Notes under the pieces: generated by a model
Seen by the model: only the letters and a program-made list of their open reading frames with translations
What the model was told of the DNA's origin: nothing
Database searches by the model: none
Assembly (NCBI GenBank): GCA_016870155.1
Contig: VGCE01000002.1
Span: 62,001-126,000 of the forward strand
Length of the DNA: 64,000 bases
Direction of reading: 5' to 3'
Origin: Actinomycetota bacterium
GTDB lineage: Bacteria; Actinomycetota; Thermoleophilia; Miltoncostaeales; Miltoncostaeaceae
In this document: piece by piece, positions 1 through 64,000 of the stretch
How positions within the stretch are numbered: the first letter of the stretch is position 1
Layout: every line of letters starts with the position of its first letter
Made by a program: the position numbers and the translations under genes

Positions 1-184
1 TCTGCGACAGCTCACCGGCCTCGACCGTGGCGATCCAACCGGCCCGCAGGGCCATCACGCCGAGCACCGCGACCACCGCGAGGGCGATCACGTGAAGGCG
101 CCGCGAGGGACCCTTCTCGTCGAACCGGCGCCGGCGCTTCGGCCGGGGCCTGTCAGCGCGTGCGCGGCGCCTGTCCTGGCGCAA
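1..184 (-). CDS. ftsI: FtsI-like penicillin-binding protein, N-terminal end only
   Basis: Only the first 61 codons lie in the window; the gene runs off the left edge. What is visible is a basic cytoplasmic segment (a KRRRRF stretch followed by DEKGPSRR) and then one hydrophobic segment (VIALAVVAVLGVMALRAG), the usual start of a class B penicillin-binding protein (septal transpeptidase). I chose the TTG at 184 because AAGGAAG sits about 6 bases upstream and no ATG or GTG lies in a good position. That start overlaps the upstream FtsL-like gene by 32 bases. The identity rests mainly on position (mraZ-rsmH-ftsL-ftsI is the standard order), since the transpeptidase domain is not seen. Confidence 0.6.
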   Translation of the reverse strand, partial: MRQDRRRARADRPRPKRRRRFDEKGPSRRLHVIALAVVAVLGVMALRAGWIATVEAGELSQ

Positions 185-635
185 TGCGCGCTTCCTTGGG
201 GACGCTCACGTGAGTCAGCCCGCTGCCGGGCGCCAGCACCAGGCCCAGGCGCTTCGATGCCTGGTCCACCACCTGGCCATCCTTCTCGGCCAGCACCGCA
301 CGCAAGCGCAGGATGTCCGACTGCGCCTGGTTGTACATGTCCACCGTGCGGCCGGTCTGCGTGGTGAGGTTGAGCCGCTGCACGTTGACGAACACCACGC
401 CGCCGAGCAGCAGCGCGATGAGCGGCACCAGCACCCACGCCAGCCGCACGCCCTGCAGGCGCAGCCGCTCGCGCAGCGTGGACGTGGTGCGCGAGTGGAT
501 GACGCGCGGCCGGGCGGGACGCGTGCCCTGCCCGGGAGCGCGGAGAGGGTGGCTGTCACCGGAACGGTGACTGTCACCGGGGTAGGCCCTGCCCGGCACG
601 CGAACCGTGCGCGCCGCGCCGGACCGGGTGCTCAT
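153..635 (-). CDS. ftsL: FtsL-like cell-division protein
   Basis: 160 residues. A basic, low-complexity cytoplasmic part (about 1-65) is followed by one membrane segment (about 69-90, AWVLVPLIALLLGGVVFVNV) and a short heptad-like region (QAQSDILRLRAVLAEKDGQVVDQ). This is the FtsL/DivIC layout: a bitopic protein that with FtsB/DivIC and FtsQ/DivIB activates septal peptidoglycan synthesis. FtsL sequences diverge widely, so the call depends on topology, size and position between rsmH and ftsI. The ATG at 635 overlaps the rsmH stop as ATGA, which implies translational coupling and decides the start. Confidence 0.65.
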   Translation of the reverse strand: MSTRSGAARTVRVPGRAYPGDSHRSGDSHPLRAPGQGTRPARPRVIHSRTTSTLRERLRLQGVRLAWVLVPLIALLLGGVVFVNVQRLNLTTQTGRTVDMYNQAQSDILRLRAVLAEKDGQVVDQASKRLGLVLAPGSGLTHVSVPKEARIAPGQAPRTR

Positions 636-1615
636 GCGTCCGCCTTGCGGATGACCCGCAGGCGTGCGGAGTGCGCGCGCGGGTTGGCGGCCACCTCGGC
701 CGTGATGGCCTTGACGGCCCTGGGCGTGACCATGCGGCCCTCGGGCGACTGCCCGCAGCCGCACACCGGCATGTCGGGCGGGCAGATGCATCCGCGCGTG
801 CGGTCGCGCATGAAGCGCTTCACCATGCGGTCCTCCAGCGACTGGAACGAGATCACGGCGAGGCGGCCGCCGGGGTCGAGCAGGTCGAAGGCCTCGGGGA
901 GGGCGCGCTCGAGGATTCCCAGCTCGTCGTTCACCTCGATGCGCAGCGCCTGGAACACCCGCTTGGCCGGGTGGCCGCCCGCGAAGAGCGCCGGCGTGGG
1001 CACCGCGCCGCGGATGACCTCCACCAGGTCGCCGGTGGTGGTGATGGGCCGCTCCTCACGATGGCGCACGATGGCGCGGGCGATCTGCTTGGCGTAGCGC
1101 TCCTCGCCGTACTCGCGGAACCACCGGGTGAGATCGTGCTCGGAGGCCTTATCCACAAGGTCTGCGGCGGTCACCTCGAGGGCAGGGTCCATCCGCATGT
1201 CGAGGGGGGCCTGCCGCGAATACGAGAAGCCCCGCTCCGCGGTGTCCACCTGCATCGACGAGAGGCCGAGATCCATCAGGATGATGTCGGCTTTCGCCCC
1301 GTCCGATGCGAGGTCCTCGAGCCCGGTGGCGAAGTCGGCGCGCGCCAGGCGGGCCGGGCACGGCATGTCGGCGGCCAGCGCCTCGAAGTGGCGCGCGGCC
1401 TCAGGGTCGCGGTCGATTCCCGTGAGCTGGCCCGTGGGCCCGACGCGCGCGGCGAGCGCGGCGGCGTGGCCGCCGGCGCCGAAGGTGCAGTCCACCACGC
1501 GGTCGCCGGGCTCGGGCGCGGTGAGCGCCAGCACCTGGTCGAGGAGGACGGGCAGATGGGGTGCGCCGCCCGGTGCCGCCGGGACGGCCTCGATGCGCGG
1601 CGCGGCGGCGGTCAT
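632..1615 (-). CDS. rsmH: 16S rRNA (cytosine1402-N4)-methyltransferase RsmH
   Basis: 327 residues, normal for RsmH (MraW), which uses S-adenosylmethionine to methylate N4 of C1402 in the ribosomal P site. Visible motifs: HLPVLLDQVL near the N-terminus, the SAM-binding loop DCTFGAGGHA, GIDRDPEA, and the family signature LMDLGLSSMQVD followed by RGFSY and DMRMDP. The C-terminal half has the FQALRIEVNDEL and FQSLEDRMVKRFM segments. The ATG at 1615 overlaps the mraZ stop by four bases. A longer frame upstream is open but lacks family similarity, so I rejected the earlier start. Confidence 0.95.
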   Translation of the reverse strand: MTAAAPRIEAVPAAPGGAPHLPVLLDQVLALTAPEPGDRVVDCTFGAGGHAAALAARVGPTGQLTGIDRDPEAARHFEALAADMPCPARLARADFATGLEDLASDGAKADIILMDLGLSSMQVDTAERGFSYSRQAPLDMRMDPALEVTAADLVDKASEHDLTRWFREYGEERYAKQIARAIVRHREERPITTTGDLVEVIRGAVPTPALFAGGHPAKRVFQALRIEVNDELGILERALPEAFDLLDPGGRLAVISFQSLEDRMVKRFMRDRTRGCICPPDMPVCGCGQSPEGRMVTPRAVKAITAEVAANPRAHSARLRVIRKADA

Positions 1616-2076
1616 CCCCGGCCCCCGTCGATGCGCTGCGACAGGCGGGCGGCCCGCTGGGCGACGCCGTCCTTGCGCAGCTTCGCGAAGCGCTGGTCGA
1701 GGCGCTGGGGATCCCACAGCTCCAGGTACGACCCGGCGCCGACCACCTTCACCTTGCCGTCAAGCCCCGCGTGGTCGCGCAACTCGGCCGGCACCAGCAG
1801 GCGGCCCTGCTTGTCGAGGCCCTCCTGCTCGAACGCGCCGGCGAGCAGGAACCTGCTGAGCTCGCGCTGGTCGTCGTCGAGCACGCTCATGCGGCCGAAG
1901 GTGTCCTCGATGAACGAGGGCCACTGGAAGCGGGGCACCACCACGAGGCAGTCGTCCAGCCACCAGGCGGTGACGGTGCCATCGGCGAAGGGCTCCCGCA
2001 GTCGGGCCGGAATCGCCAGCCGTGATCGGTCGTCGAGGCTGCATTCGTACGTGCCACTGAGAAGACGGGGTGCCAC
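1612..2076 (-). CDS. mraZ: Transcriptional regulator MraZ
   Basis: 154 residues from GTG at 2076; the family is normally 140-150. Two SpoVT/AbrB-type swapped-hairpin halves are visible: GTYECSLDDRSRLAIPARLRE near the N-terminus and LDKQGRLLVPAELRDHAG in the middle. MraZ binds TGGG-type repeats upstream of its own gene and tunes the division and cell-wall cluster. An ATG exists at 2112, but the extra residues have no counterpart in MraZ, and the GTG is preceded by a purine-rich stretch (GGGGGTAGG). First gene of the dcw operon here, coupled to rsmH. Confidence 0.93.
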   Translation of the reverse strand: MAPRLLSGTYECSLDDRSRLAIPARLREPFADGTVTAWWLDDCLVVVPRFQWPSFIEDTFGRMSVLDDDQRELSRFLLAGAFEQEGLDKQGRLLVPAELRDHAGLDGKVKVVGAGSYLELWDPQRLDQRFAKLRKDGVAQRAARLSQRIDGGRG

Positions 2077-2100
2077 GTCGGGGAACCTACCCCCGGCTTC

Positions 2101-2158
2101 CCCACAATGCAACCCATTTTCCCCGATTTGTTCTCACATCACCCCACCTGGCCACCCA
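2101..2158 (-). promoter_or_regulatory. Candidate MraZ operator: two pairs of TGGG repeats
   Basis: On the minus strand, just upstream of mraZ, TGGG occurs at 2158-2155, 2146-2143, 2116-2113 and 2104-2101. The members of each pair start exactly 12 bases apart and the pairs are 30 bases apart. MraZ of other bacteria recognises TGGG-containing direct repeats in its own promoter, classically with about 10-base spacing, so the role is plausible but the spacing differs. Confidence 0.4.
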
Positions 2159-2219
2159 CGGGCACCTCGCAACGCGTCGTGCGCCCCCGACGCGGTTCGT
2201 GCAACGCAGAGTGCGGTGA

Positions 2220-2231
2220 GAACACCTGTTC
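2220..2231. promoter_or_regulatory. LexA-like SOS box upstream of a small membrane protein gene
   Basis: The palindrome GAACACCTGTTC matches the GAAC-N4-GTTC core of the LexA operator used in Gram-positive bacteria and Actinobacteria. It lies 30 bases before the ATG at 2261 and overlaps the likely -35 region (a TACATT hexamer at 2248-2253 is a candidate -10). A second, inverted arrangement GTTC-N4-GAAC covers the start codon (2256-2267). One such core is expected by chance roughly once per window of this size, so position is the main argument. Confidence 0.4.
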
Positions 2232-2260
2232 CGTCCGACCCGGGGCGTACATTTGTTCGC

Positions 2261-2689
2261 ATGAACACGCGAACACACCTCACGCTCGTCCCCGCCACCG
2301 ACGCGGGGGCACCCACCTATCACCGCCGCTCACGCCGTGTCGGCGCCCCTCCCCCTGGCGGTCGCGCCGCCGGGATCGCCGCCCTGGCCGCGGGCCTCAC
2401 GCTGGGCCTGGCCCTTGGCGCCGCCGCCACGCTCGGCACGCACCCCGGCGACTACGCGATGCTGCTGCTGCCCGTGGCGGGCGCCGCCGGCATCACGCTG
2501 GCCGCGGCCTTTCGCAGCCGCGCCGTGGCGCTCAAACGGCGCCGCGCCGCCCAGCTGCGGCGCGACCGCCTCGACGCGCGCCGCCGGGCCGCCATTCCCA
2601 AGCCCGTCCTCGTGCATTCGCGCGATGAGTTCCGTCCGGTACTCATCGCCACCAGGTCCGTCGCGACGCCGACCGGGCGCGCGGCGTAG
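2261..2689 (+). CDS. Small membrane protein, unknown function
   Basis: 142 residues, not recognised. A 45-residue N-terminal arm rich in Arg and Pro precedes two hydrophobic segments (about 48-70, GIAALAAGLTLGLALGAAATLG, and 77-94, YAMLLLPVAGAAGITLAAAF), then a strongly basic tail (KRRRAAQLRRDRLDARRR). It is divergent from mraZ and appears nearly leaderless (TACATT about 8 bases before ATG). The LexA-like box in its promoter and its place beside the division cluster suggest a damage-induced protein, as small membrane division inhibitors are in other bacteria. That role is inference only. Confidence 0.65.
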   Translation: MNTRTHLTLVPATDAGAPTYHRRSRRVGAPPPGGRAAGIAALAAGLTLGLALGAAATLGTHPGDYAMLLLPVAGAAGITLAAAFRSRAVALKRRRAAQLRRDRLDARRRAAIPKPVLVHSRDEFRPVLIATRSVATPTGRAA

Positions 2690-2696
2690 GGCCCCT

Positions 2697-2729
2697 GCGC
2701 CCGGGGGTGCTGCTCCCACCCCCGGGCGC
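2697..2729 (+). terminator. Strong hairpin terminator
   Basis: A perfect 13-base inverted repeat (GCGCCCGGGGGTG ... CACCCCCGGGCGC) with a 7-base loop begins 8 bases after the stop of the preceding gene. There is no T-tract, as is common in high-GC genomes. Confidence 0.75.
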
Positions 2730-2794
2730 TCGGGTCATCTGCGGGAATCGCTGATACCGCGCGCGCAGGCGCGTGACCCGGTAACGTCGGCGCC

Positions 2795-3472
2795 GTGAGC
2801 GACGTCGACCGGCTAGCCGTCTTCGGCGACATCCACGCCAACCTCAAGGCCCTCGACGCGGTGCTCTCCGCGATCGCCGACGCAGGCATCACACGGGCCA
2901 TCGTCACCGGCGACCTGGTGCTGCGCGGGCTCGACCCCGAGAAGTGCGTCGCGCGCGTGCGCAAGACCGGTTGGCCGTGCGTGGAGGGCAACACCGACCG
3001 CCGCGTGGTGGGCAAGAAGGTGAAGCCCAAGACCGACGTGCGCGACATGCGCCCGGGCACACGCACCTGGACCAAGACCATGCTCAGCCAGAGGTCCATC
3101 GACTGGCTCGACGCCCTGCCGGCCATCGTGGAGGCCGACCTCGGCCCGCATCGCGTGGTCGCCGTGCACGGCGACCAGACCGTGCCGCCCGGCCTGGTCG
3201 ACAGCGCGGCCAGCGACGAGGAGATCATCTCCACGATGGACGCCCTCGGGGCAGACGTGCTGATCACCGCGCACACGCACTCGCCAATGCTGCGATGGGT
3301 GGAGGGCCGCCTCGTGGTGAACCCCGGCAGCGTGGGCGAGGGCACCGCCGACGACCACCGGCCGTGCTGGGCGTGGCTTCGGTCGACCGAGAACGGCATC
3401 GAGGCGGCCATCGAGCACCTGAACAGCCCCCTGGCCCCTCCGCGCGACAAGAACCACCGCAGGGGCGAGTAG
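2795..3472 (+). CDS. Metallophosphoesterase, YfcE/MJ0936-like
   Basis: 225 residues from GTG. Calcineurin-like fold motifs run in order: GDIHAN (11-16), the GDL/GNTD pair (VTGDLVL and VEGNTDRR), VAVHGDQ, then ITAHTHSPM and VVNPGSVGEG near the C-terminus. These supply the His/Asp/Asn ligands of a two-metal phosphoesterase. Relatives hydrolyse phosphodiesters in vitro and many lack a known substrate. It stands alone between a terminator and a convergent methyltransferase. Confidence 0.85.
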   Translation: MSDVDRLAVFGDIHANLKALDAVLSAIADAGITRAIVTGDLVLRGLDPEKCVARVRKTGWPCVEGNTDRRVVGKKVKPKTDVRDMRPGTRTWTKTMLSQRSIDWLDALPAIVEADLGPHRVVAVHGDQTVPPGLVDSAASDEEIISTMDALGADVLITAHTHSPMLRWVEGRLVVNPGSVGEGTADDHRPCWAWLRSTENGIEAAIEHLNSPLAPPRDKNHRRGE

Positions 3473-3500
3473 GCGCAGGCGCCCCGGGGGGAGCAGACCG

Positions 3501-4418
3501 CTAGCGCGCCGCCCGGCGCGCGATGGTCACCAGTTGCCCCCCATGCCCCACGGCGCGGGCGGTGGCGGCCACGGGAATCATCGCGGCGGCCAGCGCGCGG
3601 CCCAGCAGGCCCGTGCCCGGGTGCACCTGGGGGTCGAGGCCCGGTGCGATCGAGTAGGCTACCCCCGACGGGTAGCCCCACCCGCCCCGCGTGCCGATGT
3701 CGGCCACCGAGAACCGCGATGCCCCCAGCACCAGCCGCAGGGAGTCCTCGTCGAAGTGCCAGCGGTGACGCGAGGGCTCCCACCCGTGCCAGCGCGGCCC
3801 GAATGCCCGGGCCTCGGCGGAGCGGCGGTTGGGCACCGCCACGCCCAGAAGGCCGCCGTCTGCCAGCACGCCGGCCACCGTGCCCAGCCCGGCGTCGAGG
3901 TGGTGCAGGTGCTCCAGCACGTGCCACATCACCGCGGCCTGCGCCGTGCGCCCGTCCATCACCGCGGGCAGGTCATCCACCCCGGCGCGCACCACCTCCA
4001 CACGGGCCCCCGCCGGAAGCGACGACATCATCGCGTGCGCCCGCATCTCCTCCGCCGGGTCGGGCTCTATGGCGATCACCCGGAACCCGCGCTCGGCCAG
4101 CACGCGCGCGCGAAGCCCCGATCCCGCGCCCACATCCACCACGGTGTCGCCCGGGGCGAGGCGCCGCATCAGGTGCGACAGCCCCGCCGACACGATGCGC
4201 GATGCCAGGCGGTGCTCAACCTCGCCCGACGGCGACGCGGCCGGGGCGGCCGCCAGGTCGTCGGGCGCCGGCTCGGTGAAGCCCACCCCGCACACGCGGG
4301 AAGCGCACAGGCGGATGCTCGCCGGCGGCCCCTCGGTGCGGTCGCGGGGCGTGAGCAGGTAATGCGACTCGGCGCCGCAGCGGGGGCAAAGGGTGGCGTC
4401 CGGCATGGCGCTGACCAT
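3501..4418 (-). CDS. Zinc-ribbon plus SAM-dependent methyltransferase
   Basis: 305 residues. The N-terminus carries a CPRCG ... LCASRVCG four-cysteine knuckle (about 11-43). A class I methyltransferase domain (Methyltransf_23 type) follows, with the SAM loop VVDVGAGSGLRARVL, the acidic IAIEPDP strand end, and WHVLEHLHHLDAGL with VLADGGLLGVAVPN. Such zinc-ribbon methyltransferases often act on polyketide or glycan intermediates; the substrate here is unknown. Starts at 4418 (MVSAM) and 4406 (MPDATLCPRC) are equally possible, neither having a clear ribosome site. It lies downstream of the pilus operon, possibly in the same transcript. Confidence 0.8.
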   Translation of the reverse strand: MVSAMPDATLCPRCGAESHYLLTPRDRTEGPPASIRLCASRVCGVGFTEPAPDDLAAAPAASPSGEVEHRLASRIVSAGLSHLMRRLAPGDTVVDVGAGSGLRARVLAERGFRVIAIEPDPAEEMRAHAMMSSLPAGARVEVVRAGVDDLPAVMDGRTAQAAVMWHVLEHLHHLDAGLGTVAGVLADGGLLGVAVPNRRSAEARAFGPRWHGWEPSRHRWHFDEDSLRLVLGASRFSVADIGTRGGWGYPSGVAYSIAPGLDPQVHPGTGLLGRALAAAMIPVAATARAVGHGGQLVTIARRAAR

Positions 4419-4475
4419 ATCCGCTGGCGTCAGGTGGCCACGTCGTGGGCGGCAGTGATGCAGCGGGCCAATCGA

Positions 4476-4754
4476 TCACTGCGGGCCGATCCACGGCGGC
4501 AACATGACCCCGGGCGGTGCGGGCCGCGCCGGGCGCGGTCGCCGTGGTGCCCGGGGGCGATCGGGCCGTGCGGCCGGAGGCCGCACGATGGGGCGAAGCG
4601 GCGCCTCGATGAGCTTGATGATCGCCGGCAGCGGACGCACGGGCGCCCGGCGGCCCAGGCTGGTGGACCGCACGGCGAGCAGGCCGATGAACAACAGCAC
4701 CAGCACGATGACGATGCCGAGGTATTCAGCGGTCGTGGATCCGCGCTGGTTCAC
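4476..4754 (-). CDS. Flp/TadE-like pilin with proline-rich tail
   Basis: 92 residues. The N-terminus is a type IVb prepilin-like cleavage region, QRG/STTAEY, with Glu at +5 after the presumed cut, followed by a membrane helix (LGIVIVLVLLFIGLLAV). The second half is rich in Pro, Arg and Ala (APVRPLPAII ... RPRAPRRPRPARPAPPG), unlike the short polar tail of ordinary Flp pilins. The GTG at 4754 overlaps the TadC stop as GTGA, so it is the last coupled gene of the Tad operon. It is the only pilin-like protein seen here; it may be the structural subunit or a TadE-type minor pilin. Confidence 0.7.
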   Translation of the reverse strand: MNQRGSTTAEYLGIVIVLVLLFIGLLAVRSTSLGRRAPVRPLPAIIKLIEAPLRPIVRPPAARPDRPRAPRRPRPARPAPPGVMLPPWIGPQ

Positions 4755-5605
4755 GGGCCGCCGATCGCGATTCCCACCTGCGCAGCCATCTCCACCACCA
4801 TCACTCCCAGCACCAGCAGCATGGCGCCGGGCACCATGACGAGCGCCACCACCAACTGGATGCGCGGGGCCGCCCGCGCCGCGCGATCGCGTGCCCGCTG
4901 CCGCCGCGCGGCCCGCAGCGCCTCGGCCTGGCCGGCGAGCGCCGTGGCCAGCGGGGTGCCAAGCTCCTCGGCCTGCAGCAACGATGCCACGAGTCGACCG
5001 ACGTCCTCTGATGCCGTGCGCGCCGCCAGCGCCCGGTAGGCCTCGCGCCGCGGGGTGCCGAGCGCCTGGTCGGCGAGGGTGGCGCGCACCTCCTCGCCGA
5101 GCGATCCACCGAGACGGTCGGCGGCTAGCGCAAGAGCCGGGTCGAGGGCCATGCCGGCCTCCACGCAGATCACCATCAGGTCGAGGAGATCGGGCAGCGC
5201 ATCGACGATGTTGACCCGCCGGGCACGCGCCTGCCGCGCCACGGCGCGGTCGGGTGCCAGGCGTCCGAGCACCGCGCCCGGGGCCGCGAGGGCGACAAGG
5301 GGAAGCGCCACCACGCCCAGCACCGCGCCGGCAATGAATCCCGCCACCGCCCCACCCGCGCGAGCGCGCACCAGCGCAAGCCCGGCGATGTCCGCCGCCA
5401 GCCCCGCCGCCACGAGCGCGTCGGCGTTCGGCTGGCCTGCGATCGCGGTGCGAAGGCGGGCGGGCACCGGGAGGCGTGCGAGAAGGGCCACCTGCCGCGG
5501 CAGCACATGCTCCGGGAGCGGCGCGCGATTGCGGCGCAGCACGATCCACCCGATGGCCGCGCTCAGGATTGCGGCCGTCGCCATGAGCGCCGTGGGCGAC
5601 GGCAT
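4751..5605 (-). CDS. tadC: TadC-like inner-membrane pilus assembly protein
   Basis: 284 residues, GspF/TadC family. TadC pairs with TadB as the membrane platform on which the CpaF ATPase drives Flp pilus assembly. Visible are two hydrophobic stretches around residues 65-110, the conserved cytoplasmic core DALPDLLDLMVICVEAGMALDPAL and LLQAEELGTPLATAL, and a C-terminal hydrophobic helix pair (IQLVVALVMVPGAMLLVLGVMVVEM). The ATG at 5605 shares one base with the TadB stop (TGATG). An upstream-extended frame exists but lies inside tadB. Confidence 0.85.
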   Translation of the reverse strand: MPSPTALMATAAILSAAIGWIVLRRNRAPLPEHVLPRQVALLARLPVPARLRTAIAGQPNADALVAAGLAADIAGLALVRARAGGAVAGFIAGAVLGVVALPLVALAAPGAVLGRLAPDRAVARQARARRVNIVDALPDLLDLMVICVEAGMALDPALALAADRLGGSLGEEVRATLADQALGTPRREAYRALAARTASEDVGRLVASLLQAEELGTPLATALAGQAEALRAARRQRARDRAARAAPRIQLVVALVMVPGAMLLVLGVMVVEMAAQVGIAIGGP

Positions 5606-6483
5606 CACGGCCGCACCGCCGCGATGCGCCGGATGATGAGGATTCCCGCCACCTGCAGCAGCACCGATGCCAGAAGCACGATGGCCCCGGTGGGCGTGGA
5701 CGCCGTGCGGCTGATCAACCCCGGAGCCGCGGCCTCGGCAAGGGCGGCACCCAGCACGGGCAGCGCCGCGACCATCCATGCGGTGGCGCGTGCCTGGGCC
5801 GTGGCGCCCCGCAGCTCGCGTGCAAGGCGCCCGCGCTCCTCTAGGCGCGCGGCCATGTCGCGCAGGGCACGCGCGAGGTCGCCCCCGGTGCGCCGCTGCA
5901 CGAGGATGGCCGTGACCAGCAGGCCCAGGTCCGGGTCAGGCAGCCGGTGCGCCAGGCCCGCCAGGGCATCGTCCACGCGTGCCCCCAGCTCCATCTCGCC
6001 CGACGCGCGCCGAAGCTCGGCGCCGAGCGGATCGGGGGTGTCCCTCGCCGCCCGCACGATCGCCTGCCGCAGGGATAACCCGGCTGCCACGGCGCTCGCC
6101 AGCATCTGCGCCACGGACGGCATGGCCTCGCCCACGCGTCGCAGGTGCCGGCGGTCGGCGGCGGACAGGAACACCCGCAGGCCGATCACCCCTACCAGCA
6201 GCCCCGGCAGGGCCATCAACGGACGGCGCAGCACCACCAGCAGCACCAGCGCGCTCACGAGGCTCGCCGCGAGCGCGCACCCGAGCAGCAGGGCGGGATC
6301 AACGGCGAGGCCTGCGCGCTCCGCGCGGCCCGCCAGCGCGCGAGCCCCGGGAAGCCACGCCGGCATGGCGCCCCCACGGCCGCGACGCGTGGGAAGCGCA
6401 CCGGCGGCCGCGGCAGCACGGGCCCCAGCCACCAGCGCCAGCGCCGAACCGGCAGCCAGCAGCGGTCCCACGACGCCGCTCAC
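5605..6483 (-). CDS. tadB: TadB-like inner-membrane pilus assembly protein
   Basis: 292 residues. An N-terminal membrane segment, two central ones (LLLGCALAASLVSALVLLVVL and LPGLLVGVIGLRVFLSAA), the T2SF core (MPSVAQMLASAVAAGLSLRQAI ... LLVTAILVQRRTGGDLARALRDMA) and C-terminal helices identify a GspF-domain protein of the TadB type. It follows cpaF with an ATGA overlap and precedes tadC. Confidence 0.87.
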   Translation of the reverse strand: MSGVVGPLLAAGSALALVAGARAAAAAGALPTRRGRGGAMPAWLPGARALAGRAERAGLAVDPALLLGCALAASLVSALVLLVVLRRPLMALPGLLVGVIGLRVFLSAADRRHLRRVGEAMPSVAQMLASAVAAGLSLRQAIVRAARDTPDPLGAELRRASGEMELGARVDDALAGLAHRLPDPDLGLLVTAILVQRRTGGDLARALRDMAARLEERGRLARELRGATAQARATAWMVAALPVLGAALAEAAAPGLISRTASTPTGAIVLLASVLLQVAGILIIRRIAAVRP

Positions 6484-7697
6484 GATCCCCGCGCGCGGCC
6501 GGCATCACGGCGCACGTCATCGCGCCAGCGCGCCGCGGCGGGGCTCCAGACGAACCCCCCGTCGCCCGCGGGACGCCAGCGGCAGATGCGGCGCACGTCC
6601 GGACCGTCGGGGCCACGCACGACCTCGGCGAGTTCCACGGTGCGGCGTGCACCCGTGGCGTCACGCGCCTGGTGCACCACCAGATCGACCGCGCTTGCCA
6701 CCTGGTCGGCCACCGCACGCCATGGCAGCTCGAGGTCGCCCATAAGGGCCAGGGTCACGAGCCGGCGCAGCGCCTCGTGCGGGGACGATGCATGCAGCGT
6801 GGACAGCGATCCCTCGTGCCCGGTGGTGAGCGCGCTGATCATGTCGAGGGCCTCACCGCCGCGCACCTCTCCCACGATGATCCGATCGGGGCGCATGCGC
6901 AGCGCGTTGCGCACGAGCGCACGGATTGGCACGGCGCCGCGCCCCTCCACCCCGGCCGGCCGGGACTCCAGGCGCACCACGTGCTGCAGTGGAAGGCGCA
7001 GCTCAGCGGCGTCCTCGATGGTGATCACCCGCTCCGATGCGTTGATTGCCGAGCAGAGGGCGGCGAGGGTGGTGGTCTTGCCGCTGCCCGTGCCTCCCGT
7101 GACCAGGATGTTGCGCCGCGCGGCCACGGCGGCATGCAGGGCCTCGAGCATCTCCGGCGACAGCGCGCCCAGCCGCACCAGGTCGTCGCCCTGCAGTCGC
7201 TCGCCCGGGAAGCGCCGCACGGTGAGCACCGGGCCATCGATGCTGAGGGGTGGCACCACGGCATTCACGCGGGAGCCGTCGGGCAGGCGGGCATCCACCA
7301 TCGGGCTGGCCTCGTCGAGGCGACGGCCTAGCGGGGCGAGGATGCGGTCGATCACATGCAGCAGGTGGTCGGAGTCCGCGAAGCGGGTATCCACGGGCTC
7401 GATGCGACCGGCGCGCTCCACCCACACCCGCGCGTGGCCGTTGACCATGACCTCGGTGACATCGGGGTCGCGCAGCAGGGGCTCCAGAGGGCCCAGCCCC
7501 AGCATGGCGTCCACCACCGCCGTCACAACTGCGCCGCGGGCGTCGGACGACAGGATGTGCCGGCCGTCGTCGAGCGCATCCTCCGCGAGCGAGGCCACGG
7601 CCTGGCGCGTGGCCGAGCCCGCCTGCACGAGGCCACCGCGCACGATGGAGGCCCGGATCTCCTCCACCAGTGCCGGATCGGCTGGCGCGCCGCTCAT
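6480..7697 (-). CDS. cpaF: CpaF/TadA pilus assembly ATPase
   Basis: 405 residues, a secretion/pilus ATPase of the VirB11/TadA class. An N-terminal helical domain leads to the GLGPLEPLL and VTEVMVNG motif typical of CpaF. Then come Walker A (VTGGTGSGKTTTLAAL), the Asp box (VITIEDAAELRL), Walker B (RIIVGEVRGGEA) and the His box (TTGHEGSLSTLHAS). It powers Flp pilus extension. The ATG at 7697 overlaps the stop of the CpaE-like gene. All catalytic motifs appear intact. Confidence 0.95.
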   Translation of the reverse strand: MSGAPADPALVEEIRASIVRGGLVQAGSATRQAVASLAEDALDDGRHILSSDARGAVVTAVVDAMLGLGPLEPLLRDPDVTEVMVNGHARVWVERAGRIEPVDTRFADSDHLLHVIDRILAPLGRRLDEASPMVDARLPDGSRVNAVVPPLSIDGPVLTVRRFPGERLQGDDLVRLGALSPEMLEALHAAVAARRNILVTGGTGSGKTTTLAALCSAINASERVITIEDAAELRLPLQHVVRLESRPAGVEGRGAVPIRALVRNALRMRPDRIIVGEVRGGEALDMISALTTGHEGSLSTLHASSPHEALRRLVTLALMGDLELPWRAVADQVASAVDLVVHQARDATGARRTVELAEVVRGPDGPDVRRICRWRPAGDGGFVWSPAAARWRDDVRRDAGRARGS

Positions 7698-8374
7698 GTG
7701 ATGGCCCCGATGGCCGCGACCGCCCGGGCCAGCCCGCGACCGCGCGCCGGCTGGGCCGCTGCCACGCGGGATGCGGCGCGGTCGTCGCACGGCACGCTGG
7801 CGATGACATCCAGCCCGATCGCACGCGAGAGCGTGCGATCGGACACACGCTCGCCCGCAGGAAGGTGACTGGCCACGCACGCGGCCCTGCGCCACTGGCC
7901 CTCGCGCAGCACGGCCACGGCCCGCGCCGTGCCGTGAACGGTGCGCGGCGCCACCACCACCACGAGGTCGGCACGCGCTGTGAGCGCGGCGGCCAGCACG
8001 GTGTCGCCCCGTCCAGCATCGGCCACCCATGATGACCGCGTGGTGACATGGGTGGCGAAGGCATCGGCGGGTGCCGCCGACCAGTGGATGAGCGCCGCCG
8101 GGGTACGCGCTCCGGCCATCACGTCGATGCCCGCGGGGTGGCGGTGCACCAGATGGCCCAGGTGATCGGGCCCGAGGCTATCCCCGAGGTCATGTAGGTC
8201 ATCGAGCGCCCGCGTGGCCGGGATTCCCCACAGGGCTGACGGACCGCCGCCGTGGGCATCGAGGTCGACCACCAGCACGGCCTCCCCTGCCTGTGCCCGC
8301 CCAAGGGCCACCGCGCAGGCCAGCGTGGTCGCACCGCAGCCGCCCGTGGCGCCGATCATGACGATGCCGCTCAT
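7694..8374 (-). CDS. cpaE: CpaE/MinD-like P-loop protein of the Tad locus
   Basis: 226 residues. A P-loop of the ParA/MinD superfamily is present (GATGGCGATTLA) but lacks the signature Lys of KGGxGKTT: the positions read G-G-C-G-A-T-T, as in the SSD/CpaE-like proteins of actinobacterial tad loci. VLVVDLDAHGG and DLVVVVAPRTVHGTA give the switch strands. There is no receiver domain as in Caulobacter CpaE. Likely role: polar placement or timing of the pilus machine. It is coupled to cpaB and cpaF by 4-base overlaps. Confidence 0.8.
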   Translation of the reverse strand: MSGIVMIGATGGCGATTLACAVALGRAQAGEAVLVVDLDAHGGGPSALWGIPATRALDDLHDLGDSLGPDHLGHLVHRHPAGIDVMAGARTPAALIHWSAAPADAFATHVTTRSSWVADAGRGDTVLAAALTARADLVVVVAPRTVHGTARAVAVLREGQWRRAACVASHLPAGERVSDRTLSRAIGLDVIASVPCDDRAASRVAAAQPARGRGLARAVAAIGAIT

Positions 8375-9015
8375 GGCTCCGATGCCGGGCGGGCGACCAC
8401 GCGCACCTCGCGGGCGAAATCCAGGGCGCGCGTGACCTCGAGGGCCTGCTCGGCGGTGACGCGCAGCAGCAGGGCATCGCCGCTGCCATCACCACGCGAC
8501 ACATCGTCGCGCATGATGGACAGCACCTCGGCGCCCGATACCACCACGCGCGTGCGGCCCGCGAGCCCCTCGCCGTCCGACGCCAAGACATCCACGCGCG
8601 CGCCCGGCGAGGGCGCGGCGGCGGCCGCACCAAGCGCCCGCAGGGGCACGGCCACGGCCCTCTCCCCGGCCACGAGCGGTGCCGGTCCCAGGCCCGGTGC
8701 TCCGCCGAGCGCCGCCTGGGTGAGCGGCTCCCCTGCCGACACGGGTGCCACGGTGCGCCGACCGCTGGCCTCGGCGGCATCCACCAGCATGCCCGGCAGC
8801 AACGCCGCCGCCGGCACGCTGGCGTAGGCCAGCAGGCCCCGTGCGCTGCCCGTGCCGATCACCTCGCCGGCAGGAATCGCGCGCGCGGCCACGATGACCC
8901 TCGCGACCGGCTCGTTGCCCTGCCCCACGCCACCGGCGAGCATGAACGCGGCGGCGGCGAGCACGGCTGCCACCACGAACCACCACCCCGAGCGGCGGAT
9001 GCGAAGCGCCCTCAC
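8371..9015 (-). CDS. cpaB: CpaB/RcpC-like pilus assembly protein with SAF domain
   Basis: 214 residues. One N-terminal membrane anchor (WWFVVAAVLAAAAFMLAGGV) precedes a SAF domain (VIVAARAIPAGEVI ... VAPVSAGEPLTQAAL) and an RcpC-like C-terminal domain (RAVAVPLRALGAA ... PGARVDVLAS). CpaB proteins help Flp pilus assembly at the cell surface, and SAF domains resemble antifreeze and glycan-binding folds. Coupled on both sides. Confidence 0.85.
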   Translation of the reverse strand: MRALRIRRSGWWFVVAAVLAAAAFMLAGGVGQGNEPVARVIVAARAIPAGEVIGTGSARGLLAYASVPAAALLPGMLVDAAEASGRRTVAPVSAGEPLTQAALGGAPGLGPAPLVAGERAVAVPLRALGAAAAAPSPGARVDVLASDGEGLAGRTRVVVSGAEVLSIMRDDVSRGDGSGDALLLRVTAEQALEVTRALDFAREVRVVARPASEP

Positions 9016-9569
9016 GGGGTGTCCGCCCTCTCACCGCACGACGGGCATGGCGCGCGGTTCGCGCCCCCCGCATGGCACCACCGGCACCGGCGCCAGGCGC
9101 AGTCACACCAGCGCGCGAGGACGTCTGCCCCGACCGCCGGCACCATCAGCTCGTCCTCGCCCCAGGGGCGCAGGGGCAGGTTGGCCGGCGACATGGACGC
9201 CAGGCCCACGGCGACCTGGGCCCTGCGCAGCAGGTCGTCCGGCTCGCAGTCGCGCGACCACGTGGCGATGAGGGCCGCCGCCCATCCCGCGGCCGGCACC
9301 TCCGGCGGGAGCCAGACCAGGTCGCGCCCCAGCACGATGCTGATCGCCGCCAGCGGCGCCATGGATGGGTCGGCCCACGGTGGCCGCGCAAGCACCAGCG
9401 CGCCGCGGCCGGCGTCGTCCAGCACGTCCACCACCGCCTCGGCATCAATGCGCGACGCGCGGCGCCCCAGCGGCGGCGTGGCGCGCACCCCGCCTGCATC
9501 GGCGAGCCCCGCCGCCGCGGCAACCTCATGGGACATCACGAGCGTCACCGGTGGGGCGTCAGGCATCAT
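9012..9569 (-). CDS. Tad-locus protein with C-terminal zinc ribbon, unknown function
   Basis: 185 residues, family not recognised. The first 140 residues look like a degenerate nucleotide-binding or receiver-like fold: alternating strands such as VTLVMSHEVAAAAG, GALVLARPPW and LAAISIVLGRDLVWLP, without a P-loop. The tail is dense in Cys and His: WCDCAWRRCRWCHAGG followed by CPSCGE, enough ligands for one or two zinc sites. It lies between the response regulator (11-base overlap) and cpaB (ATGA overlap), so it is surely made with the pilus machine. An alternative start is the second Met at 9566. Confidence 0.6.
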   Translation of the reverse strand: MMPDAPPVTLVMSHEVAAAAGLADAGGVRATPPLGRRASRIDAEAVVDVLDDAGRGALVLARPPWADPSMAPLAAISIVLGRDLVWLPPEVPAAGWAAALIATWSRDCEPDDLLRRAQVAVGLASMSPANLPLRPWGEDELMVPAVGADVLARWCDCAWRRCRWCHAGGANRAPCPSCGERADTP

Positions 9570-10278
9570 CCGCGACGAGCCGGTAGCCGAGCCCCCAGAC
9601 GTTCACCACGTAGCGCCGTCCGCCCGACGCGGCCGCGAGCTTGCGCCGCAGGCGCGACGCGTGGCTGTCCACCGTGCGGGTTCTGCCCATCGACTTGTAG
9701 CCCCACACATCGCGCAGCAGCTCCTGCTTGCTCACCACCCGCCGCGGATCGCGTGCCAGCGCGGTGAGCAGGCCGAGCTCCTTGGCAGACAGCACCACGG
9801 GCGCATCCGAGATGGTCACCCGCCGCGCGCGGCGGTCGATCACGATGTCGTCCACGCGCAACACGCCTGCCGACCACTCGCCGTCCGCCCGGCGCATGAG
9901 CGCGCGCAATCGGGCCAGGATCTCGACGTAGGCCACCGGGGTGCCCACCACCTCATCGGCACCGCGCTCGAGGGCGCGAACCACGCGGTGCGGCTCGCAT
10001 GCGCCCGACACGCCGAGCACGGGAATCGCGGCGTCCCAGGGGTCGTCCGGCCCGCCCTCGCGCACGAGCCCCACGGCCTCGAGGCCACCCGATGACGGCA
10101 TGTCGAGGTCCACGATCACCGCCGACGGGCATGCGGAGTTGAGGACGCCCTTCACCTCGTCGGGGTCCGCGGCCAGCATCACCACGAAGCGGTCGGCCTC
10201 CAGGTCGGCCGCGAGGCTGCCCGACGCCGGACGGGGGCCCACCAGCAGCACCGAGTGATGGGGAGCCTGCGTGGTCAT
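9559..10278 (-). CDS. OmpR-type response regulator lacking the acidic pocket
   Basis: 239 residues. The N-terminal receiver-like domain has a candidate phosphoacceptor Asp (VIVDLDMP, about D57), but the acidic pair that normally follows the first strand is missing (VLLVGPRPASG). It may therefore work without phosphorylation. The C-terminal winged helix is complete: VLSAKELGLLTALARDP, VVSKQELLRDVWG, RTVDSHASRLRRKLA, YVVNVWGLGYRLV. I chose ATG 10278 because GGAG lies six bases upstream; ATG 10293 has none. First gene of the Tad operon and its probable regulator. No partner kinase is nearby. Confidence 0.85.
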   Translation of the reverse strand: MTTQAPHHSVLLVGPRPASGSLAADLEADRFVVMLAADPDEVKGVLNSACPSAVIVDLDMPSSGGLEAVGLVREGGPDDPWDAAIPVLGVSGACEPHRVVRALERGADEVVGTPVAYVEILARLRALMRRADGEWSAGVLRVDDIVIDRRARRVTISDAPVVLSAKELGLLTALARDPRRVVSKQELLRDVWGYKSMGRTRTVDSHASRLRRKLAAASGGRRYVVNVWGLGYRLVADDA

Positions 10279-10369
10279 GACATCTCCGATCATCCGGGGG
10301 AGCCGTGTGCTCCCTGTGACCGGTTGACGCGCGGGGCGCGCGCATGCTCCCCCCGGCGGGGTCGCGAAA

Positions 10370-10774
10370 TCACGCAGCGTGCGGGAAAAGGTCCGCGCCC
10401 GTGAGCCACACCTGATCACCCGGCGCCAGATCAAGCACGCCGCACGCCGCCTCGATCACCGCATGCGCCCCCCGGCATGAGGCGCCCCGACGCGGGAGTG
10501 GATCGACCACGCGGAGCACGCGCCCCTGGCCGTCGACGAACACCGCCGCGATGCGCGCGCGAAGCCCGACGCCGTGCACCGCGGCGCACGGCAGCAGCAC
10601 GAGGGCCTCATCGGGCGCGGGGTCCGGCGTGCCCAGCATGCCCACGAGGCGGCCGGGCGGGCGGGCGGCCACGTACGCCCGTGCCGCCACAACGGTGACC
10701 CGCGACGCTGCCGAGGTGCGCGATGCCCCGGCGGTACCCCGCGAGCCCGGCATTGCGCTCAAGGCCAGGAGCAT
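10370..10774 (-). CDS. DUF192-family protein
   Basis: 134 residues from ATG 10774, chosen for AGGAAAGG 6-8 bases upstream; an ATG at 10816 lacks a ribosome site. The DUF192 signature is visible: LLPCAAVHGVGLRARIAAVFVDGQGRVLRVV, then CRGAHAVIEAACGVLDLAPGDQV. DUF192 proteins are small beta-barrels without settled function. They recur beside type II and Tad secretion genes in Actinobacteria, which matches its place just before the Tad operon. Confidence 0.75.
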   Translation of the reverse strand: MLLALSAMPGSRGTAGASRTSAASRVTVVAARAYVAARPPGRLVGMLGTPDPAPDEALVLLPCAAVHGVGLRARIAAVFVDGQGRVLRVVDPLPRRGASCRGAHAVIEAACGVLDLAPGDQVWLTGADLFPHAA

Positions 10775-10918
10775 GCCGCCTTTCCTGCCCAACCGATCGA
10801 TGCGCAGCCTCGCCATGCGCGCATCGTGGGCGACGCCGGCGCACGCGTGGCACCCGCGGGGTGACGACTACCTCAGGGAGTGTCCCATCGGCGTGGCGTA
10901 CTCGCGCGCAGGCCGCCC

Positions 10919-11224
10919 CTACTCCGGCTGGCTGATGCTCCCCTGCAGCGCGGCCATGGCCCGGGCGAACAGCAGGCCCATGGCGTCGGCGGCCTCATCG
11001 GCGCTGTCCACGGGCTTCAGCGCGCCCATGCCGGCGGATGCCATCTGCACCGCCAGCTGGATCACCTGGAAGCGGTCGACCGGCTGGATGTGCCCGCCGC
11101 CCTCGGCCCGGATCTCCTCCATTGCCTCGCGCTGGGCGCGCATCATCTCCTTGAGGCGCTCCTTGAACTCCTCCGAAGCGCCCTCGCCGAAGGCGAAGCC
11201 GAACGGGAATTCCTCGTCACTCAT
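10919..11224 (-). CDS. Short acidic helical protein, unknown function
   Basis: 101 residues, not recognised. It begins with an acidic MSDEEFPFGFAFGEGASEEF stretch, continues with charged helices (KERLKEMMRAQREAMEEIRAEGGG) and ends with a mildly hydrophobic helix (VIQLAVQMASAGMGAL ... AMGLLFARAMAALQG). The ATG overlaps the glpX stop (ATGA), so it is the last gene of the talC-glpX operon and probably co-translated. Confidence 0.65.
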   Translation of the reverse strand: MSDEEFPFGFAFGEGASEEFKERLKEMMRAQREAMEEIRAEGGGHIQPVDRFQVIQLAVQMASAGMGALKPVDSADEAADAMGLLFARAMAALQGSISQPE

Positions 11225-12231
11225 AGCCTGATCTCCCTCAGCGGCGTGCGGCTGAACATGTGGATGGTGTCCACGAAGCGCACGGTACGCGATTGCAGGT
11301 CCATCACGATGGAGTGCGTTCTGGCGCCGTCGCTGAAGTAGCGCACGCCCTTGAGCAGGTACCCATCGGTCACGCCCGTGGCCAGCACGTACATCGGCTG
11401 CGGCGCCAGGTCGCGCGCCGTGAGCACGCGGTCGGTGTCCTCGAGGCCGAAGGCCTTCAGGCGCTCGCGCTGGGCGTCGTCCTTGGGCCACAAGCGGGCC
11501 TGGATCTCCCCGCCCAGGCACTCGAGCGCGGCCGCGGTGATGACGCCCTCGGTGCTGCCGCCGATGCCCATGTACACGTGGTCGCCGGTGCCGCGCACGG
11601 CCGCCGACATCGATGCCGTGATGTCGCCGTCGGGGATGAGCTTGATGCGTGCGCCGAGGGCCCGGACCTCCCCGATGAGCTCCTCGTGGCGCGGGCGGTC
11701 GAGCACTATCACCGAGAGGTCGCGGATGCGCCGGTCGTAGCAGCGCGCGATGGTGTCGAGGGTGTCGGCGATGGGCGCCGTTATGTCGACCCGGCCCTTG
11801 GCGTTGGCGCCCACGCAGAGCTTCTGCATGTACATGTCCGGAGCGGCCATCACGCCGCCGGGCGCGCCGATGACGCACACGGCGATGGCGCCGGCGTCGC
11901 CGCGCGCCACCAGGTCGGTGCCCTCCAGCGGGTCGACGGCGATCTCGCACGGCATGCCGCCGGTGCCCAGCACCTCGCCCACGTAGAGCTCGGGTGCCTC
12001 GTCCTTCTCGCCCTCGCCGATGACCACCTCGCCGGTGATGGGCATGGCGCTGAACTCCTTGCGCATGGCGTCCACGGCCGCGCCGTCGGCGGCGTGGCGG
12101 TTGCCCTGCCCCACCCAGCGGGCCGACGCCAGGGCGGCCTGCTCGGTGACGCGCAGGAAGTCGGTGGCAGGCACGATCTCGTGCCCCTCGAGCCCGACAG
12201 GCACCGTGGCGTGAACATCGTTGGTGCTCAT
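11221..12231 (-). CDS. glpX: Class II fructose-1,6-bisphosphatase GlpX
   Basis: 336 residues, standard for GlpX, which hydrolyses fructose 1,6-bisphosphate to fructose 6-phosphate in gluconeogenesis, with metal dependence. Motifs: VIGEGEKDEAPELYVGE (metal site), AVDPLEGTDLVARGDAGAIAV (the DPxEGT active-site motif), KLIPDGDITASMSAA, and MGIGGSTEGVITAAALECLGGE. Coupled to the upstream transaldolase by ATGA and to the small downstream protein. Confidence 0.95.
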   Translation of the reverse strand: MSTNDVHATVPVGLEGHEIVPATDFLRVTEQAALASARWVGQGNRHAADGAAVDAMRKEFSAMPITGEVVIGEGEKDEAPELYVGEVLGTGGMPCEIAVDPLEGTDLVARGDAGAIAVCVIGAPGGVMAAPDMYMQKLCVGANAKGRVDITAPIADTLDTIARCYDRRIRDLSVIVLDRPRHEELIGEVRALGARIKLIPDGDITASMSAAVRGTGDHVYMGIGGSTEGVITAAALECLGGEIQARLWPKDDAQRERLKAFGLEDTDRVLTARDLAPQPMYVLATGVTDGYLLKGVRYFSDGARTHSIVMDLQSRTVRFVDTIHMFSRTPLREIRL

Positions 12232-12884
12232 GCGTCCTTTCGCGACAGCCGCGCGGCGTGGTCCTCGTTGAACTTCTCGATGCCCTGGGCCGTGAGCGGG
12301 TGGTGCAGCATCTGGTGGAACACCTTGGGCGGGATGGTGGCGATGTCCGATCCCATGCGGGCGGCCTCCATCACGTGCACCGGCGTGCGGATGCTCGCGG
12401 CCAGCACCTCGCAGTCGAAGTCGGACGCCGCGAAGGCCTCCACGATCTCCGCCAGGTGGCCCAGGCCGTCCTCGTTGATGTCGTCGTAGCGGCCCACGAA
12501 CGGCGACACGAACGCCGCGCCGGCCGATGCGGCCAGGATCGCCTGGTTCGCCGTGAAGCATAGGGTCATGTTCACGCGGATGCCGTCGCGCGCCAGCGCC
12601 GAGGTGGCGCTGAGCCCCTCGCGGCTGGTGGGCAGCTTCACCACGATGCGCGGGTCGATCGCCGCCAGGCGCTGGCCCTCGCTGATCATTGTGGGAACGT
12701 CGTCGGCCACCACCTCGGCCGACACCGGGCCGTCCACGATCTCGCAGATCTTCCGGTAGATGTCGTCCTCATCACCCTCCACCTGCGAGAGCAGGGTCGG
12801 GTTGGTGGTGGCGCCGCTCAGCACCCCCCACGATGCGATCTCCTCGATATCGGCGAGGTTCGCGGTGTCGATGTACAGCTTCAC
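12228..12884 (-). CDS. talC: Transaldolase / fructose-6-phosphate aldolase (TalC type)
   Basis: 218 residues, the short single-domain transaldolase class. Motifs: MKLYIDTANLADIEEI, GATTNPTLLSQ, IVVKLPTSREGLSATSAL with the Schiff-base Lys in VVKLP, NMTLCFTANQAILAA and FVSPFVGRYDDI. It exchanges dihydroxyacetone units in the pentose phosphate pathway or acts as fructose-6-phosphate aldolase; sequence alone does not separate these. GTG start at 12884 with GGAGG six bases upstream. First gene of an operon with glpX, which fits sugar-phosphate interconversion. Confidence 0.92.
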   Translation of the reverse strand: MKLYIDTANLADIEEIASWGVLSGATTNPTLLSQVEGDEDDIYRKICEIVDGPVSAEVVADDVPTMISEGQRLAAIDPRIVVKLPTSREGLSATSALARDGIRVNMTLCFTANQAILAASAGAAFVSPFVGRYDDINEDGLGHLAEIVEAFAASDFDCEVLAASIRTPVHVMEAARMGSDIATIPPKVFHQMLHHPLTAQGIEKFNEDHAARLSRKDA

Positions 12885-12933
12885 GGTGGGCCTCCGGAGG
12901 CGTGAACGCGTCCCGGCGACCCTACCAGCCGGG

Positions 12934-13509
12934 TTATGCGGCCCTCTGCCGCCGCACCGCGCCCCGCACCCACACCACCGAGCCCGCCGTCACCAGCCCG
13001 CCGGCCACCAGCAGGACGATGGCGATGGTGAGGCTGTCGCTGCCGCCGGGCTCTGATCCGGCGATGTAGGCGCCCTGGGCGTCGGGCGCCCAGCGCACGC
13101 GCATTCCACTGTTCCACGACGGAGTGCGGAACACCGGGTCGGGGCAGCCCGCGCGCCCCGACGCCACGCAGCCGAGGTACCTCTCGCGGCTCGCCCGGTT
13201 TGCGGCCTCCACCTGATCAGGGCTCACCGTCCAGCGGAACGCCTGGCCGTCGGCCATCAGGGGCACGCTCCGGGCCACCACCCTGCCCTTGTCGTTGATG
13301 TTGCCCATGGGCGTGGACGTGCAGGTGCGCACGCGGTTGTAGAGCGCGCACGCTGCGAAGGCGCCCGTGGGATAGAAGAGCGCCCACCGCGCGCCAGGGC
13401 CCGTGAGGGCGGCATCCTCCTGCTCCCGGTTCACGAGCCCCGCCACGCCCCCCGCGAGGAGCACAAGCCCCAGCACCACGCCTACCACCGGCCAGATGAG
13501 CTTCCTCAC
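12934..13509 (-). CDS. DUF3592-like membrane protein
   Basis: 191 residues. A membrane helix at each end (LIWPVVGVVLGLVLLAGGVAGLV and LTIAIVLLVAGGLVTAGSVVWV) brackets an exported beta-rich domain of about 125 residues with six cysteines. The C-terminal MRVRWAPDAQGAYIAGSEPG portion resembles the DUF3592 layout (a strand with a V-x-W/Y-x-P motif before the second helix). It overlaps the next gene upstream as GTGA, and that neighbour has the same architecture, so the pair probably arose by duplication. Function unknown. Confidence 0.7.
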   Translation of the reverse strand: MRKLIWPVVGVVLGLVLLAGGVAGLVNREQEDAALTGPGARWALFYPTGAFAACALYNRVRTCTSTPMGNINDKGRVVARSVPLMADGQAFRWTVSPDQVEAANRASRERYLGCVASGRAGCPDPVFRTPSWNSGMRVRWAPDAQGAYIAGSEPGGSDSLTIAIVLLVAGGLVTAGSVVWVRGAVRRQRAA

Positions 13510-13922
13510 GCGGCGCCCCCCTGGGTGCGCATGCGCCTGCGCGCGTATTCCTCGAGCACCGCCCCTGCGAGGATGAGCACGACCGCCAGCACGAAGTACC
13601 ACTGCCCACGTCGGGTTCCCTCGGCCGCCTCGACGGTCATGGTGCCGGGCACCCACGCAACGCGCACGGTGTCGCCGGTGCCCTCGATGTCGGCGGCGCT
13701 TCCGGCGTACGTGAGGCCGCGCGCGGCCACCTGCTCGGCGATGATGATGTCACCCACCCACTGGCCCTCCACCTGGCGCCGGGGCCGGAAGTCCACCAGC
13801 GGCGCACCGGCGTCGGTGACCGGTACGTCCTGCGTGGCGCACCCGGCCCAGGCCAGCACGCTGCCCCCCGCGATGAGGAACCCGGCGATGATGAACAGGG
13901 TGAGCCCGGGAATGCCCCGCAT
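13506..13922 (-). CDS. DUF3592-like membrane protein
   Basis: 138 residues from ATG 13922 (an in-frame ATG at 13940 is also possible; neither has a clear ribosome site). An N-terminal hydrophobic segment (LTLFIIAGFLIAGGSVLAWAGC) precedes an exported region containing VRVAWVPGTMTVEA, and a C-terminal helix (WYFVLAVVLILAGAVLEEY) ends in a basic tail. Same two-helix plan as its coupled partner downstream. It diverges from the spermidine-synthase-like gene with almost no gap, so the two promoters must overlap. Confidence 0.65.
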   Translation of the reverse strand: MRGIPGLTLFIIAGFLIAGGSVLAWAGCATQDVPVTDAGAPLVDFRPRRQVEGQWVGDIIIAEQVAARGLTYAGSAADIEGTGDTVRVAWVPGTMTVEAAEGTRRGQWYFVLAVVLILAGAVLEEYARRRMRTQGGAA

Positions 13923-13940
13923 GGGCAGGCACTCTGGCAT

Positions 13941-15455
13941 ATGCTCGCCCCCGTGCGGCTGCGCTTCTCCCTCCCCATCCTCGTGTTCGTCGCCGGGGCG
14001 TCCACCCTGGCCGCCGAGCTCACTGGTGCCCGCCTGCTCGCGCCATGGTTCGGGGCCAGCAACCTGGTGTGGGCGAACGTGATCGGGCTCACGCTCATCT
14101 ACCTGTCGCTGGGCTACTGGCTGGGCGGCAAGATGGCCGACCGCTACCCCAACCCGCGCGTGCTGGGCGGCGTGGTGATCGTGGCCGCCGTCACCGTGGC
14201 AATCCTCCCGCTGGCGCTCACGCCCATCTTCCAGGCGGCTCAGGGGGCGTTTGCCGATCTCTCGGCGGGGGCCTTCGTGGCCTCGTTCGTGGGCACCATG
14301 CTCATGTTCCTGGTGCCCATCACCCTGCTCGGCACGGTGTCGCCATGGGCAATCCGCCTCTCGGTGAAGGACGTCGAGACCGCCGGCTCGGTGGCCGGGC
14401 GGCTGTATGCGATCTCCACGGTGGGCAGCATCCTCGGCACCTTCCTGCCGGTGCTGGTGCTCATCCCCGCCATCGGTACCCGCGCAACGCTGTTCCTCAT
14501 CGCGGGGGTGCTGGCGCTGGCCGCGGTGCCGCTGCTGGGCGCGAGGGCCGTGGCGGCGCCCATCGTGCTGGTCGCGATGATGGCCCTGCCGCTCGGCACC
14601 ATCAAGGAGGAGCCCGGCGAGACGGTGCTGTTCGAGGCCGAGTCGCCGTACCAGTACGTGCAGGTGACCGAGAAGCCTGATGGCGAGCGAATGCTCCGGC
14701 TGAATGAGGGCTGGGCGCTGCACTCGGTGGTGCCCGCCGGCGGCGGGGCGCTGACCGGGGGCTACTGGGACGCCTTCCTCACCCTCCCGCTGCTCACGCA
14801 GAACACCAATGCCCGCATCGCGATCCTCGGCAACGCCGGCGGCACCACGGCGCGCGCCTTCCGCCTCACGTGGCCCGGGGTGCACGTGGACGGCGTGGAG
14901 ATCGACCCGGTGGTCACCGACGCGGGCAATAAGTACCTCGACATGGCCGGGCCCAACCTCACCACCCACGAGGCCGACGCCCGCTTCTGGCTGGCCGGCG
15001 ACCGCGGCCCGTTCGACGCCATCATCGTGGACGCCTACCGCCAGCCGTACATCCCGTTCCACCTCTCCACCGTGGAGTTCTTCGAGGAGGTTCGCGACCG
15101 CCTGGCTCCCCACGGCGTGGTGGCCATCAACGTGGGTACCCCGCCCGACCAGACCGAGGTGGTCGACCGCATCGCGTCCACCATGCGCAGCGCGTTCCCC
15201 GCGGTGCTCACCGCGCGCTACGGGAAGTTCAACAGCGTGGTGCTGGGCTTCATGGATGCCGCCGATGCCGCAGGCGCCCGCGCGCGCCTGGCCTCCGCCC
15301 GGGGCGACACCGCCGAGGCCGCGCGAATCCTCTCCCCCCTGCTCACCGAGGTTCCGGCGGGCGGCAAGGTGTTCACCGACGACCTCGCCCCGGTGGAGCA
15401 GATGACCGACGGGGCGATCCTCGACTACCTGAACGAGGGTGCGCCGGGGGTGTAG
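13941..15455 (+). CDS. Membrane protein fused to a spermidine-synthase-like domain
   Basis: 504 residues. About seven to eight hydrophobic segments fill residues 1-220 (for example LPILVFVAGASTLAAELTGARLLAP and FVASFVGTMLMFLVPITLLG). A soluble Rossmann methyltransferase-like domain follows: AILGNAGGTTARAF, VDGVEIDPVVTDAGNKYL, DARFWLA, FDAIIVDAYRQPYIPFHLSTVEFF. Related fused MFS/spermidine synthases are common in Actinobacteria, mostly without proven polyamine activity. A GTG at 13953 is an alternative start; a GCATAT hexamer just before it would make that start leaderless. Confidence 0.88.
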   Translation: MLAPVRLRFSLPILVFVAGASTLAAELTGARLLAPWFGASNLVWANVIGLTLIYLSLGYWLGGKMADRYPNPRVLGGVVIVAAVTVAILPLALTPIFQAAQGAFADLSAGAFVASFVGTMLMFLVPITLLGTVSPWAIRLSVKDVETAGSVAGRLYAISTVGSILGTFLPVLVLIPAIGTRATLFLIAGVLALAAVPLLGARAVAAPIVLVAMMALPLGTIKEEPGETVLFEAESPYQYVQVTEKPDGERMLRLNEGWALHSVVPAGGGALTGGYWDAFLTLPLLTQNTNARIAILGNAGGTTARAFRLTWPGVHVDGVEIDPVVTDAGNKYLDMAGPNLTTHEADARFWLAGDRGPFDAIIVDAYRQPYIPFHLSTVEFFEEVRDRLAPHGVVAINVGTPPDQTEVVDRIASTMRSAFPAVLTARYGKFNSVVLGFMDAADAAGARARLASARGDTAEAARILSPLLTEVPAGGKVFTDDLAPVEQMTDGAILDYLNEGAPGV

Positions 15456-15487
15456 GCCGCCCGCGGTTCACGGTCGGGAGGACCCGC

Positions 15488-15964
15488 ATAAATCGCCATC
15501 ACAGTCTCGCCGCAGCGCTTGCCGTTGCCGCAACGGCCTCCGCCCTGCTGCTGGCCGGGTGCGGCGGCGGCACCACGCTCGACCTGACCGTGCGCAACGA
15601 CAAGCGCACGGTCGTGGATCTCACGGCGGCCGGCGCCACCCAGGGCGACCTTCTGGCCGTGAACGGTCACCTGCTCGACTCGGGCGGAGCGACGATCGGC
15701 GGGTTCCACCTGGACGCGGCAGTGGTGGCGACCACCCGCGTGCGCGAGGTGCGGGCCACCAACGCCTACATCTCGTGGAAGGACAGCCCCGACTCCCTTG
15801 TGTTCTCCGGTGCGCCCGAGTTCCCCGCCGGAGGCGGGCTGCCCACGGGGCCCATCCGATTCGCCGTGGTGGGCGGCACGGGTCAGTACGCCGGGGCGGG
15901 TGGCCAGGCGACGGTCACCTTCGAGAAGCCGAATATCTTCCGGTGGGCCATCGAGCTGAAGTAG
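15488..15964 (+). CDS. Small lipoprotein, apparent ATA start
   Basis: 158 residues, unknown function. It reads as a clean lipoprotein signal (NRHHSLAAALAVAATASALLLAGC, lipobox LLAGC) followed by a beta-rich domain ending in a GTGQYAGAGGQATVTFE stretch that resembles allene-oxide-cyclase-barrel-like folds. No ATG, GTG or TTG precedes the signal peptide in frame. Instead GGGAGG is followed, seven bases later, by ATA at 15488, exactly where ATG is expected. Either AUA initiates, or one base differs from the true sequence. The later GTG at 15590 would remove the signal peptide. Confidence 0.6.
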   Translation: MNRHHSLAAALAVAATASALLLAGCGGGTTLDLTVRNDKRTVVDLTAAGATQGDLLAVNGHLLDSGGATIGGFHLDAAVVATTRVREVRATNAYISWKDSPDSLVFSGAPEFPAGGGLPTGPIRFAVVGGTGQYAGAGGQATVTFEKPNIFRWAIELK

Positions 15965-15995
15965 CCCAAGGGTTCGCAGGCGCGATAGGTGATGC

Positions 15996-16024
15996 CCGGC
16001 TCACCCCGCGCACGGGGGAGCCGG
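15996..16024. terminator. Bidirectional terminator between convergent genes
   Basis: A perfect interrupted stem (CCGGCTC-A-CCCC ... GGGG-G-GAGCCGG) sits between the lipoprotein stop and the thrB stop, and would serve both strands. Confidence 0.7.
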
Positions 16025-16921
16025 CTACTGCCAGCGGGCCCTGAGGCCGGTGGGAGCCACGCGCTCCACGCGCACCTGGGCGTCCACCGACTGGCCCGCC
16101 AGCACCTCGCGGGCGGCGGCGGCCACGTCAGATGCGCCATCGGTGGTGACCCAGATGAGCATGCTGGGGCCCGACCCCGACACCGTCACGCCGAGCAGGC
16201 CCGGTGAGTCGATGGCCTTCAGGGCGTCGAGCCCCGGGCAGAACGGCCCGCGGTAGGGCTCGTGCAGGCGATCCTCGAGGAACTCCGGGGTCTCATCAAC
16301 CCACCCGCGCTCGAGGGTGAGCAGCAGGCCGGCGGTGGCCGCGATGGAGTGCGCGGCGGTGCTGACGGGTACCTCGGCGGGCATCGACCGGCGGGCCCGG
16401 TCGGTGCTCACGCGCGACGACGGGATGACCACCACCAGCGCGAGGCCGTCCGGCGGCTCGACGCGAAGCGCGCGGGGACCGGGCACGATCGCGGTGATGC
16501 CGCCCTCCAGGCAAGCCGCGGCGTTGTCGCCGTGGCCCTCGAGTTCGATGGCGCGGGCGAGGATGTCCGACGGGGCCCAGCGCAGGTCCCCCAGCGCGTT
16601 GGCGGCGGCAAGGCCTGCGCACACCGCCGCGGCGGACGACCCCAAGCCGCGGCCGAGGGGGATGCGGTTGCGGCAGGTGATCTCCAGGCCGTCCAGATGG
16701 GGCAGGCCGAGCAACATGGCGCGGCAGAGCAGGTTGCCACCGTCCTCGGGCACCTCCCTCGCCCCCTCGCCGTCCACGTGCACCTCGAGGGGTCCGGGGC
16801 GGCGGCGGATGACCACCTCGTTCGCGAGGTCGAGCGCCAGGGCCAGCACGTCGAAGCCCGGACCCAGGTTGGCCGAGGTGGCGGGCGCCGTGATGGTGAG
16901 CGCGGCGGCGTCAGTCCCCAT
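16025..16921 (-). CDS. thrB: Homoserine kinase
   Basis: 298 residues, GHMP kinase family. It phosphorylates homoserine with ATP for threonine synthesis. Motifs: [19 protein letters not shown] (substrate motif 1), the ATP loop [21 protein letters not shown], and [15 protein letters not shown] near the C-terminus. The ATG at 16921 lies inside the end of thrC (11-base overlap), which supports coupling. Last gene of lysA-hom-thrC-thrB. Confidence 0.95.
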
Positions 16922-17978
16922 AGAGCGCCTTCTCGGCGGCCGCGTAGTCGGCGGGGATCTCGGTGACCCCACCGCTCTGGGAGATGGCCGTGTCCGGGTC
17001 CTTCAGCCCGTTGCCGGTGAGCACGCACACCACGCGCTCACCCGGGGTGAACCTGCCGGCGGCGTGCGCCTTGATGATCCCCGCCACGCTGGACGCCGAT
17101 GAGGGCTCGCAGAACAGACCCTCGCTGCTGGCCAGCATGCGGTAGGCGGCGAGGATCTCCTCGTCGCTCACGCTGTCCACGCCGCCGCCCGAGCAGGCCA
17201 TGGCGGCCATGGCCTGCTCGCCGCGCACCGGGTCGCCGATGCGGATCGCCGTGGCGATGGTCTCGGGGGCGTTCACCACCTCGCCGCGCACGAGCGGGGC
17301 CGCGCCCTCGGCCTGGAAGCCCATCATGCGCGGCAGGCGGGTCGACCGGCCGGCGTCGCGGTATTCGCCGAAGCCCATCCAGTAGGCCGAGATGTTGCCC
17401 GCGTTGCCCACCGGGATGCACAGCACGTCGGGGGCGTCGCCCAGGGCGTCACACACCTCGAACGCGGCGGTCTTCTGTCCCTCGAGCCGGAAGGGGTTGA
17501 GCGAGTTGACCAGCGCGATGGGGTGGTTGTCGGCCAGCTCGCGCACGATGCGCAGCGCATCGTCGAAGTTGCCATCCACCGCCAGCACCTTGGCGCCGTA
17601 GATGAGGGCCTGCGCCAGCTTGCCCAGGGCGATGTTGCCGCCGGGGATGATCACCGCGCAGGTGAGGCCCGCGCGCGCGGCGTAGGCCGCTGCGGCGGCA
17701 GAGGTATTGCCGGTGCTGGCGCAGATCACTGCGGTGGCACCCTGCTCCACGGCCTTGCTCATGGCGAAGCACATGCCGCGGTCCTTGAACGACCCGGTGG
17801 GGTTGAGCCCCTCCAGCTTCACGTGCACGTCAAGCTCGAGGCACTCGGACAGCTTGTCGAGGCGCACCAGCGGAGTGGCGCCCTCGCCCATGCTGATCAC
17901 CGGCGTGGCGTCGGTCATCGGCAGGAACTCGCGGTAGCGCTCGACCAGCGGGGTGCGGCGCAGCGCCGACGCCGTCAT
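16911..17978 (-). CDS. thrC: Threonine synthase
   Basis: 355 residues, the short (class II fold) threonine synthase. It converts O-phosphohomoserine to threonine with PLP. The PLP lysine is in [28 protein letters not shown] is the phosphate-binding segment, and [15 protein letters not shown] and [11 protein letters not shown] follow. It overlaps hom upstream by 4 bases and thrB downstream. Confidence 0.95.
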
Positions 17979-19267
17979 GGCGGTGCCTCGCCGCTCCCGA
18001 CCACCGCGATGAGCACCGGCGGGGCGGTGACCTCCGGCATCTGGGCGAGGCGGCCGATGGCCTCTGCCACCTGGGCCTCGGGGCTGCGGTGCAGGATCAT
18101 CACCAGGCGCGCGCTGTCGCCCTCGCCCCGCTGCAGCACGGTGAGTATCGACACTTCGCTCTCGCCCAGCACCGACGACACCCGCGCCAGCACGCCGGGC
18201 TCGTCGGCCACCTCCAGGCGCAGATAGAAGGCGCTCTCGAGGGCGTCGTCGGCGGCCATGGGGCGACCGGCGTCGGCGAGCGCGCCGCCCAGGAACGACC
18301 CGGGGCGGCTGCCGAGGATCGACAGCACGTCGCTCACCACGGCCGAGGCGGTCTCGGTGCCGCCCGCGCCCGGGCCCACCAGCATGATCTGCCGCACCAT
18401 GCTGCTCTCGAGCAGCACGGCGTTATCGGCGCCGTCGATGGCGGCCAGCGGGTGGTCGCCCGGCACCAGCGCAGGATGCACGCGCACCGACACCGCGCCG
18501 TCCACCAGGCGCGCGATGCCCAGCAGCCTCATGACGAAGCCCAGCTCGTTCGCCATGTCCACGTCCTGCGACTGCAGGTCGTCGATTCCCGAGTACGGCA
18601 CGTCGTCGATGAGCACGCGGGTATGAAAGGCGATGGAGCAGAGAATCGCCATCTTCGCCGCGGCATCCGCCCCGCCGACGTCCTCGATGGGGTCGGCCTC
18701 GGCGTAGCCCAGGTCCTGCGCCTGGCCGAGGGCATCGGCGTACGACATGCCGCTCCCCCGCATCTCGCTGAGGATGTAGTTCGTCGTGCCGTTGACGATG
18801 CCCATGACCGAGTCGATCTCGGCGGCGAGCAGGCTCTCGCGCAGAACCTTGATCACGGGAATCGCCGCGCACACCGATGCCTCGAAGCGGATCTCGCTGC
18901 CGCCCTCCTCGGCGGCGGCGAGGAGCTCGGGGCCGTGGCGGGCCAGCAGCTGCTTGTTGGCGGTGACAACCGAGGTGCCATGGCCGAGTGCCCGCAGCAG
19001 CCACTCGTGCGTGGGGTCCACCCCGCCCATCACCTCGACGATGATGTCGATGGCGTCGTCGCCGAGGATCTCCTCGGGGTCGGTGGTCAGCACCGACGGG
19101 TCGACGCCCGGGCGGTCGGCCTGCAGGTCGCGCACCAGCACCTTCACCACCTCGATGCGGTGGCCGGTGGCGCGCTCGATGGTGCCCGCGGTCTCGTGCA
19201 GGATGCGCAGCACCCCCTGCCCCACCGTGCCGCAGCCCATCATGCCGACGCGGACGACGTCGCTCAC
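17975..19267 (-). CDS. hom: Homoserine dehydrogenase with C-terminal ACT domain
   Basis: 430 residues. Rossmann motif [16 protein letters not shown] at the N-terminus, the catalytic region with [27 protein letters not shown], and [22 protein letters not shown]. The last 80 residues form an ACT domain ([27 protein letters not shown]), the usual site of threonine feedback. It reduces aspartate semialdehyde to homoserine. Located between lysA and thrC with 4-base overlaps on both sides. Confidence 0.96.
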
Positions 19268-20565
19268 AGGTCCCTCGCCACCAGCTCGGCGTAGGTCTCG
19301 CGGCGCACCACCAGAGTGGCCTCGCCATCATCGACGAACACCACGGCGGGGCGCGTGACTCCGTTGTAGTTGCTGGCCATGGCCACACCGTAGGCGCCCG
19401 TGGCGGGAAGGCACACCAGATCGCCCGGGCCGATGGGCGGCAGCTCGGCCTCCTGGATGAGCACGTCGCCGCTCTCGCAGTGCTTGCCCACCAGGCGCAG
19501 CACCTCGGTGGCCTCGGCCTCGGGGCGCGCGGGCAGGAGCGCCTCGTAGGTGGCGCCGTAGAGCATGGGACGCATGAGGTCGCTCATGCCGCCGTCCACC
19601 GCGGCGTAGCGGCGCACGCCGGGGATGTCCTTCGTGCCGATCACGCGGTACACCGTGAGCCCGGATCGGCCCACGATGCTGCGGCCCGGCTCCACCATCA
19701 CGCGCGGGCGGCTCAGTCCGGCGGAGGTCCACTCCTCGGCCACCGAATCCATCACCATGTCGGCGAAGGCCTCCACCGAGGGCGGCTCGTCGTCGCGGGT
19801 ATAGGCGATGCCGAGGCCCCCGCCCATGTCCATGATGCCGAGGTCGTCCGCGCCCTGATCCTTCACGAAGGCGGCGAGCATCTGGGCGGCCAGGCGATAG
19901 GCGCCGATCTCGAAGATCTGCGAGCCGATGTGGCAGTGCAGGCCCACCAGGTTGATGTTGGACGCCGCGCGGCAGGCGGCCACGGCGGCGGCGGCCAGGC
20001 CGCCCTCGAGCGAGAACCCGAACTTGCTGTCGACCTGGCCGGTGGAGATGTAGTGGTGGGTGGATGGCTTGACGCCGGGGGTCACGCGCACCAGCACGTC
20101 CTGGGTGCGGCCGCGCTCGCCGGCAAGGCGGTCGAGCAGGGCGATCTCGTCGAGGCCGTCCACCACGATCAGCCCGACCATGGCGTCAAGCGCCTCGCCC
20201 AGCTCGCGGGCGTCCTTGGCGTTGCCGTGCATCACGATCTTGTCGGCGGGGAATCCGGCGTGCAGCGCCATGAACAGCTCGCCGCCCGAGGCCACGTCCA
20301 CCCGCAGGCTCTCCTCGTGCGCCATGCGCAGCAGCGCCTGGGCCCAGAAGGCCTTGCTGGCGTAGATCACCTCGGCCTGGGCATCGTGCGCGCGGAACGC
20401 CGATACGTACCGGCGCATGGTGCGGCGCAGGAGCCCGCCGTCGTAGATGACGAGAGGGGTCCCGAACTCCTCGGCGAGCGCGACCACGTCGCACCCGCCG
20501 ACCGAGAGATGGCCCTCCGGCGTCGTGGTGGCCGACGGCGGAAGCACCTGTGAAAGCGGCTGCAT
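19264..20565 (-). CDS. lysA: Diaminopimelate decarboxylase
   Basis: 433 residues, fold III PLP decarboxylase making lysine from meso-diaminopimelate. Motifs: EVIYASKAFWAQALLR (PLP lysine in YASKAF), GLHCHIGSQIFE, GIMDMGGGLGIAYT, VEPGRSIVGRSG, and the C-terminal GKHCESGDVLIQEAELP active-site cysteine segment. ATG 20565 is the first plausible start. First gene of the aspartate-family operon. Confidence 0.95.
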   Translation of the reverse strand: MQPLSQVLPPSATTTPEGHLSVGGCDVVALAEEFGTPLVIYDGGLLRRTMRRYVSAFRAHDAQAEVIYASKAFWAQALLRMAHEESLRVDVASGGELFMALHAGFPADKIVMHGNAKDARELGEALDAMVGLIVVDGLDEIALLDRLAGERGRTQDVLVRVTPGVKPSTHHYISTGQVDSKFGFSLEGGLAAAAVAACRAASNINLVGLHCHIGSQIFEIGAYRLAAQMLAAFVKDQGADDLGIMDMGGGLGIAYTRDDEPPSVEAFADMVMDSVAEEWTSAGLSRPRVMVEPGRSIVGRSGLTVYRVIGTKDIPGVRRYAAVDGGMSDLMRPMLYGATYEALLPARPEAEATEVLRLVGKHCESGDVLIQEAELPPIGPGDLVCLPATGAYGVAMASNYNGVTRPAVVFVDDGEATLVVRRETYAELVARDL

Positions 20566-20606
20566 AAGCCGGAGGACAGTAGCAATGCGGGGTAGGCTCG
20601 CGCGGC

Positions 20607-20813
20607 ATGGCGACGGCCCCCGAGCACGTGACGATCCCCTCCCGCGACGGCATGCCGCTGCGCGCGCTGGTGCTGGCTCCCGCGCGACCGGTGGCAGCTG
20701 CCGGCGGACATCACCGCAGCCTCCATCACAACCCGGCCGTGCAAGGGGACACCGTGGCCGTCCTGGCAGGAGCCCTGCAGGCGTCGCCCCCGACCCCGGT
20801 GTCAGGCACATAA
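20607..20813 (+). pseudogene. Truncated hydrolase-like N-terminus
   Basis: 68 codons. The first 32 residues (TIPSRDGMPLRALVLAPARP) read like the beginning of a dienelactone-hydrolase or alpha/beta-hydrolase protein. Similarity then stops and the frame ends inside the left 24-base inverted repeat at 20793. No catalytic residues remain. I read it as the stump of a gene cut by insertion of, or recombination at, the repeat-bounded segment. Confidence 0.4.
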
Positions 20814-20816
20814 CCG
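20793..20816 (+). repeat. Left inverted repeat flanking udgB
   Basis: 24 bases beginning ACCCCGGTGTCAGGCAC. The reverse complement recurs at 21756-21779 with a single mismatch (A/T at the 18th base). Together the copies bracket the uracil-DNA glycosylase gene and the following intergenic region. GTGTCAGGCAC-type ends are, to my recollection, seen at REP/IS200-IS605-related elements, but no transposase is present here. Confidence 0.7.
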
Positions 20817-20831
20817 GCATGGCACGTTCTC

Positions 20832-21515
20832 GTGACTGATGCCCTCGACACCCTCGCGCGGCAGGTCGCCGCCTGCACCGCCTGCCCACGGCTGGTGGCG
20901 TGGCGCACCGCGGTGGGAGAGGATCCTCCCGCCCGCTACCGGGGGCAGGAGTACTGGTCGCGCGGGGTGCCCGGGTTCGGCGAGCCCGACCCATGGCTGT
21001 TCATCGTGGGGCTCGCGCCGGCCGCCCACGGCGCCAACCGCACGGGGCGCATGTTCACCGGCGATCGCAGCGCCGACTTCCTGGTGGCCGCGCTGCACCG
21101 GGCGGGCCTCACAAGCCAGCCGGCATCGGCCTCGCGCGACGACGGCCTGCGCCTCATCGGCTGCCGCATGAGCGCCGTGGTGCGCTGCGCGCCGCCCGAC
21201 AACAAGCCCAGCACGACCGAGCGCGACACCTGCATCCCCTTCCTCGCGAGGGAGATCGACCTCTGCCCGAGGTCGAGGGTGGTGCTGTGCCTCGGCGGGT
21301 TCGCGTGGGACGGCGTGCTGCGCGTGCTGGGGGCGCGCGGTGACGCCATCCCCCGCCCGAAGCCGCGCTTCGCCCACGGCGCCCAGGCCCGGGTGGGCGG
21401 CCTCACCCTGCTCGGCACCTACCACCCGAGCCAGCAGAACACCTTCACCGGAAGGCTCACCCCCGCCATGCTCGACGCCGTGCTGGCGCGGGCACGCGAG
21501 ATCGCCGACCCCTGA
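20832..21515 (+). CDS. udgB: Family 5 uracil-DNA glycosylase (UdgB)
   Basis: 227 residues from GTG 20832. Family 5 motif A reads GLAPAAHGANRTGRMFTGD (lacking the Asp/Asn of other families) and motif B is HPSQQNTFTGRLTP. The four 4Fe-4S cysteines are in place: CTACP near the N-terminus and a CAPP ... DTC pair 14 residues apart around 120-135. It excises uracil, hypoxanthine and related bases from DNA. It stands alone between near-perfect inverted repeats, which hints at acquisition as a unit, yet the base composition is like that of its neighbours. Confidence 0.9.
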   Translation: MTDALDTLARQVAACTACPRLVAWRTAVGEDPPARYRGQEYWSRGVPGFGEPDPWLFIVGLAPAAHGANRTGRMFTGDRSADFLVAALHRAGLTSQPASASRDDGLRLIGCRMSAVVRCAPPDNKPSTTERDTCIPFLAREIDLCPRSRVVLCLGGFAWDGVLRVLGARGDAIPRPKPRFAHGAQARVGGLTLLGTYHPSQQNTFTGRLTPAMLDAVLARAREIADP

Positions 21516-21521
21516 ACGCGC

Positions 21522-21557
21522 CGAGGGCCCGGGCGGAATAGTCCGACCGGGCCCTCG
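21522..21557. terminator. Strong terminator hairpin after udgB
   Basis: Perfect 11-base inverted repeat, CGAGGGCCCGG ... CCGGGCCCTCG, with a 14-base loop, seven bases after the udgB stop. On the other strand it would end the candidate small RNA described at 21522-21723. Confidence 0.75.
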
Positions 21558-21723
21558 AGGACGGTGAGCGGCAGTGGAGTCGCCAGGGAGCGATTTCGCT
21601 CGATCCCCCGGCTGCAGCTGCTCATCAGGGGAGTCGCCCCCTAGCTGCCGCCACCTACGCACATATGGTCTGAAGAAATTTGGACCACCTCCTTTCAGCG
21701 ATACGCCGATGATAGGAGGGTGG
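21522..21723 (-). ncRNA. Candidate structured RNA with a tiny ORF and masked ribosome site
   Basis: On the minus strand, CCACCCTCCT (21723-21714) can pair with a near-ideal ribosome site AGGAGGTGG (21693-21685), hiding it. Eight bases after GGAGG an ATT (21679) opens a frame of 12 codons that includes ATG 21664 (MCVGGGS) and stops at 21641. The following 75 bases form several helices: GCGGCAG/CTGCCGC as outer stem, AGGGG/CCCCT, GCCGGG/CCTGGC and GAGCG/CGCTC hairpins. The strong terminator at 21557-21522 ends it. No known riboswitch class was recognised. It lies downstream of argD within the inverted repeats. Confidence 0.35.
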
Positions 21724-21755
21724 CCCGGACGGACACCGGTCCATCGGTGCACAAA

Positions 21756-21779
21756 CGGTTAAGTGCCTGACACCGGGGT
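21756..21779 (-). repeat. Right inverted repeat flanking udgB
   Basis: Partner of the repeat at 20793-20816, in opposite orientation, 23 of 24 bases identical. It ends 8 bases before the argD stop codon. Confidence 0.7.
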
Positions 21780-21787
21780 CACGGAGG

Positions 21788-22963
21788 TCAGGCGGCGAGC
21801 ACGTCCCTCAGCGCCGCCAGCACCGTCGACAGCTCGTCGCCCGTGATCACCAGCGGGGGCAGGAACCGGACGGTGCGCGGGCTGGTGTTGTTCACCAGGA
21901 AGCCCTGCCCGAGCATGTCGAGCACCACCTGGGCGCCGCGGTCGTCGGGCAGGTCGATGGCGCACATGAGGCCGCGGCCACGGGCCTCGGTGGCCAGGCC
22001 GTCGTCCACCAGCCCCTGCAGGCCCGCGAGGAAGCACGCGCCCTCCTTGCGCACGTGGTCCTGCAGCGCGGGGTCGTCGAGCACCCGCGCCGCGGCCAGC
22101 GCCGACGCACATGCCAACGGGCTGCCCGCGAACGTGCTGCCGTGGTCGCCCGGCTTGAAGGTGTCGTCCACGCCCGGGCGCGCGGTGACGGCCCCGATGG
22201 GGAACCCGCCGCCGAGGCTCTTGGCAAGGCACATCACGTCGGGGGTGATTCCGAAGTCCTGGTAGGCGTAGAGCGGCCCGGTGCGGCTCATGCCCGTCTG
22301 GATCTCATCCACGATCAGCAGCGCGCCGCTCTCATCGGCCAGCTCGCGCGCGAGGCGCACGAAGTCATCGTCCAGCGGATACACACCGCACTCGCCCTGC
22401 ACGATCTCAATGGCGATGGCGCAGGTGCGCTCGCTCACGGCCGCGCGCAGGGCGTCGTGGTCGTTGCGCGGCACGTACCGGGCCCCGGGCATGAGCGGCC
22501 GGAAGGCCTCCTGCTTGCCCGGTTGCCCCGTGAGCGCCAGCGCGCCCATGGTGCGCCCGTGGAATCCATCTTCGAGCGACACGAACTCCGTGCGCTCGGC
22601 GCCGCCGGCCTTTCGCGCCAGCTTGATGGCCGCCTCCGACGCCTCGGCGCCCGAGTTGCAGAAGAACACCCGCCCGCCCATCGAGGTGTCGCGGATCCAC
22701 TCCGCGAGATCGATCATCGGGTCGGTGTAATACAGGTTCGAGGTGTTGATCAGCACCCCGGCCTGGTCGCGGATGGCCGCCACCACCTCGGGGTGGCAGT
22801 GGCCCGCGTTGATCATCGAGATGCCCGACATGCAGTCGAGGTAGCCCCGCCCATCGGGGTCGAACAGCCACGCGCCCTCGCCCCGCACGAACTCCACGGG
22901 GTAGCGGCCGTAGTTGCGCATGAGCGCCGCCTGCTCGCGCGCGATGGTGTCCTCGCGGATCAC
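21788..22963 (-). CDS. argD: Acetylornithine aminotransferase
   Basis: 391 residues, class III PLP aminotransferase. Converts N-acetylglutamate semialdehyde to N-acetylornithine. Motifs: YLDCMSGISMINAGHCHPEV, FFCNSGAEASEAAIKLAR (PLP phosphate), LIVDEIQTGMSRTG, the PLP lysine in CLAKSLGGGFPIGA, and GDHGSTFAGSPLACASA. Downstream partner of argB, 4 bases apart. N-succinyl-diaminopimelate or ornithine transamination cannot be excluded, but the arg context is clear. Confidence 0.93.
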   Translation of the reverse strand: MIREDTIAREQAALMRNYGRYPVEFVRGEGAWLFDPDGRGYLDCMSGISMINAGHCHPEVVAAIRDQAGVLINTSNLYYTDPMIDLAEWIRDTSMGGRVFFCNSGAEASEAAIKLARKAGGAERTEFVSLEDGFHGRTMGALALTGQPGKQEAFRPLMPGARYVPRNDHDALRAAVSERTCAIAIEIVQGECGVYPLDDDFVRLARELADESGALLIVDEIQTGMSRTGPLYAYQDFGITPDVMCLAKSLGGGFPIGAVTARPGVDDTFKPGDHGSTFAGSPLACASALAAARVLDDPALQDHVRKEGACFLAGLQGLVDDGLATEARGRGLMCAIDLPDDRGAQVVLDMLGQGFLVNNTSPRTVRFLPPLVITGDELSTVLAALRDVLAA

Positions 22964-22967
22964 CGGG

Positions 22968-23858
22968 CTACTCCGCGGTGACCATGGTGCCCAGGCCCCG
23001 CTCGGTGAACAGCTCCATGATCACCGAGTGCGGCACCCGGCCGTCCACGATCTGCGCGGCCTCCACCCCGCCGCGGATCGCCGTGCGCACGGCCTCGAGC
23101 TTGGGGATCATCCCCTTGTCCACGGTGCCGGTGGCCATGAGGGCCTCGATGTCCGGCAGCGCGCACTTGGCGATGAGGGACTCCTTGTCGTCGAAGTCGT
23201 GGTACACGCCCTCGACATCGGTGAGGAAAATCGCCCGGCGGGCGCGAAGCGCCGCGGCCAGCGCGCCGGCCACCGTGTCGGCGTTGATGTTGTAGCTCTG
23301 CCCCCGGGCGTCGACGCCCACAGAGGCCACCACCGGCACGAAGTCGCCAAGCGCCTCGAGGATCTCCGGATCGATGCGCTCCACCTCGCCGACGAACCCC
23401 AAGTCGCCGCTCGCGGATGTCGCCTGCCGCGCGCGGATGAGCGCGCCGTCGTCACCGGAGAGCCCCGCCGCCTTGGCGCCCGCCACCTGCAGCTGCGCCA
23501 CGATCTCCTTGTTGATCTTGCCGATGAGAACCATCTTCACCAGCTCCATCGTGGGCGTATCGGTCACCCGCAGGCCGTCGACGAAGTTCACATCGAGGCC
23601 GAGCCGGTCGGAGTAGGCCGAGATGTCCGGGCCGCCGCCGTGCACCACCACGGGGTTCATCCCCACGAACTTCAGCAGCGCGATGTCGCGCGCGAACGAT
23701 GCCCCCAGCTCTGGGTTGGTCATCGCCGCGCCGCCGTACTTGACCACCACGGTGGCCCCGGCGAACTGCCGGATGTACGGCAGGGCCTCGAGCAGCACGG
23801 CGGCGCGTGCCTGCACGTCGGCCCGGTCGGGAAGGTTCCTGCGACTCGTCTCGCCCAT
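22968..23858 (-). CDS. argB: Acetylglutamate kinase
   Basis: 296 residues, amino acid kinase family; phosphorylates N-acetylglutamate. Motifs: VVVKYGGAAMTN, VVHGGGPDISAY, FVDGLRVTDTPTMELV, YNINADTVAGALAAALRARR, and GMIPKLEAVRTAIRGGVEAAQIVDGR. The N-terminal helix (about residues 13-27) corresponds to the extension found in arginine-sensitive hexameric enzymes, suggesting feedback by arginine. It stands next to argD but is separated from argJ by three unrelated genes. Confidence 0.94.
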   Translation of the reverse strand: MGETSRRNLPDRADVQARAAVLLEALPYIRQFAGATVVVKYGGAAMTNPELGASFARDIALLKFVGMNPVVVHGGGPDISAYSDRLGLDVNFVDGLRVTDTPTMELVKMVLIGKINKEIVAQLQVAGAKAAGLSGDDGALIRARQATSASGDLGFVGEVERIDPEILEALGDFVPVVASVGVDARGQSYNINADTVAGALAAALRARRAIFLTDVEGVYHDFDDKESLIAKCALPDIEALMATGTVDKGMIPKLEAVRTAIRGGVEAAQIVDGRVPHSVIMELFTERGLGTMVTAE

Positions 23859-23948
23859 GGGGGCGGCACGGTATCAGCCGCCTCGCCACCCTCCCCTGCT
23901 CGCAGCGGCATTCCGCAATGCGGCATCCGGGCCGGCGATGCCGCGCCG

Positions 23949-25262
23949 TCAGCCCGAGGCCGATACCTCGACAAGGGTGAAAGACCGGCTGAACACCGGG
24001 CGCGCGCCCGGGCGCACCTGCGGCCACGCCGGCGCCCGGTACACCGAGATGCGCGCGGCCTGCGCGCAGTCGCCGTTGGGAACGCAGGTGAGCGCGCCCG
24101 ACAGCCCGTCGTAGCCCTCCACATCGAGCATCGACCGGCGCAACCCTGAGCGGTTGATGAGCAGGCGGCCGCCGGGCAGCTGCACCGACGCCCGCCGGAT
24201 GGCCCCGAACAGCAGGTTGGCGGCGTCGTAGGAGGTCGCATGGAACACGCTCGGCGGCGCCTCGCCGTAGGCCTGGCGGTAAGCCGGGATGAAGAACCCG
24301 TCATAGAACGGGTCGGCGCGCAGGTCACCGGCGTCGGGGCCCGACGCGTACACGCCCGCGGCTGCGTCCCCCATCTCCTTGAGCGCATCGCGCGCCTGGC
24401 AGGCCTCCGACACCACGATGCGCGTGCTGGCGAGCACCGGGGTGGCGCGAATGGCTCGCACGGCTGCCGGGCACGCCGGGGCGAAGGTGGGCAGGAAGAT
24501 CACCTGCGGGCGCGCCGCCGCCATCTTCGCCACGGCACGGTCGGGCGAGCCACGCAGGGACATCGAGGCCTCGGCCACCACCTTCCCGCCATCGCGCCAG
24601 AAGCGGTCGGCGAAGGCCACGCCCAGCGTCTTCGAATAGGCGTCCGGCACCGAGATGACGCCCGCCGTGGTGGCGCCGAGCTTCTCCTTCACGAACGCCG
24701 CCACGGCCGCGCCCTGGATGAGATCGTTGAACGCCGTGCGGAAGTAGAAGCGCTCGTGCGTCTTCGGGTCGGTGAGCAGCGGGCTGGTGTTACTGGGCGA
24801 CATGAGCAGGACGTCCTTCGCGCTCAGCACCCCGGCGGCGGCATCAAACGCCGCGGCCGAGCACGTGGTGCCGATCACCGCCACGAGGTCGGGCTCGAGC
24901 AGCAGGCGGCGCGCGCCGGCGATGCCACCCTTGGGCGTGCAGTCCTCCGACTCGCCCAGCAGCGACACCGGATGCCCAAGCAATTCGCCCTGGCGGCCGT
25001 CGAACGCGCCGTCGAGGTAGTCGACCGCAAGCTCCACCGCGCGCTTGGCGTCGAGGCCGGCGGAGTCGTCCTCGAACAGCAGGGTGCCCAGGTAGATGGG
25101 ACGCCCCACCCCCACCTCCACGCAGGCGTTCACGTCGGCGGCGCACTCAACCTGCGCCGCCTGCTGGGCCGAGGGCGGCCCCCCGCAACCGACCAGCACC
25201 ATCGCGGCCCCAGCGAGGACGGCCAGCGCGAGGCCACCCACCCACGCGCGCAGCATGGTCAT
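23949..25262 (-). CDS. LivK-type substrate-binding lipoprotein
   Basis: 437 residues. Signal peptide with lipobox VLVGC (about C26), then a periplasmic-binding fold of the branched-chain amino acid type (Peripla_BP_6): YLGTLLFEDDSAGLDAKRAVELAVDYLDG, VAVIGTTCSAAAFDAA, LLMSPSNTSPLLT, VFHATSYDAANLLFGAI. No permease or ATPase is nearby. Its start overlaps the stop of a DUF4239-like membrane gene (ATGA), so it may work as an extracytoplasmic sensor for that protein, not as a transporter component. Ligand unknown. Confidence 0.82.
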   Translation of the reverse strand: MTMLRAWVGGLALAVLAGAAMVLVGCGGPPSAQQAAQVECAADVNACVEVGVGRPIYLGTLLFEDDSAGLDAKRAVELAVDYLDGAFDGRQGELLGHPVSLLGESEDCTPKGGIAGARRLLLEPDLVAVIGTTCSAAAFDAAAGVLSAKDVLLMSPSNTSPLLTDPKTHERFYFRTAFNDLIQGAAVAAFVKEKLGATTAGVISVPDAYSKTLGVAFADRFWRDGGKVVAEASMSLRGSPDRAVAKMAAARPQVIFLPTFAPACPAAVRAIRATPVLASTRIVVSEACQARDALKEMGDAAAGVYASGPDAGDLRADPFYDGFFIPAYRQAYGEAPPSVFHATSYDAANLLFGAIRRASVQLPGGRLLINRSGLRRSMLDVEGYDGLSGALTCVPNGDCAQAARISVYRAPAWPQVRPGARPVFSRSFTLVEVSASG

Positions 25263-26071
25263 CGGATCGTCACCCAGTCGAGGTACTTGCCCGCACGCAA
25301 CTCGGCGGCGAGCTCGGCCACCGGGGTGACATCCACCAGGAACGATCCGCGGAAGGGCGCGCTGATGGCGAGGATGGCCGCCAGGTCGAGCGCCACGACC
25401 AGCACGATTCCGAGCGCCACCCAGCCATAGCGTGGTCCGGCGCGTAGCGACACCAGCAGGCTGTTGGCCACCAGGGCGATGCCGGCGATCACCGAGAGCG
25501 AGAAGAGCGCAATGGGCAGCGATTGCGATGCGATCACCACCCGCTGCCGCCGGGCACTGGTGATGCCGTCGAGCGCGGCGCCCAGGGCCGATTGCTCGGC
25601 GCTCTGAACGTAGGCGCGGTCAGACAACCGCGACACCCGCCGCTCGAGTTCGCGGAGGCTGTCAAGGGCGGGCGACCGCGCCGCCGCGCCGCTTGCGAGG
25701 GCCTGCCAGTCGCCCACCTGGACGTCATCGAGGTACTCGGCCAGGGCGTCCTGCGTGATCTCGGCGTCGGCGGCCGGCAGGCTCGCGCTGGCATACGCGA
25801 GGCGACTCGCGGCAGCGACTTCCTGCCCCACGATGCGCTGGGTGTCACGCAGGGTGGAGTACTCGCTGTTGATGAGGAAACCCGTGAGGATCGCGAACAG
25901 GCTGCCGAGCGCCGTCATGTAGGCGGCCGCGGTCGTGCCGGCCTTCTCGCGGTTGCCACCACCCATGTATCGGGCGAACGCCCACATCATCGCAGCGCTC
26001 ACGCCGACCGTGAGCAGGATGATGAGGGGCACCATCACCCACTCGTTGAGTGACACCAGGTAGTCGGTCAT
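25259..26071 (-). CDS. DUF4239-like membrane protein
   Basis: 270 residues. Two N-terminal membrane segments (VPLIILLTVGVSAAMMWAF and AAAYMTALGSLFAILTGFLINS) are followed by an extracytoplasmic helical region (about 75-180) and two C-terminal segments (LPIALFSLSVIAGIALVANSLLV and YGWVALGIVLVVALDLAAILAIS). This topology matches DUF4239, a bestrophin-like family possibly forming channels. Coupled by 4-base overlaps to a PstS-like and a LivK-like binding protein. Confidence 0.7.
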   Translation of the reverse strand: MTDYLVSLNEWVMVPLIILLTVGVSAAMMWAFARYMGGGNREKAGTTAAAYMTALGSLFAILTGFLINSEYSTLRDTQRIVGQEVAAASRLAYASASLPAADAEITQDALAEYLDDVQVGDWQALASGAAARSPALDSLRELERRVSRLSDRAYVQSAEQSALGAALDGITSARRQRVVIASQSLPIALFSLSVIAGIALVANSLLVSLRAGPRYGWVALGIVLVVALDLAAILAISAPFRGSFLVDVTPVAELAAELRAGKYLDWVTIR

Positions 26072-27039
26072 GTCCCCGTGAGGTCCCCTCCGGTGGCCGC
26101 GTCGAGCGCGTCGCGCGTAGCCGCAACCGCCTCGGGGCCGAGCGGCACGGAGCCCTCATCGTCCGCGGCGGCCGTCCCCACCACCTGCTGGGCGAAGGCC
26201 GCCACGGTGGGGTCGTCGCGCAGCGAGTCGGCGTTCACGTATATGTAGAGCGAGCGGGCCAGCGGGTAGGTGCTGTCACGGATGGTCTCGGACTTCGGTG
26301 CCACGCACCCCTTGCCGCCATCCACCTCGATGGCGCGCACGGTGCCCTCCCATGGGCGCATGGTGGCGTAGCCGGCGAATGCCAGCGCCGTGGGCGCGCG
26401 CACCACCTCGGCCAGCATCACCTGGTCGCTCGCCACCCGCGTGGCGTCCTGGCGGATCGCGGCGTCCTGCCCGCGCTTCTCGGCGCTGGGCTTCACAACG
26501 ATGTCCTCCACCAGCTTCCTCGTGCCGGAGGCCGAATCGGGGCTGACGACCACGAGCCGCGCCCTCGGGAGCGACGTGCTCGAGCCCAACGACTTCGCGA
26601 GCTGCTGGGCGTCCGACCAGCGCGCCACCCCCACCGACTCCGGGCCCACCAGCGCGTAGAGATCGGGCAGGGTCATGCATGCCGGCTGGGCGTTCGATGC
26701 CCCTGTGAAGAACACCATGGCGTCACGGGCCAGGAGCAGGCGCACCACCTTCTTGCCCTCGGCCTCGCAGCGGGCCGTCTCGTCCTCCGAGATCTCCCGG
26801 CTGGCGCCCGCGATGTCGGCGATGCCGTCGCAGAGCGCAGTGAAACCCGCTCCCGTGCCAGTCATCTTGAGGTCCACGCGGGCAAGGGGGTTGGCCACCG
26901 AGAACGTGCCGGCGGCAGACGACATCAGCGGGAGCAGCGTGGACGACCCCGCCACCGACACCGAGCCATCGAGGCTTCCCCCGCAGCCGGGCAGCACGGC
27001 GAGGGCGGGCACGGCAAGGAGGAGGAGCAGGGGGCGCAT
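26068..27039 (-). CDS. PstS-like phosphate-binding lipoprotein
   Basis: 323 residues with a lipoprotein signal (VLPGC). The fold is that of PBP-like/PstS proteins: VAGSSTLLPLMSSAAGTF, MTGTGAGFTALCDGIADIAGASREI, and VVSPDSASGTRKLVEDIV (anion-binding loops). The family binds phosphate for PstCAB uptake, but no pst permease genes are in the window. It leads a three-gene coupled operon inserted between argJ and argB. Confidence 0.8.
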   Translation of the reverse strand: MRPLLLLLAVPALAVLPGCGGSLDGSVSVAGSSTLLPLMSSAAGTFSVANPLARVDLKMTGTGAGFTALCDGIADIAGASREISEDETARCEAEGKKVVRLLLARDAMVFFTGASNAQPACMTLPDLYALVGPESVGVARWSDAQQLAKSLGSSTSLPRARLVVVSPDSASGTRKLVEDIVVKPSAEKRGQDAAIRQDATRVASDQVMLAEVVRAPTALAFAGYATMRPWEGTVRAIEVDGGKGCVAPKSETIRDSTYPLARSLYIYVNADSLRDDPTVAAFAQQVVGTAAADDEGSVPLGPEAVAATRDALDAATGGDLTGT

Positions 27040-27093
27040 CGCGCCATATTACGGCGACCGAGCGGAGCCAGGGGAACTGTTAAGCGCGGTGGG

Positions 27094-28296
27094 CTAGGTG
27101 CGGTAGTCGGCGTTCACCGAGATGTACCCATGGCCGAGGTCGCTGGCGAACAGCTCCGCGCGGCCGTCCCCGCGACCCAGGCCCACCTGCATCTCGTACT
27201 CGGGGCGGGCCATCACGTCGTCGATGCCCGCGCCATCGGGCAGCACGCCGTCGAAGCGCAGGGTGAAGTCCACGTGGCCGCCGGCCTGCGCCAGCGCCTG
27301 GCCCACGGCCTGGTGCACGCGACCCCAGTTGGCGTCGCGGCCGAACACAGCGGTGCGCACCAGCGCGCTCTCCCCCACCCCCCGCGCCACGCGCTCGGCC
27401 TCGTCATCCTCCAACGCGCCATCCACCACCACGCGCACGGCATGCTCGGCGCCCTCGCCGTCCTTCACCATGAGGATCGCCAGGTACCGGCAGATCGCCC
27501 GCAGGGCATCCCCGAACAGCGACAGGTCGTCGCCCTCGATCGGCGGGCCCTCGCCGTTGGCCAGCACCAGCAGGGTATCGCTGGGGCTCATCTGGCCATC
27601 CACGCTGATGCGGTTGAAGCCGCCCTCGGCGGCGGCGCGCGTGAGGCCGAGAAGGTGGTCGGGCAACACGCAGGCGTCGGTGGTGACGTAGGCGAGCATG
27701 GTGGCCATGTCGGGGCGGATCATCCCGGCGCCCTTGGCCGCCGCGCCGATGGTCACCTCGCCGCCGGCCAGTGCCAGGCGAAAGGCCCCGCCCTTGGCGA
27801 AGGCATCCGTGGTGCGGATGGCTTCGCCGAAGGCCGGCCCGCCATCTGCCGACAGCGCGGCGGCGGCGGCATCAATGCCCGCAGCCACCGACTTCATGGG
27901 AAGCCGCTCGCCAATGACCCCCGTGGAGCACACCGCCAGGCTGCCCACCGGCACCGCGGCGGCGGCCGCGCCGGCCTCGCCCATGGCGCGCGCGTCGGAC
28001 ACGCCCTGGGCCCCCGTGGCGGCGTTGGCGCATCCGCTGTTCACCACCACCCCGCGCAGGCTGCCCGCGTGCAGGGTGCGGGTGTACTGCACGGCGGCCG
28101 ACGGCATGGCGCTGGGGGTGTCCACCAGCGCCGACGCGCATGGCCGGTCGCTGACCAGCAGGCCCAGGTCAGGCCGGCCCCCGCCCTTCAGCCCCGCGGC
28201 CACGCCGGCAGCCCGGTAGCCCGAGGGCGCGGTGACGCCCGGCCCGTCGATTCGCGTGAGGCCCTCGGGCGCGCCGATCCAGTCGGCGCGCTCCAC
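27094..28296 (-). CDS. argJ: Glutamate N-acetyltransferase / amino-acid acetyltransferase ArgJ
   Basis: 400 residues. ArgJ transfers the acetyl group from N-acetylornithine to glutamate. Self-cleavage occurs before the Thr of MATMLAYVTTDA, which is present, and the oxyanion motif STGVIGERLP precedes it. Other family segments: GVVVNSGCANAATG and AVFGRDANWGRV. GTG start at 28296, 14 bases after the argC stop; an in-frame CTG at 28314 is a weaker alternative. Confidence 0.94.
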   Translation of the reverse strand: MERADWIGAPEGLTRIDGPGVTAPSGYRAAGVAAGLKGGGRPDLGLLVSDRPCASALVDTPSAMPSAAVQYTRTLHAGSLRGVVVNSGCANAATGAQGVSDARAMGEAGAAAAAVPVGSLAVCSTGVIGERLPMKSVAAGIDAAAAALSADGGPAFGEAIRTTDAFAKGGAFRLALAGGEVTIGAAAKGAGMIRPDMATMLAYVTTDACVLPDHLLGLTRAAAEGGFNRISVDGQMSPSDTLLVLANGEGPPIEGDDLSLFGDALRAICRYLAILMVKDGEGAEHAVRVVVDGALEDDEAERVARGVGESALVRTAVFGRDANWGRVHQAVGQALAQAGGHVDFTLRFDGVLPDGAGIDDVMARPEYEMQVGLGRGDGRAELFASDLGHGYISVNADYRT

Positions 28297-28310
28297 CGGA
28301 GACCAGTCGA

Positions 28311-29291
28311 TCAGCGGAGCCCCTCGTCCTCGGGCCTACCGGCCATGAGATTGAGGTTCTGCACGGCCTGCCCGGCCGCCCCTTTCATGATGTTGTCGAT
28401 CACGCCGAACGCGATGAGCCGCCCCGATTCCTGGTCGACCGCCGGGCACACCTGCGCGTAGTTGGTGTGCTGCACCGCGTGCATGCCCGGCGGCTGCTCC
28501 ACCACCTCCACGAACGGCGCATGCGCGTAGAAGTCGAAATACCGCTGGCGCAGGTCGTCGGGGTGCGGCGCGCCGCCACCGAAGCCCGCGTAGCAGCTGG
28601 CCAGCAGCCCGCGATCCACCGGCACCAGGTGGGGCGTGAACGTGACCGCCGCCCCAAGCTCTTGGGCGATCTCGGGCGTGTGCCGGTGGGCCAGCACCTT
28701 GTAGGCGCGCACGCTGTCGGCCACCGACGAGTAGTGCACGTCGGGCGTGGGCGTCTTTCCCGCGCCGCTCACGCCGCTCTTGGCGTCGATCACGATGTCG
28801 CTGACATCATCCTTCACGGGCAGCAGCGCCAGCAACGACGCCGTGGGGTAGCACCCGGGGTTGGCCACCACGCGCGCGCCGGCGATTGCATCGCGGTTGA
28901 TCTCGGGCAGGCCGTACACGGCATCGGCCAGCACGTCGGGGCGCGGGTGGTGGAACCCGTACCACTCGGGATACAGCGCGGCATCGCGCAGCCGGTGGTC
29001 GGCCGACACATCCACCACGCGCACCCCGCGGTCCACCAGCTCGCCCACCGCAACGGCGGCCTCGGCGTGCGGGTAGCACACGGCCGCGAGGTCGCCCGCG
29101 GCCACGCCGTCGGGGTCGAACTCCTGCATCACCGCATCAACGCGGTACTCGGGCGCCACGTCGACAATGCGCTTTCCGGCGTCGGCCCTGGCGGTCACCT
29201 GGCCGAGCGAGAAGTAGGGATGGGCGTCCACGAGCGCCGCGAGCTGCGCCCCCGTGAAGCCCGCCGCGCCGATCACGTGGACGGTGCTCAT
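28311..29291 (-). CDS. argC: N-acetyl-gamma-glutamyl-phosphate reductase
   Basis: 326 residues. NADPH motif VIGAAGFTGAQLA, catalytic Cys in VVANPGCYPTASLLALLP, and DAKSGVSGAGKTP, HRHTPEI and TPHLVPVDRGLLASCYA further on. Reduces N-acetylglutamyl phosphate. The ATG at 29291 overlaps the pheT stop, tying arginine biosynthesis to phenylalanyl-tRNA synthetase translation, a known actinobacterial arrangement. Confidence 0.95.
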   Translation of the reverse strand: MSTVHVIGAAGFTGAQLAALVDAHPYFSLGQVTARADAGKRIVDVAPEYRVDAVMQEFDPDGVAAGDLAAVCYPHAEAAVAVGELVDRGVRVVDVSADHRLRDAALYPEWYGFHHPRPDVLADAVYGLPEINRDAIAGARVVANPGCYPTASLLALLPVKDDVSDIVIDAKSGVSGAGKTPTPDVHYSSVADSVRAYKVLAHRHTPEIAQELGAAVTFTPHLVPVDRGLLASCYAGFGGGAPHPDDLRQRYFDFYAHAPFVEVVEQPPGMHAVQHTNYAQVCPAVDQESGRLIAFGVIDNIMKGAAGQAVQNLNLMAGRPEDEGLR

Positions 29292-31714
29292 GACCTCAGT
29301 TCCGCTCCCACCTGGTCGCGCAGCGCGGCAACGGCGCGCTCGGTGACCCCGTCGATCTCCTCGTCGGTGAGGGTACGCCCGGGCTCGGCGATGGTGAGCC
29401 GCACGGCCAGGCTCACCTGGCCGTCGGGCACCTGATCGCCGGCGTAGTGGTCGAACACCTCGGCGCGCTGCAGCAGGTGGCCGCCGGCCTCGCGCGCGAC
29501 CTCGAGCAGGTGCGCCGCCGTGACGGTCTCGGGCACCAGCACGGCGAGATCGCGCGTGCTCACCGGCACCGAGATCAGGTCCACGTAGCGCCGCGGCTCG
29601 TCGGGCCCCACCTGTACCAGCGCGGGGACGCGCAGCGTCACGGCCACCACGGGGCCCTTCACGTCGAAGGCCTTGAGCACCGCGGGGTGCACCTCGCCGG
29701 CCACGCCCACCACGATTCCACCGGCGGTGAGCCGGGCCTGGCGCACCGGGTGCAGCCAGGGCTCCTTCACCCCGGCCACGGCCTCGGCGTGCACGCCCAC
29801 CGACGCCGCGAGGGCGATGCCCAGGCCGGAAGCCGACCACACATCAACGTCGCCCGGGGCCTGACGCCAGCCGCGCGCGCCCGGCGCGCCGAACAGCACG
29901 GCGGTGATCTCCTCGGGCTCATCGGCCAGGCCGCCGGCGGCGGGCACGTACGTGCGGCCCACCTCGAACAGCGCGCCGTCGCGGCGCTGGTGCGCCTGGT
30001 TGCGCTCCACCGCGCGCAGCAGGCCGGGGATGAGCGAGCGACGCATGACGGCCATCTCGTCGCTCAGCGCGTTGCCGATGCGCACCACCCGGCGGCGCTC
30101 GTCGTCGGCCGGAAGGTGCAGCCGGTCGGCGTCGGCCTCGGGCACGAACCGGTAGGTGATGGCCTCGCTCAGCCCCTGGTCGCACGCATACCGGACGAGC
30201 CGCCGCACTACCTTCTGGTGGGCGCTGAGGGACGCCCGCGCCTCGAGGCGCGGAAGCACCGCGGGAATGCGGTCGAGCCCGTGCACGCGCCCGACCTCCT
30301 CGATGAGATCGATCTCGCGCACCAGGTCGGCGGTGCGCCACCAGGGCACGCCCACCACGTGGGCGTCGTCGCCACGGTCCACCGCGCAGCCCAGGCGCTC
30401 GAGTATCTCGGCGCTCTCGGCGGGCGCGATGTCGGTGCCGAGGATCGCCGCCACCCGCGCGTGGCGCAGGGTGATGGCCGCGGGAGCCTGTTCGGGCGCG
30501 CGCTCGTCGAGCACGCCGGGAACCAGCGCGGCCCCGGCGAGCTCGTGCAGCAGGCGGCAGGCGATGGACATGGCCACCGGCGGCAGGTCGGTGGGCTGGC
30601 CCTTCTCAAAGCGCGCGCTGCTCTCGGTGCGAAGGCCCAGGCCCAACGAGGTGGAGATGATGCTCGGGCCGTCGAACGTGGCAGCCTCCAGCAGCACGCG
30701 GGTGGTGCCCGCGTGCACCTCGGCGAACTCCGCGCCGAAGATGCCGGCGACCACCGCGGGCTTCTCGGCGTCGGCGATCACCAGGTGCTCGCCCGTGAGG
30801 GTGCGCTGCTGGCCGTCGAGCGTGGTGATGGGCTCGCCCTCGCCTGCGCGGCGCACCACGATGGCGGGGCCGGCCAGGCGGTCGAGGTCGAACGCGTGCA
30901 GCGGCTGGGCCGTGAGCAGCATCACGTAGTTGGTGACGTCCACCACGTTGTTGATGCTGCGCATGCCGGCGGCCTCGAGGCGGCGCACCATCCAGTCGGG
31001 CGACGGGCCCACCTGCACGTCGAGCAGCACCCGCGCCATGTAGCGCGGGCAGAGATCCGGGGCCTCCACGCGCAGCGACACGTAGTCGCCCACCTCGCCG
31101 GCGCCGTCCTCGGGCGGCAGCGCGGTGTCGAGGTCGTGCAGTGCGGCGCCGGTGATGGCGTGCACCTCGCGCGCGATTCCGTAGATGCCCAGGCAGTCGC
31201 CGCGGTTGGGCGTGAGCTCGAGCTCGAGGATCGTTCCGGGCGGGGGCAGCACGTCCACCACAGCCGTGCCGGCCAGAAGGTCGTCGCCCAGTACGAGGAT
31301 GCCGTCCGACTCCTCGGACAACTCGAGCTCGCTCTCGCTGAGCACCATCCCGAAGCTCTCCACACCGCGGAGCGTGGCCTTGCCCAGCTTCTGCCCGCCG
31401 GGCATCACCGCGCCCGGGATGGCCACGGCCACGGTCTGCCCGGCGGCCACGTTGGGCGCGCCGCACACGATCTGCCGCGGGGCGTCCTCTCCGGTGTCCA
31501 CGCTGAGCACCCGAAGCCGGTCGGCATCGGGGTGCTGCTCGGCGGTGAGCACCTTGCCGATGCGGAAGGCCTCGCGGTTGCCCTGCGTCATGGGGATTCC
31601 CCGCGTGAGCGTGCGCTCCACGGCGGTGCCGGTGGCGGTGAGCCGGTCGGCCAGCGCGCCGTCGTCGAGATCGGTGGCCACGTGCTCGCGCAGCCATTCG
31701 AGGGGCAGCTTCAC
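29288..31714 (-). CDS. pheT: Phenylalanyl-tRNA synthetase beta subunit
   Basis: 808 residues. N-terminal tRNA-binding (EMAP-like) domain after MKLPLEWLREHV (HPDADRLRVLSVDTG, IVCGAPNV), the B1 and B3/B4 editing region (NRGDCLGIYGIAREVHAI, NNVVDVTNYVMLL), B5 (RFEKGQPTDLPPVA precedes it) and a C-terminal anticodon-binding domain (YVDLISVPVSTRDLAVLVP). GTG start overlaps the pheS stop as GTGA. Confidence 0.97.
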   Translation of the reverse strand: MKLPLEWLREHVATDLDDGALADRLTATGTAVERTLTRGIPMTQGNREAFRIGKVLTAEQHPDADRLRVLSVDTGEDAPRQIVCGAPNVAAGQTVAVAIPGAVMPGGQKLGKATLRGVESFGMVLSESELELSEESDGILVLGDDLLAGTAVVDVLPPPGTILELELTPNRGDCLGIYGIAREVHAITGAALHDLDTALPPEDGAGEVGDYVSLRVEAPDLCPRYMARVLLDVQVGPSPDWMVRRLEAAGMRSINNVVDVTNYVMLLTAQPLHAFDLDRLAGPAIVVRRAGEGEPITTLDGQQRTLTGEHLVIADAEKPAVVAGIFGAEFAEVHAGTTRVLLEAATFDGPSIISTSLGLGLRTESSARFEKGQPTDLPPVAMSIACRLLHELAGAALVPGVLDERAPEQAPAAITLRHARVAAILGTDIAPAESAEILERLGCAVDRGDDAHVVGVPWWRTADLVREIDLIEEVGRVHGLDRIPAVLPRLEARASLSAHQKVVRRLVRYACDQGLSEAITYRFVPEADADRLHLPADDERRRVVRIGNALSDEMAVMRRSLIPGLLRAVERNQAHQRRDGALFEVGRTYVPAAGGLADEPEEITAVLFGAPGARGWRQAPGDVDVWSASGLGIALAASVGVHAEAVAGVKEPWLHPVRQARLTAGGIVVGVAGEVHPAVLKAFDVKGPVVAVTLRVPALVQVGPDEPRRYVDLISVPVSTRDLAVLVPETVTAAHLLEVAREAGGHLLQRAEVFDHYAGDQVPDGQVSLAVRLTIAEPGRTLTDEEIDGVTERAVAALRDQVGAELRS

Positions 31715-32721
31715 GAGAACTGCTCCAGGAACCTCAGGTCGCCCTCGTAGAGCAACCGGATGTCGCTGATCTGATGGCGGATCATCGCGATGCGGTCGAG
31801 CCCGAACCCGAACGCGAAGCCGGTCCACCGCTCTGGGTCGTAGCCCACGTTGGCGAACACGTTGGGGTCCACCATTCCGGCGCCCGCCACCTCGAGCCAG
31901 TCGGTGCGGCCGTTGCGATCGGTCCACGACACGCTCACGTCCACCGACGGTTCGGTGAACGGGAAGAAGTGCGGGATCACCCGCACGTCGCGGTCTCCCA
32001 GCAGGCGCGTGAGGAAGTACTCGATGGTGCCCTTGAGGTGCGCGAACGTGAGCCCCTCATCCACGGCGAGGCCCTCCACCTGGTGGAACATCGGGCTGTG
32101 CGTGGCGTCGACGTCGTCGCGGCGGTACACCGTGCCCGGGGCGATCACGTACACCGGCGGCGGGCCGGACTGCATCGTGCGGATCTGCACCGGCGATGTC
32201 TGCGTGCGCAGCAGCACGTCGTCCCCGCCCTCGATGAAGAAAGTGTCGCTCTCCGACCGCGCAGGGTGGCCGTCGGGCGTGTTGAGCGCCGTGAAGTTGT
32301 TGAAGCCGGTCTCCACCTCTGGGCCGTCGGCCACCGAGTAGCCCATGCCCAGGAAGATCTCCTCCACCTCGAGGGCCACCTGCGTGATCGGGTGCAGGGC
32401 GCCCAGCGGGAAGGCATTGCCGGGCAGGGTCACGTCTGCGGTGTCGGCCTCGAGCGCCGCGCCCATGGCGTCGGACTCCAGGGCGTCGCGGCGCGACTGC
32501 AGGGCGTCCTCGATGGCCCGCCGGGCGGCGTTGCCATCCTTGCCCACGCGGCCGCGATCCTCGGCCGGCAGCGAGCCGATCGACCCGAGCAGTTCGGTGA
32601 GGGGCGCCCTGCGGCCCGTGAACCTCACCCGCGCGGCCTCGAGCGCGTCGAGGTCGGGCGCGGCGGCGATTGCGGCGATGGCCTCCTCGGCCAGCACGGT
32701 GAGGTCGGGAATGCCGCTCAT
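31711..32721 (-). CDS. pheS: Phenylalanyl-tRNA synthetase alpha subunit
   Basis: 336 residues. Class II synthetase core: HPITQVALEVEEIFLGMGYSV, the motif 2 region with YRRDDVDATHSPMFHQVEGLAVD, and motif 3 GFAFGFGLDRIAMIRHQI. A coiled-coil N-terminal arm binds tRNA. It forms a heterotetramer with PheT. Starts 4 bases inside the preceding methyltransferase gene. Confidence 0.97.
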   Translation of the reverse strand: MSGIPDLTVLAEEAIAAIAAAPDLDALEAARVRFTGRRAPLTELLGSIGSLPAEDRGRVGKDGNAARRAIEDALQSRRDALESDAMGAALEADTADVTLPGNAFPLGALHPITQVALEVEEIFLGMGYSVADGPEVETGFNNFTALNTPDGHPARSESDTFFIEGGDDVLLRTQTSPVQIRTMQSGPPPVYVIAPGTVYRRDDVDATHSPMFHQVEGLAVDEGLTFAHLKGTIEYFLTRLLGDRDVRVIPHFFPFTEPSVDVSVSWTDRNGRTDWLEVAGAGMVDPNVFANVGYDPERWTGFAFGFGLDRIAMIRHQISDIRLLYEGDLRFLEQFS

Positions 32722-33515
32722 GGCCGCGGCATCCTAGAGCACTGCCGCACGCGCTCGGCCAGCAGCGCGGCGCCCGCGGCGGCCACGTTGAGCGACTCCG
32801 CGCCCTCCGCCTGCGGGATCGTCACCTCGACCACCTCGAGCGACCCGCGCAACTCGTCGATGACCGGGTCGAGCCCTGCGCGCTCGGCGCCGAGCGCCAG
32901 CACGGTGGGAGGGGTGAGGTCGATATCCCAGGGAGCAGCCGCGCCATGGGCGACTGCAGCCACCACGCGGAACCCCTCACGCGTGGCCAGGTCGTCGGGC
33001 TTCACGCCCTCGAGCACCGGCAGCGCGAACGTGGCGCCCATGGCCGCGCGCACCGCGCGCGGGTGCGCGGCGTCGGCCGACCCGGGGCCCAGGGCCAACC
33101 AGTCGGCGCCAAGGGCGGCGGACGTGCGGATGAGCGTGCCCACGTTGCCGGGGTCGGCCACGCCGGCCAGGTATACCCCGAGCGCCGGCGGCATGGCCAC
33201 CGTGCGGAAGTGGTGCGGCCCGGCCTGCGGGAACACGCCGATGATGCGCGGTGGCTGCGCCAGCGTACTCACCCCGCCCATCAGGCGGGTGGATATCGCG
33301 TAGCGCTCGGCCAGTCCGGCGGTGGCGGTGATGCGCGGGTCGTCCGCCGGCACGCGCTCTTCATCGACCAGCAGCATCACTGGCACGATGCCACGGTCGA
33401 GCGCGGCCTGCACGACGTCCTCGCCCTCGGCCACCAGCAGGCGGTCCTCACGGCGCGTGCGCTTCTGCTGCAGGCGCCGCACGTGTTGCAGCGCGGGATT
33501 GCGATGTGACGTCAC
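32718..33515 (-). CDS. SpoU/TrmH-family RNA 2'-O-methyltransferase
   Basis: 265 residues. SPOUT knot motifs: GVYLAGVADPGNVGTLIRTSAALGAD, AMGATFALPVLE, LALGAERAGL and VTIPQAEGAESLNVAAAGAALLAE. The N-terminal part (LQQKRTRREDRLLVAEGEDVVQAAL) matches the substrate-binding domain of TsnR/RlmB-like enzymes. It occupies the rplT-pheS slot where Streptomyces carries a TsnR-like gene. It methylates a ribose in rRNA or tRNA; the site is not deducible. GTG start at 33515. Confidence 0.9.
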   Translation of the reverse strand: MTSHRNPALQHVRRLQQKRTRREDRLLVAEGEDVVQAALDRGIVPVMLLVDEERVPADDPRITATAGLAERYAISTRLMGGVSTLAQPPRIIGVFPQAGPHHFRTVAMPPALGVYLAGVADPGNVGTLIRTSAALGADWLALGPGSADAAHPRAVRAAMGATFALPVLEGVKPDDLATREGFRVVAAVAHGAAAPWDIDLTPPTVLALGAERAGLDPVIDELRGSLEVVEVTIPQAEGAESLNVAAAGAALLAERVRQCSRMPRP

Positions 33516-33580
33516 CCGGCGGAGGGGCCCCGGGCCGCCCCCGCCGCGTGAGTCTCGTGTCGCGGGCCCGGTGCCTTCGG

Positions 33581-33943
33581 TCAGGCGGCCGCGCGGGCCT
33601 CAGCGGCCCGCGCGCACAGGGCGCTGAAGTGCTCCGGCTCGTTGACCGCCAGGTCGGCGAGCATCTTGCGGTCGAGCTCAACGCCGGCCAGTGACAGGCC
33701 GTGCATGAACTCCGCGTATGTGAGGCCGTTCAGGCGGGCCGCCGCGTTGATGCGGGCGATCCAAAGGCGCCGGAAGTCACGCTTGCGCGCACGGCGGTCG
33801 CGGTAGGCGTAGTTGCCCGACCGCTGCACCTGCTCCTTCGCGCGACGGTACGACGAGTGCTTGGTGCCCCAGTATCCCTTGGCCTGGCCGAGAACTTTGC
33901 GCCGCTTCTTTCGGGCGCTGACGGAACGCTTGACACGGGCCAT
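33581..33943 (-). CDS. rplT: 50S ribosomal protein L20
   Basis: 120 residues: [35 protein letters not shown], and [23 protein letters not shown] match L20 throughout. It binds 23S rRNA early in 50S assembly. The gene lies three bases after rpmI in the infC-rpmI-rplT operon. Confidence 0.98.
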
Positions 33944-33946
33944 GGG

Positions 33947-34144
33947 CTATCGCCTCCCCAGCAGCCGGAGGATCTCTGGACGGTCAGCCTCGGCCATCTC
34001 GGCCGGGCGCGCGATGGCGCGCTTCTGCTTGGCCGACTTGTGCTCGAGGTTGTGCCGCAGCCCGGAGTGCACGTACATCACCTTGCCCTTCCGCGTCACG
34101 CGGAAGCGCTTGGAGGCCGACTTGTTGGTCTTCATCTTGGGCAT
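33947..34144 (-). CDS. rpmI: 50S ribosomal protein L35
   Basis: 65 residues: [37 protein letters not shown]. Standard length. It sits between infC and rplT. Confidence 0.98.
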
Positions 34145-34163
34145 GTCTGGTGTTCCGTGCTTC

Positions 34164-34808
34164 TTAGGAGGTCTCTGCCGGGGCTACGGCCGGGATGGCC
34201 CCGGCCTCGACGGGCTCGGCGGCGACGGGCTTTGCCACTGCCTTTTCCTTCTTCTGCGGTAGGTCCTTCACGGGCGCGAGCATCATGATCATGTTGCGGC
34301 CATCGAGGTTGGGCCGGCTCTCGATCGTCGCGAGGTCCTGCACCTCTTCCGCGAGCTGCAGGAGTATTGCCTCCCCGCGCTCCGGGTGCATCAGCTCGCG
34401 CCCCCTGAACATGATCGTGACCTTGACCTTGTCCTTGTTCTTGAGGAACCGCAGGACATGGCCCTTCTTGGTCTCGTAGTCATGAGGGTCGATCTTGGGC
34501 CGGAACTTGATCTCCTTGATGGTGATCGTGCTCTGGTGCTTTCGCGCCTGCTTTGCCTTCTGCTCCTGCTCGTAGCGCCACTTGCCGTAATCCATGATGC
34601 GGCAGACCGGCGGACGGCCTTCCGGGGCCACCTCGACCAGGTCGAGATTGAGCCCGATGGCGATGTCGAGGGCCTCCTCCGTGCGCATCTCGCCGCGATT
34701 CTCACCGCCCTCGTCGATGAGGCGGATGCGCTCGACGCGAATTGCGTCGTTGATCCGGGTTGATGGCCCAGCGGGTGGCCGTGTGTCTGGACCGCGCCTA
34801 GGAGGCAC
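34164..34808 (-). CDS. infC: Translation initiation factor IF-3
   Basis: 214 residues from GTG 34808. The conserved protein begins around [21 protein letters not shown]; the IF3 signature [17 protein letters not shown] and the C-terminal domain ([41 protein letters not shown]) are intact. The tail ([22 protein letters not shown]) is an actinobacterial-type extension. IF3 genes often use rare start codons. Here the GTG has no ribosome site (AGGAGG is about 30 bases away), so the exact start is uncertain and ATC at the RINDAI segment is conceivable. Confidence 0.95.
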
Positions 34809-34958
34809 GGGCTACGGGCGTCGTCAGGCGAGCCCCTCCTGTAGATCGGGGCGCGGCGCGCCCGGTGGACGAGTGCTTCGTGAGGCCGGCGGACAATAGC
34901 AGGCACTGCACGGCGTGCAGGCCCCCCTTCCGTCCGGTGGGTACGCCACCATCAGTGC

Positions 34959-35711
34959 ATGCCCGAGGTCGTGCTGGCCGGTCGCGCGGTGCCCTACCTG
35001 CTCGTCCGCAACCCGAGGTCGCGCCACGTGCGCATGTCGCTCACGCCCGAGGGCCTGCGGGTGTCGGCGCCCACCCGCCTGCCGCAGTCCGAGGTGGATC
35101 GCGCAGTGGCATCGAAGGAGCGCTGGCTGCTGCGGCATTCCGACATGCTCGTGCCACGGCCCCCGGTGCACCTGCTCGATGGCATGGCGCTGCCCTTCCT
35201 CGACGGGGAGGTGGAGCTCGGCGTGCGCGCTGCATCCCGCGCCTCGGTGCGCTTCAGGCCCGAGGAGGGGCGCATCGCCGTGGCCGTGCCCCCGTTGCCC
35301 CACGCCCCGGACCAGGTGCGCCAGCAGGTGGAGCGGGGCTACCGCGGAGTCGCGCGCGAGTGGTTCACGTGGGCATGCGGGCACTTCGGGCCACAGGTGG
35401 GCGCGCGCCCGGAGGCCATCTCGGTGCGCGACCCGCGCACGCGCTGGGGGTCATGCTCGGCCCGCGGCGCGGTGTCGTTCAGCTGGAGGCTGATGATGGC
35501 GCCTGCGCGCGTGGCCGAATACGTGGTAGTGCACGAGCTCGCCCATCTGGTGCACCTCGACCACTCCCCCGCGTTCTGGGACCTCGTGGACCGGGTGCGC
35601 CCCGGCCACCGCGCGGAGTCGGCGTGGCTGCGCGACCACGGCGGCTGGCTCTGGGCATCCCCCGGCGCCGGGCCGCGTCCGCCGGCGTCCGACGCGCCTC
35701 ACGGGACCTAG
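34959..35711 (+). CDS. YgjP/DUF45-type metallopeptidase-like protein
   Basis: 250 residues. Carries the M48-like zinc site EYVVVHELAHLVHLDHSPAFWDLV, preceded by the family block RDPRTRWGSCSARGAVSFSWRL. The N-terminal half begins with a LVRNPRSRHVRMSLTPEGLRVSAP strand pair. Such proteins are often found alone; the substrate is unknown. The stop shares a CTAG with the convergent cation transporter gene. Confidence 0.85.
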   Translation: MPEVVLAGRAVPYLLVRNPRSRHVRMSLTPEGLRVSAPTRLPQSEVDRAVASKERWLLRHSDMLVPRPPVHLLDGMALPFLDGEVELGVRAASRASVRFRPEEGRIAVAVPPLPHAPDQVRQQVERGYRGVAREWFTWACGHFGPQVGARPEAISVRDPRTRWGSCSARGAVSFSWRLMMAPARVAEYVVVHELAHLVHLDHSPAFWDLVDRVRPGHRAESAWLRDHGGWLWASPGAGPRPPASDAPHGT

Positions 35712-37099
35712 GGCCGCGACTGCACGAAGGCGTCCACCACGCCGGGCACGCGGTCGCGGATCGCCCGGCGCACGCGCCCGCTGGTGTCGTGCGCCTCGGC
35801 CAGGGTGGCGGCGCCCAGCGCCAGCGTGACATAGGCCACGACCCCGTCGCCGGTGCTCATCAGGCGAACGTCGTGCGGCGGACGACCGCACTCGGCGGTG
35901 ATGAGGGCCCGCACGGCGTCCGCGGTGGCGGGGTCGTCGGCGAGCTCGCTGCCGGGGCCCGCCTCGCCCAGCGGCTCCACGTGCGCGTGCACGCGCGTGA
36001 CCTCGGGCACGGCGCGCACCACGGCGGCGTCCACGGCGCGCGCCACCGAGTCGGCCTCGGGCAGGGGTGTGTCGGCCGGGAGCTTGAGGTGCAGCGACGC
36101 CTCCGTGCCGGAGTCGAGGTGCAGTATGCGCACGTTATGGATCTCGCGCACGCGCGGCACCTCATGGGCCACCGCGAGCACGCGCTCGGCAAGGTCCTCA
36201 TCGGCCCCCTCGCGCCGCTCCACGTGCACCACCACGTCGGCGCCGGGCACGGCGGCCTCGATGGCATCCTCCACGTCGTCCGCGATTGCGTGCGCGCGCC
36301 CCACCGACTCGCCGGGGGCCACCGCGATGACCACGTCGGCGAACGCCCTGCCCGCCGCCGAGCGCATGCGCAGGCGGCGAAGATCCACGCCGGGGCCCAG
36401 CCCCTGCACCGCGGCGCGCACGGCGGCCTCGTCGGCGTCGGGCACGCGGTCCATCAGCACCTCGACGTTCTCGTGCATCAGGCGACCTGCCGCGATGAGG
36501 ACCAGGGCCGACACGAACAGCGCGGCGGCCGAGTCGGCCCACTCCACCCCGGCCCGCACGAGCAGCAGCCCCACGAGCACGGCGGTGGTACCCGCCAGGT
36601 CGCTGGCGAAGTGCAGGGCGCTGCCCTTGAGCGCCGCGCTGTTGAAGCGGCGCGCGGCGCGCGTGAGCGCCACGGTGCGCCCGATGTCGATGGCCATCAC
36701 CAGCAGCGCCACGGCGATGGCCCACCACGTGGCGTCCACCTCGTGGCCGCCCTCCACCAGGCGCTGTAGCGCGACGACGGCGATCCAGATGCTCACGGCG
36801 ATCAGCACCGCGCCCTCCGCCAGCGCGGACAGGTGCTCGACCTTGCCGTGTCCGTAGGCATGGCTGCGGTCGGCGGGGCGCGCGGCCACGCCCACGGCGA
36901 ACAGCGCGAGCAGCGCGGCGACGAGGTCGGTACCCGAGTGGATGGCCTCCGAGATGAATGCGAGGCTGCCCGTGGCCAGGCCCGTGCCGAGCTTGATGGC
37001 GATGAGCAGCAGCGCCGCGCCCACCGACACCAGGGCCACCCGACGCGGTGAACCGCCCGACGCGCCGTGCGCGTGGGCGTGCGAATGCCCCATTCCCAT
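35708..37099 (-). CDS. Cation diffusion facilitator, extended C-terminus
   Basis: 463 residues, longer than the usual 300. A His-rich start (MGHSHAHAHG) is followed by six membrane segments with the metal-site motifs FISEAIHSGTDLVAALL and LHFASDLAGTTAVLVG. Two cytoplasmic dimerisation domains then stand in tandem (about 215-290 and 295-365), plus a further alpha/beta domain at the C-terminus. It probably exports Zn2+, Fe2+ or Co2+ by proton exchange. ATG 37099 is preferred; it lies in an inverted repeat shared with the divergent gene. Confidence 0.9.
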   Translation of the reverse strand: MGMGHSHAHAHGASGGSPRRVALVSVGAALLLIAIKLGTGLATGSLAFISEAIHSGTDLVAALLALFAVGVAARPADRSHAYGHGKVEHLSALAEGAVLIAVSIWIAVVALQRLVEGGHEVDATWWAIAVALLVMAIDIGRTVALTRAARRFNSAALKGSALHFASDLAGTTAVLVGLLLVRAGVEWADSAAALFVSALVLIAAGRLMHENVEVLMDRVPDADEAAVRAAVQGLGPGVDLRRLRMRSAAGRAFADVVIAVAPGESVGRAHAIADDVEDAIEAAVPGADVVVHVERREGADEDLAERVLAVAHEVPRVREIHNVRILHLDSGTEASLHLKLPADTPLPEADSVARAVDAAVVRAVPEVTRVHAHVEPLGEAGPGSELADDPATADAVRALITAECGRPPHDVRLMSTGDGVVAYVTLALGAATLAEAHDTSGRVRRAIRDRVPGVVDAFVQSRP

Positions 37100-37176
37100 G
37101 GGGTCGGATGTTAAGCGCCGGGAAACCTGTCGCGGTACGACATGGCGCAAAAACGGTCGAATGGCTTTCCAATGGG

Positions 37177-37192
37177 GTTTTCGCCCGAAAAC
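37177..37192. promoter_or_regulatory. Palindromic operator candidate between divergent genes
   Basis: GTTTTCGCCCGAAAAC, a perfect 7-2-7 palindrome unusually AT-rich for this genome, lies in the middle of the 133-base gap between the cation transporter and the small basic protein. It would suit a dimeric repressor acting on one or both. The 11-base sequence TCCGACCCCAT also occurs in both directions close to each start (37098-37108 reversed and 37206-37216). Confidence 0.4.
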
Positions 37193-37228
37193 GGGAATCG
37201 TGGCGTCCGACCCCATCGCTAGCCTTAC

Positions 37229-37240
37229 GAACATGCGTTC
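37229..37240. promoter_or_regulatory. LexA-like SOS box over a start codon
   Basis: GAACATGCGTTC fits GAAC-N4-GTTC and is preceded by C, as in actinobacterial LexA sites. It covers the ATG of the gene at 37233. With a likely leaderless transcript (TAGCCT at about 37220-37225 as -10) the box would sit at the transcription start, a normal repression site. Confidence 0.4.
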
Positions 37241-37550
37241 TCCCCATCACACCAAGCCGGTTGATCAAGCAGCCCAGCTCACTCTCGTAAGTACTTCCGA
37301 GGTGGTCCCGGAGAAGATCGCTCCAGCCGCGAAGCGCCGTCGTCCGCGCACCCGCATGGGTCGCAACGAGCGTATGGCCGAGCGGCTCGACCGCATCGCA
37401 CTCCAGGCCGAGCGCGACGCCGGTGCCGCCGTCATGGCGCACGACGACGTCACGGCCCGGGAGATGCTCGAGCGTGCACGGGCGGCCCGCAAGGCGGCAT
37501 CGCTGCTGCGCGCGGGTCCGTCACGCGTGCGCGAGCTGCTGGCCTCCTAG
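37233..37550 (+). CDS. Small basic helical protein, unknown function
   Basis: 105 residues, not recognised. A disordered start with QLTLVSTSEVV leads to a very basic stretch (KRRRPRTRMGRNERMAERLDRI) and then Ala-rich helices (VTAREMLERARAARKAASLL). There is no membrane segment. The start codon lies in a LexA-like box. The QLTLV segment recalls HLTLV in the other LexA-box gene at 2261, but the proteins are otherwise different. Its stop shares CTAG with the convergent zinc-ribbon gene. Confidence 0.65.
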   Translation: MRSPHHTKPVDQAAQLTLVSTSEVVPEKIAPAAKRRRPRTRMGRNERMAERLDRIALQAERDAGAAVMAHDDVTAREMLERARAARKAASLLRAGPSRVRELLAS

Positions 37551-37678
37551 CCCTCGCCCTCCGGAAGGATGGGGATCCACACGTAGGTGCAGTTCCGGCA
37601 GCGCCGGACGTCCTGGCCGACGTCCTCGGAGTCACGCTCCCCACAGGTGGGGCACCGGGGCTGCTCGTCATGCTTCAT
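37547..37678 (-). CDS. 43-residue zinc-ribbon protein
   Basis: MKHDEQPRCPTCGERDSEDV then RRCRNCTYVWIP: one complete CxxC...CxxC zinc ribbon and little else. Too short to assign. It may be an RNA- or DNA-binding accessory protein. It converges on the gene at 37233 and lies back to back with the SIS-domain gene. Confidence 0.6.
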   Translation of the reverse strand: MKHDEQPRCPTCGERDSEDVGQDVRRCRNCTYVWIPILPEGEG

Positions 37679-37702
37679 GCGGCGAGCGTAGCCTCCCCCC
37701 GC

Positions 37703-38731
37703 ATGCCGGAACACACCACAGGGCAGGCAAGCGCCCACCGAGAGGGCACCGGCCTATGGGCCGACCTGCTTCTCACCCCCGGAACGGTGTCGGCCACGGC
37801 AGAGGCCGCTGACGGGTTCGACGAGGTCGCCGCGCTGCTCACGGCCCCGGACGTGCGGCGCGTGGTCATCACCGGCAACGGCGCGCAGTGGCATGTGGCG
37901 CTCGCCCTGTGGCTCGCGTGGCTGCAGGTGCCCGACCCGCCCGTGGGGCTGCTGGCCGTGCCCGGTGGGCTCGTGGCCCGTGGGCAGTTCCCCTGGCGCG
38001 AGGGCGACCGGCTGCTGGCGCTCTCGAGCTCCGGTGAGTTCCGCGACGTCATCGAGGCAATCGAGGCCGGCGCGCCCCGCCCCATCGCGGCCGTCACCGC
38101 CAATCCGCAGTCCACCATCGGCGCGGCTGCCGAGGCGCGCGCGCTGGTGAGCGTGCAGACACTCCGGGCCCGCACGCACACCCAGGGGTACGCCGGCGCG
38201 CTCATCGCCGGGCTCGGGGTACTGGCGCGCATGTCGGGTGATGCCGCGCTGCGATCCGCCACCGAGAGCGCGGGCGCACGCTTGGCGCCGCTCGTAGACG
38301 CCGCGCGCGCCACGGCCTCGCCGAACGGCCGGCCCCATGCCGGCGTGTGCCTGGGCACCGGCCCCGCATGGCCCGCCGCGCTGCACACAGCCCTGTGCCT
38401 GCGCGAGGTGGCGATCCTGCCGGTGGATGGCTACGAGACGCGCGAGGGCGCCACCACCGGCCGATTCTCCACCGTGCCGGGCGACCTGGCGGTCACCGTC
38501 GCGGGGCCCCAGCCCGACCCGCTGCTCGATGAAGCCGCGGGCATCCTGGCCGGGGGCGGTGCCGAGGTGGTGGCCATCGCGGGCGATCCTGGCGCCGACC
38601 CGCGCCTGTCCCCCGCCACAGCGCTGCCCCGCGCCATCGCGCTGTCCATCGACCTCGCGCTGCTCGCAGGCCTCGACCCCGACGCCCCCTCGTGGGCCGG
38701 CGCATACGACCGAACCTCCCGGGGTCGCTGA
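37703..38731 (+). CDS. SIS-domain sugar-phosphate isomerase-like protein
   Basis: 342 residues with two SIS domains, like AgaS/GlmS-type aldose-ketose isomerases. Visible: the first SIS core VRRVVITGNGAQWHVALALWLA, DRLLALSSSGEFRDVIEAIEAG, and the second domain with CLGTGPAWPAALHTALCLREVAILPVDGYETREG (the E-x-R/H region of family isomerases). Likely acts on a phosphorylated amino sugar. ATG 37703 is preferred over an earlier in-frame ATG at 37670, which would overlap the divergent gene. Followed by a LmbE-type deacetylase, which also suggests amino-sugar metabolism. Confidence 0.82.
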   Translation: MPEHTTGQASAHREGTGLWADLLLTPGTVSATAEAADGFDEVAALLTAPDVRRVVITGNGAQWHVALALWLAWLQVPDPPVGLLAVPGGLVARGQFPWREGDRLLALSSSGEFRDVIEAIEAGAPRPIAAVTANPQSTIGAAAEARALVSVQTLRARTHTQGYAGALIAGLGVLARMSGDAALRSATESAGARLAPLVDAARATASPNGRPHAGVCLGTGPAWPAALHTALCLREVAILPVDGYETREGATTGRFSTVPGDLAVTVAGPQPDPLLDEAAGILAGGGAEVVAIAGDPGADPRLSPATALPRAIALSIDLALLAGLDPDAPSWAGAYDRTSRGR

Positions 38732-38781
38732 CCGGCATCTGCACGCGGGCACCGGCACGGGCTTCGTGACACGCTCGGCGC

Positions 38782-39564
38782 ATGAGGGTCCTGCACGTAT
38801 CGCCGCATCCTGATGATGAACTGGTGGGTGCACCTGCGACCCTCATGGCCCTGCGCGATGCCGGCCACGAGGTGGTGAACCTTGCCCTCAGCCTGGGTCG
38901 GCCCGGCGACCATGACCGGCGGCGCGCCGAGGTGGAGGAGGCCTGCTGGCGCGCCCGCTTCGGCCTGTTCATCAGTGAGCCCCCCATCGCGATGTCGGCC
39001 ACCGACGACCGCGCCGATGCCGAGGAGCGTGCCCGGTGGCAGATCGACATGGCCCTCGACGGCGCCGACCCGCCCGACCTCGTCGTGGGCCCCACCCCGC
39101 ACGACGTGCACCACGCGCATGAGCTCACCGGGCGCGCGATCCGCGACGTGCTCGCCGCCCGCGAGGCACCACCCGCCTGGTGGATGTGGGCGATCTGGGG
39201 CGATCTCCCCTTCCCCACCGTGGTCACCACCTTCGACGACGCCCGCGCCGAGGAGATCGCCAGGGCTCTCTCGGCGCACGAGGGCGAGATGGCCCGTGCC
39301 GATCACCGCGTGCACGTGGATGCCCGCAGCCGCCTCACCGCGGTGACCGCTGCCGAGAAGGTGTTCGGCTTCGGTGCCCCGGCGCTGGCCGCTGACCGCG
39401 CCGAGGTGATCACCGAGGTGGTGCGCACCGACGGCTCATGGCTGCTCGGCGCGCCGCGTGCCCTCGATGCCGCCAGCCCCCTGGCCCGGCCAACCGCCCG
39501 CCCCGTCGACGACTGGCTCGACTCCTCGAGCCCGCGCGACCTCGGCGGTGGCCCCTACGACTGA
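38782..39564 (+). CDS. LmbE/PIG-L-family deacetylase
   Basis: 260 residues. Zinc-site motif HVSPHPDDELVGAPATL at the N-terminus and PHDVHHAHELTGRAI for the distal histidines. Family members remove N-acetyl groups from GlcNAc conjugates (mycothiol MshB, mycothiol-S-conjugate amidase, PIG-L). The substrate here is not determined, but the family role with a SIS isomerase just upstream fits amino-sugar chemistry. Confidence 0.88.
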   Translation: MRVLHVSPHPDDELVGAPATLMALRDAGHEVVNLALSLGRPGDHDRRRAEVEEACWRARFGLFISEPPIAMSATDDRADAEERARWQIDMALDGADPPDLVVGPTPHDVHHAHELTGRAIRDVLAAREAPPAWWMWAIWGDLPFPTVVTTFDDARAEEIARALSAHEGEMARADHRVHVDARSRLTAVTAAEKVFGFGAPALAADRAEVITEVVRTDGSWLLGAPRALDAASPLARPTARPVDDWLDSSSPRDLGGGPYD

Positions 39565-39571
39565 GAGGTCG

Positions 39572-39577
39572 TACACT
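39572..39577 (+). promoter_or_regulatory. Candidate -10 element
   Basis: TACACT lies 36 bases before the ATG at 39614, with GAGAGG as ribosome site in between. No convincing -35 hexamer was found. Confidence 0.35.
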
Positions 39578-39613
39578 GTGGCCGCTGCCCCACCCCCGAC
39601 GAACGAGAGGCAC

Positions 39614-40438
39614 ATGAAGCGCCGCGCCACCATCCTCGCCACGATCGTCGGCGGCGGCGCCTGCCTTGCGATGGGCGCGAGCAGTGCGTCCGCCGGACTC
39701 GGTTCGGCCGAGTGGTCGATTCACCTCGCGGCAAGCGGCCCCGGGCAGATCGCGGCAGGCTGGCTGAGCGTGCGCGGCACCTCGTTCCTGCTCACGACGG
39801 ACGCCCGATACGAGACCCTCACGCCCACGCCCGACGGCAACAGCGCAGAGTTCCGCGGCTGGGTGGGTGCGTGCGCGCCTGCCGAGACCTCGACGTGCGT
39901 CGTGACCCCCGGCGGAGTGGCAATGGGTCTTGTCGTGCCATGCCGCTGGACGGCAGCGCTCTTCGCGCTGCCGGGCGAGCCGACGCCGGCCGTTGCCAAC
40001 CCGTGCGAAACGGCCGGAGGCGGTGGCTCGAGCGGAGGCGCTGGCGGGAGCGGATCCGGTGGCAGCGGGGCAGCCGGCGGTCAAAGCGGTGGCTCGTCGG
40101 GCGGAGCAGCCCCCCAGCCTCCGGTCGGTACCTCCCTGCAAGGTGGCGTCACGGTGGTGCGCACCGCCCCCGCGATCAAGGGGGCGCGCACCTCGGTGAA
40201 GTCCGGGGTGGCGAAGACGACCGGGCGATACCCGAATGGCACGACGCGGATGGTGCAGTCACTGGTGTTCAACGGAAGCCAAGGGGTCACCGCTCGAGGC
40301 AAGTGCCGCCTGCAGCGCACGGAAGGCACATTCACCTGCACCTCCGAGCCGCCCAGGGGCCGCTGGCGCGTGATCACCCAGGCCAAGCGCGGCACCACGG
40401 TGCTCGGCCAGTCATCAACCGTGGTGACGGTGCGCTGA
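39614..40438 (+). CDS. Secreted protein with Gly/Ser linker, unknown function
   Basis: 274 residues. Sec signal peptide (MKRRATILATIVGGGACLAMGASSASA), an N-terminal beta-rich domain with cysteine pairs (VGACAPAETSTCVV ... VPCRWTAALF), a Gly/Ser linker of about 35 residues (residues 135-170), and a C-terminal beta domain (QSLVFNGSQGVTARGKCRL ... TQAKRGTTVLGQSSTVVTVR) like those at the ends of other secreted proteins of this phylum. No enzymatic motif seen. GAGAGG ribosome site five to ten bases before ATG. Confidence 0.75.
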   Translation: MKRRATILATIVGGGACLAMGASSASAGLGSAEWSIHLAASGPGQIAAGWLSVRGTSFLLTTDARYETLTPTPDGNSAEFRGWVGACAPAETSTCVVTPGGVAMGLVVPCRWTAALFALPGEPTPAVANPCETAGGGGSSGGAGGSGSGGSGAAGGQSGGSSGGAAPQPPVGTSLQGGVTVVRTAPAIKGARTSVKSGVAKTTGRYPNGTTRMVQSLVFNGSQGVTARGKCRLQRTEGTFTCTSEPPRGRWRVITQAKRGTTVLGQSSTVVTVR

Positions 40439-40446
40439 ACCGCCGC

Positions 40447-40467
40447 GATGGTGCCTAGGGCACCATC
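40447..40467. terminator. Terminator hairpin embedded in a stop codon
   Basis: GATGGTGCC-TAG-GGCACCATC: a 9-base perfect stem with a 3-base loop between two convergent genes. The minus-strand stop codon (40457-40455) lies in the hairpin. Confidence 0.65.
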
Positions 40468-41108
40468 TCCCCCGCCCTCACGGGCATCGGCACAACGGAA
40501 TCGCGCGGGGCAAGCGGGCATGTCCAGCGCGGGTCGTGCGCGCATGAGGGGTGGTAGGCGTAGTTGAAGTCGAGCACCAGCCGGCCATTATCGGTGGTGC
40601 CGAGGTCGGCGCCCTTCGCCTGGTCGAGCAGGTACCGGCCGCCGCCATAGGTCTCATCACCGTTCGTGGTATCGCGAAAGGGCAGGAAGAGCCCTCCGCC
40701 GTAGGCATCGAGCCAGTGCAGGGGCAGGCGGATCTCATCGCCACCGCGCATCGCCACCGCCGTGCCGACGAACCGGAACTCACCGTCGCGCGACGACACC
40801 CCCGAGGACGGCGCGCCGGGCGCCGGCGATGCGCCGGGCGCGTCGGTGGAGATCGGCTCCACCACGGCCGTAAGGCGCCACGACAGGTCGTAGGGGAAGA
40901 ACCCCATTGCCCGGAACGCGGCGCGGGCGCCCGCGGGCACCGGGCTCTGGGGGTGCGATGCGAACAGGGCGTCGCGGTCCGCGCGCCATGCGGTCCACGC
41001 CTCGGCGCCGGCGCCCGCGGCCCTGGCCCGGGCGTAGTTGTCGGCCACCCGGCGTCGGAACTGCGAGAGCGAGAGCGCATCGCGCATGGGCGGGAGCGAA
41101 TCGCACAT
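40455..41108 (-). CDS. DUF1684-family protein
   Basis: 217 residues. DUF1684 features: WTAWRADRDALFASHPQSPV (R-x-x-k-D-x-x-f), FFPYDLSWRLTAVVEP, LPLHWLDAYGGGLFLPFRDTTNGDETYGGGRYLLD, and LDFNYAYHPSCAHDPRWTCPLAP, the conserved N-Y-a-y-n-P-x-C-a-y segment. The family is widespread and uncharacterised. ATG 41087 is an alternative start. Confidence 0.85.
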   Translation of the reverse strand: MCDSLPPMRDALSLSQFRRRVADNYARARAAGAGAEAWTAWRADRDALFASHPQSPVPAGARAAFRAMGFFPYDLSWRLTAVVEPISTDAPGASPAPGAPSSGVSSRDGEFRFVGTAVAMRGGDEIRLPLHWLDAYGGGLFLPFRDTTNGDETYGGGRYLLDQAKGADLGTTDNGRLVLDFNYAYHPSCAHDPRWTCPLAPRDSVVPMPVRAGEMVP

Positions 41109-41167
41109 GGCCGCAGTATGGCGGCCCGGCCACCAGGGGGTCCCGCGCGCAGGGCTAGCCTCCCGCC

Positions 41168-41827
41168 ATGCACGCTGACGCCCCACCGCCCCTCGACGCC
41201 ACGGCCGTGTTCTCATGGATGCAGGCCAACCCCGCGCGCCTGCGCGACCTGCTTCGCGAGGAGGACCCGGACGATGCCGAGGAGTCGCCCGCGGCCGACC
41301 CCGCGGTACGGGCGCACCTGAGGTTCGCGGCGGAGGGGCTGGCGGCGGGCATTGCCCCCGCGCTGGCCGACCGGGTGAACGGCATGGCGGATGACCTGGA
41401 CGACTGGTTCGCCGCCGACGCCGAGGTGTTCGATCGACAGGTGGACCTGGGGCGCGGGGCCATCGCGCTGGAGGAGCACCTGCTCTACGGCGCCGACGGC
41501 GAGACCGAGCCGGCGATCCACGCCGCGCTGCAACGCCGCGTGCGGCTGGGCGCGTGGAACCGCCTCTTCCTGCGGTGCCTCGAGTCGCGCCTCGGGCCCG
41601 AATACGACGGGCTCACCGAGAGCGCGCTGCAGTGGTCGAAGGACCACGAGCGCGACCTCGCAGCGACCATCCTGCAGATGCACCACCGCCAGCTGACGGC
41701 CATGGAGAAGGCCACCGGGCACCCCGCCACCGCGGAGGAGCGCGACCAGAGCAGCCAGCTCGCCGCGGTGACCGGCCACGTGCGCCAGGCCGTCACCGCC
41801 GCGGCCTACGCGCTTGGCGTCATGTGA
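41168..41827 (+). CDS. Soluble helical protein, unknown function
   Basis: 219 residues, predicted almost wholly helical and acidic, no signal peptide. Stretches such as DRVNGMADDLDDWFAADAEVFDRQVDLGRGAIALEEHLLYG and WSKDHERDLAATILQMHHRQLTAM have spaced His/Glu but form no motif I know. It follows the divergent DUF1684 gene and precedes a secreted glycosidase-like gene. Confidence 0.6.
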   Translation: MHADAPPPLDATAVFSWMQANPARLRDLLREEDPDDAEESPAADPAVRAHLRFAAEGLAAGIAPALADRVNGMADDLDDWFAADAEVFDRQVDLGRGAIALEEHLLYGADGETEPAIHAALQRRVRLGAWNRLFLRCLESRLGPEYDGLTESALQWSKDHERDLAATILQMHHRQLTAMEKATGHPATAEERDQSSQLAAVTGHVRQAVTAAAYALGVM

Positions 41828-41892
41828 GAGAGCCATGTCACGAGCGACCCGATCCCGTGCGGCGCGTCAGGGGGTCGGGCTTGAATGGCGCC

Positions 41893-43656
41893 GTGCCCAT
41901 CCGACGCGCCCTCATCCCGGCCGCCCTCGCCGGCGCATGCCTCGCCCCGGCCATGGCCGCAGGCGCGGTAACGCCCGTGCCCACCAGCGGCGCCGCCGCA
42001 GGCAAGCCGACATCCATCGTGCCGGGCATCTCGTACAAGGTGATGAGGCGCTCGGGTCCCCAGGTGCTGCACGTGGTCACGTTCCGCGCGAACGCCCTCA
42101 CGCGGCTCGCGCCGGCCCAGGCATCGGGGTCGCTCACGCGGCGCGCCACGCTGAGCGACGGCATGGCATCGCGCCTCGCCCAGGGCGCCACGGCGGGGAT
42201 CAACGGCGACTACTTCGACCTTGCCACCGGCACGCCAAGCGGCATCCTCTCGGTGGGAACGCGCCTGCTGGCGAGCCCCGAGCCGGCGCGGTCGGCACTC
42301 ACCATCGGCGCGGGCGGCACCCTGGCGGTGGGTCGCATGGCGCTCCCCGGCCGCTACCAGCGCATCGACGAGACAGCTGCCACTCCCTTCCCCATCCGCA
42401 CCTTCAGGGCCGTCAACCGCCCGCTGCCGTCCACGTCGGCCACCGGCGTGGTGGCCTACACGCCCGAGCGCGGCGCGCCCACGCCCCCCGGATCGGTGTA
42501 CGAGGTGGTGGTCGCCCTCGATGGCGGGGGCGGCCTGGCCATCAACGGGCGCGTGGCGGGCACCGTCATCGCGCAGGTGCCCGGCGGCGGCGCCACCATG
42601 GCCGACGGCCAGGTGGTGCTCTCGGGCAAGGCGGGGTCGGGCACGGCGATCCAGAACGAGCTCCCCAACGGCTCGCGCGTGGAGATCGAGACGGCGATCC
42701 CCGGCATCGCCGCCGACGCCCGGGGCGCGGTGGGCGGCGGCCCGATGATCGTGCAGGGCGGCGTGGCGGTGCCGGATGCTGGTGAGGGCTTCACATCGAA
42801 CCAGCTCAGCGGCCGCACCGCGCGCACGGCGGTGGGCCAGACCGCCGACGGGGCCGTGCTGATGGTGGTGTCCGAGGGCCCGCAGCAGGGCGTGCGCGGC
42901 TACACCGCCGCCGAACAGGGCCAGATGATGGCCTCGCTCGGCGCCGTCGAGGCCATCGGGTTCGACTCCGGCGGGTCGTCGCTCATGGCCGTGGGCGCCA
43001 ACCAGCTCATCCCCTCAAGCAGCGAGCGCGCCATCGCCGACATGCTCGTGGCGTACTACATGGGCGCACAGCTCTCGATTCCGGCCGACAACCGCGTGAC
43101 GCCCAACGGCGACGGCGTGGCCGACTCCATCACGCTCGGCGCCCAGTCGCCGGTGGCCGGCACCACCACCGTCACCATCGCGCGCCGCGGCGGCGGCTAC
43201 TCCGCCACCCCCATCAACCAGACGGGCGACCCGGCCTATACGCCGGTCACGATCGACCCCAAGGCCCTCGGCATGAAGGAGGGCCCGTATACGGTGACGG
43301 TGAACCTCACGCCGGCCGATGGATCGGCGCCCACCAGCCAGAAGCGCATCCTCGTGGTGGACGGCACGCTCGGGTCGCTGAGGGTCAGCAGTCGCGGCGC
43401 CAAGAAGAAGCGCAAGGTCACGGCGTCGTTCACGCTGTCGCGCGGCGCGCGCGTGACGGCACGGGTCACCTCATCCACCGGGCGCGCGGTGGCAACCCTC
43501 ACCAACGCAAAGCGCATGGCCAAGGGCCGCCGCTCGCTCACCTGGAACGGCCAGGAGGGCAAGAAGCTGGCGCCCGCGGGCCACTACACGGTGACCGTGC
43601 TCGCCACCGGCCCATACGGTCAGTCGGGCCTGCGCGACACCGTTCGCGTGCGCTAG
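41893..43656 (+). CDS. Secreted phosphodiester-glycosidase (NAGPA-domain) protein with FlgD-like tail
   Basis: 587 residues from GTG 41893, the start that gives a proper signal peptide (PIRRALIPAALAGACLAPAMAAGA). The central NAGPA/DUF2233 domain has GINGDYFDLATGTPSGILSVG, RTAVGQTADGAVLMVVSEG and AIGFDSGGSSLMAVG. Family members remove GlcNAc-phosphodiester caps or act on cell-wall sugars. The C-terminus (about 390-587) holds an FlgD-like Ig repeat ending in LTWNGQEGKKLAPAGHYTVTVLATGPYG. Exported, probably wall-associated. Its stop shares CTAG with the convergent pseudogene. Confidence 0.85.
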   Translation: MPIRRALIPAALAGACLAPAMAAGAVTPVPTSGAAAGKPTSIVPGISYKVMRRSGPQVLHVVTFRANALTRLAPAQASGSLTRRATLSDGMASRLAQGATAGINGDYFDLATGTPSGILSVGTRLLASPEPARSALTIGAGGTLAVGRMALPGRYQRIDETAATPFPIRTFRAVNRPLPSTSATGVVAYTPERGAPTPPGSVYEVVVALDGGGGLAINGRVAGTVIAQVPGGGATMADGQVVLSGKAGSGTAIQNELPNGSRVEIETAIPGIAADARGAVGGGPMIVQGGVAVPDAGEGFTSNQLSGRTARTAVGQTADGAVLMVVSEGPQQGVRGYTAAEQGQMMASLGAVEAIGFDSGGSSLMAVGANQLIPSSSERAIADMLVAYYMGAQLSIPADNRVTPNGDGVADSITLGAQSPVAGTTTVTIARRGGGYSATPINQTGDPAYTPVTIDPKALGMKEGPYTVTVNLTPADGSAPTSQKRILVVDGTLGSLRVSSRGAKKKRKVTASFTLSRGARVTARVTSSTGRAVATLTNAKRMAKGRRSLTWNGQEGKKLAPAGHYTVTVLATGPYGQSGLRDTVRVR

Positions 43657-44413
43657 CCGGCCGCCGAGGCGGCCTTCACGGACGCCGCGAGCTGCCGCAG
43701 TGAACCTCCGCCGCTCACGCGAACGCGGGGCAACTGGGCGAGGGAGTCGGCGCGCAGCACGCAACCGCCCTCGATGGTGTAGCCCAGCAGGTAGCCGGCC
43801 TTGGCCACCGATGCCGCCGAGGCCGAATCGTTGCGGCCTGCCGGCTAGCAGGACCACCGCACGGGATGGCCCACCAGCTTCTCGAGGTCCTTGCGCGACT
43901 GCGTGAGCTGCTGCGCGCGCGACGACTCGCCGAGCGACGGCAGCTCGGGGTGGTCAACGGTGTGCGAGCCGATGTCCATGCCGGCGGCGCTCAGGCGCTT
44001 GATCTGCTTCGCCGTGAGGAATGCTCGCTCGCCGATGCGGCTGGAGATGATGGAGAACGTCGCGGGCCAGCCAAGGGGCTCGAACACCGGAAGGACGTCC
44101 TTCACAGCGTCCACGTAGCCGTCGTCGAAGGTGAGCGCCACGGGCTTCTTCGGCAGCGCCGCGCCGTCCTCGATGGCCCGGAACAGCTCGGCCTGGCTTA
44201 TCGCCGTGTAGCCGTTGCGCTTGAGCCATGCCTTCTGCTCCCGGAACTGGGCGGGGTGATGGTGAGGCTGTACGAGACGTCGTTGGTGGCCGTCGACATG
44301 GGCGCCATCCGGTGGCAGATCAGCACCGGCACAGTCACCTTCTGGCGCGCAGTGCGGGCACGGGCCTGCTCGCGTAACCTCGCGGAGCGGTCGTCCTGGG
44401 GAGGGCTGCCCAT
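43653..44413 (-). pseudogene. Polysaccharide deacetylase (NodB-like), disrupted
   Basis: Reading across two frames gives a nearly complete family member: VTVPVLICHRMAP, then AQFREQKAWLKRNGYTAISQAELF, VALTFDDGYVDAVKDVLPVFEPLGWPATFSI, MDIGSHTVDHPELPSL, and a C-terminal PAGRNDSASAASVAKAGYLLGYT. Two lesions are visible. A one-base loss near 44252 breaks the frame between LTITP and AQFREQ, and a TAG at about 43850 replaces the Tyr expected in the F-C-Y-P-A-G motif. The zinc-site Asp and His pairs (TFDDGY, SHTVDH) are still encoded. It would have trimmed acetyl groups from wall polysaccharide. Confidence 0.75.
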
Positions 44414-44435
44414 CGGCGGGCAGCGTAAAGCGCCC

Positions 44436-45470
44436 TCAGGCGTCCACGATCGCGCGCAGGCGCGCGATCACCTCCACGGGGTCAGGGGTGGCGGCCGAGA
44501 GCACGACGCACGTGACACCGGCGTCGCGCAGCGCATCCAGGCGACCCGCAATCTCATCAGGGGCGCCGATGAGCGCCAGGGCGTCCACCATGGCATCGCT
44601 GACGCAGGCTTCGGCATCGCGCGCACGCCCGGCGAGTGCGGCGTCGCGCACCGCGTCACAGGCACCCGCGAACCCCATGGCCGACACCGCATCGCGGTAG
44701 TAGTTGCGATCACGCGAGCCCATCGACCCCACATAGAAGGCGATCTCGCGCCGTGCGGCGGCCCGGGCCGCATCGGCGCCGTCGCCGGATCCCACCCAGC
44801 ACACCGCCGACGTCGTGATGCTGAGCGGCCCGAGCGCGACCTCGCGCCGCGCCGCGCCCTGCGCGAGGGCATCGCCCCATTGCCCACGGATGGCATCGGG
44901 GGTGGCGAAAAGCGGCCACCAGCCGTCGGCCAGCTCGGCGGCCAGCCGCACGCCCCCGGGCGCCAGGGCCGCCACCACGATCGGCACGCGCTCGCGATGG
45001 GGCCGGGTGATCATCCTCAGGGGCTTGCCCAGGCCGGTGCCCTGGCCGGGCGGCAGCGGGATCGGCCTGGGCCCGTCGACCTCGAGCACGTCGCGGCTCC
45101 AGGCCGTCCGGCAGGCCGCGATGGCCTCGCGCAACTCCCCGAGGGGGCGCGCGAACGGCACACCGTGCCAGCCCTCCACTACCTGCGGGCCGGAGGTGCC
45201 GAGGCCCGCGATGGCCCGGCCGCCCGACAGCGCATCGGCGCCCGCGATCGTCTGGGCGATGAGCGCCGGGCTGCGCGAGTACACCGGCAGCACCGCGCCC
45301 ATGCGGATGCGCGCTGTGCGCGCGGCGATGGCCCCCATGAGCGTGGGCGCATCGAAACCCCATGTCTCGGGAATCCAGGCCTCGTCGGCGCCGGCGCCTT
45401 CAGCCTGCGCCACCAGGTCGAGGGAGGTGGCCGGATGGGCCATGTGGCTGAGGGCGATGCCGATTCTCAC
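44436..45470 (-). CDS. LLM-class (F420-type) flavin oxidoreductase
   Basis: 344 residues from GTG 45470. Luciferase-like TIM-barrel segments: MRIGIALSHMAHPATSLDLVAQAEGAGADEAWIPET, TARIRMGAVLPVYSRSPALIAQTI, GLGTSGPQVVEGWHGVPF, RVPIVVAALAPGGVRLAAELADGWWP. In Actinobacteria this class usually uses coenzyme F420. Substrate unknown. Its neighbour on one side is a broken deacetylase; on the other, divergent, the E1-KAS III fusion. Confidence 0.87.
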   Translation of the reverse strand: MRIGIALSHMAHPATSLDLVAQAEGAGADEAWIPETWGFDAPTLMGAIAARTARIRMGAVLPVYSRSPALIAQTIAGADALSGGRAIAGLGTSGPQVVEGWHGVPFARPLGELREAIAACRTAWSRDVLEVDGPRPIPLPPGQGTGLGKPLRMITRPHRERVPIVVAALAPGGVRLAAELADGWWPLFATPDAIRGQWGDALAQGAARREVALGPLSITTSAVCWVGSGDGADAARAAARREIAFYVGSMGSRDRNYYRDAVSAMGFAGACDAVRDAALAGRARDAEACVSDAMVDALALIGAPDEIAGRLDALRDAGVTCVVLSAATPDPVEVIARLRAIVDA

Positions 45471-45567
45471 GCGGTGATCGTACGCGGAGCCCTGCCCCGC
45501 GCGGCAGGCCGCTGAGGCACCGTGACCACGATCAGGCGCCGGCTCGCCCCGATCCCAACTCCCGCGC

Positions 45568-45597
45568 TGGACATGCGTCCGCATGCCCGTCTATCTT
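45568..45597 (+). promoter_or_regulatory. Promoter of the E1/KAS III fusion gene
   Basis: TGGACA (45568-45573), an 18-base spacer and TATCTT (45592-45597) closely match a housekeeping promoter. Transcription would begin near 45604, 50 bases before ATG 45654. This excludes the in-frame GTG at 45522 as start. Confidence 0.55.
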
Positions 45598-45653
45598 CGA
45601 CGCGTTTCATCCCCCGGGCGGATGCATTGGGTCGCCCGTCCCGGCACTCGACG

Positions 45654-48600
45654 ATGGGCGATCAGCTGAGCACCGCAGCAGAGCAGGCCACCACCGCGCG
45701 CAGGCGTTCACTCGCGGTCCTGCGCGCGATGATGAGCGCGCGCTGGATCGACGCGGTGGAGGAGGAGCTCGTCCAGCGCGGCGAGGCGTTCTTCCAGCTC
45801 GGCGGCGCCGGGCACGAGGCATCGGCCGTGCTGGCCGATCACCTCAGCCCGCAGGACTGGCTGCAGCCGCACTACCGCTCGCGTGCGCTTCTGGTGCGCC
45901 GGGGCATCGCGCCCGAGCGATTCTTCGACGGCCTGCTCTCCACCGCGAACTCCGATTCCGCCGGCCGCCAGATGCCGGCGTTCCTGCACGACGCCGACCT
46001 GCACGTGCTGCCCATGACCGTGCCCACGGGCAACGGCCTGCTGCACGCGGTGGGCGTGGCCCGCGAGGTGGCGGGGCGGCCGGGCCGCCCCATCGTGGTG
46101 GCCGGGGTGGGCGACGGCACCACCCAGCAGGGCGAGGTTATGGAGGCCATCGGCGAGGCCGCGCGCGAGGGCCTTCCCGTGCTCTTCTGGATCGAGGACA
46201 ACGGCTACGCGATATCCACGCGCACGAGCGGCCGCACCATCTACGACACCGCCACCGGCCCGGCGAGCGAGTTCCTGGGGGCGCCGATCGTGCGCGCCGA
46301 CGGGCGCGACCCGATGTCGCTCGACATCGTGGCCGCACGCGCGGTGCAGGACGTGCGCGAGGCGCGCCGGCCGGTGCTCCTGGTGGCCCAGGTGGAGCGC
46401 CTCACGCACCACACCAACGCCGATGACGAGGCCGTGTACCGCACCGACGACGAGCGGGCCGCCGCGCGGGCCGGCGACCCCATCGCCGCGCTGCGCGAGA
46501 ACCTGATCGCCGAGGGAGTACCGGCCGATGAGCTGGTGGCACTCGACCGCGAGGTGGAGGCCGAGGTGCGCGCTGCCGCGGCACGAGCACTCGCCGCAGA
46601 CGACCCCATGGCATCGCGTCGGGCCATTCGCCCGGTGTCCACCGAGGTCATCACCCGGGCGAGCGCGCCGGCCGAGGCCGGCGAGGGCGCACCGCGCACC
46701 ATGCTCGAGGCCATGCGCGACGTTCTTGCACGCCGCCTCGAGGCCGATGAGCGTGTGTCGCTGATGGGGCAGGACATCGAGGACCCCAAGGGCGATGTGT
46801 TCGGCCTCACGCGCGGGCTCTCCACCGCGCGCCCGGGCCGGGTCACCAACGCACCGCTCAGCGAATCAACCATCGTGGGCACCGCCATCGGGCGGGCGCT
46901 CGCCGGCGGGCGGCCCGTGGCGATGGTGCAGTTCGCCGACTTCCTGCCGCTGGCGTTCAACCAGATCGCCTCGGAGCTCGCCACCATCTACTGGCGCACC
47001 GACGGCGCCTGGTCGGCCCCCGTGGTCATCCTCGCCCCCTGCGGCGCATACCGGCCGGGGCTCGGGCCCTTCCACGCCCAGACCATGGAGGCCACGTTCG
47101 CCCACATCCCGGGCCTCGACGTCGCCATGCCCAGCACGGCCGACGACGCCGCGGGCATCCTCGAGGCCGCCCTCGACGGTGACCGTCCCACGCTCATCCT
47201 CTACCCCAAGACATGCCTCAACGATCCCCTGCGCGCATCGCGCGTGCAGGGCACGCACCGCCCGGTGGTGCCCGGGCACGCCGCGGTGCGCCACCGCGGT
47301 GACGACGTGACGATCGTGGCGTGGGGATCCACGGCCCCCATCGCCGAGCGCGCCGCCGCGGTGCTCGACGCCGCCGGCGTGGGCGTGGATCTCATCGACC
47401 TTCGCAGCATCGCGCCCTGGGACATGGAGGCCGTCACCGCCAGCGCCGCGCGCACGCGCAGGCTGGTGGTGGTGCATGAGGACAACCTCACCGGCGGCTT
47501 CGGCGCCGAGGTGGTGGCGCACGTATCCGACCACCTCGAAGGAGACCTCACCACGCGCCGCATCGCGCGCCCCGACACCTGGGTGCCCAACCACTACGCG
47601 AACCAGCTCGAGGTGCTGCCCAGCGCGCGCGACGTGGTGGAGGCCGTGGCCGGGATGATCGGTGGCCTCGAGGTGACCGAGGCCGAGGGCGCGCAGGAGG
47701 TGGACGGCGTGCTGGCCGTGGAGGCCACCGGATCGAGCCCCGCCGACCAGCAGGTGACGGTGGTGGAATGGATGGTGGCCGAGGGCGACACCGTCACCGA
47801 GGGGCAGGTGATCGCCGAGGCCGAGGGCGACAAGGCCACCTTCGAGTTGGCCGCGCCGGCCTCGGGGGAGATCTCCGACCTTCACGAGGAGCTCGAGCCG
47901 GTGCCGGTCGGCACCGTGCTGGCCAGCATCACGTTGGCGCCGGGCGCGGCTGCTGCCCGCCGCCGCATGCCCATCGAGCCCAGGCTGCGCGTGCGGCGCG
48001 TCCCTGGCCACCAACCCTCGCCGGTGCGCGCAGCCGCAGCTGCGCCTGCCGTGCTGGCGCCTCCGGTGGGGCTCTCAGGCTTCTCGGTTCGCGCGGGCGG
48101 GCGGATCCTCACCAACGCCGACATCGCCGCGCGATTCCCGGGCCGCACCGAGGCCGACATCGTGCGGCGCACGGGAATCCGCCAGCGCCCCGTGCTTGCC
48201 CCCGGCGAGGACATCTCCGCCCTGGCCGCCCGGGCCGCGCGCGAGGCGCTCGACGCCGAGGGCCTGGCACTGGGCGACCTCGAGGCCATCATCGCCGCCA
48301 CCGGCACCCCCACCCGGCTCAGCCCATCGGTGGCCTGCCTCGTGCAGAACGCCCTGGCCGAGGACGACGGCCCCGCCGACGTGGCCGCCAGCGACGTATC
48401 GGCTGCGTGTTCGGGCTACCTCTACGCCATGCAGACAGCACACGACATGCTGCAGCAGAGGCCCGAGGCCTCGGTGCTGGTGGTCACGGCCGAGGCCATG
48501 ACCCGCTACGTCGACCCCGACGACTTCGACACCGTGGTGGTGTTCGGCGACGCCGTGACGGCCACCGTGGTGCACGGGCCCGCGCGGGCCGGCGACTCGC

Positions 48601-49028
48601 CCGTGCTGCTGCACCGCCCCGTGCTGTCGGCGAGCGGCGACGACGGCTCGGTGATCCGCCACGGGCCCGCGGACGAGGACCACCTGTTCATGGACGGCCC
48701 GCGCGTATACACCCGCGCCGTGCGCGAGATGCTGCACATGCTCGACCGTGCCGCCGGGCAGTCAGGGGCCTCGACGGCTGAGCTGATGCACGTGATCCCG
48801 CACCAGGCGAACGGCCGCATCATCTCGTCCATCCAGGCCCGCAGCGGCCTGCCCGCAGACCGCTTCGTGGTGAATGTCGAGAACTGGGGCAACACGTCGT
48901 CGTCCACCATCCCGATCGCCATCGCCGAGCACCTTCCCACCGGCCCCACCGGCCTCGGTGGCCTGGTGGCCTTCGGCGCCGGCCTCACATCGGCAGCCGC
49001 CGTCGTGGAGTTCACGGGCAAGGACTGA
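45654..49028 (+). CDS. Four-domain fusion: 2-oxoacid dehydrogenase E1alpha-E1beta, lipoyl domain, KAS III (FabH-like)
   Basis: 1124 residues in one frame. (1) E1alpha, about 10-330: thiamine-diphosphate motif GDGTTQQG at 153 with the metal-binding Asn at 183 (IEDNGYAIS). (2) E1beta, about 350-670: MLEAMRDVLARRLEADERVSLMGQDI, PLSESTIVGTAIGRALAGGRPVAMVQFADF. (3) A lipoyl domain, about 683-765, with Lys727 in EGDKATFE. (4) After an Ala/Pro linker, a full-length KAS III, about 805-1124, with Cys919 (SAACSGY), His1050 (IPHQANG) and Asn1080 (WGNTSSS), spaced as in FabH. No E2 catalytic domain and no E3 are present. Inference: a 2-oxoacid, perhaps branched-chain, is decarboxylated, the acyl group rides on lipoyl-Lys727 and is condensed, directly or through CoA, by the KAS III domain. 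Start chosen from the promoter at 45568. Confidence 0.92.
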   Translation: MGDQLSTAAEQATTARRRSLAVLRAMMSARWIDAVEEELVQRGEAFFQLGGAGHEASAVLADHLSPQDWLQPHYRSRALLVRRGIAPERFFDGLLSTANSDSAGRQMPAFLHDADLHVLPMTVPTGNGLLHAVGVAREVAGRPGRPIVVAGVGDGTTQQGEVMEAIGEAAREGLPVLFWIEDNGYAISTRTSGRTIYDTATGPASEFLGAPIVRADGRDPMSLDIVAARAVQDVREARRPVLLVAQVERLTHHTNADDEAVYRTDDERAAARAGDPIAALRENLIAEGVPADELVALDREVEAEVRAAAARALAADDPMASRRAIRPVSTEVITRASAPAEAGEGAPRTMLEAMRDVLARRLEADERVSLMGQDIEDPKGDVFGLTRGLSTARPGRVTNAPLSESTIVGTAIGRALAGGRPVAMVQFADFLPLAFNQIASELATIYWRTDGAWSAPVVILAPCGAYRPGLGPFHAQTMEATFAHIPGLDVAMPSTADDAAGILEAALDGDRPTLILYPKTCLNDPLRASRVQGTHRPVVPGHAAVRHRGDDVTIVAWGSTAPIAERAAAVLDAAGVGVDLIDLRSIAPWDMEAVTASAARTRRLVVVHEDNLTGGFGAEVVAHVSDHLEGDLTTRRIARPDTWVPNHYANQLEVLPSARDVVEAVAGMIGGLEVTEAEGAQEVDGVLAVEATGSSPADQQVTVVEWMVAEGDTVTEGQVIAEAEGDKATFELAAPASGEISDLHEELEPVPVGTVLASITLAPGAAAARRRMPIEPRLRVRRVPGHQPSPVRAAAAAPAVLAPPVGLSGFSVRAGGRILTNADIAARFPGRTEADIVRRTGIRQRPVLAPGEDISALAARAAREALDAEGLALGDLEAIIAATGTPTRLSPSVACLVQNALAEDDGPADVAASDVSAACSGYLYAMQTAHDMLQQRPEASVLVVTAEAMTRYVDPDDFDTVVVFGDAVTATVVHGPARAGDSPVLLHRPVLSASGDDGSVIRHGPADEDHLFMDGPRVYTRAVREMLHMLDRAAGQSGASTAELMHVIPHQANGRIISSIQARSGLPADRFVVNVENWGNTSSSTIPIAIAEHLPTGPTGLGGLVAFGAGLTSAAAVVEFTGKD

Positions 49029-49051
49029 CCGCGGGGCCTCAGGACTGCGCC

Positions 49052-49858
49052 TCAGCGCTCCCAGGCGGCGTCGCTGGCCGCGGCCTCGAGTATGCGCCGG
49101 GCGTCATCGGAATGCAGGCCCCTGCGCGCCAGCCAGCCGAGCGCGCGGCGCCTGTCCCCGGCATTGGTGGCCTGCGCCGGATATCGCCGGCGCACCTGGC
49201 GGATGAGTTCCTCGGCCTCGGGCGCGGCCTCGCCACGCGCGGCGCGCGTGCCCTCATCGGGCCGTATGGCCTCGCGCACCGCCTGCGGGGCCAGCCCCTT
49301 GCGGACCAGGCGGTCGGCCATGCGCGTGCGGTCGGCTGCGCTCTCGGGAATGCCCGTGCGCGCCAGCGCGGCCTCGAGCACCAGCGCGTCATGGCCCTTG
49401 GGCAGGGCCTCGTCGATTGCCCGCGCCACGACCTCGTTGGGAAAGCCCGCACGCAGCATGTCCGACCGGATGCGCCGTGAAGCCCAGCCGCGCGCGGCCA
49501 GGCGCTCCACGCGCTGGTTCGCGCTCGCCTGCTCGTCCAGCAGGCCCGCGGCCTCGAGCCGGGCCAGCACGCGGGCCACCTGGCCCTCATCCGCCCGGCG
49601 GTCGCTGAGGCGCTGCACCACCTCACGGTATGACCGCCCGCGGGCCACCGTGAAGCGCAGCGCAGCCTCCCAGTGACGCTCCACCGCGGCGGCATCCTCG
49701 ATTGCCGACACGCGGGGCTCGTCCATGACCTCGCCGGTGCTCAGGCCGAGGTCGGCCACCAGGTGCACGGGCAGGCGCAGCCACTTGGCGCCGTCGCGCT
49801 CGACGTGGATGGATGCCCCGTTGGATGACGCGCGAAGCGCCGTGATGACGGAGATCAC
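49052..49858 (-). CDS. recX: Regulatory protein RecX
   Basis: 268 residues. Three-helix RecX repeats are evident: AALRFTVARGRSYREVVQRLSDRR, VARVLARLEAAGLLDEQ, RLAARGWASRRIRSDMLRAGFPNEVVARAIDEA, RMADRLVRKGLAPQAVREAI. RecX binds RecA filaments and limits recombination and the SOS response. The N-terminal 55 residues (VITALRASSNGASIHVERDG) are a family extension. GTG start at 49858. recA is not adjacent. It converges with the fusion gene. Confidence 0.85.
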   Translation of the reverse strand: MISVITALRASSNGASIHVERDGAKWLRLPVHLVADLGLSTGEVMDEPRVSAIEDAAAVERHWEAALRFTVARGRSYREVVQRLSDRRADEGQVARVLARLEAAGLLDEQASANQRVERLAARGWASRRIRSDMLRAGFPNEVVARAIDEALPKGHDALVLEAALARTGIPESAADRTRMADRLVRKGLAPQAVREAIRPDEGTRAARGEAAPEAEELIRQVRRRYPAQATNAGDRRRALGWLARRGLHSDDARRILEAAASDAAWER

Positions 49859-49874
49859 GGCGCGGGTGGGCCCG

Positions 49875-50078
49875 CTATGCCTCGCGCGGCATCTCGTTCG
49901 CGCACCGCATGCAACGCCACACGGGGTGGTCGCGGTCGCGGGCCACGGGGCTGGCCCCGGCGAGGTCGTGCGTGCGCATCTTGCGCTGGGTCGCGAACAT
50001 CTGCGCTCCGCACTTGGGGCATGCCGGCGCGCCCTCGAGGGCGTTGATCGCGGTGCCGGTGGACTCGTCCTCGGCCAT
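49875..50078 (-). CDS. Small zinc-ribbon protein
   Basis: 67 residues with CPKCGAQMF and CMRCANEMPREA: a CxxC...CxxC ribbon separated by a basic stretch (ATQRKMRTHDLAG). Function unknown. Lies 16 bases before recX on the same strand, perhaps co-transcribed. Confidence 0.65.
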   Translation of the reverse strand: MAEDESTGTAINALEGAPACPKCGAQMFATQRKMRTHDLAGASPVARDRDHPVWRCMRCANEMPREA

Positions 50079-50116
50079 GAGACAACCTTACCGCGCGCGG
50101 AGGCGGCCTGGGAACC

Positions 50117-51196
50117 TCAGCGAGCGGCCACCGGCGCGGCGGCGTCGAGGCGCGCGACCTCCCTGCGCACCGCGGGCGCCACCTCGGTGCCGTAGAGCTC
50201 GATGGCCCGCAGCATGTCGGCATGCGGAGGGTTGCCCACGCCCATGTGCAGCAGCACGCGGCGATTGCCGAACATCTCGTACTCGGCGAGGATCTTCTCG
50301 GTCACCTCGGCCGGGCTCCCCACCATCAGCGCGCCGTGCGGCTGGCGCATGCGGTCGAACTGCGCGCGGTCGATCTGGCTGCCCCACCCGCGCTCGCCGC
50401 CGATCTGGTTCATGGCGGCCATGAGCCCCGGGGCCGAGATGTCGGCGGCCCTCTGCGAGGTGTCGGCGATGAACCCGTGCGACCCGATGGACACCGGCAC
50501 CTGCGCGGGGTCATGCCCGTACTCGGTGAGCGCCTCGCGGTAGAGGTTGGCGAAGGGGATGAATGGCTGGGCGGCAGCCCCGATGATGGCCACGGAGATG
50601 GGCAGCCCACGGGCGGCGGCGTTCACCACCGACTGCGGCGTGCCACCCACGGCGATCCACACGGGAATGCGCTCCTGCTGCGGCCGCGGGTGCACCGGGC
50701 GCCCCTCGATGGGCGGACGGCGCGTGCCGCTCCAGGTGACCACCTCCTGCTCGCGCAGATGCAGCAGCAAGTCGAGCTTCTCGAGGAACAGGCCTTCGTA
50801 GTCGGCCAGGTCATAGCCGAAGAGCGGAAACGACTCGATGAAGGACCCGCGGCCGGCCATGATCTCGGCGCGGCCGCCCGAGATGAGGTCGATGGTGGCG
50901 AAGTCCTGGAACACGCGCACCGGGTCGTCGGACGACAGCACGGTGACCGACGAGGTGAGGCGTATGCGCGAGGTGCGCGCGGCTGCGGCGGCCAGCACCA
51001 CGGCGGGGGACGACACCGGGAAGTCCGGTCGGTGGTGCTCGCCCACCCCGAACACGTCGAGCCCCACCTCGTCGGCCAGGACGATCTCGTCCACGAGGTC
51101 GCGAACGCGCTGGCCCACGTCGATGGCGCGGCCGGTGGCCGGGTCGGGCGTGGCGTCTCCGAACGAGTAGATGCCGAGTTCGATTCCCTGCGTCAT
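50117..51196 (-). CDS. LLM-class flavin oxidoreductase
   Basis: 359 residues. Luciferase-like barrel: [107 protein letters not shown]. This subgroup is often annotated as an FMN- or F420-dependent monooxygenase acting on alkanals or small organics. It is distinct in sequence from the LLM enzyme at 44436. ATG 51196 overlaps the next gene's stop (ATGA). Confidence 0.88.
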
Positions 51197-51528
51197 GCGT
51201 CCTCCTCCCCCGTCTCGCGCTCGCGCCGCGCGTCGTCGAGCTCGCGCTGTATGCGCCCGTCGTCGCGCTCCGCGAGGATGACATAGGCGATGTAGAACAC
51301 GCCGAGGCTGATGCCCAGCCCCGCGGCGATCCACAGGAAGGGCGACCATCCGAGCGGCGCTCCGATGGCCCACGCGATGAGCAGGCTCACAGGCACCATG
51401 ATGGCCCCGAGCGCCCACACGCGGCGCTTGGCCGAGTGGGTGTACTCGGGGTTGGGATGCAGCCCGTGCTGCTCCGCCGCCACCCGGGCGACGATCTCAT
51501 CACGCGACTCGCGCTTACGTCCTGCCAC
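51193..51528 (-). CDS. Two-helix membrane protein, unknown function
   Basis: 111 residues from GTG 51528 (ATG 51570 would add 14 residues). Basic N-terminus ([24 protein letters not shown]), two membrane segments ([18 protein letters not shown] and [23 protein letters not shown]), charged C-terminus ([17 protein letters not shown]). Coupled to the LLM oxidoreductase downstream. Confidence 0.6.
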
Positions 51529-51597
51529 GGGCGCAACGGTAGCGGCGCATCGCCGACGCGCAATGACCATGCGGTCGGCATGCGCGAGGAGCGGCGA

Positions 51598-52671
51598 TCA
51601 GCCCACGCGGGGCCACGACGAGACCAACGGGAAGGGCCTGATGGGGCCGCCTCCCCCGGGGTGGATCTCGAAGTGCAGGTGGGGCGTGGTGCCCCTGGCA
51701 TCGCCGGTGTCGCCGTTGTAGCCCAGCACCGTGCCGGCCTTGACGAACGCGCCCTCGCGCGCGGCGGGAGCGAATCCATCGAGGTGGCAGTAGAAGTACT
51801 CGTCGCCGTTCGGGGCGCGCAGCCAGAAGCGGTTGCCGCTGATCGGCGTGGTGCCAATGCGCACGATGGTGCCGCTCACCGCGGCCACGATGGGGGCGCC
51901 GCGAGCCGCCATGATGTCGATGCCCTCGTGGTAGCGGCCGCCGCGCGGAGCCATCCAGTCGTCCGAGAAGGTCGATGGCGCGGCCACGGGGAACACGGGC
52001 TCCGTGCCGGCCGGGGCCATGGGGATCTCCTCGGACCCCTTTGCGCGGGCCTGGCGCACGCGCTGCTGCACGCGGGCCGACAGCGCGGCCTTGAGCTCGC
52101 CGCGCGCCTGCACCACCACGGCCCGCTGCTCGGCCAGGAGGCCCTCGATGCGCTCGCGCTCGCGCGCGGCCACGGCGGCCTCGGTCCGCGACTCCTCGAT
52201 CGCCTTGGCCAGGCGCACCTCGGCGGCCCGCAGGGCCACGCGGCGTGCGCGCACCTTGCGCACCAGCCCGGCGTCCTGCCCCGCAGCCCCCTGCAGGGCC
52301 TCGGTGCGGCTCACCAGGTCGGTGAGCGACCCGCTTGAGACCACCAACTCGAGCAGGTCGGGGTCGGGCTGGCGGTACAGGGCCGCCAGCCGCGTCGAGA
52401 GCGTCTCGCGCGCTACCACCAATTGCGCCCGGGTGCGCACCAGTTCCTTTCGGGTGCGCACGGTCTGGGCGCGCGCGGCGTCAAGGCGGTCCATGGCGGC
52501 GTTGTGGCGCACGGCGGCCTCGCCGGCCGCGGCATCCAGGCGTGCGGCCTTGGCCTCCACCTGCTGCACGCGCTGCTTGATCGACGTGAGGTCGCGCGCG
52601 GCCTGCGCGGGCATGGCCACTGCGCACAGCACGGCGGCACCCAGCAGCATCATGAGGATTCGGCGGGCCAT
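51598..52671 (-). CDS. M23 peptidase with coiled coil (EnvC/NlpD-like)
   Basis: 357 residues. Signal peptide (MLLGAAVLCAVAMPAQA), a long coiled coil (about 30-200, e.g. IKQRVQQVEAKAARLDAAAGEA and RVALRAAEVRLAKAIEE), then a C-terminal M23/LytM domain: YHEGIDIMAARGAPIVAAVSG and PHLHFEIHPGG. The zinc ligands H (YHEGID), D and the HLH motif are all present, so it may be an active peptidoglycan endopeptidase and not only an activator. Likely role in daughter-cell separation. Confidence 0.9.
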   Translation of the reverse strand: MARRILMMLLGAAVLCAVAMPAQAARDLTSIKQRVQQVEAKAARLDAAAGEAAVRHNAAMDRLDAARAQTVRTRKELVRTRAQLVVARETLSTRLAALYRQPDPDLLELVVSSGSLTDLVSRTEALQGAAGQDAGLVRKVRARRVALRAAEVRLAKAIEESRTEAAVAARERERIEGLLAEQRAVVVQARGELKAALSARVQQRVRQARAKGSEEIPMAPAGTEPVFPVAAPSTFSDDWMAPRGGRYHEGIDIMAARGAPIVAAVSGTIVRIGTTPISGNRFWLRAPNGDEYFYCHLDGFAPAAREGAFVKAGTVLGYNGDTGDARGTTPHLHFEIHPGGGGPIRPFPLVSSWPRVG

Positions 52672-52726
52672 GGGCGGGGCATTGTCGTCCCAGGCCGCGG
52701 CCTGCCGTGAAATCCCCGTTGCTACG

Positions 52727-52867
52727 TCAGTTGGCGGCCTTCGCCAGCACCTCGTTGAGGTGCGCCTGCGCGTTGATGGCAGCCGGGAAGCCCGCGTAGG
52801 CGGCCAACTGGATCACCAGCTCGCGCAACTCGTCCTCGGTGATTCCCACGCGCAGCCCGGCGGACAT
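52727..52867 (-). CDS. Carboxymuconolactone-decarboxylase-like mini-gene
   Basis: 46 residues: the sequence GITEDELRELVIQLAAYAGFPAAINA matches the C-terminal helix pair of the CMD/AhpD family, but the catalytic Cys-x-x-Cys-containing half is absent. AGGAG lies six bases before the ATG, and the reading frame is clean, so it may be expressed. It follows the binding-protein gene by only 8 bases. Either a remnant or a stand-alone CMD half. Confidence 0.55.
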   Translation of the reverse strand: MSAGLRVGITEDELRELVIQLAAYAGFPAAINAQAHLNEVLAKAAN

Positions 52868-52875
52868 GACGGCTC

Positions 52876-54039
52876 CTACTTGTTGGCGCGGTTGGTGTAC
52901 TGCACCTGGAAGTCACCCTGGGCGTCCACGGTGAGGATGCTCACCGGCACATTGGGGCGGTTCCCCTGCTTGTTGATGGTGATGGCCCCCGTGGCGCCCT
53001 TGAAGTCCTTGGTCTTCTTCAGCTGGGCGAGCACCTTGGCGTACTTGAAGGGGTCGGCCTTCTTCCACGACGCGAAGAGGATGTTGGCCGAGTCGTAGGT
53101 GAAGGTTCCCCACGTGCCGGGCGTCTTGCCCGGGAAAGCCTTGGTGTAGGCCTTCACATAGCCCTTGGCGGTGGGGAACTGCGACGGGTCGGGCACTCCG
53201 CTGAACACGCAGTTCTGGCTGGCCGGGATTCCCGCGGCCGTCACGAAGCCCGGGTCCTGGTTGGCCAGGCCCGCGAAGCACTTGGCCGGGTTGCCCGTGG
53301 CCTTGAGCGCCGTGGCCAGCCTCGCGCCCTCGGGGAAGTACGTGCTCAGGTACACCGCGGTGGGGTTGTTGGTGAGCGCCTGCTGCACCGCGGCCGTGTA
53401 GTCGGCCTGCGTCAGGTTCTCTTTCACGGTCACCTGGCTCACCAGCACGCCCTTGGGCTCGAGCGCCTCCCTGAGGCGGGCGGCCATGCCGGTGGTGTAG
53501 GCGCTGTCGGTGACGATCATCGACACCTTGGCGGGCTTGATGACGTCGAGCATGTACGACGACTCCACCGGCGAGATCTGGCTGTTCTTGGGCTGCACGG
53601 TCACGCCGTAGCCGGTGGTGTCATCGGTGGACGTCATCTGCACCGGCACGATCTTCGCCTTGGTGTAGATGGGCAGGTTCACCAGGCCCACCGACGAGTT
53701 GTACGGCCCGATCACCGCGACCACCTTGGCCTTGATCGCCTTGGCGGCCGCCGACTCCGCCATGCTGGCGTTGCCCTGGTCGTCCACCTGCACGATCTGC
53801 ACGTTGCGCCCGTTGAAGCCGCCCTTGGCGTTGTACTGCTTCACGGCCAGCTGCACGCCGCGCAGCATGTCCTGCCCGTTGGACGCCTGCGACCCGGTGA
53901 GCGGCCCCTCCACCGCGATGCCGATGGTTCCGTAGGTGGATGGGTCACCCCCCACCGCGTAGCCCCCGACGGCGGTCGAGGCAATGGTTCCAGCGGCGAT
54001 GACCGCCGCGGCGCCGAGGATGAACGGGCGTCGTGACAT
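52876..54039 (-). CDS. LivK-type branched-chain amino acid binding protein
   Basis: 387 residues. Sec-type signal (FILGAAAVIAAGTIASTAVG), then Peripla_BP_6 features: IGIAVEGPLTGSQASNGQDMLRGVQLAVKQYNAKGGFNGRNVQIV, VVAVIGPYNSSVGLVNLPIY, TFTYDSANILFASWKK. Probably binds an amino acid or amide for an ABC importer, but no liv permease genes are near. GAAGGAG seven bases before the ATG is one of the best ribosome sites in the window, suggesting high expression. Confidence 0.88.
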   Translation of the reverse strand: MSRRPFILGAAAVIAAGTIASTAVGGYAVGGDPSTYGTIGIAVEGPLTGSQASNGQDMLRGVQLAVKQYNAKGGFNGRNVQIVQVDDQGNASMAESAAAKAIKAKVVAVIGPYNSSVGLVNLPIYTKAKIVPVQMTSTDDTTGYGVTVQPKNSQISPVESSYMLDVIKPAKVSMIVTDSAYTTGMAARLREALEPKGVLVSQVTVKENLTQADYTAAVQQALTNNPTAVYLSTYFPEGARLATALKATGNPAKCFAGLANQDPGFVTAAGIPASQNCVFSGVPDPSQFPTAKGYVKAYTKAFPGKTPGTWGTFTYDSANILFASWKKADPFKYAKVLAQLKKTKDFKGATGAITINKQGNRPNVPVSILTVDAQGDFQVQYTNRANK

Positions 54040-54135
54040 AAGGGACTCCTTCGCGGAAGCGGCGCCTTACCTGAGAAACCCTACACTTCGGCAGGGATGC
54101 CACCCGGGCGCAGGTGCGGGCGCTACCGTTCGGGC

Positions 54136-54402
54136 ATGGCCCGCGTCACGGTGTACGCCACCCCGTTCTGCCTCTACTGCGTGGGCGCCAAGTCGCTGCT
54201 GCGCCGCAGGGGCATACCCTACGACGAGGTGCGCATCAACATGTTCAGCGAGGGCGCCCGCGACCGCCTGCAGGCCGAGAGCGGCGGCGGGCGCACGTTC
54301 CCCCAGGTGGTGATCGACGGCGATCCCATCGGCGGGTTCGACAGCCTGCGCGCGCTCGACCGCTCCGGGGATCTCGCGCGCCGCACCGCGCCCGGCCCGT
54401 AG
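54136..54402 (+). CDS. Glutaredoxin-like protein
   Basis: 88 residues. Thioredoxin fold with the active site ATPFCLYCVGAK (C-L-Y-C), cis-Pro in RTFPQVVIDG and the GGFDSL glutathione-site motif. It reduces disulfides or mixed disulfides using glutathione or mycothiol-type systems. Monocistronic. Confidence 0.9.
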   Translation: MARVTVYATPFCLYCVGAKSLLRRRGIPYDEVRINMFSEGARDRLQAESGGGRTFPQVVIDGDPIGGFDSLRALDRSGDLARRTAPGP

Positions 54403-54455
54403 GGACTTCCCCCGCGACGCACCCGGCGCCACGTGAGCGGGTTCGCCGGGTCCCT

Positions 54456-54578
54456 ATGCTCGCCGCCAATCCGCACGTGGGAGGCTTCGCCATCCGCACC
54501 CTCAACCGGCGCGACTTCACCGCCATCGGGCGGGCGATCGCCGATGCCATCGGCGGGCCGGACCTGGAGGTCGCCTAG
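54456..54578 (+). CDS. 40-codon ORF, possible gene remnant
   Basis: The peptide GGFAIRTLNRRDFTAIGRAIADAIGG faintly resembles the C-terminal helix of serine hydroxymethyltransferases (DFREIGRLIADAL), with the rest missing. There is no ribosome site. It ends 5 bases before the TauE-like gene, and its last codons include a GGAGG that could serve that gene. Probably a remnant or not expressed. Confidence 0.2.
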   Translation: MLAANPHVGGFAIRTLNRRDFTAIGRAIADAIGGPDLEVA

Positions 54579-54582
54579 CCCC

Positions 54583-54972
54583 ATGAGCACCCGGGCCTCC
54601 ACGAGATCGCCGCAGCGCATGGTGTGGGCCCTTATCGCGGTTGGCGCAGCGGGCGGCGCGTTCTCTGCGCTGTTCGGCGTGGGCGGTGGCGTGGTGATGG
54701 TGCCGCTGCTCATCCTCCTGTGCGGCTACGGCTCGCGCGCGGCCACGGCCACATCGCTGGCCGCAATCGCCGTCATCGCGCTGGTGGGCACCGCGACCCA
54801 CGGCGTGCTCGGCAACGTGGACTGGCTGGCCGCACTGCTGGTGGGAATCCCTGCCCTTCTCGGCGTGACCATGGGTGTGAAGGTGCGCGCGCGCATCTCG
54901 TCGGTCACCATCTCGCGCGCATTCGCCGTGCTGCTGGTCATTGCAGCGGTGCTGCTGGCGGTGGATCTGTGA
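54583..54972 (+). CDS. TauE/SafE-like permease, first half
   Basis: 129 residues, four membrane segments. Half of the usual 250-residue TauE/SafE exporter: MVWALIAVGAAGGAFSALFGVGGGVVMVPLLILL carries the repeat signature G-x-x-x-G-x-x-G-x-G-G-G. The downstream gene encodes the matching second half and starts within its stop codon (GTGA). The pair probably assembles as a heterodimer exporting a sulfur-containing or organic anion. Confidence 0.85.
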   Translation: MSTRASTRSPQRMVWALIAVGAAGGAFSALFGVGGGVVMVPLLILLCGYGSRAATATSLAAIAVIALVGTATHGVLGNVDWLAALLVGIPALLGVTMGVKVRARISSVTISRAFAVLLVIAAVLLAVDL

Positions 54973-55352
54973 CCGCGGCCATCATCGCGATCACCCTCGG
55001 CGTGGCCGGCGGATTCGTGGCGGCGCTCGCGGGCGTGGGCGGCGGCATCCTTTTCGTGCCAGCACTCGCCCTCGTGCTGGGCCTCACCCAGGTGGTGGCC
55101 GAGGCCACGTCGCTGCTGGCAATCGTGCCCGTGGCGATCCTCGGCACCTGGCAGCAGCGCCGCACCGGCGACGTGCACCTGCGCGACGCACTCATCATCG
55201 GCGCGGGATCAGTGGTCACGGCCATCATCGCGGCCATCGTGGCCAACGAGATGCCGCAGGACGTGCTGCGGTGGCTCTTCGTGGCGCTCATGCTGGTGAT
55301 CGCCGCGCGCATCTGGCTCGGGGCACAGAAGGATGCGGCGAAGGGTGCGTAG
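54969..55352 (+). CDS. TauE/SafE-like permease, second half
   Basis: 127 residues, four membrane segments, beginning IIAITLGVAGGFVAALAGVGGGILFVPALALVLG with the same GVGGG signature as its partner. GTG start overlapping the partner's stop by 4 bases. The ratio of the two halves would be fixed by coupling. A strong terminator follows. Confidence 0.85.
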   Translation: MTAAIIAITLGVAGGFVAALAGVGGGILFVPALALVLGLTQVVAEATSLLAIVPVAILGTWQQRRTGDVHLRDALIIGAGSVVTAIIAAIVANEMPQDVLRWLFVALMLVIAARIWLGAQKDAAKGA

Positions 55353-55354
55353 TC

Positions 55355-55402
55355 GCTGCACGGGGAGCGCCCGCCCCAACCGGCAGGAGCTCCCCGTGCA
55401 GC
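55355..55402 (+). terminator. Terminator after the split TauE genes
   Basis: Perfect 14-base inverted repeat GCTGCACGGGGAGC ... GCTCCCCGTGCAGC with a 20-base loop, immediately after the stop codon. Confidence 0.7.
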
Positions 55403-55475
55403 ATGAGTGCTACGTGGACCTGCCCGCAGGGTTGACCTTGTCGGTATCGCGCAGGAAATCGTTCGACTGCGCGAA

Positions 55476-55561
55476 TGCCGAGGGGGCCATCTGCGGCCCC
55501 CCGCTTCCCGCGTATGTCCTTCGTGAGTGGGCCTATTGTCCCGTACTGCACGACCCCACGA
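55476..55561 (+). repeat. Degenerate copy of the dispersed ~200-base repeat
   Basis: Contains GCCGAGGGGGCC ... GGCCCCC, then TTCCCGCGTATGTCCTTCGTGAGTGGGCC, closely matching the copies at about 59060, 62822 and 63871. The central part with TTCTGCAGAA palindromes is missing. It begins the accessory region. Confidence 0.6.
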
Positions 55562-55580
55562 CGTGCGTGGATTCGTCCGC

Positions 55581-56246
55581 TCATCGATGAAAGGTCCAAA
55601 GAATGCCGCGCAGGCCCCCGGCGCTGGCCGCCATAGCCCTTTCCGCAGGCGCACTCGCCTCCGGCTGCGGGGGCTCGGGTACCTCTGCGGAGCCCACTCG
55701 CCAGGCGGCCGCCGCAGGCGACACCCGCACATGTCCGCCGCGAAACCCGAGCTTCACGTATGAAGCGAAAATCGCGAACACGCTGCCCTTTGCCGTCATG
55801 CTTCGCGCGAGCGAGTACGACTGCAACGACTGGGACGGAGGGGCCGCGGGCGAGTCGAGCGACACGAGAGCGCGTGCGCCACCACCAGCAGTCATCTGGG
55901 CGACGACCGTGGTGTTGCGCGGACCATCGAATACGACGTTGTTGCCGAGTGTACGACTCGCGCCCTCGACCGGAATACCGATGCTGACATCGGCGAGTTC
56001 GATCGGCTCAAAGGCGGAGTCGGGAAGGGCATCGGTTGTGTCCGCGATGACCTTGCCCGTCATCTCGCCATCGGCGCGAAGATCGGCGAGCGCCGACTGA
56101 ACATCCTTGACTGCCTCGACAGCCTCAGGCTGGTCGGGCGCCGACGTGGTGGCGCTGGCAAAAGCCGGTGCGCTGAGGATGGCGCACGCAGCGAGCCCTG
56201 CGGCGATGCGCCGCGAGGGGATCTGGGAACTCCATCGATTCATCAT
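55581..56246 (-). CDS. Secreted protein, probably 3'-truncated
   Basis: 221 residues. Signal peptide (MNRWSSQIPSRRIAAGLAACAILSAPAFASA), a helical part (AVEAVKDVQSALADLRADGEM) and a beta-rich part VVFDGPRNTTVVAQMTAGGGARALVSLDSPAAP that resembles an actinobacterial secreted family in which this segment leads to a further domain. After about position 55860 the frame runs antisense through a lipoprotein-like gene on the other strand. I suspect the native C-terminus was replaced at a rearrangement junction. Confidence 0.5.
   Translation of the reverse strand: MMNRWSSQIPSRRIAAGLAACAILSAPAFASATTSAPDQPEAVEAVKDVQSALADLRADGEMTGKVIADTTDALPDSAFEPIELADVSIGIPVEGASRTLGNNVVFDGPRNTTVVAQMTAGGGARALVSLDSPAAPPSQSLQSYSLARSMTAKGSVFAIFASYVKLGFRGGHVRVSPAAAAWRVGSAEVPEPPQPEASAPAERAMAASAGGLRGILWTFHR
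55603..56100 (+). pseudogene. Truncated relative of the lipoprotein array
   Basis: The first 80 codons look genuine: AAAGG ribosome site 8 bases before ATG, lipobox LASGC, and the segment AKIANTLPFAVMLRASEYDCNDWDGG, which parallels VDNYDWAGG in the array at 59304-62765. Third-position GC is high up to about 55850 and falls after it, where the frame lies antisense to the secreted-protein gene. So the 5' part is probably a truncated array member and the 3' part read-through. Confidence 0.4.
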
Positions 56247-56372
56247 GTGGTGAATATGGGACGCGCACGCGCATGTGTCCCAGCTTTTCGCCTACGACGT
56301 ACCGATGTACGTAGCCCCCTTTTCCCGCGAATAGTCTGTGCCGCGTGACGGTCTGATCGGAGCGCAGATCCA

Positions 56373-57035
56373 ATGAGCACAGACGGGCCCATGGGCCGAA
56401 CGACCATCCCCGAGGCGGTGGAAGCTGAGGTCCTCCGGCGCGACGGCTGGACATGCGGCGTGTGCGGTGTCGCCGTGCCCCCGAATCGACCTGCGCCGCA
56501 TCCTCTCTCCCTCGCCTACGACCACGTCATCGAGGTGCGCGCGGGCGGCGACAACAGCGCCGGGAACCTCCGCGTCACCCACTCCCGGTGCAACATTGTC
56601 CGGAGTGCCCCCAAGGGCCCGAAGATCGCCTTCGACCTGGCCGCCCGGGGGTGCCGCAATTGGCACACCGTCCGGAACCTGCCAACGGGCGGTCACGCCC
56701 GTGCAGGAATAGGTTTCACGTATGTCCCTGCGCGCCCACACGCGTCCCCTCCTGGTCATCGCCCTGGTCGGCATCGCCTGCGCGGCGGGTGCCGCCGACG
56801 GTGCGACGTTCCGGGTTGCCGCCGGCGGCAACGACGCCGCATGCGCGGCGAACCCCGACCAGCCCTGCGCAACCCTGGCGGGGGCCGTCACCGCCACCTG
56901 GTCGTTCAACCGGGATGTACGCGACACCATCCGGCTCGGCGCCGGCACCTTCCCCGTGACCCAGCGCATGACGCTTGGCGCGGTCGACCTCATCGGCGTC
57001 GGTCTCGGGGGGTCGCTCCTGCGCATGAGCGGTGA
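56373..57035 (+). CDS. HNH endonuclease-like protein with read-through tail
   Basis: 220 codons. HNH features in residues 15-85: EVLRRDGWTCGVCGVAVPP (zinc Cys pair), YDHVIEVRAGGDNSAGNLRVTHSRCN (the D-H, N and second-knuckle residues), then CRNWHTV. From about 56715 the frame turns into an Arg/His-rich shadow of the beta-helix gene that starts at 56722, so the native stop has probably been lost by frameshift. Small HNH proteins are frequent in mobile regions. Confidence 0.6.
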   Translation: MSTDGPMGRTTIPEAVEAEVLRRDGWTCGVCGVAVPPNRPAPHPLSLAYDHVIEVRAGGDNSAGNLRVTHSRCNIVRSAPKGPKIAFDLAARGCRNWHTVRNLPTGGHARAGIGFTYVPARPHASPPGHRPGRHRLRGGCRRRCDVPGCRRRQRRRMRGEPRPALRNPGGGRHRHLVVQPGCTRHHPARRRHLPRDPAHDAWRGRPHRRRSRGVAPAHER

Positions 57036-58734
57036 GGGACGCATCGAGATGTTCGAGACGGCCACCGCCAATGGGGTCGCCGTCGGGGGATCGGCGCCCG
57101 AGTACGGCGCCGGCGCGCGGCTGCAGCTGCGCGACTCGGCCATCGGCGCCAACCTCGTGGTGGCACTCTCCCCCGCAGGCATCGTGCCGCGTCCGAACGC
57201 GCCGGTGGCAGACCCCGGCGTCATGCTGAGCGGGCAGGCGTCGCTGGTCGACTCGATCGTGGTCACGCCGCAGGCCTACGCGGGCATCAGGGTGTCCGGG
57301 GCCCAGCGCGTGACACTCTGGAACACCTCGGTCGCCGGCACGGCGCCGGGCATCGCCACCGCCGGTGGCGCACGGGGTGGCACGGTGCTCATCAACCGCG
57401 TCTTCGCCCAGGGCGGCGTCAACCACGCGTCGGCCAGCGACATGACGGTGGCCAACAGCATCCTCACCTCGTTCACGCGGGACGGGAACGACGCCATCCT
57501 GCGCGGCGCCGATGCCGGTGCGGTGACCGTGGCGCTCTCCACCATCTGGCGCGGGCAGTGCCAGACGGCCACCAACGGCGCGATGTCGATCGCGGGCTCC
57601 CTCGTGGCCGCAGCGTGCGGCCCGAACCCCGACCAGTTCCCGGCGCTCCATCGCACCGCCGCCGGGGCGCCCATCACGTTCGACCGTGACTTCATCTACC
57701 GCGACCCGTATTCGGTCAACGTGCCCATGGGCTTCGGACCGCTCAACTACACAGCCAATCCGTTCTCGCCGTCGCCCTGGGGCGCGGTGCCCGGCATCAC
57801 CACCATGCCCACGGTGGGCCGCAACGTCGCCGCCAACTACACACCGGTGGCCGGGTCGCCGCTCATCGACCATGTGTCAGACGCCATCTCGCCGGCCATC
57901 GCCGCCGCATACCCGGTTGACCTCCTCGGCACGATGCGCACGGCGCCCTACGACCTGGGTGCCATCGAGGCGAACGCCGATCCCCGGAACGTGGGCCCCG
58001 GGCCCGAGGGCGTCGGCATCGCGCCCGGCGACGACGGCGGCCCCGCCCCGGTGCTCGGCGGCCTCGACGGGGCAGTGGCGCTCCCCGGCGCACCGCAGGC
58101 AGGCGTTGACGGACTGCCGCGTGAGCTGGGTGCGGCGGGCGAGGTGGAGGGGGCCGCGCCGCGCATCAGCGTCTCGGTGAAGGTGCCGAAGTCGGCCCGA
58201 TGGGATCGGCCCATCCCGGTCAGGGTCACCACCAGCGGCCCGGCACGGGTACAGGTGGTGGCACGTCGGCCGCGCGTGGGTGAGCCCGGGCAGTCGCGGG
58301 TCATCGGCCTCACCGTGGTGCGCGTGAAGGCGGCCGGCACCACCAAGGTGATGCTGCGGCTGAAGTCCGCGGCAAAGCGCGGCCCGGCAAGCATCTCCGC
58401 CACGGCGAGCCAGCCCGGGTTCACGAAGGGCGTGGGCGTGGCGACCCTGCGCCTCACGGGTCCGCAGGGCGTGGTGCTCACGGTTCCGCCGACGCTGGTG
58501 GCGGGCGCCAATCGCGTGACGGTCACGCTTGCCCGACCGGGGCGCGTCACGGTCGTTGCGCGCAGGGCCACCACCAACCGCGTGCTGGGCCTCGTAGTGA
58601 TCAATGCGACCAGGGCGGGGCGTCGCACCGCCACGCTCACCCTGTCGCCGGCACGACTGGTGGACGGATCGATCCGCGTCACCGCCACGTCGAGCACCGG
58701 CGGCACCGACACGGTGGCACGCGACGCGGGCTGA
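56722..58734 (+). CDS. Secreted right-handed beta-helix protein
   Basis: 670 residues. Signal peptide (LLVIALVGIACAAGAADG), then a parallel beta-helix of the choice-of-anchor type (about 25-425): TFRVAAGGNDAACAANPDQPCATLAGAV, DTIRLGAGTFPV, and repeating ASDMTVANSILTSF / VALSTIWRG turns, ending PYDLGAIEANADPRN. A Gly/Pro linker and two Ig-like beta repeats follow (ISVSVKVPKSARWDRPIPVRVTTSGPARV and LTVPPTLVAGANRVTVTLARPGRVTVVAR). Surface-exposed; perhaps a polysaccharide binder or lyase-like protein. No catalytic motif identified. Confidence 0.82.
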   Translation: MSLRAHTRPLLVIALVGIACAAGAADGATFRVAAGGNDAACAANPDQPCATLAGAVTATWSFNRDVRDTIRLGAGTFPVTQRMTLGAVDLIGVGLGGSLLRMSGEGRIEMFETATANGVAVGGSAPEYGAGARLQLRDSAIGANLVVALSPAGIVPRPNAPVADPGVMLSGQASLVDSIVVTPQAYAGIRVSGAQRVTLWNTSVAGTAPGIATAGGARGGTVLINRVFAQGGVNHASASDMTVANSILTSFTRDGNDAILRGADAGAVTVALSTIWRGQCQTATNGAMSIAGSLVAAACGPNPDQFPALHRTAAGAPITFDRDFIYRDPYSVNVPMGFGPLNYTANPFSPSPWGAVPGITTMPTVGRNVAANYTPVAGSPLIDHVSDAISPAIAAAYPVDLLGTMRTAPYDLGAIEANADPRNVGPGPEGVGIAPGDDGGPAPVLGGLDGAVALPGAPQAGVDGLPRELGAAGEVEGAAPRISVSVKVPKSARWDRPIPVRVTTSGPARVQVVARRPRVGEPGQSRVIGLTVVRVKAAGTTKVMLRLKSAAKRGPASISATASQPGFTKGVGVATLRLTGPQGVVLTVPPTLVAGANRVTVTLARPGRVTVVARRATTNRVLGLVVINATRAGRRTATLTLSPARLVDGSIRVTATSSTGGTDTVARDAG

Positions 58735-58821
58735 TCCCGGCCGGGCAAGCCTTACGTTCCGATAAGAAGTTCCATACGCGCCCCTCAGACGGGCGGGGCC
58801 CTCTGCTTGCATCGCCCCCGC

Positions 58822-58947
58822 ATGACCTCCCCAGATCAGAACACCGGAATGCCGCGACGGCACGTGGTGGGCCTCAGCCTCATCGCGGCGATCGCCGTGG
58901 TGCTCGTGGCGAGCAAGCCGCCACCCGGGGCCCTGCTCCCGGCATAG
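58822..58947 (+). CDS. 41-residue membrane peptide
   Basis: MTSPDQNTGMPRRHVV then GLSLIAAIAVVLVASKPPPGALLPA: one membrane helix and a Pro-rich tail. Supported by good third-position GC and a terminator 13 bases after the stop. No ribosome site is obvious. Function unknown. Confidence 0.4.
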   Translation: MTSPDQNTGMPRRHVVGLSLIAAIAVVLVASKPPPGALLPA

Positions 58948-58960
58948 CTGCCCCGATCGC

Positions 58961-58981
58961 CCCGGACGTGCTCCGGGGCAT
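58961..58981 (+). terminator. Terminator after the small membrane peptide
   Basis: GCCCCGGA-CGTGC-TCCGGGGC, an 8-base stem with a 5-base loop. Confidence 0.65.
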
Positions 58982-59059
58982 TGGTGGTTGGGGGACCGGT
59001 GGCGGCCGCCGCGCCTCACACGGAAAAACGCGGTCTCCATGTGCTGATCGCCGGATCAC

Positions 59060-59268
59060 GGCCCCACCAACGCCGAGGGGGCCCCAGTTGGCCCCCTCAG
59101 ATCCCGCTTGTTTTCCTTCATTTGCCCCTTCTGCAGAACTCTCCACAGAAGAGACCAAAGTGGGCCTGTTCTGCAGAAAGGATTCGCCCCATCGGCACTG
59201 ACACTCCCAGTGAGCAGAGAAAGACGCCTCACACGCTCTTACCGGTGCGCCTCACATTCGTGGGAGCG
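59060..59268 (+). repeat. Dispersed repeat, copy A
   Basis: Begins CCCCACCAACGCCGA, contains the hairpin GAGGGGGCC/GGCCCCCTC (59075-59098), two palindromes TTCTGCAGAA 40 bases apart (59129 and 59169), and ends GCCTCACACGCTCTTACCGG plus flank. The copy at 62822 has the same parts in the same order and spacing. The 58948-59303 gap holds this repeat and the preceding terminator, and no gene that I can support. Confidence 0.8.
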
Positions 59269-59303
59269 CCACGTCCTGTCTCATCGCGCCGATCATCGCG
59301 GCA

Positions 59304-59975
59304 TCACCAGGTCGGATTCGACTTCTGGGTGATCGTGAGGACCGTTGGCTCAGTCGGAGGGTCGGTCGATTTGCCCACGGCCGAGGGGACATAGGGAATC
59401 TTTATCCGGAGGATGTAGTCCCCTGCCTGTGGGTAGTCCTTGGAACCGCCGTTCACGCAGAAGTCGACGACGCAGGTGACATGTTCTCCGTTGAACTGGT
59501 TGTCGGCTTTCGCTCCGATTGTGCTGATGGTCAGGCGGATGGCCCCAAGCACCGCGTTCCTCGGCTTTGTGCCGATGAATTCGACGTTGAAGGGATGGGA
59601 ATGCGCCTTATAGTTGGGCTCCAGGTTCCGCGCCAGCACTGAATAACCCGGACCGAGGACGGCCTGCTGGATCCCCTGCGGCGGGCGATGGTCTGGGCGA
59701 TTGCCATTTGCCCAGTCGAAATTGTCGACGCCGCCCACATGCAGCTGGATTGTCTGGTTTGTCTTATTGACGACCTCGAGGGCGCCCACGCCAATGGCGG
59801 GTGTGGCGCTGGCTGCGCGACGGTCAGACGCTGCCCCGGTGGTGGCCGACGCCAAGTTTTTCTCGATATCCCCCCTTGCGTCCGCCGCCTGTGATGATTG
59901 ATCACCGCTGCTGCCGCAGCCAGCTGCCGCGATTGCGCCGGCAACTAGTGGAATGAGGAGGAAGGTCTTGTTCAT
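59304..59975 (-). CDS. Array lipoprotein, member 1
   Basis: 223 residues. Lipoprotein signal MNKTFLLIPLVAGAIAAAGC. After a disordered linker comes the family core: GALEVVNKTNQTIQLHVGGVDNFDWANGNRPDHRPPQG, then FNVEFIGTKPRNAVLGAIRLT, a Cys pair (VTCVVDFCVNGG) and the closing YILRIKIPY ... PTVLTITQKSNPTW. Probably a beta-sandwich held on the membrane surface. Closest in its N-terminus to member 4 (both carry QAADARGDIEKNLASATTGA). Function unknown. Confidence 0.75.
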   Translation of the reverse strand: MNKTFLLIPLVAGAIAAAGCGSSGDQSSQAADARGDIEKNLASATTGAASDRRAASATPAIGVGALEVVNKTNQTIQLHVGGVDNFDWANGNRPDHRPPQGIQQAVLGPGYSVLARNLEPNYKAHSHPFNVEFIGTKPRNAVLGAIRLTISTIGAKADNQFNGEHVTCVVDFCVNGGSKDYPQAGDYILRIKIPYVPSAVGKSTDPPTEPTVLTITQKSNPTW

Positions 59976-60044
59976 CGGGGGCTCCTGGAGTTCGTTGGAT
60001 GATGGCAGGCACAGGCTGCGCCAGCGCTCCTGTCACACCTTCTC

Positions 60045-60072
60045 CGCTGGTGCTCGTGCAGGATCACCAGCG
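60045..60072 (-). terminator. Hairpin over the stop of array lipoprotein 2
   Basis: CGCTGGTG ... CACCAGCG, 8-base stem and 12-base loop, overlapping the stop codon. The identical hairpin follows member 3 at 60790-60817, so the unit was duplicated with its 3' flank. Confidence 0.5.
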
Positions 60073-60720
60073 CGGATTTTCCGTCGAGGTGATCGTGAGC
60101 ACGCTGGGCTCGGTCAGGGGGCAACGGTCTCCAACGCAGTAGGGGTTTTGCAGGCGGAGCGTGTACTCCCCCTGGGGGGAGTCGAGGAACTTCACGCTCG
60201 CCGTCGACATCGAGCACTGGCTGCCAGCCTCATCGCGCCCTGCGATCCTGTAACGGCCGTCACTGCCCGCCATTCCGCACCACCTATCCAGACGAATCTC
60301 CGCGATCGGCGTGGTGGGTGACGAAGTGAAGAACTGGACGTTGAAGGGGGCTGAATTCGCCATGGGGTTGATGTCCAGCTGGGGCGCCAGCACCGAGTTA
60401 TTCTCGAGGACATCGGCGTACTGGAAGCCTTGCGGCTGCCGGTGGTCTGGGCGATTGCCATTTGCCCAGTCGTAGTTGTCGACGCCTGTCACGCGCAACT
60501 GCATCGTCCGGTCAAGCTTATTCACAATGCGAAGACCTGTGTAGGCGCGGGTCCCGGACGCGCGACGGACCGGGGTCCCTGCCACGACCGCAGGGGCCTT
60601 GGCTGCCTTGACGTTATTACTCGGGTCCTTGGCCCGTGCGGACTGATCACCGCTGCCGCCACAGCCTGCCACCGCGATTGCGCCGGCGACCAATGGAATT
60701 GCGAGGAGGGCCTTGTTCAT
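60064..60720 (-). CDS. Array lipoprotein, member 2
   Basis: 218 residues. Signal MNKALLAIPLVAGAIAVAGC, family core LRIVNKLDRTMQLRVTGVDNYDWANGNRPDHRQPQGFQYADVLENN, FNVQFFTSSPTTPIAEIRL, three to four cysteines in the C-terminal part (WCGMAG, SQCSM, YCVGDRC), and the ending VLTITSTENPRW. Nearly identical to member 3 in core and ending but different in the loop between, which suggests recent duplication followed by change of an exposed region. Confidence 0.75.
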   Translation of the reverse strand: MNKALLAIPLVAGAIAVAGCGGSGDQSARAKDPSNNVKAAKAPAVVAGTPVRRASGTRAYTGLRIVNKLDRTMQLRVTGVDNYDWANGNRPDHRQPQGFQYADVLENNSVLAPQLDINPMANSAPFNVQFFTSSPTTPIAEIRLDRWCGMAGSDGRYRIAGRDEAGSQCSMSTASVKFLDSPQGEYTLRLQNPYCVGDRCPLTEPSVLTITSTENPRW

Positions 60721-60789
60721 TAGGGGCTCTTGGAGCTAATTGGATGATGACAGGTACAGGCTGCGCCAGCGCTCCTATCGCACCTGTGC

Positions 60790-60817
60790 CGCTGGTGCTC
60801 GTGCAGGATCACCAGCG
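60790..60817 (-). terminator. Hairpin over the stop of array lipoprotein 3
   Basis: Second copy of the CGCTGGTG ... CACCAGCG stem seen at 60045-60072, in the same position relative to the stop. Confidence 0.5.
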
Positions 60818-61471
60818 CGGATTTTCCGTCGAGGTGATCGTGAGCACGCCTGGCTCGCCGAGGAGACAACTGCTCAAACTAACGCAATATGGTGTTTGCA
60901 GGCGGAGGGTGTACTTTCCCCGGGGAAAATCGAGCGACTTCTCGCCCCTGGTCGACCGCCAGCACGTGCCAGTCGAAGCCTGGTAGCCCACGATCTCATA
61001 GTCGCCGCCACTGCCCGGCATGCTGCAATGTCTCTCCAGGCGAATCTCCGCGATCGGAGTGGTGGGTGACGAAGTGAAGAACTGGACGTTGAAGGGGGCT
61101 GATTTCGCGTTCGGGTTGATGTCCAGCTGAGGCGCCAGCACCGAGTTGTTCTCGAGGACATCGGCGTACTGGAAGCCTTGCGGCTGCCGGTGGTCGGGGC
61201 GGTTGCCATTGGCCCAGTCGAAGTTGTCGACGCCGGTCACGCGCAACTGCATCGTCCGGTCAAGCCTGTTCACAATCCGGAGCCCTGTGTAGGCACGGGC
61301 CCCGGACGCGCGACGAACCTGAGCCCCCGGCGCGGCGGGGGCGGTGGCAGCGGCCACCTCGACAATGTTCCTCGGGTCCTTGGCCTGTGCGGACTGATCA
61401 CCGCTGCCGCCACAGCCTGCCACCGCGATTGCGCCGGCGACCAATGGAATTGCGAGGAGGGTCTTGTTCAT
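60809..61471 (-). CDS. Array lipoprotein, member 3
   Basis: 220 residues from ATG 61471 (an earlier ATG at 61531 would add a non-signal leader). Signal MNKTLLAIPLVAGAIAVAGC, core LRIVNRLDRTMQLRVTGVDNFDWANGNRPDHRQPQGFQYADVLENN, variable loop with HCSMPGSG and TCWRST, ending VLTITSTENPRW. Closest to member 2. The cysteines in the variable part sit at different positions from those of member 2. Confidence 0.75.
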   Translation of the reverse strand: MNKTLLAIPLVAGAIAVAGCGGSGDQSAQAKDPRNIVEVAAATAPAAPGAQVRRASGARAYTGLRIVNRLDRTMQLRVTGVDNFDWANGNRPDHRQPQGFQYADVLENNSVLAPQLDINPNAKSAPFNVQFFTSSPTTPIAEIRLERHCSMPGSGGDYEIVGYQASTGTCWRSTRGEKSLDFPRGKYTLRLQTPYCVSLSSCLLGEPGVLTITSTENPRW

Positions 61472-61540
61472 CGGGCACCTCATTGTCGGAGTTCGATCAG
61501 CCAAGAGAGATCTTGGTTGGGTGAGCCGCAAGCTGACTGC

Positions 61541-62032
61541 TCAAAGCATGAAGAAGTTGAAGACTCCAGCCGTGTCGGGTGCGGAGTCTGTCGTCTGGAA
61601 TGCGCCCACGCGACGCCGGGTGACCGTGCCGCCCTCGATCCGCAGCAGCGTAGGCACCTCCTTCACCGTGAAGCGCGCGGCAAGGGCTGCGGCCTCATCC
61701 AGATCGACACGTCGCGTCGCGGCGTTGTGGGATGGGAACTTCCGGAGATGCGAACCCACCTGAGTACGCAGGGCAGCGCACTGCTGATGGCACCACGTGG
61801 CGTCGAAGAACAGGAACACCGGGTCGGCGCCCGCCGCATCGACGAACGCCGCGGCGTCAGCACCCGGCGTCACCGTGCCCATGGCATTCACGGTGGCGGC
61901 GGACCTCAGTGTCTGCTCGACGGCGTCCTTCGCGTCCTGGGCCCGCGCGGACTGGCTGCTGCTGCCGCCACAGCCGGCCAGTGCAATGGCGCCAATCATG
62001 ACCGGGACAACAAGACCTAGATGCTTCATCAC
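61541..62032 (-). CDS. Thioredoxin-like lipoprotein with CxxxC site
   Basis: 163 residues. Signal MKHLGLVVPVMIGAIALAGC; the N-terminal linker (SARAQDAKDAVEQTL) resembles that of the array lipoproteins. The thioredoxin fold is marked by PVFLFFDATWCHQQCAALRTQVGSHL, a cis-Pro in KEVPTLLRIEGG and the strand VTRRRVGAF. The active site is W-C-H-Q-Q-C, one residue longer than the normal CxxC. It may form or isomerise disulfides in the Cys-containing lipoproteins around it (inference). Confidence 0.75.
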   Translation of the reverse strand: MMKHLGLVVPVMIGAIALAGCGGSSSQSARAQDAKDAVEQTLRSAATVNAMGTVTPGADAAAFVDAAGADPVFLFFDATWCHQQCAALRTQVGSHLRKFPSHNAATRRVDLDEAAALAARFTVKEVPTLLRIEGGTVTRRRVGAFQTTDSAPDTAGVFNFFML

Positions 62033-62066
62033 GCACCACCTCTATTCCTGATGACCACGTTGGCGT

Positions 62067-62765
62067 CTACTGGGCCGGCGGGATCGTCTGCGTGATCTCC
62101 ATGATGGAGGGGGCGTCTGGCCGCCAGGTGTCCCCCACCTTGACCATCCCCTTGGGAACCGAGAACCGGATGCCATACGCCCAGCCCTGGTAAGCACCCA
62201 TGTCGTGGTTCGTCACACTGCCCGTGTGGCACGTATTTTCCCCATCGCTCCTTTCGGGTTGCACCAAGTACCCAACCGAATTCTTGCCTTTATAAGGTGT
62301 TTTGCTGTAAACGGTGGAGCACAGCGCAAGCCGGATGGACGCGATCGGCTTTGTCGGTGAAGGCCCGTAGACCTCGATCCTGAACGGCCAGCTCTTCGCA
62401 TTCGTGTTGGGAGTCAATGTCCGCGCGAGCGCAAACTGATTTTGGACGATCTGGGCCCCCTGGAACCCCTGCGGCGGTGCGTGGTCGGGGCGATCGCCGC
62501 CGGCCCAGTCGTAGTTGTCGACCTCGGTCACGCGCAGCGTCACGGTCCGGTTGACCCTATTCACGATCTTGAGCGCGCCCTCCCCAATATCCGGGGTGGC
62601 CGCGGCTTGGCGGTTGGCGTCCGCCCCCGTCGTGGCCGATGCCAGGTTCTTCTCGATATCCCCCCTTGCGTCCGCAGCCTGTGATGCTTGATCACTGCTG
62701 CCACCGCAGCCAGCTGCCGCAATGGCGCCGGCGATCAATGGAATCACAATCAGGGTCTTGTTCAT
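62067..62765 (-). CDS. Array lipoprotein, member 4
   Basis: 232 residues. Signal MNKTLIVIPLIAGAIAAAGC, QAADARGDIEKNLASATTGA linker, core LKIVNRVNRTVTLRVTEVDNYDWAGGDRPDHAPPQGFQGAQIVQNQ, FRIEVYGPSPTKPIASIRLAL, a variable loop with two Cys, and the ending IMEITQTIPPAQ, lacking the terminal Trp of the others. First in transcription order of the minus-strand array. Confidence 0.75.
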   Translation of the reverse strand: MNKTLIVIPLIAGAIAAAGCGGSSDQASQAADARGDIEKNLASATTGADANRQAAATPDIGEGALKIVNRVNRTVTLRVTEVDNYDWAGGDRPDHAPPQGFQGAQIVQNQFALARTLTPNTNAKSWPFRIEVYGPSPTKPIASIRLALCSTVYSKTPYKGKNSVGYLVQPERSDGENTCHTGSVTNHDMGAYQGWAYGIRFSVPKGMVKVGDTWRPDAPSIMEITQTIPPAQ

Positions 62766-62821
62766 CGGGGGCTCCTTGGGGTTCGGTGGACTGAGTCCGC
62801 TTGAGACGGTACCAGTGTTAC

Positions 62822-63030
62822 CGCCCCCACCAACGCCGAGGGGGCCCCAGTTGGCCCCCTCGATTCCCGCGTGTTTCCTTCATGTGCCCCTTCTGCAGAA
62901 CTCTCCACAGAAGAGACCAAAGTGGGTCTGTTCTGCAGAAGTCCCGCGCCCCATTGGGGCTGACTCCTGTAAGCGACAGATCGGCGCGCCTCACACGCTC
63001 TTACCGGTATGCCTCACATTCCTCGGCACA
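62822..63030 (+). repeat. Dispersed repeat, copy B
   Basis: Same order of elements as copy A: CCCACCAACGCCGAG, the GAGGGGGCC/GGCCCCCTC hairpin, TTCTGCAGAA at 62891 and 62931 (again 40 apart), and GCCTCACACGCTCTTACCGG. Fills most of the gap 62766-63130; no gene is apparent in the rest. Confidence 0.8.
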
Positions 63031-63130
63031 CCAATAGCGCGAAGATGATCGCTGAACACGCTTAGCCGATCATCTATGCGCTGTTTCGACGCCGGGGGCA
63101 GGCTCCGGACCATGCCGCCGCGATCTCACC

Positions 63131-63568
63131 TCAATCCCAGATCGTCAGCCGCGACACGTTCCGGCCCAATCCCTGCTCGAACGCACGAATCCTCTCATCC
63201 ATCGTGAGCAATGCGGCATCCCGATCGCGCGCGGTCGCATAGATCAACCGGTCCGCTGGATCTCGATGGAAGCCCTCGTTCCTGAGATCGACCGCACCAG
63301 CAGCGATTCGGGGTGAGATCTCGACCACCTGGACTCCGGGGTGCGCGATGGCCTGGGCGATCCATTCGTCAACAGGATGGTGCAAGGCGATCTTGCCGTC
63401 TGCGACGAGCTGTGCGACCTCCCACTGGCAGATTGACGGAACGAGCGCCACATCGGTGCCGGCAAGAAATCGCTTCGCCTTGCGCCCGATGCGGTCGAGA
63501 TCCTCGCTTGCCCACCAGATCCACACATGGGTATCGAGAACGCAGACGTCAGCTCTACGAGTCGGCAT
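63131..63568 (-). CDS. vapC: VapC-type PIN-domain toxin
   Basis: 145 residues. PIN-domain acidic residues: Asp in VCVLDTHVWIWWAS, Glu in CQWEVAQLVADGKI, Asp in RDPADRLIYATA, and a further Asp/Glu in LLTMDERI. Such toxins cut tRNA or rRNA when freed from antitoxin. Overlaps the upstream antitoxin gene by 14 bases. A module with its own flanking repeats (copies B and C). Confidence 0.85.
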   Translation of the reverse strand: MPTRRADVCVLDTHVWIWWASEDLDRIGRKAKRFLAGTDVALVPSICQWEVAQLVADGKIALHHPVDEWIAQAIAHPGVQVVEISPRIAAGAVDLRNEGFHRDPADRLIYATARDRDAALLTMDERIRAFEQGLGRNVSRLTIWD

Positions 63569-63785
63569 TCCAGTCGGCGGACGTGGGCTTCACGAGCTCG
63601 TCATCACTGACGAGCTGCTTCACTGAGCCGACCAGCGAAGGCGGCGACCCAAGTGGGCGCACCTCCAGGCAAGGACGGCCATAGTGCGTGACCTCGATCG
63701 TCTCGCCCGACCGAGCAAGGTCCTTCGCCAATTGAAGAAGCTCTGCCTTGAAGCGGCTAATTGGGATCTGCCTTGGCGGCGTCAT
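63555..63785 (-). CDS. vapB: Phd/YefM-type antitoxin partner of VapC
   Basis: 76 residues from ATG 63785. PRQIPISRFKAELLQLAKDLARSGETIEVTHYGRPCLEVRPL matches the Phd/YefM-type DNA-binding fold (I-s-x-x-K-x-x-l ... e-x-i-x-I-T-r-x-G-k-p-v). The C-terminal tail (LVSDDELVKPTSADWNADS) would wrap the toxin. Probably represses its own operon. Confidence 0.8.
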   Translation of the reverse strand: MTPPRQIPISRFKAELLQLAKDLARSGETIEVTHYGRPCLEVRPLGSPPSLVGSVKQLVSDDELVKPTSADWNADS

Positions 63786-63870
63786 GATGACCACACTAGC
63801 ATGGTCAAGATAGCGCCTTTCCCATTGTGGTGGACGCGCCGCCCCTCGCGGCCTCACGCGCCCCGAAACG

Positions 63871-64000
63871 ACTAAGGGGGCCCCAGTTGGCCCCCTCAGA
63901 TCCCGCGTATGTCCTTCGGAAGTGGGCCTGTTCTGCCGTAAGGATTCGCCCCATGAGCACTGGCACTCACAGGGAGCAGACGAAGACGCCTCACACGCTC
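63871..64000 (+). repeat. Dispersed repeat, copy C, cut by the window edge
   Basis: AGGGGGCCCCAGTTGGCCCCCTC hairpin, then CCCGCGTATGTCCTTCGGAAGTGGGCCTGTTCTGCC and GCCTCACACGCTC at the edge. Like the copy at 55476 it lacks one TTCTGCAGAA block, forming a shorter subtype. The interval between the antitoxin and this repeat holds no gene I can support. Confidence 0.7.

Follow-up and report, generated by a model that had tools for sequence, protein, structure and literature searches.

A fused E1-lipoyl-KAS III protein with an altered CoA-adenine site in two bacterial phyla, a putative CoA-bypassing starter synthase

By the known routes, the acyl group made by a 2-oxo acid dehydrogenase complex is passed to CoA by its E2 component, and the acyl-CoA is then taken up by FabH. 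The window analyzed here, a stretch of 64,000 nucleotides from a genome of the actinobacterial family Miltoncostaeaceae, contains a gene that joins parts of both systems in one chain. The frame at 45654-49028 (+) is open over 1124 codons, as had been claimed from the sequence alone, and a Pfam search detected E1_dh at residues 24-316 (E 1.9e-39), followed by Transket_pyr (349-522), Transketolase_C (541-653), Biotin_lipoyl (PF00364; 701-759, E 9.9e-13), ACP_syn_III (914-975) and ACP_syn_III_C (1037-1119). Neither 2-oxoacid_dh nor E3_binding domains were found when the whole frame was searched, and thus the original prediction of E1-alpha, E1-beta, lipoyl domain and KAS III in one chain with no E2 domain was borne out. 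Moreover, Lys727 sits in the lipoyl motif EGDKA, and Cys919, His1050 and Asn1080 align with C112, H244 and N274 of Escherichia coli FabH, indicating that these assignments were also right. The features of the locus are as follows.

45568-45597, + strand: sigma-70-like promoter match, TGGACA-18-TATCTT (consensus match only; the upstream patch is conserved in the genus)
45654-49028, + strand: fused gene, with the limits given in the original prediction; the true start is perhaps CTG 45666 or ATG 45729
45723-46601, + strand: E1-alpha, ThDP-binding, residues 24-316, with GRQMP and HHxxxDD motifs
46698-47612, + strand: E1-beta (Transket_pyr and Transketolase_C), residues 349-653, with catalytic Glu404
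47721-47942, + strand: lipoyl domain, residues 690-763, with Lys727 at 47832-47834
47943-48065, + strand: variable, probably flexible linker from lipoyl domain to KAS III, residues 764-804 (from its length and pLDDT)
48066-49013, + strand: KAS III (FabH-like), residues 805-1120
48144-48158, + strand: R831 to D835, at the FabH T28 and W32 positions, CoA-adenine contacts lost
48321-48323, + strand: S890, at the FabH F87 position, acyl-size gate opened
48408-48410, + strand: Cys919, nucleophile (FabH C112)
48525-48527, + strand: F958, at the FabH R151 position, CoA-adenine stack lost
48801-48803, + strand: His1050 (FabH H244)
48891-48893, + strand: Asn1080 (FabH N274)

The best solved relatives of the fusion by sequence were 2-oxo acid dehydrogenase E1-beta, FabH and E1-alpha. 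An AlphaFold2 model generated from 34 homologues had a mean pLDDT of 83, with values <50 at residues 789-800 of the lipoyl-KAS III linker. When this model was submitted to Foldseek, it matched the E1-beta of Thermus and Pseudomonas branched-chain dehydrogenases (BCKDH) and FabHs with target TM-scores of ~0.9, and no E2 catalytic domain was present among the 50 matches listed. In each of the 34 aligned homologues the lipoyl domain was 73 residues long, with no length change, and the linker behind it measured 40-61 amino acids and was little conserved. Constant domains joined by variable linkers are what is expected where a flexible tether connects folded domains.

Next, the E1 part was compared with the described dehydrogenases. 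Like the E1 of the branched-chain complex, it has the ThDP motif and the catalytic Glu. Of the branched-chain E1s of Thermus (1um9), human (1dtw) and P. putida (1qs0), 1um9 was the best PDB match of the E1-alpha part, and 1um9_B and 1qs0_B of the whole model. Unlike these enzymes, however, it has alpha and beta parts in one chain and the lipoyl domain on the E1 chain, and unlike the branched-chain complex it comes with no E2 or E3 partner genes. The best NCBIfam matches of the E1-alpha part by sequence were those of PDH E1 (TIGR03181/TIGR03182), the cut-offs of which are far from reached (167.7 vs 411; 116.6 vs 394), while the separate PDH of the same genome passes. The original prediction related the protein to branched-chain starter synthesis, and this part of it is the weaker one. 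The GRQMP motif of E1-alpha is indeed common to the aligned branched-chain E1s (Thermus 1um9, human BCKDH), and since E1-alpha is nearest to the Thermus branched-chain E1, and the acyl-size gate of the KAS III is open (see below), branched-chain 2-oxo acids may be taken as a first guess for the substrate. On the other hand, the pocket segment PTGN/PVGN (PxGN) differs from the aligned enzymes, and the substrate pocket as read from these alignments is not close enough to any characterised class for the 2-oxo acid to be named.

Inspection of the host genome revealed three E1s: the PDH, with E1-alpha and E1-beta above the curated cut-offs, Kgd and the fusion. Its E2 catalytic domains were two, in the PDH and Kgd loci, and the genomes of the genus contained no more than two each; hence, no dedicated E2 for the fusion was found in the chain or in its own genome beyond these loci. 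There is one lipoamide dehydrogenase (E3), and aceE was not found in this genome. A lipB-like frame, recognized by eye, lies directly behind the PDH E2. The genome also encodes a separate FabH, with plsX- and fabD-like frames, also recognized by eye, around it, and a separate FabH was present in 15 of 15 Verrucomicrobial fusion genomes tested (see below for the distribution); the fusion therefore has an additional function and does not replace FabH.

These stand-alone enzymes served as reference for CoA binding. FabH holds the adenine of CoA through Thr28 and by stacking it between Trp32 and Arg151, and Arg36 and two Asn hold the pantetheine (PMC4606726). The fused KAS III shares with FabH the fold, the Cys-His-Asn triad, R249, R36 and N247, and these three residues, along with A246 and G209, are the same in the fused and the stand-alone enzymes. 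In contrast, all 41 fused KAS III domains have R/D/F in place of T28/W32/R151, and all 11 stand-alone FabHs of the same organisms (the host genome and ten Verrucomicrobial genomes) keep T/W/R. Unlike FabH, the fused domain is joined to E1 and lipoyl domains, and it missed the curated FabH cut-offs of both PRK09352 (237.9 vs 249) and TIGR00747 (205.7 vs 292.1). At the F87 position, Ser was found in 41/41 fusions versus Phe in 11/11 stand-alone FabHs; the bulk of Phe87 restricts the E. coli enzyme to acetyl, and Thr is found in the long-chain Mycobacterium tuberculosis enzyme (PMC3734052). This substitution suggests that the acyl group handled by the fused KAS III is probably larger than acetyl. 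In addition, every fusion has Thr, Pro or Gln at the position of Lys/Arg214 in the basic ACP/CoA patch, and malonyl-ACP as the acceptor is therefore not assured. As judged from these alignments, the chemistry and the pantetheine side of the site are kept, the adenine side is lost and there is room for a larger acyl group. Because the 41 fused sequences share one ancestor, this is to be read as one evolutionary change strictly maintained, not as 41 events. The loss of the adenine site shows that CoA would be bound differently or not at all by the fused KAS III; that lipoyl is the donor does not follow from it. It provides sequence evidence that is independent of the domain order and that had not been foreseen by the original prediction.

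The changed site bears on the simplest alternative, according to which the fusion would only bring the reactions into proximity: the PDH E2 would make acyl-CoA in trans, and the tethered KAS III would use it as FabH does. The presence of a PDH E2 and an E3 in the genome and the retention of the pantetheine contacts R36 and N247 fit this possibility, and the PDH E2 could in principle serve the fusion in trans; yet the uniform T/W/R to R/D/F change, in genomes whose FabHs keep these residues, along with the lack of both a dedicated E2 and a subunit-binding domain, argues against it, and we regard it as unlikely. The CoA- and E2-free transfer anticipated originally thus gained the uniform loss of adenine contacts and the lack of a dedicated E2 in its favor, and it stays an inference. 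What weighs against the CoA-bypass reading, besides the points above, is that the chain lacks a peripheral subunit-binding domain by which E3 could reach it.

To assess the state of each domain, we compared 42 distinct fusions from the two phyla. D182, N183, E404, Lys727, Cys919, His1050 and Asn1080 were invariant where present, the GDG...DN motif of E1-alpha, Glu404, Lys727 and the Cys-His-Asn triad being invariant or nearly so, and both Lys727 and Ala728 of the DK(A/V) lipoyl site were found in 42/42. Within the genus, every domain had a dN/dS of 0.06-0.26, and the lipoyl-KAS III linker had higher values of up to 0.49. All domains of the fusion are under purifying selection, and these values along with the invariant residues rule out a degenerate domain. 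The same residues help to judge whether the KAS III acts as a pure acyltransferase, a stand-in for E2 that would transfer the acyl group from lipoyl to ACP, CoA or another acceptor with no condensation. Acyltransferases exist among the relatives of KAS III, the domain stands in the chain where an E2 would, and the ACP/CoA patch has lost K214, all of which would suit such a role; His and Asn, required for decarboxylative condensation, are nevertheless invariant along with Cys, and so we consider this explanation improbable as well.

The distribution of the fusion was then analyzed. Within its own genus, 17 of the 19 genomes sampled carry it, whole or in contig-end pieces; of 17 genomes from elsewhere in the family, a single one, of another genus, does so (G028, 60% identity). 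When 84,980 species genomes were scanned with the peptide HHTNADDE, by which distant members could be missed, 48 fusion loci were obtained; as this peptide is kept in every aligned fusion, most close members should have been met. According to titles and identities, 17 of these loci belong to Miltoncostaeales-type actinobacterial MAGs and 31 to Verrucomicrobiota MAGs, the latter proteins being ~50-56% identical to that of the window over the whole length. In one Verrucomicrobial family, a match at E≤1e-90 was obtained in 28 of 50 sampled species. Every record with the fusion is a MAG, and no isolate was seen among them. Four contigs (L039, L072, L078 and L047) carry an actinobacterial (Miltoncostaeales-type) or verrucomicrobial fusion under MAG titles (Bifidobacterium breve, Akkermansia muciniphila, Acidobacteria) that look misassigned. 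The domain order is therefore conserved as a unit across the genus, in G028 and in Verrucomicrobiota, and its full-length recurrence in many genomes of two phyla rules out chance or misassembly. Collectively, these comparisons indicate that the fusion is an old, maintained unit. Other candidates from the searches were discarded: the larger E1 frames in L112 and L113 were frame artefacts around plain E1-alpha/beta fusions, and the E1 matches L082-L087, L089 and L090 were ordinary E1/E2 operons or E1 genes with no KAS III joined.

Among the sequences compared, the nearest E1-beta outside the fusion was that of L111 (47% identity vs ≤40% for others), an E1-alpha/beta gene that adjoins a Verrucomicrobial polyketide synthase in the genome of L052. 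Its E1 forms a clade with that of the fusion with support of 100/96, both branches being long. As to the direction of transfer between the phyla, a single clade of the actinobacterial copies was not rejected (AU p 0.44), and L111, used as root, is a long branch. The polyketide synthase of L111, at 3-4196 (-) and 4200-6314 (-), starts with lipoyl, E2 catalytic, ACP and KS domains, and its E2 domain has DHRLIQG where DHxxxDG is usual; this series is possibly a CoA-free loading module. No E2-ACP of this type was found in 145 other Verrucomicrobiota species by a search that had no positive control. Like the fusion, L111 has a related E1-alpha/beta beside a lipoyl arm feeding a ketosynthase, whereas it keeps the E2 catalytic domain and ACP, its KS is of the elongating polyketide synthase type and the genes are separate. 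By its domain content it is a natural parallel, in which the front end of a 2-oxo acid dehydrogenase is wired to a ketosynthase, still through E2 and ACP.

This relationship raises the question of purpose, since the same chemistry could provide the starter of a secondary metabolite or a special lipid and not of membrane branched-chain fatty acids. Such an explanation overlaps with the best explanation given below, which leaves the product open. Apart from the polyketide synthase beside the nearest non-fusion E1, the presence of FabH besides the fusion speaks for it; against it, no biosynthetic cluster or conserved neighbor was found around the fusion in either phylum, and the fusion is kept through small genomes of ~1.4-2 Mb, which suggests a core role. 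We see it as possible, though doubtful. With 41 loci compared, no neighbor was common to both phyla or within Verrucomicrobiota, and operon context was discarded as a clue to the product. In the window, two luciferase-like monooxygenases (PF00296) are encoded near the fusion on the opposite strand, at 44439-45584 and 50120-51265 (-); the former is directly upstream and recurs beside the fusion in nine loci of the genus.

The start of the gene was also reconsidered. It had been placed at ATG 45654, which is probably wrong: the sister genomes that could be aligned here have ATC at this codon, and in L036 and L037 an in-frame TAA lies a few codons past its position, making the true start uncertain and leaving the domains untouched. 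ATG 45729 (M26) was kept in 8/8 aligned rows, as was the CTG at residue 5, and the true start probably lies downstream of 45654. An own promoter had likewise been claimed at 45568-45597. This match to the consensus (9/12) had no second in the scanned stretch, where 0.2 were expected, and it is in a patch conserved in the genus, which is suggestive of a promoter for the fused gene and is not proof. A conserved GGACATGCGTCC-like palindromic stretch at 45568-45620 in the genus alignment overlaps the promoter match and could be an operator.

Taking this together, we favor as rather probable that the fusion is a CoA-bypassing, single-chain starter synthase, leading from 2-oxo acid through acyl-lipoyl and KAS III to beta-ketoacyl-ACP. 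The fused E1-alpha/beta would decarboxylate, with ThDP, a 2-oxo acid that is most likely branched-chain or otherwise larger than pyruvate, and would then reductively acylate the lipoyl group predicted on Lys727 of the same chain or dimer. Carried on flexible linkers, the lipoyl domain would deliver the acyl group to the attached KAS III, where Cys919 would take it directly from dihydrolipoyl. Condensation with a malonyl thioester, probably malonyl-ACP, would give the beta-ketoacyl starter, and the single lipoamide dehydrogenase of the genome would reoxidise the lipoyl arm; E2 and free acyl-CoA would be bypassed.

No description of such a fusion and no fatty-acid profile of the lineages that bear it were found in the literature searched, most subscription journals being outside its reach. 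Each domain is of a known kind, and their combination into one four-domain enzyme whose CoA site is rebuilt is a new variation on these; if direct transfer were proved, the priming step would be new. The whole proposal, namely a ketosynthase that in two phyla is primed by its own tethered acyl-dihydrolipoyl arm, free of CoA and E2, with the CoA site of its KAS III rebuilt for a lipoyl donor, has in our view an even chance of being right. The R/D/F adenine site and the Ser gate are two sequence signatures that make the idea directly testable. If true, the fusion would offer a single-gene tool for non-acetyl starters, and with this E2-less enzyme fatty-acid or polyketide synthesis would be primed in a new manner.
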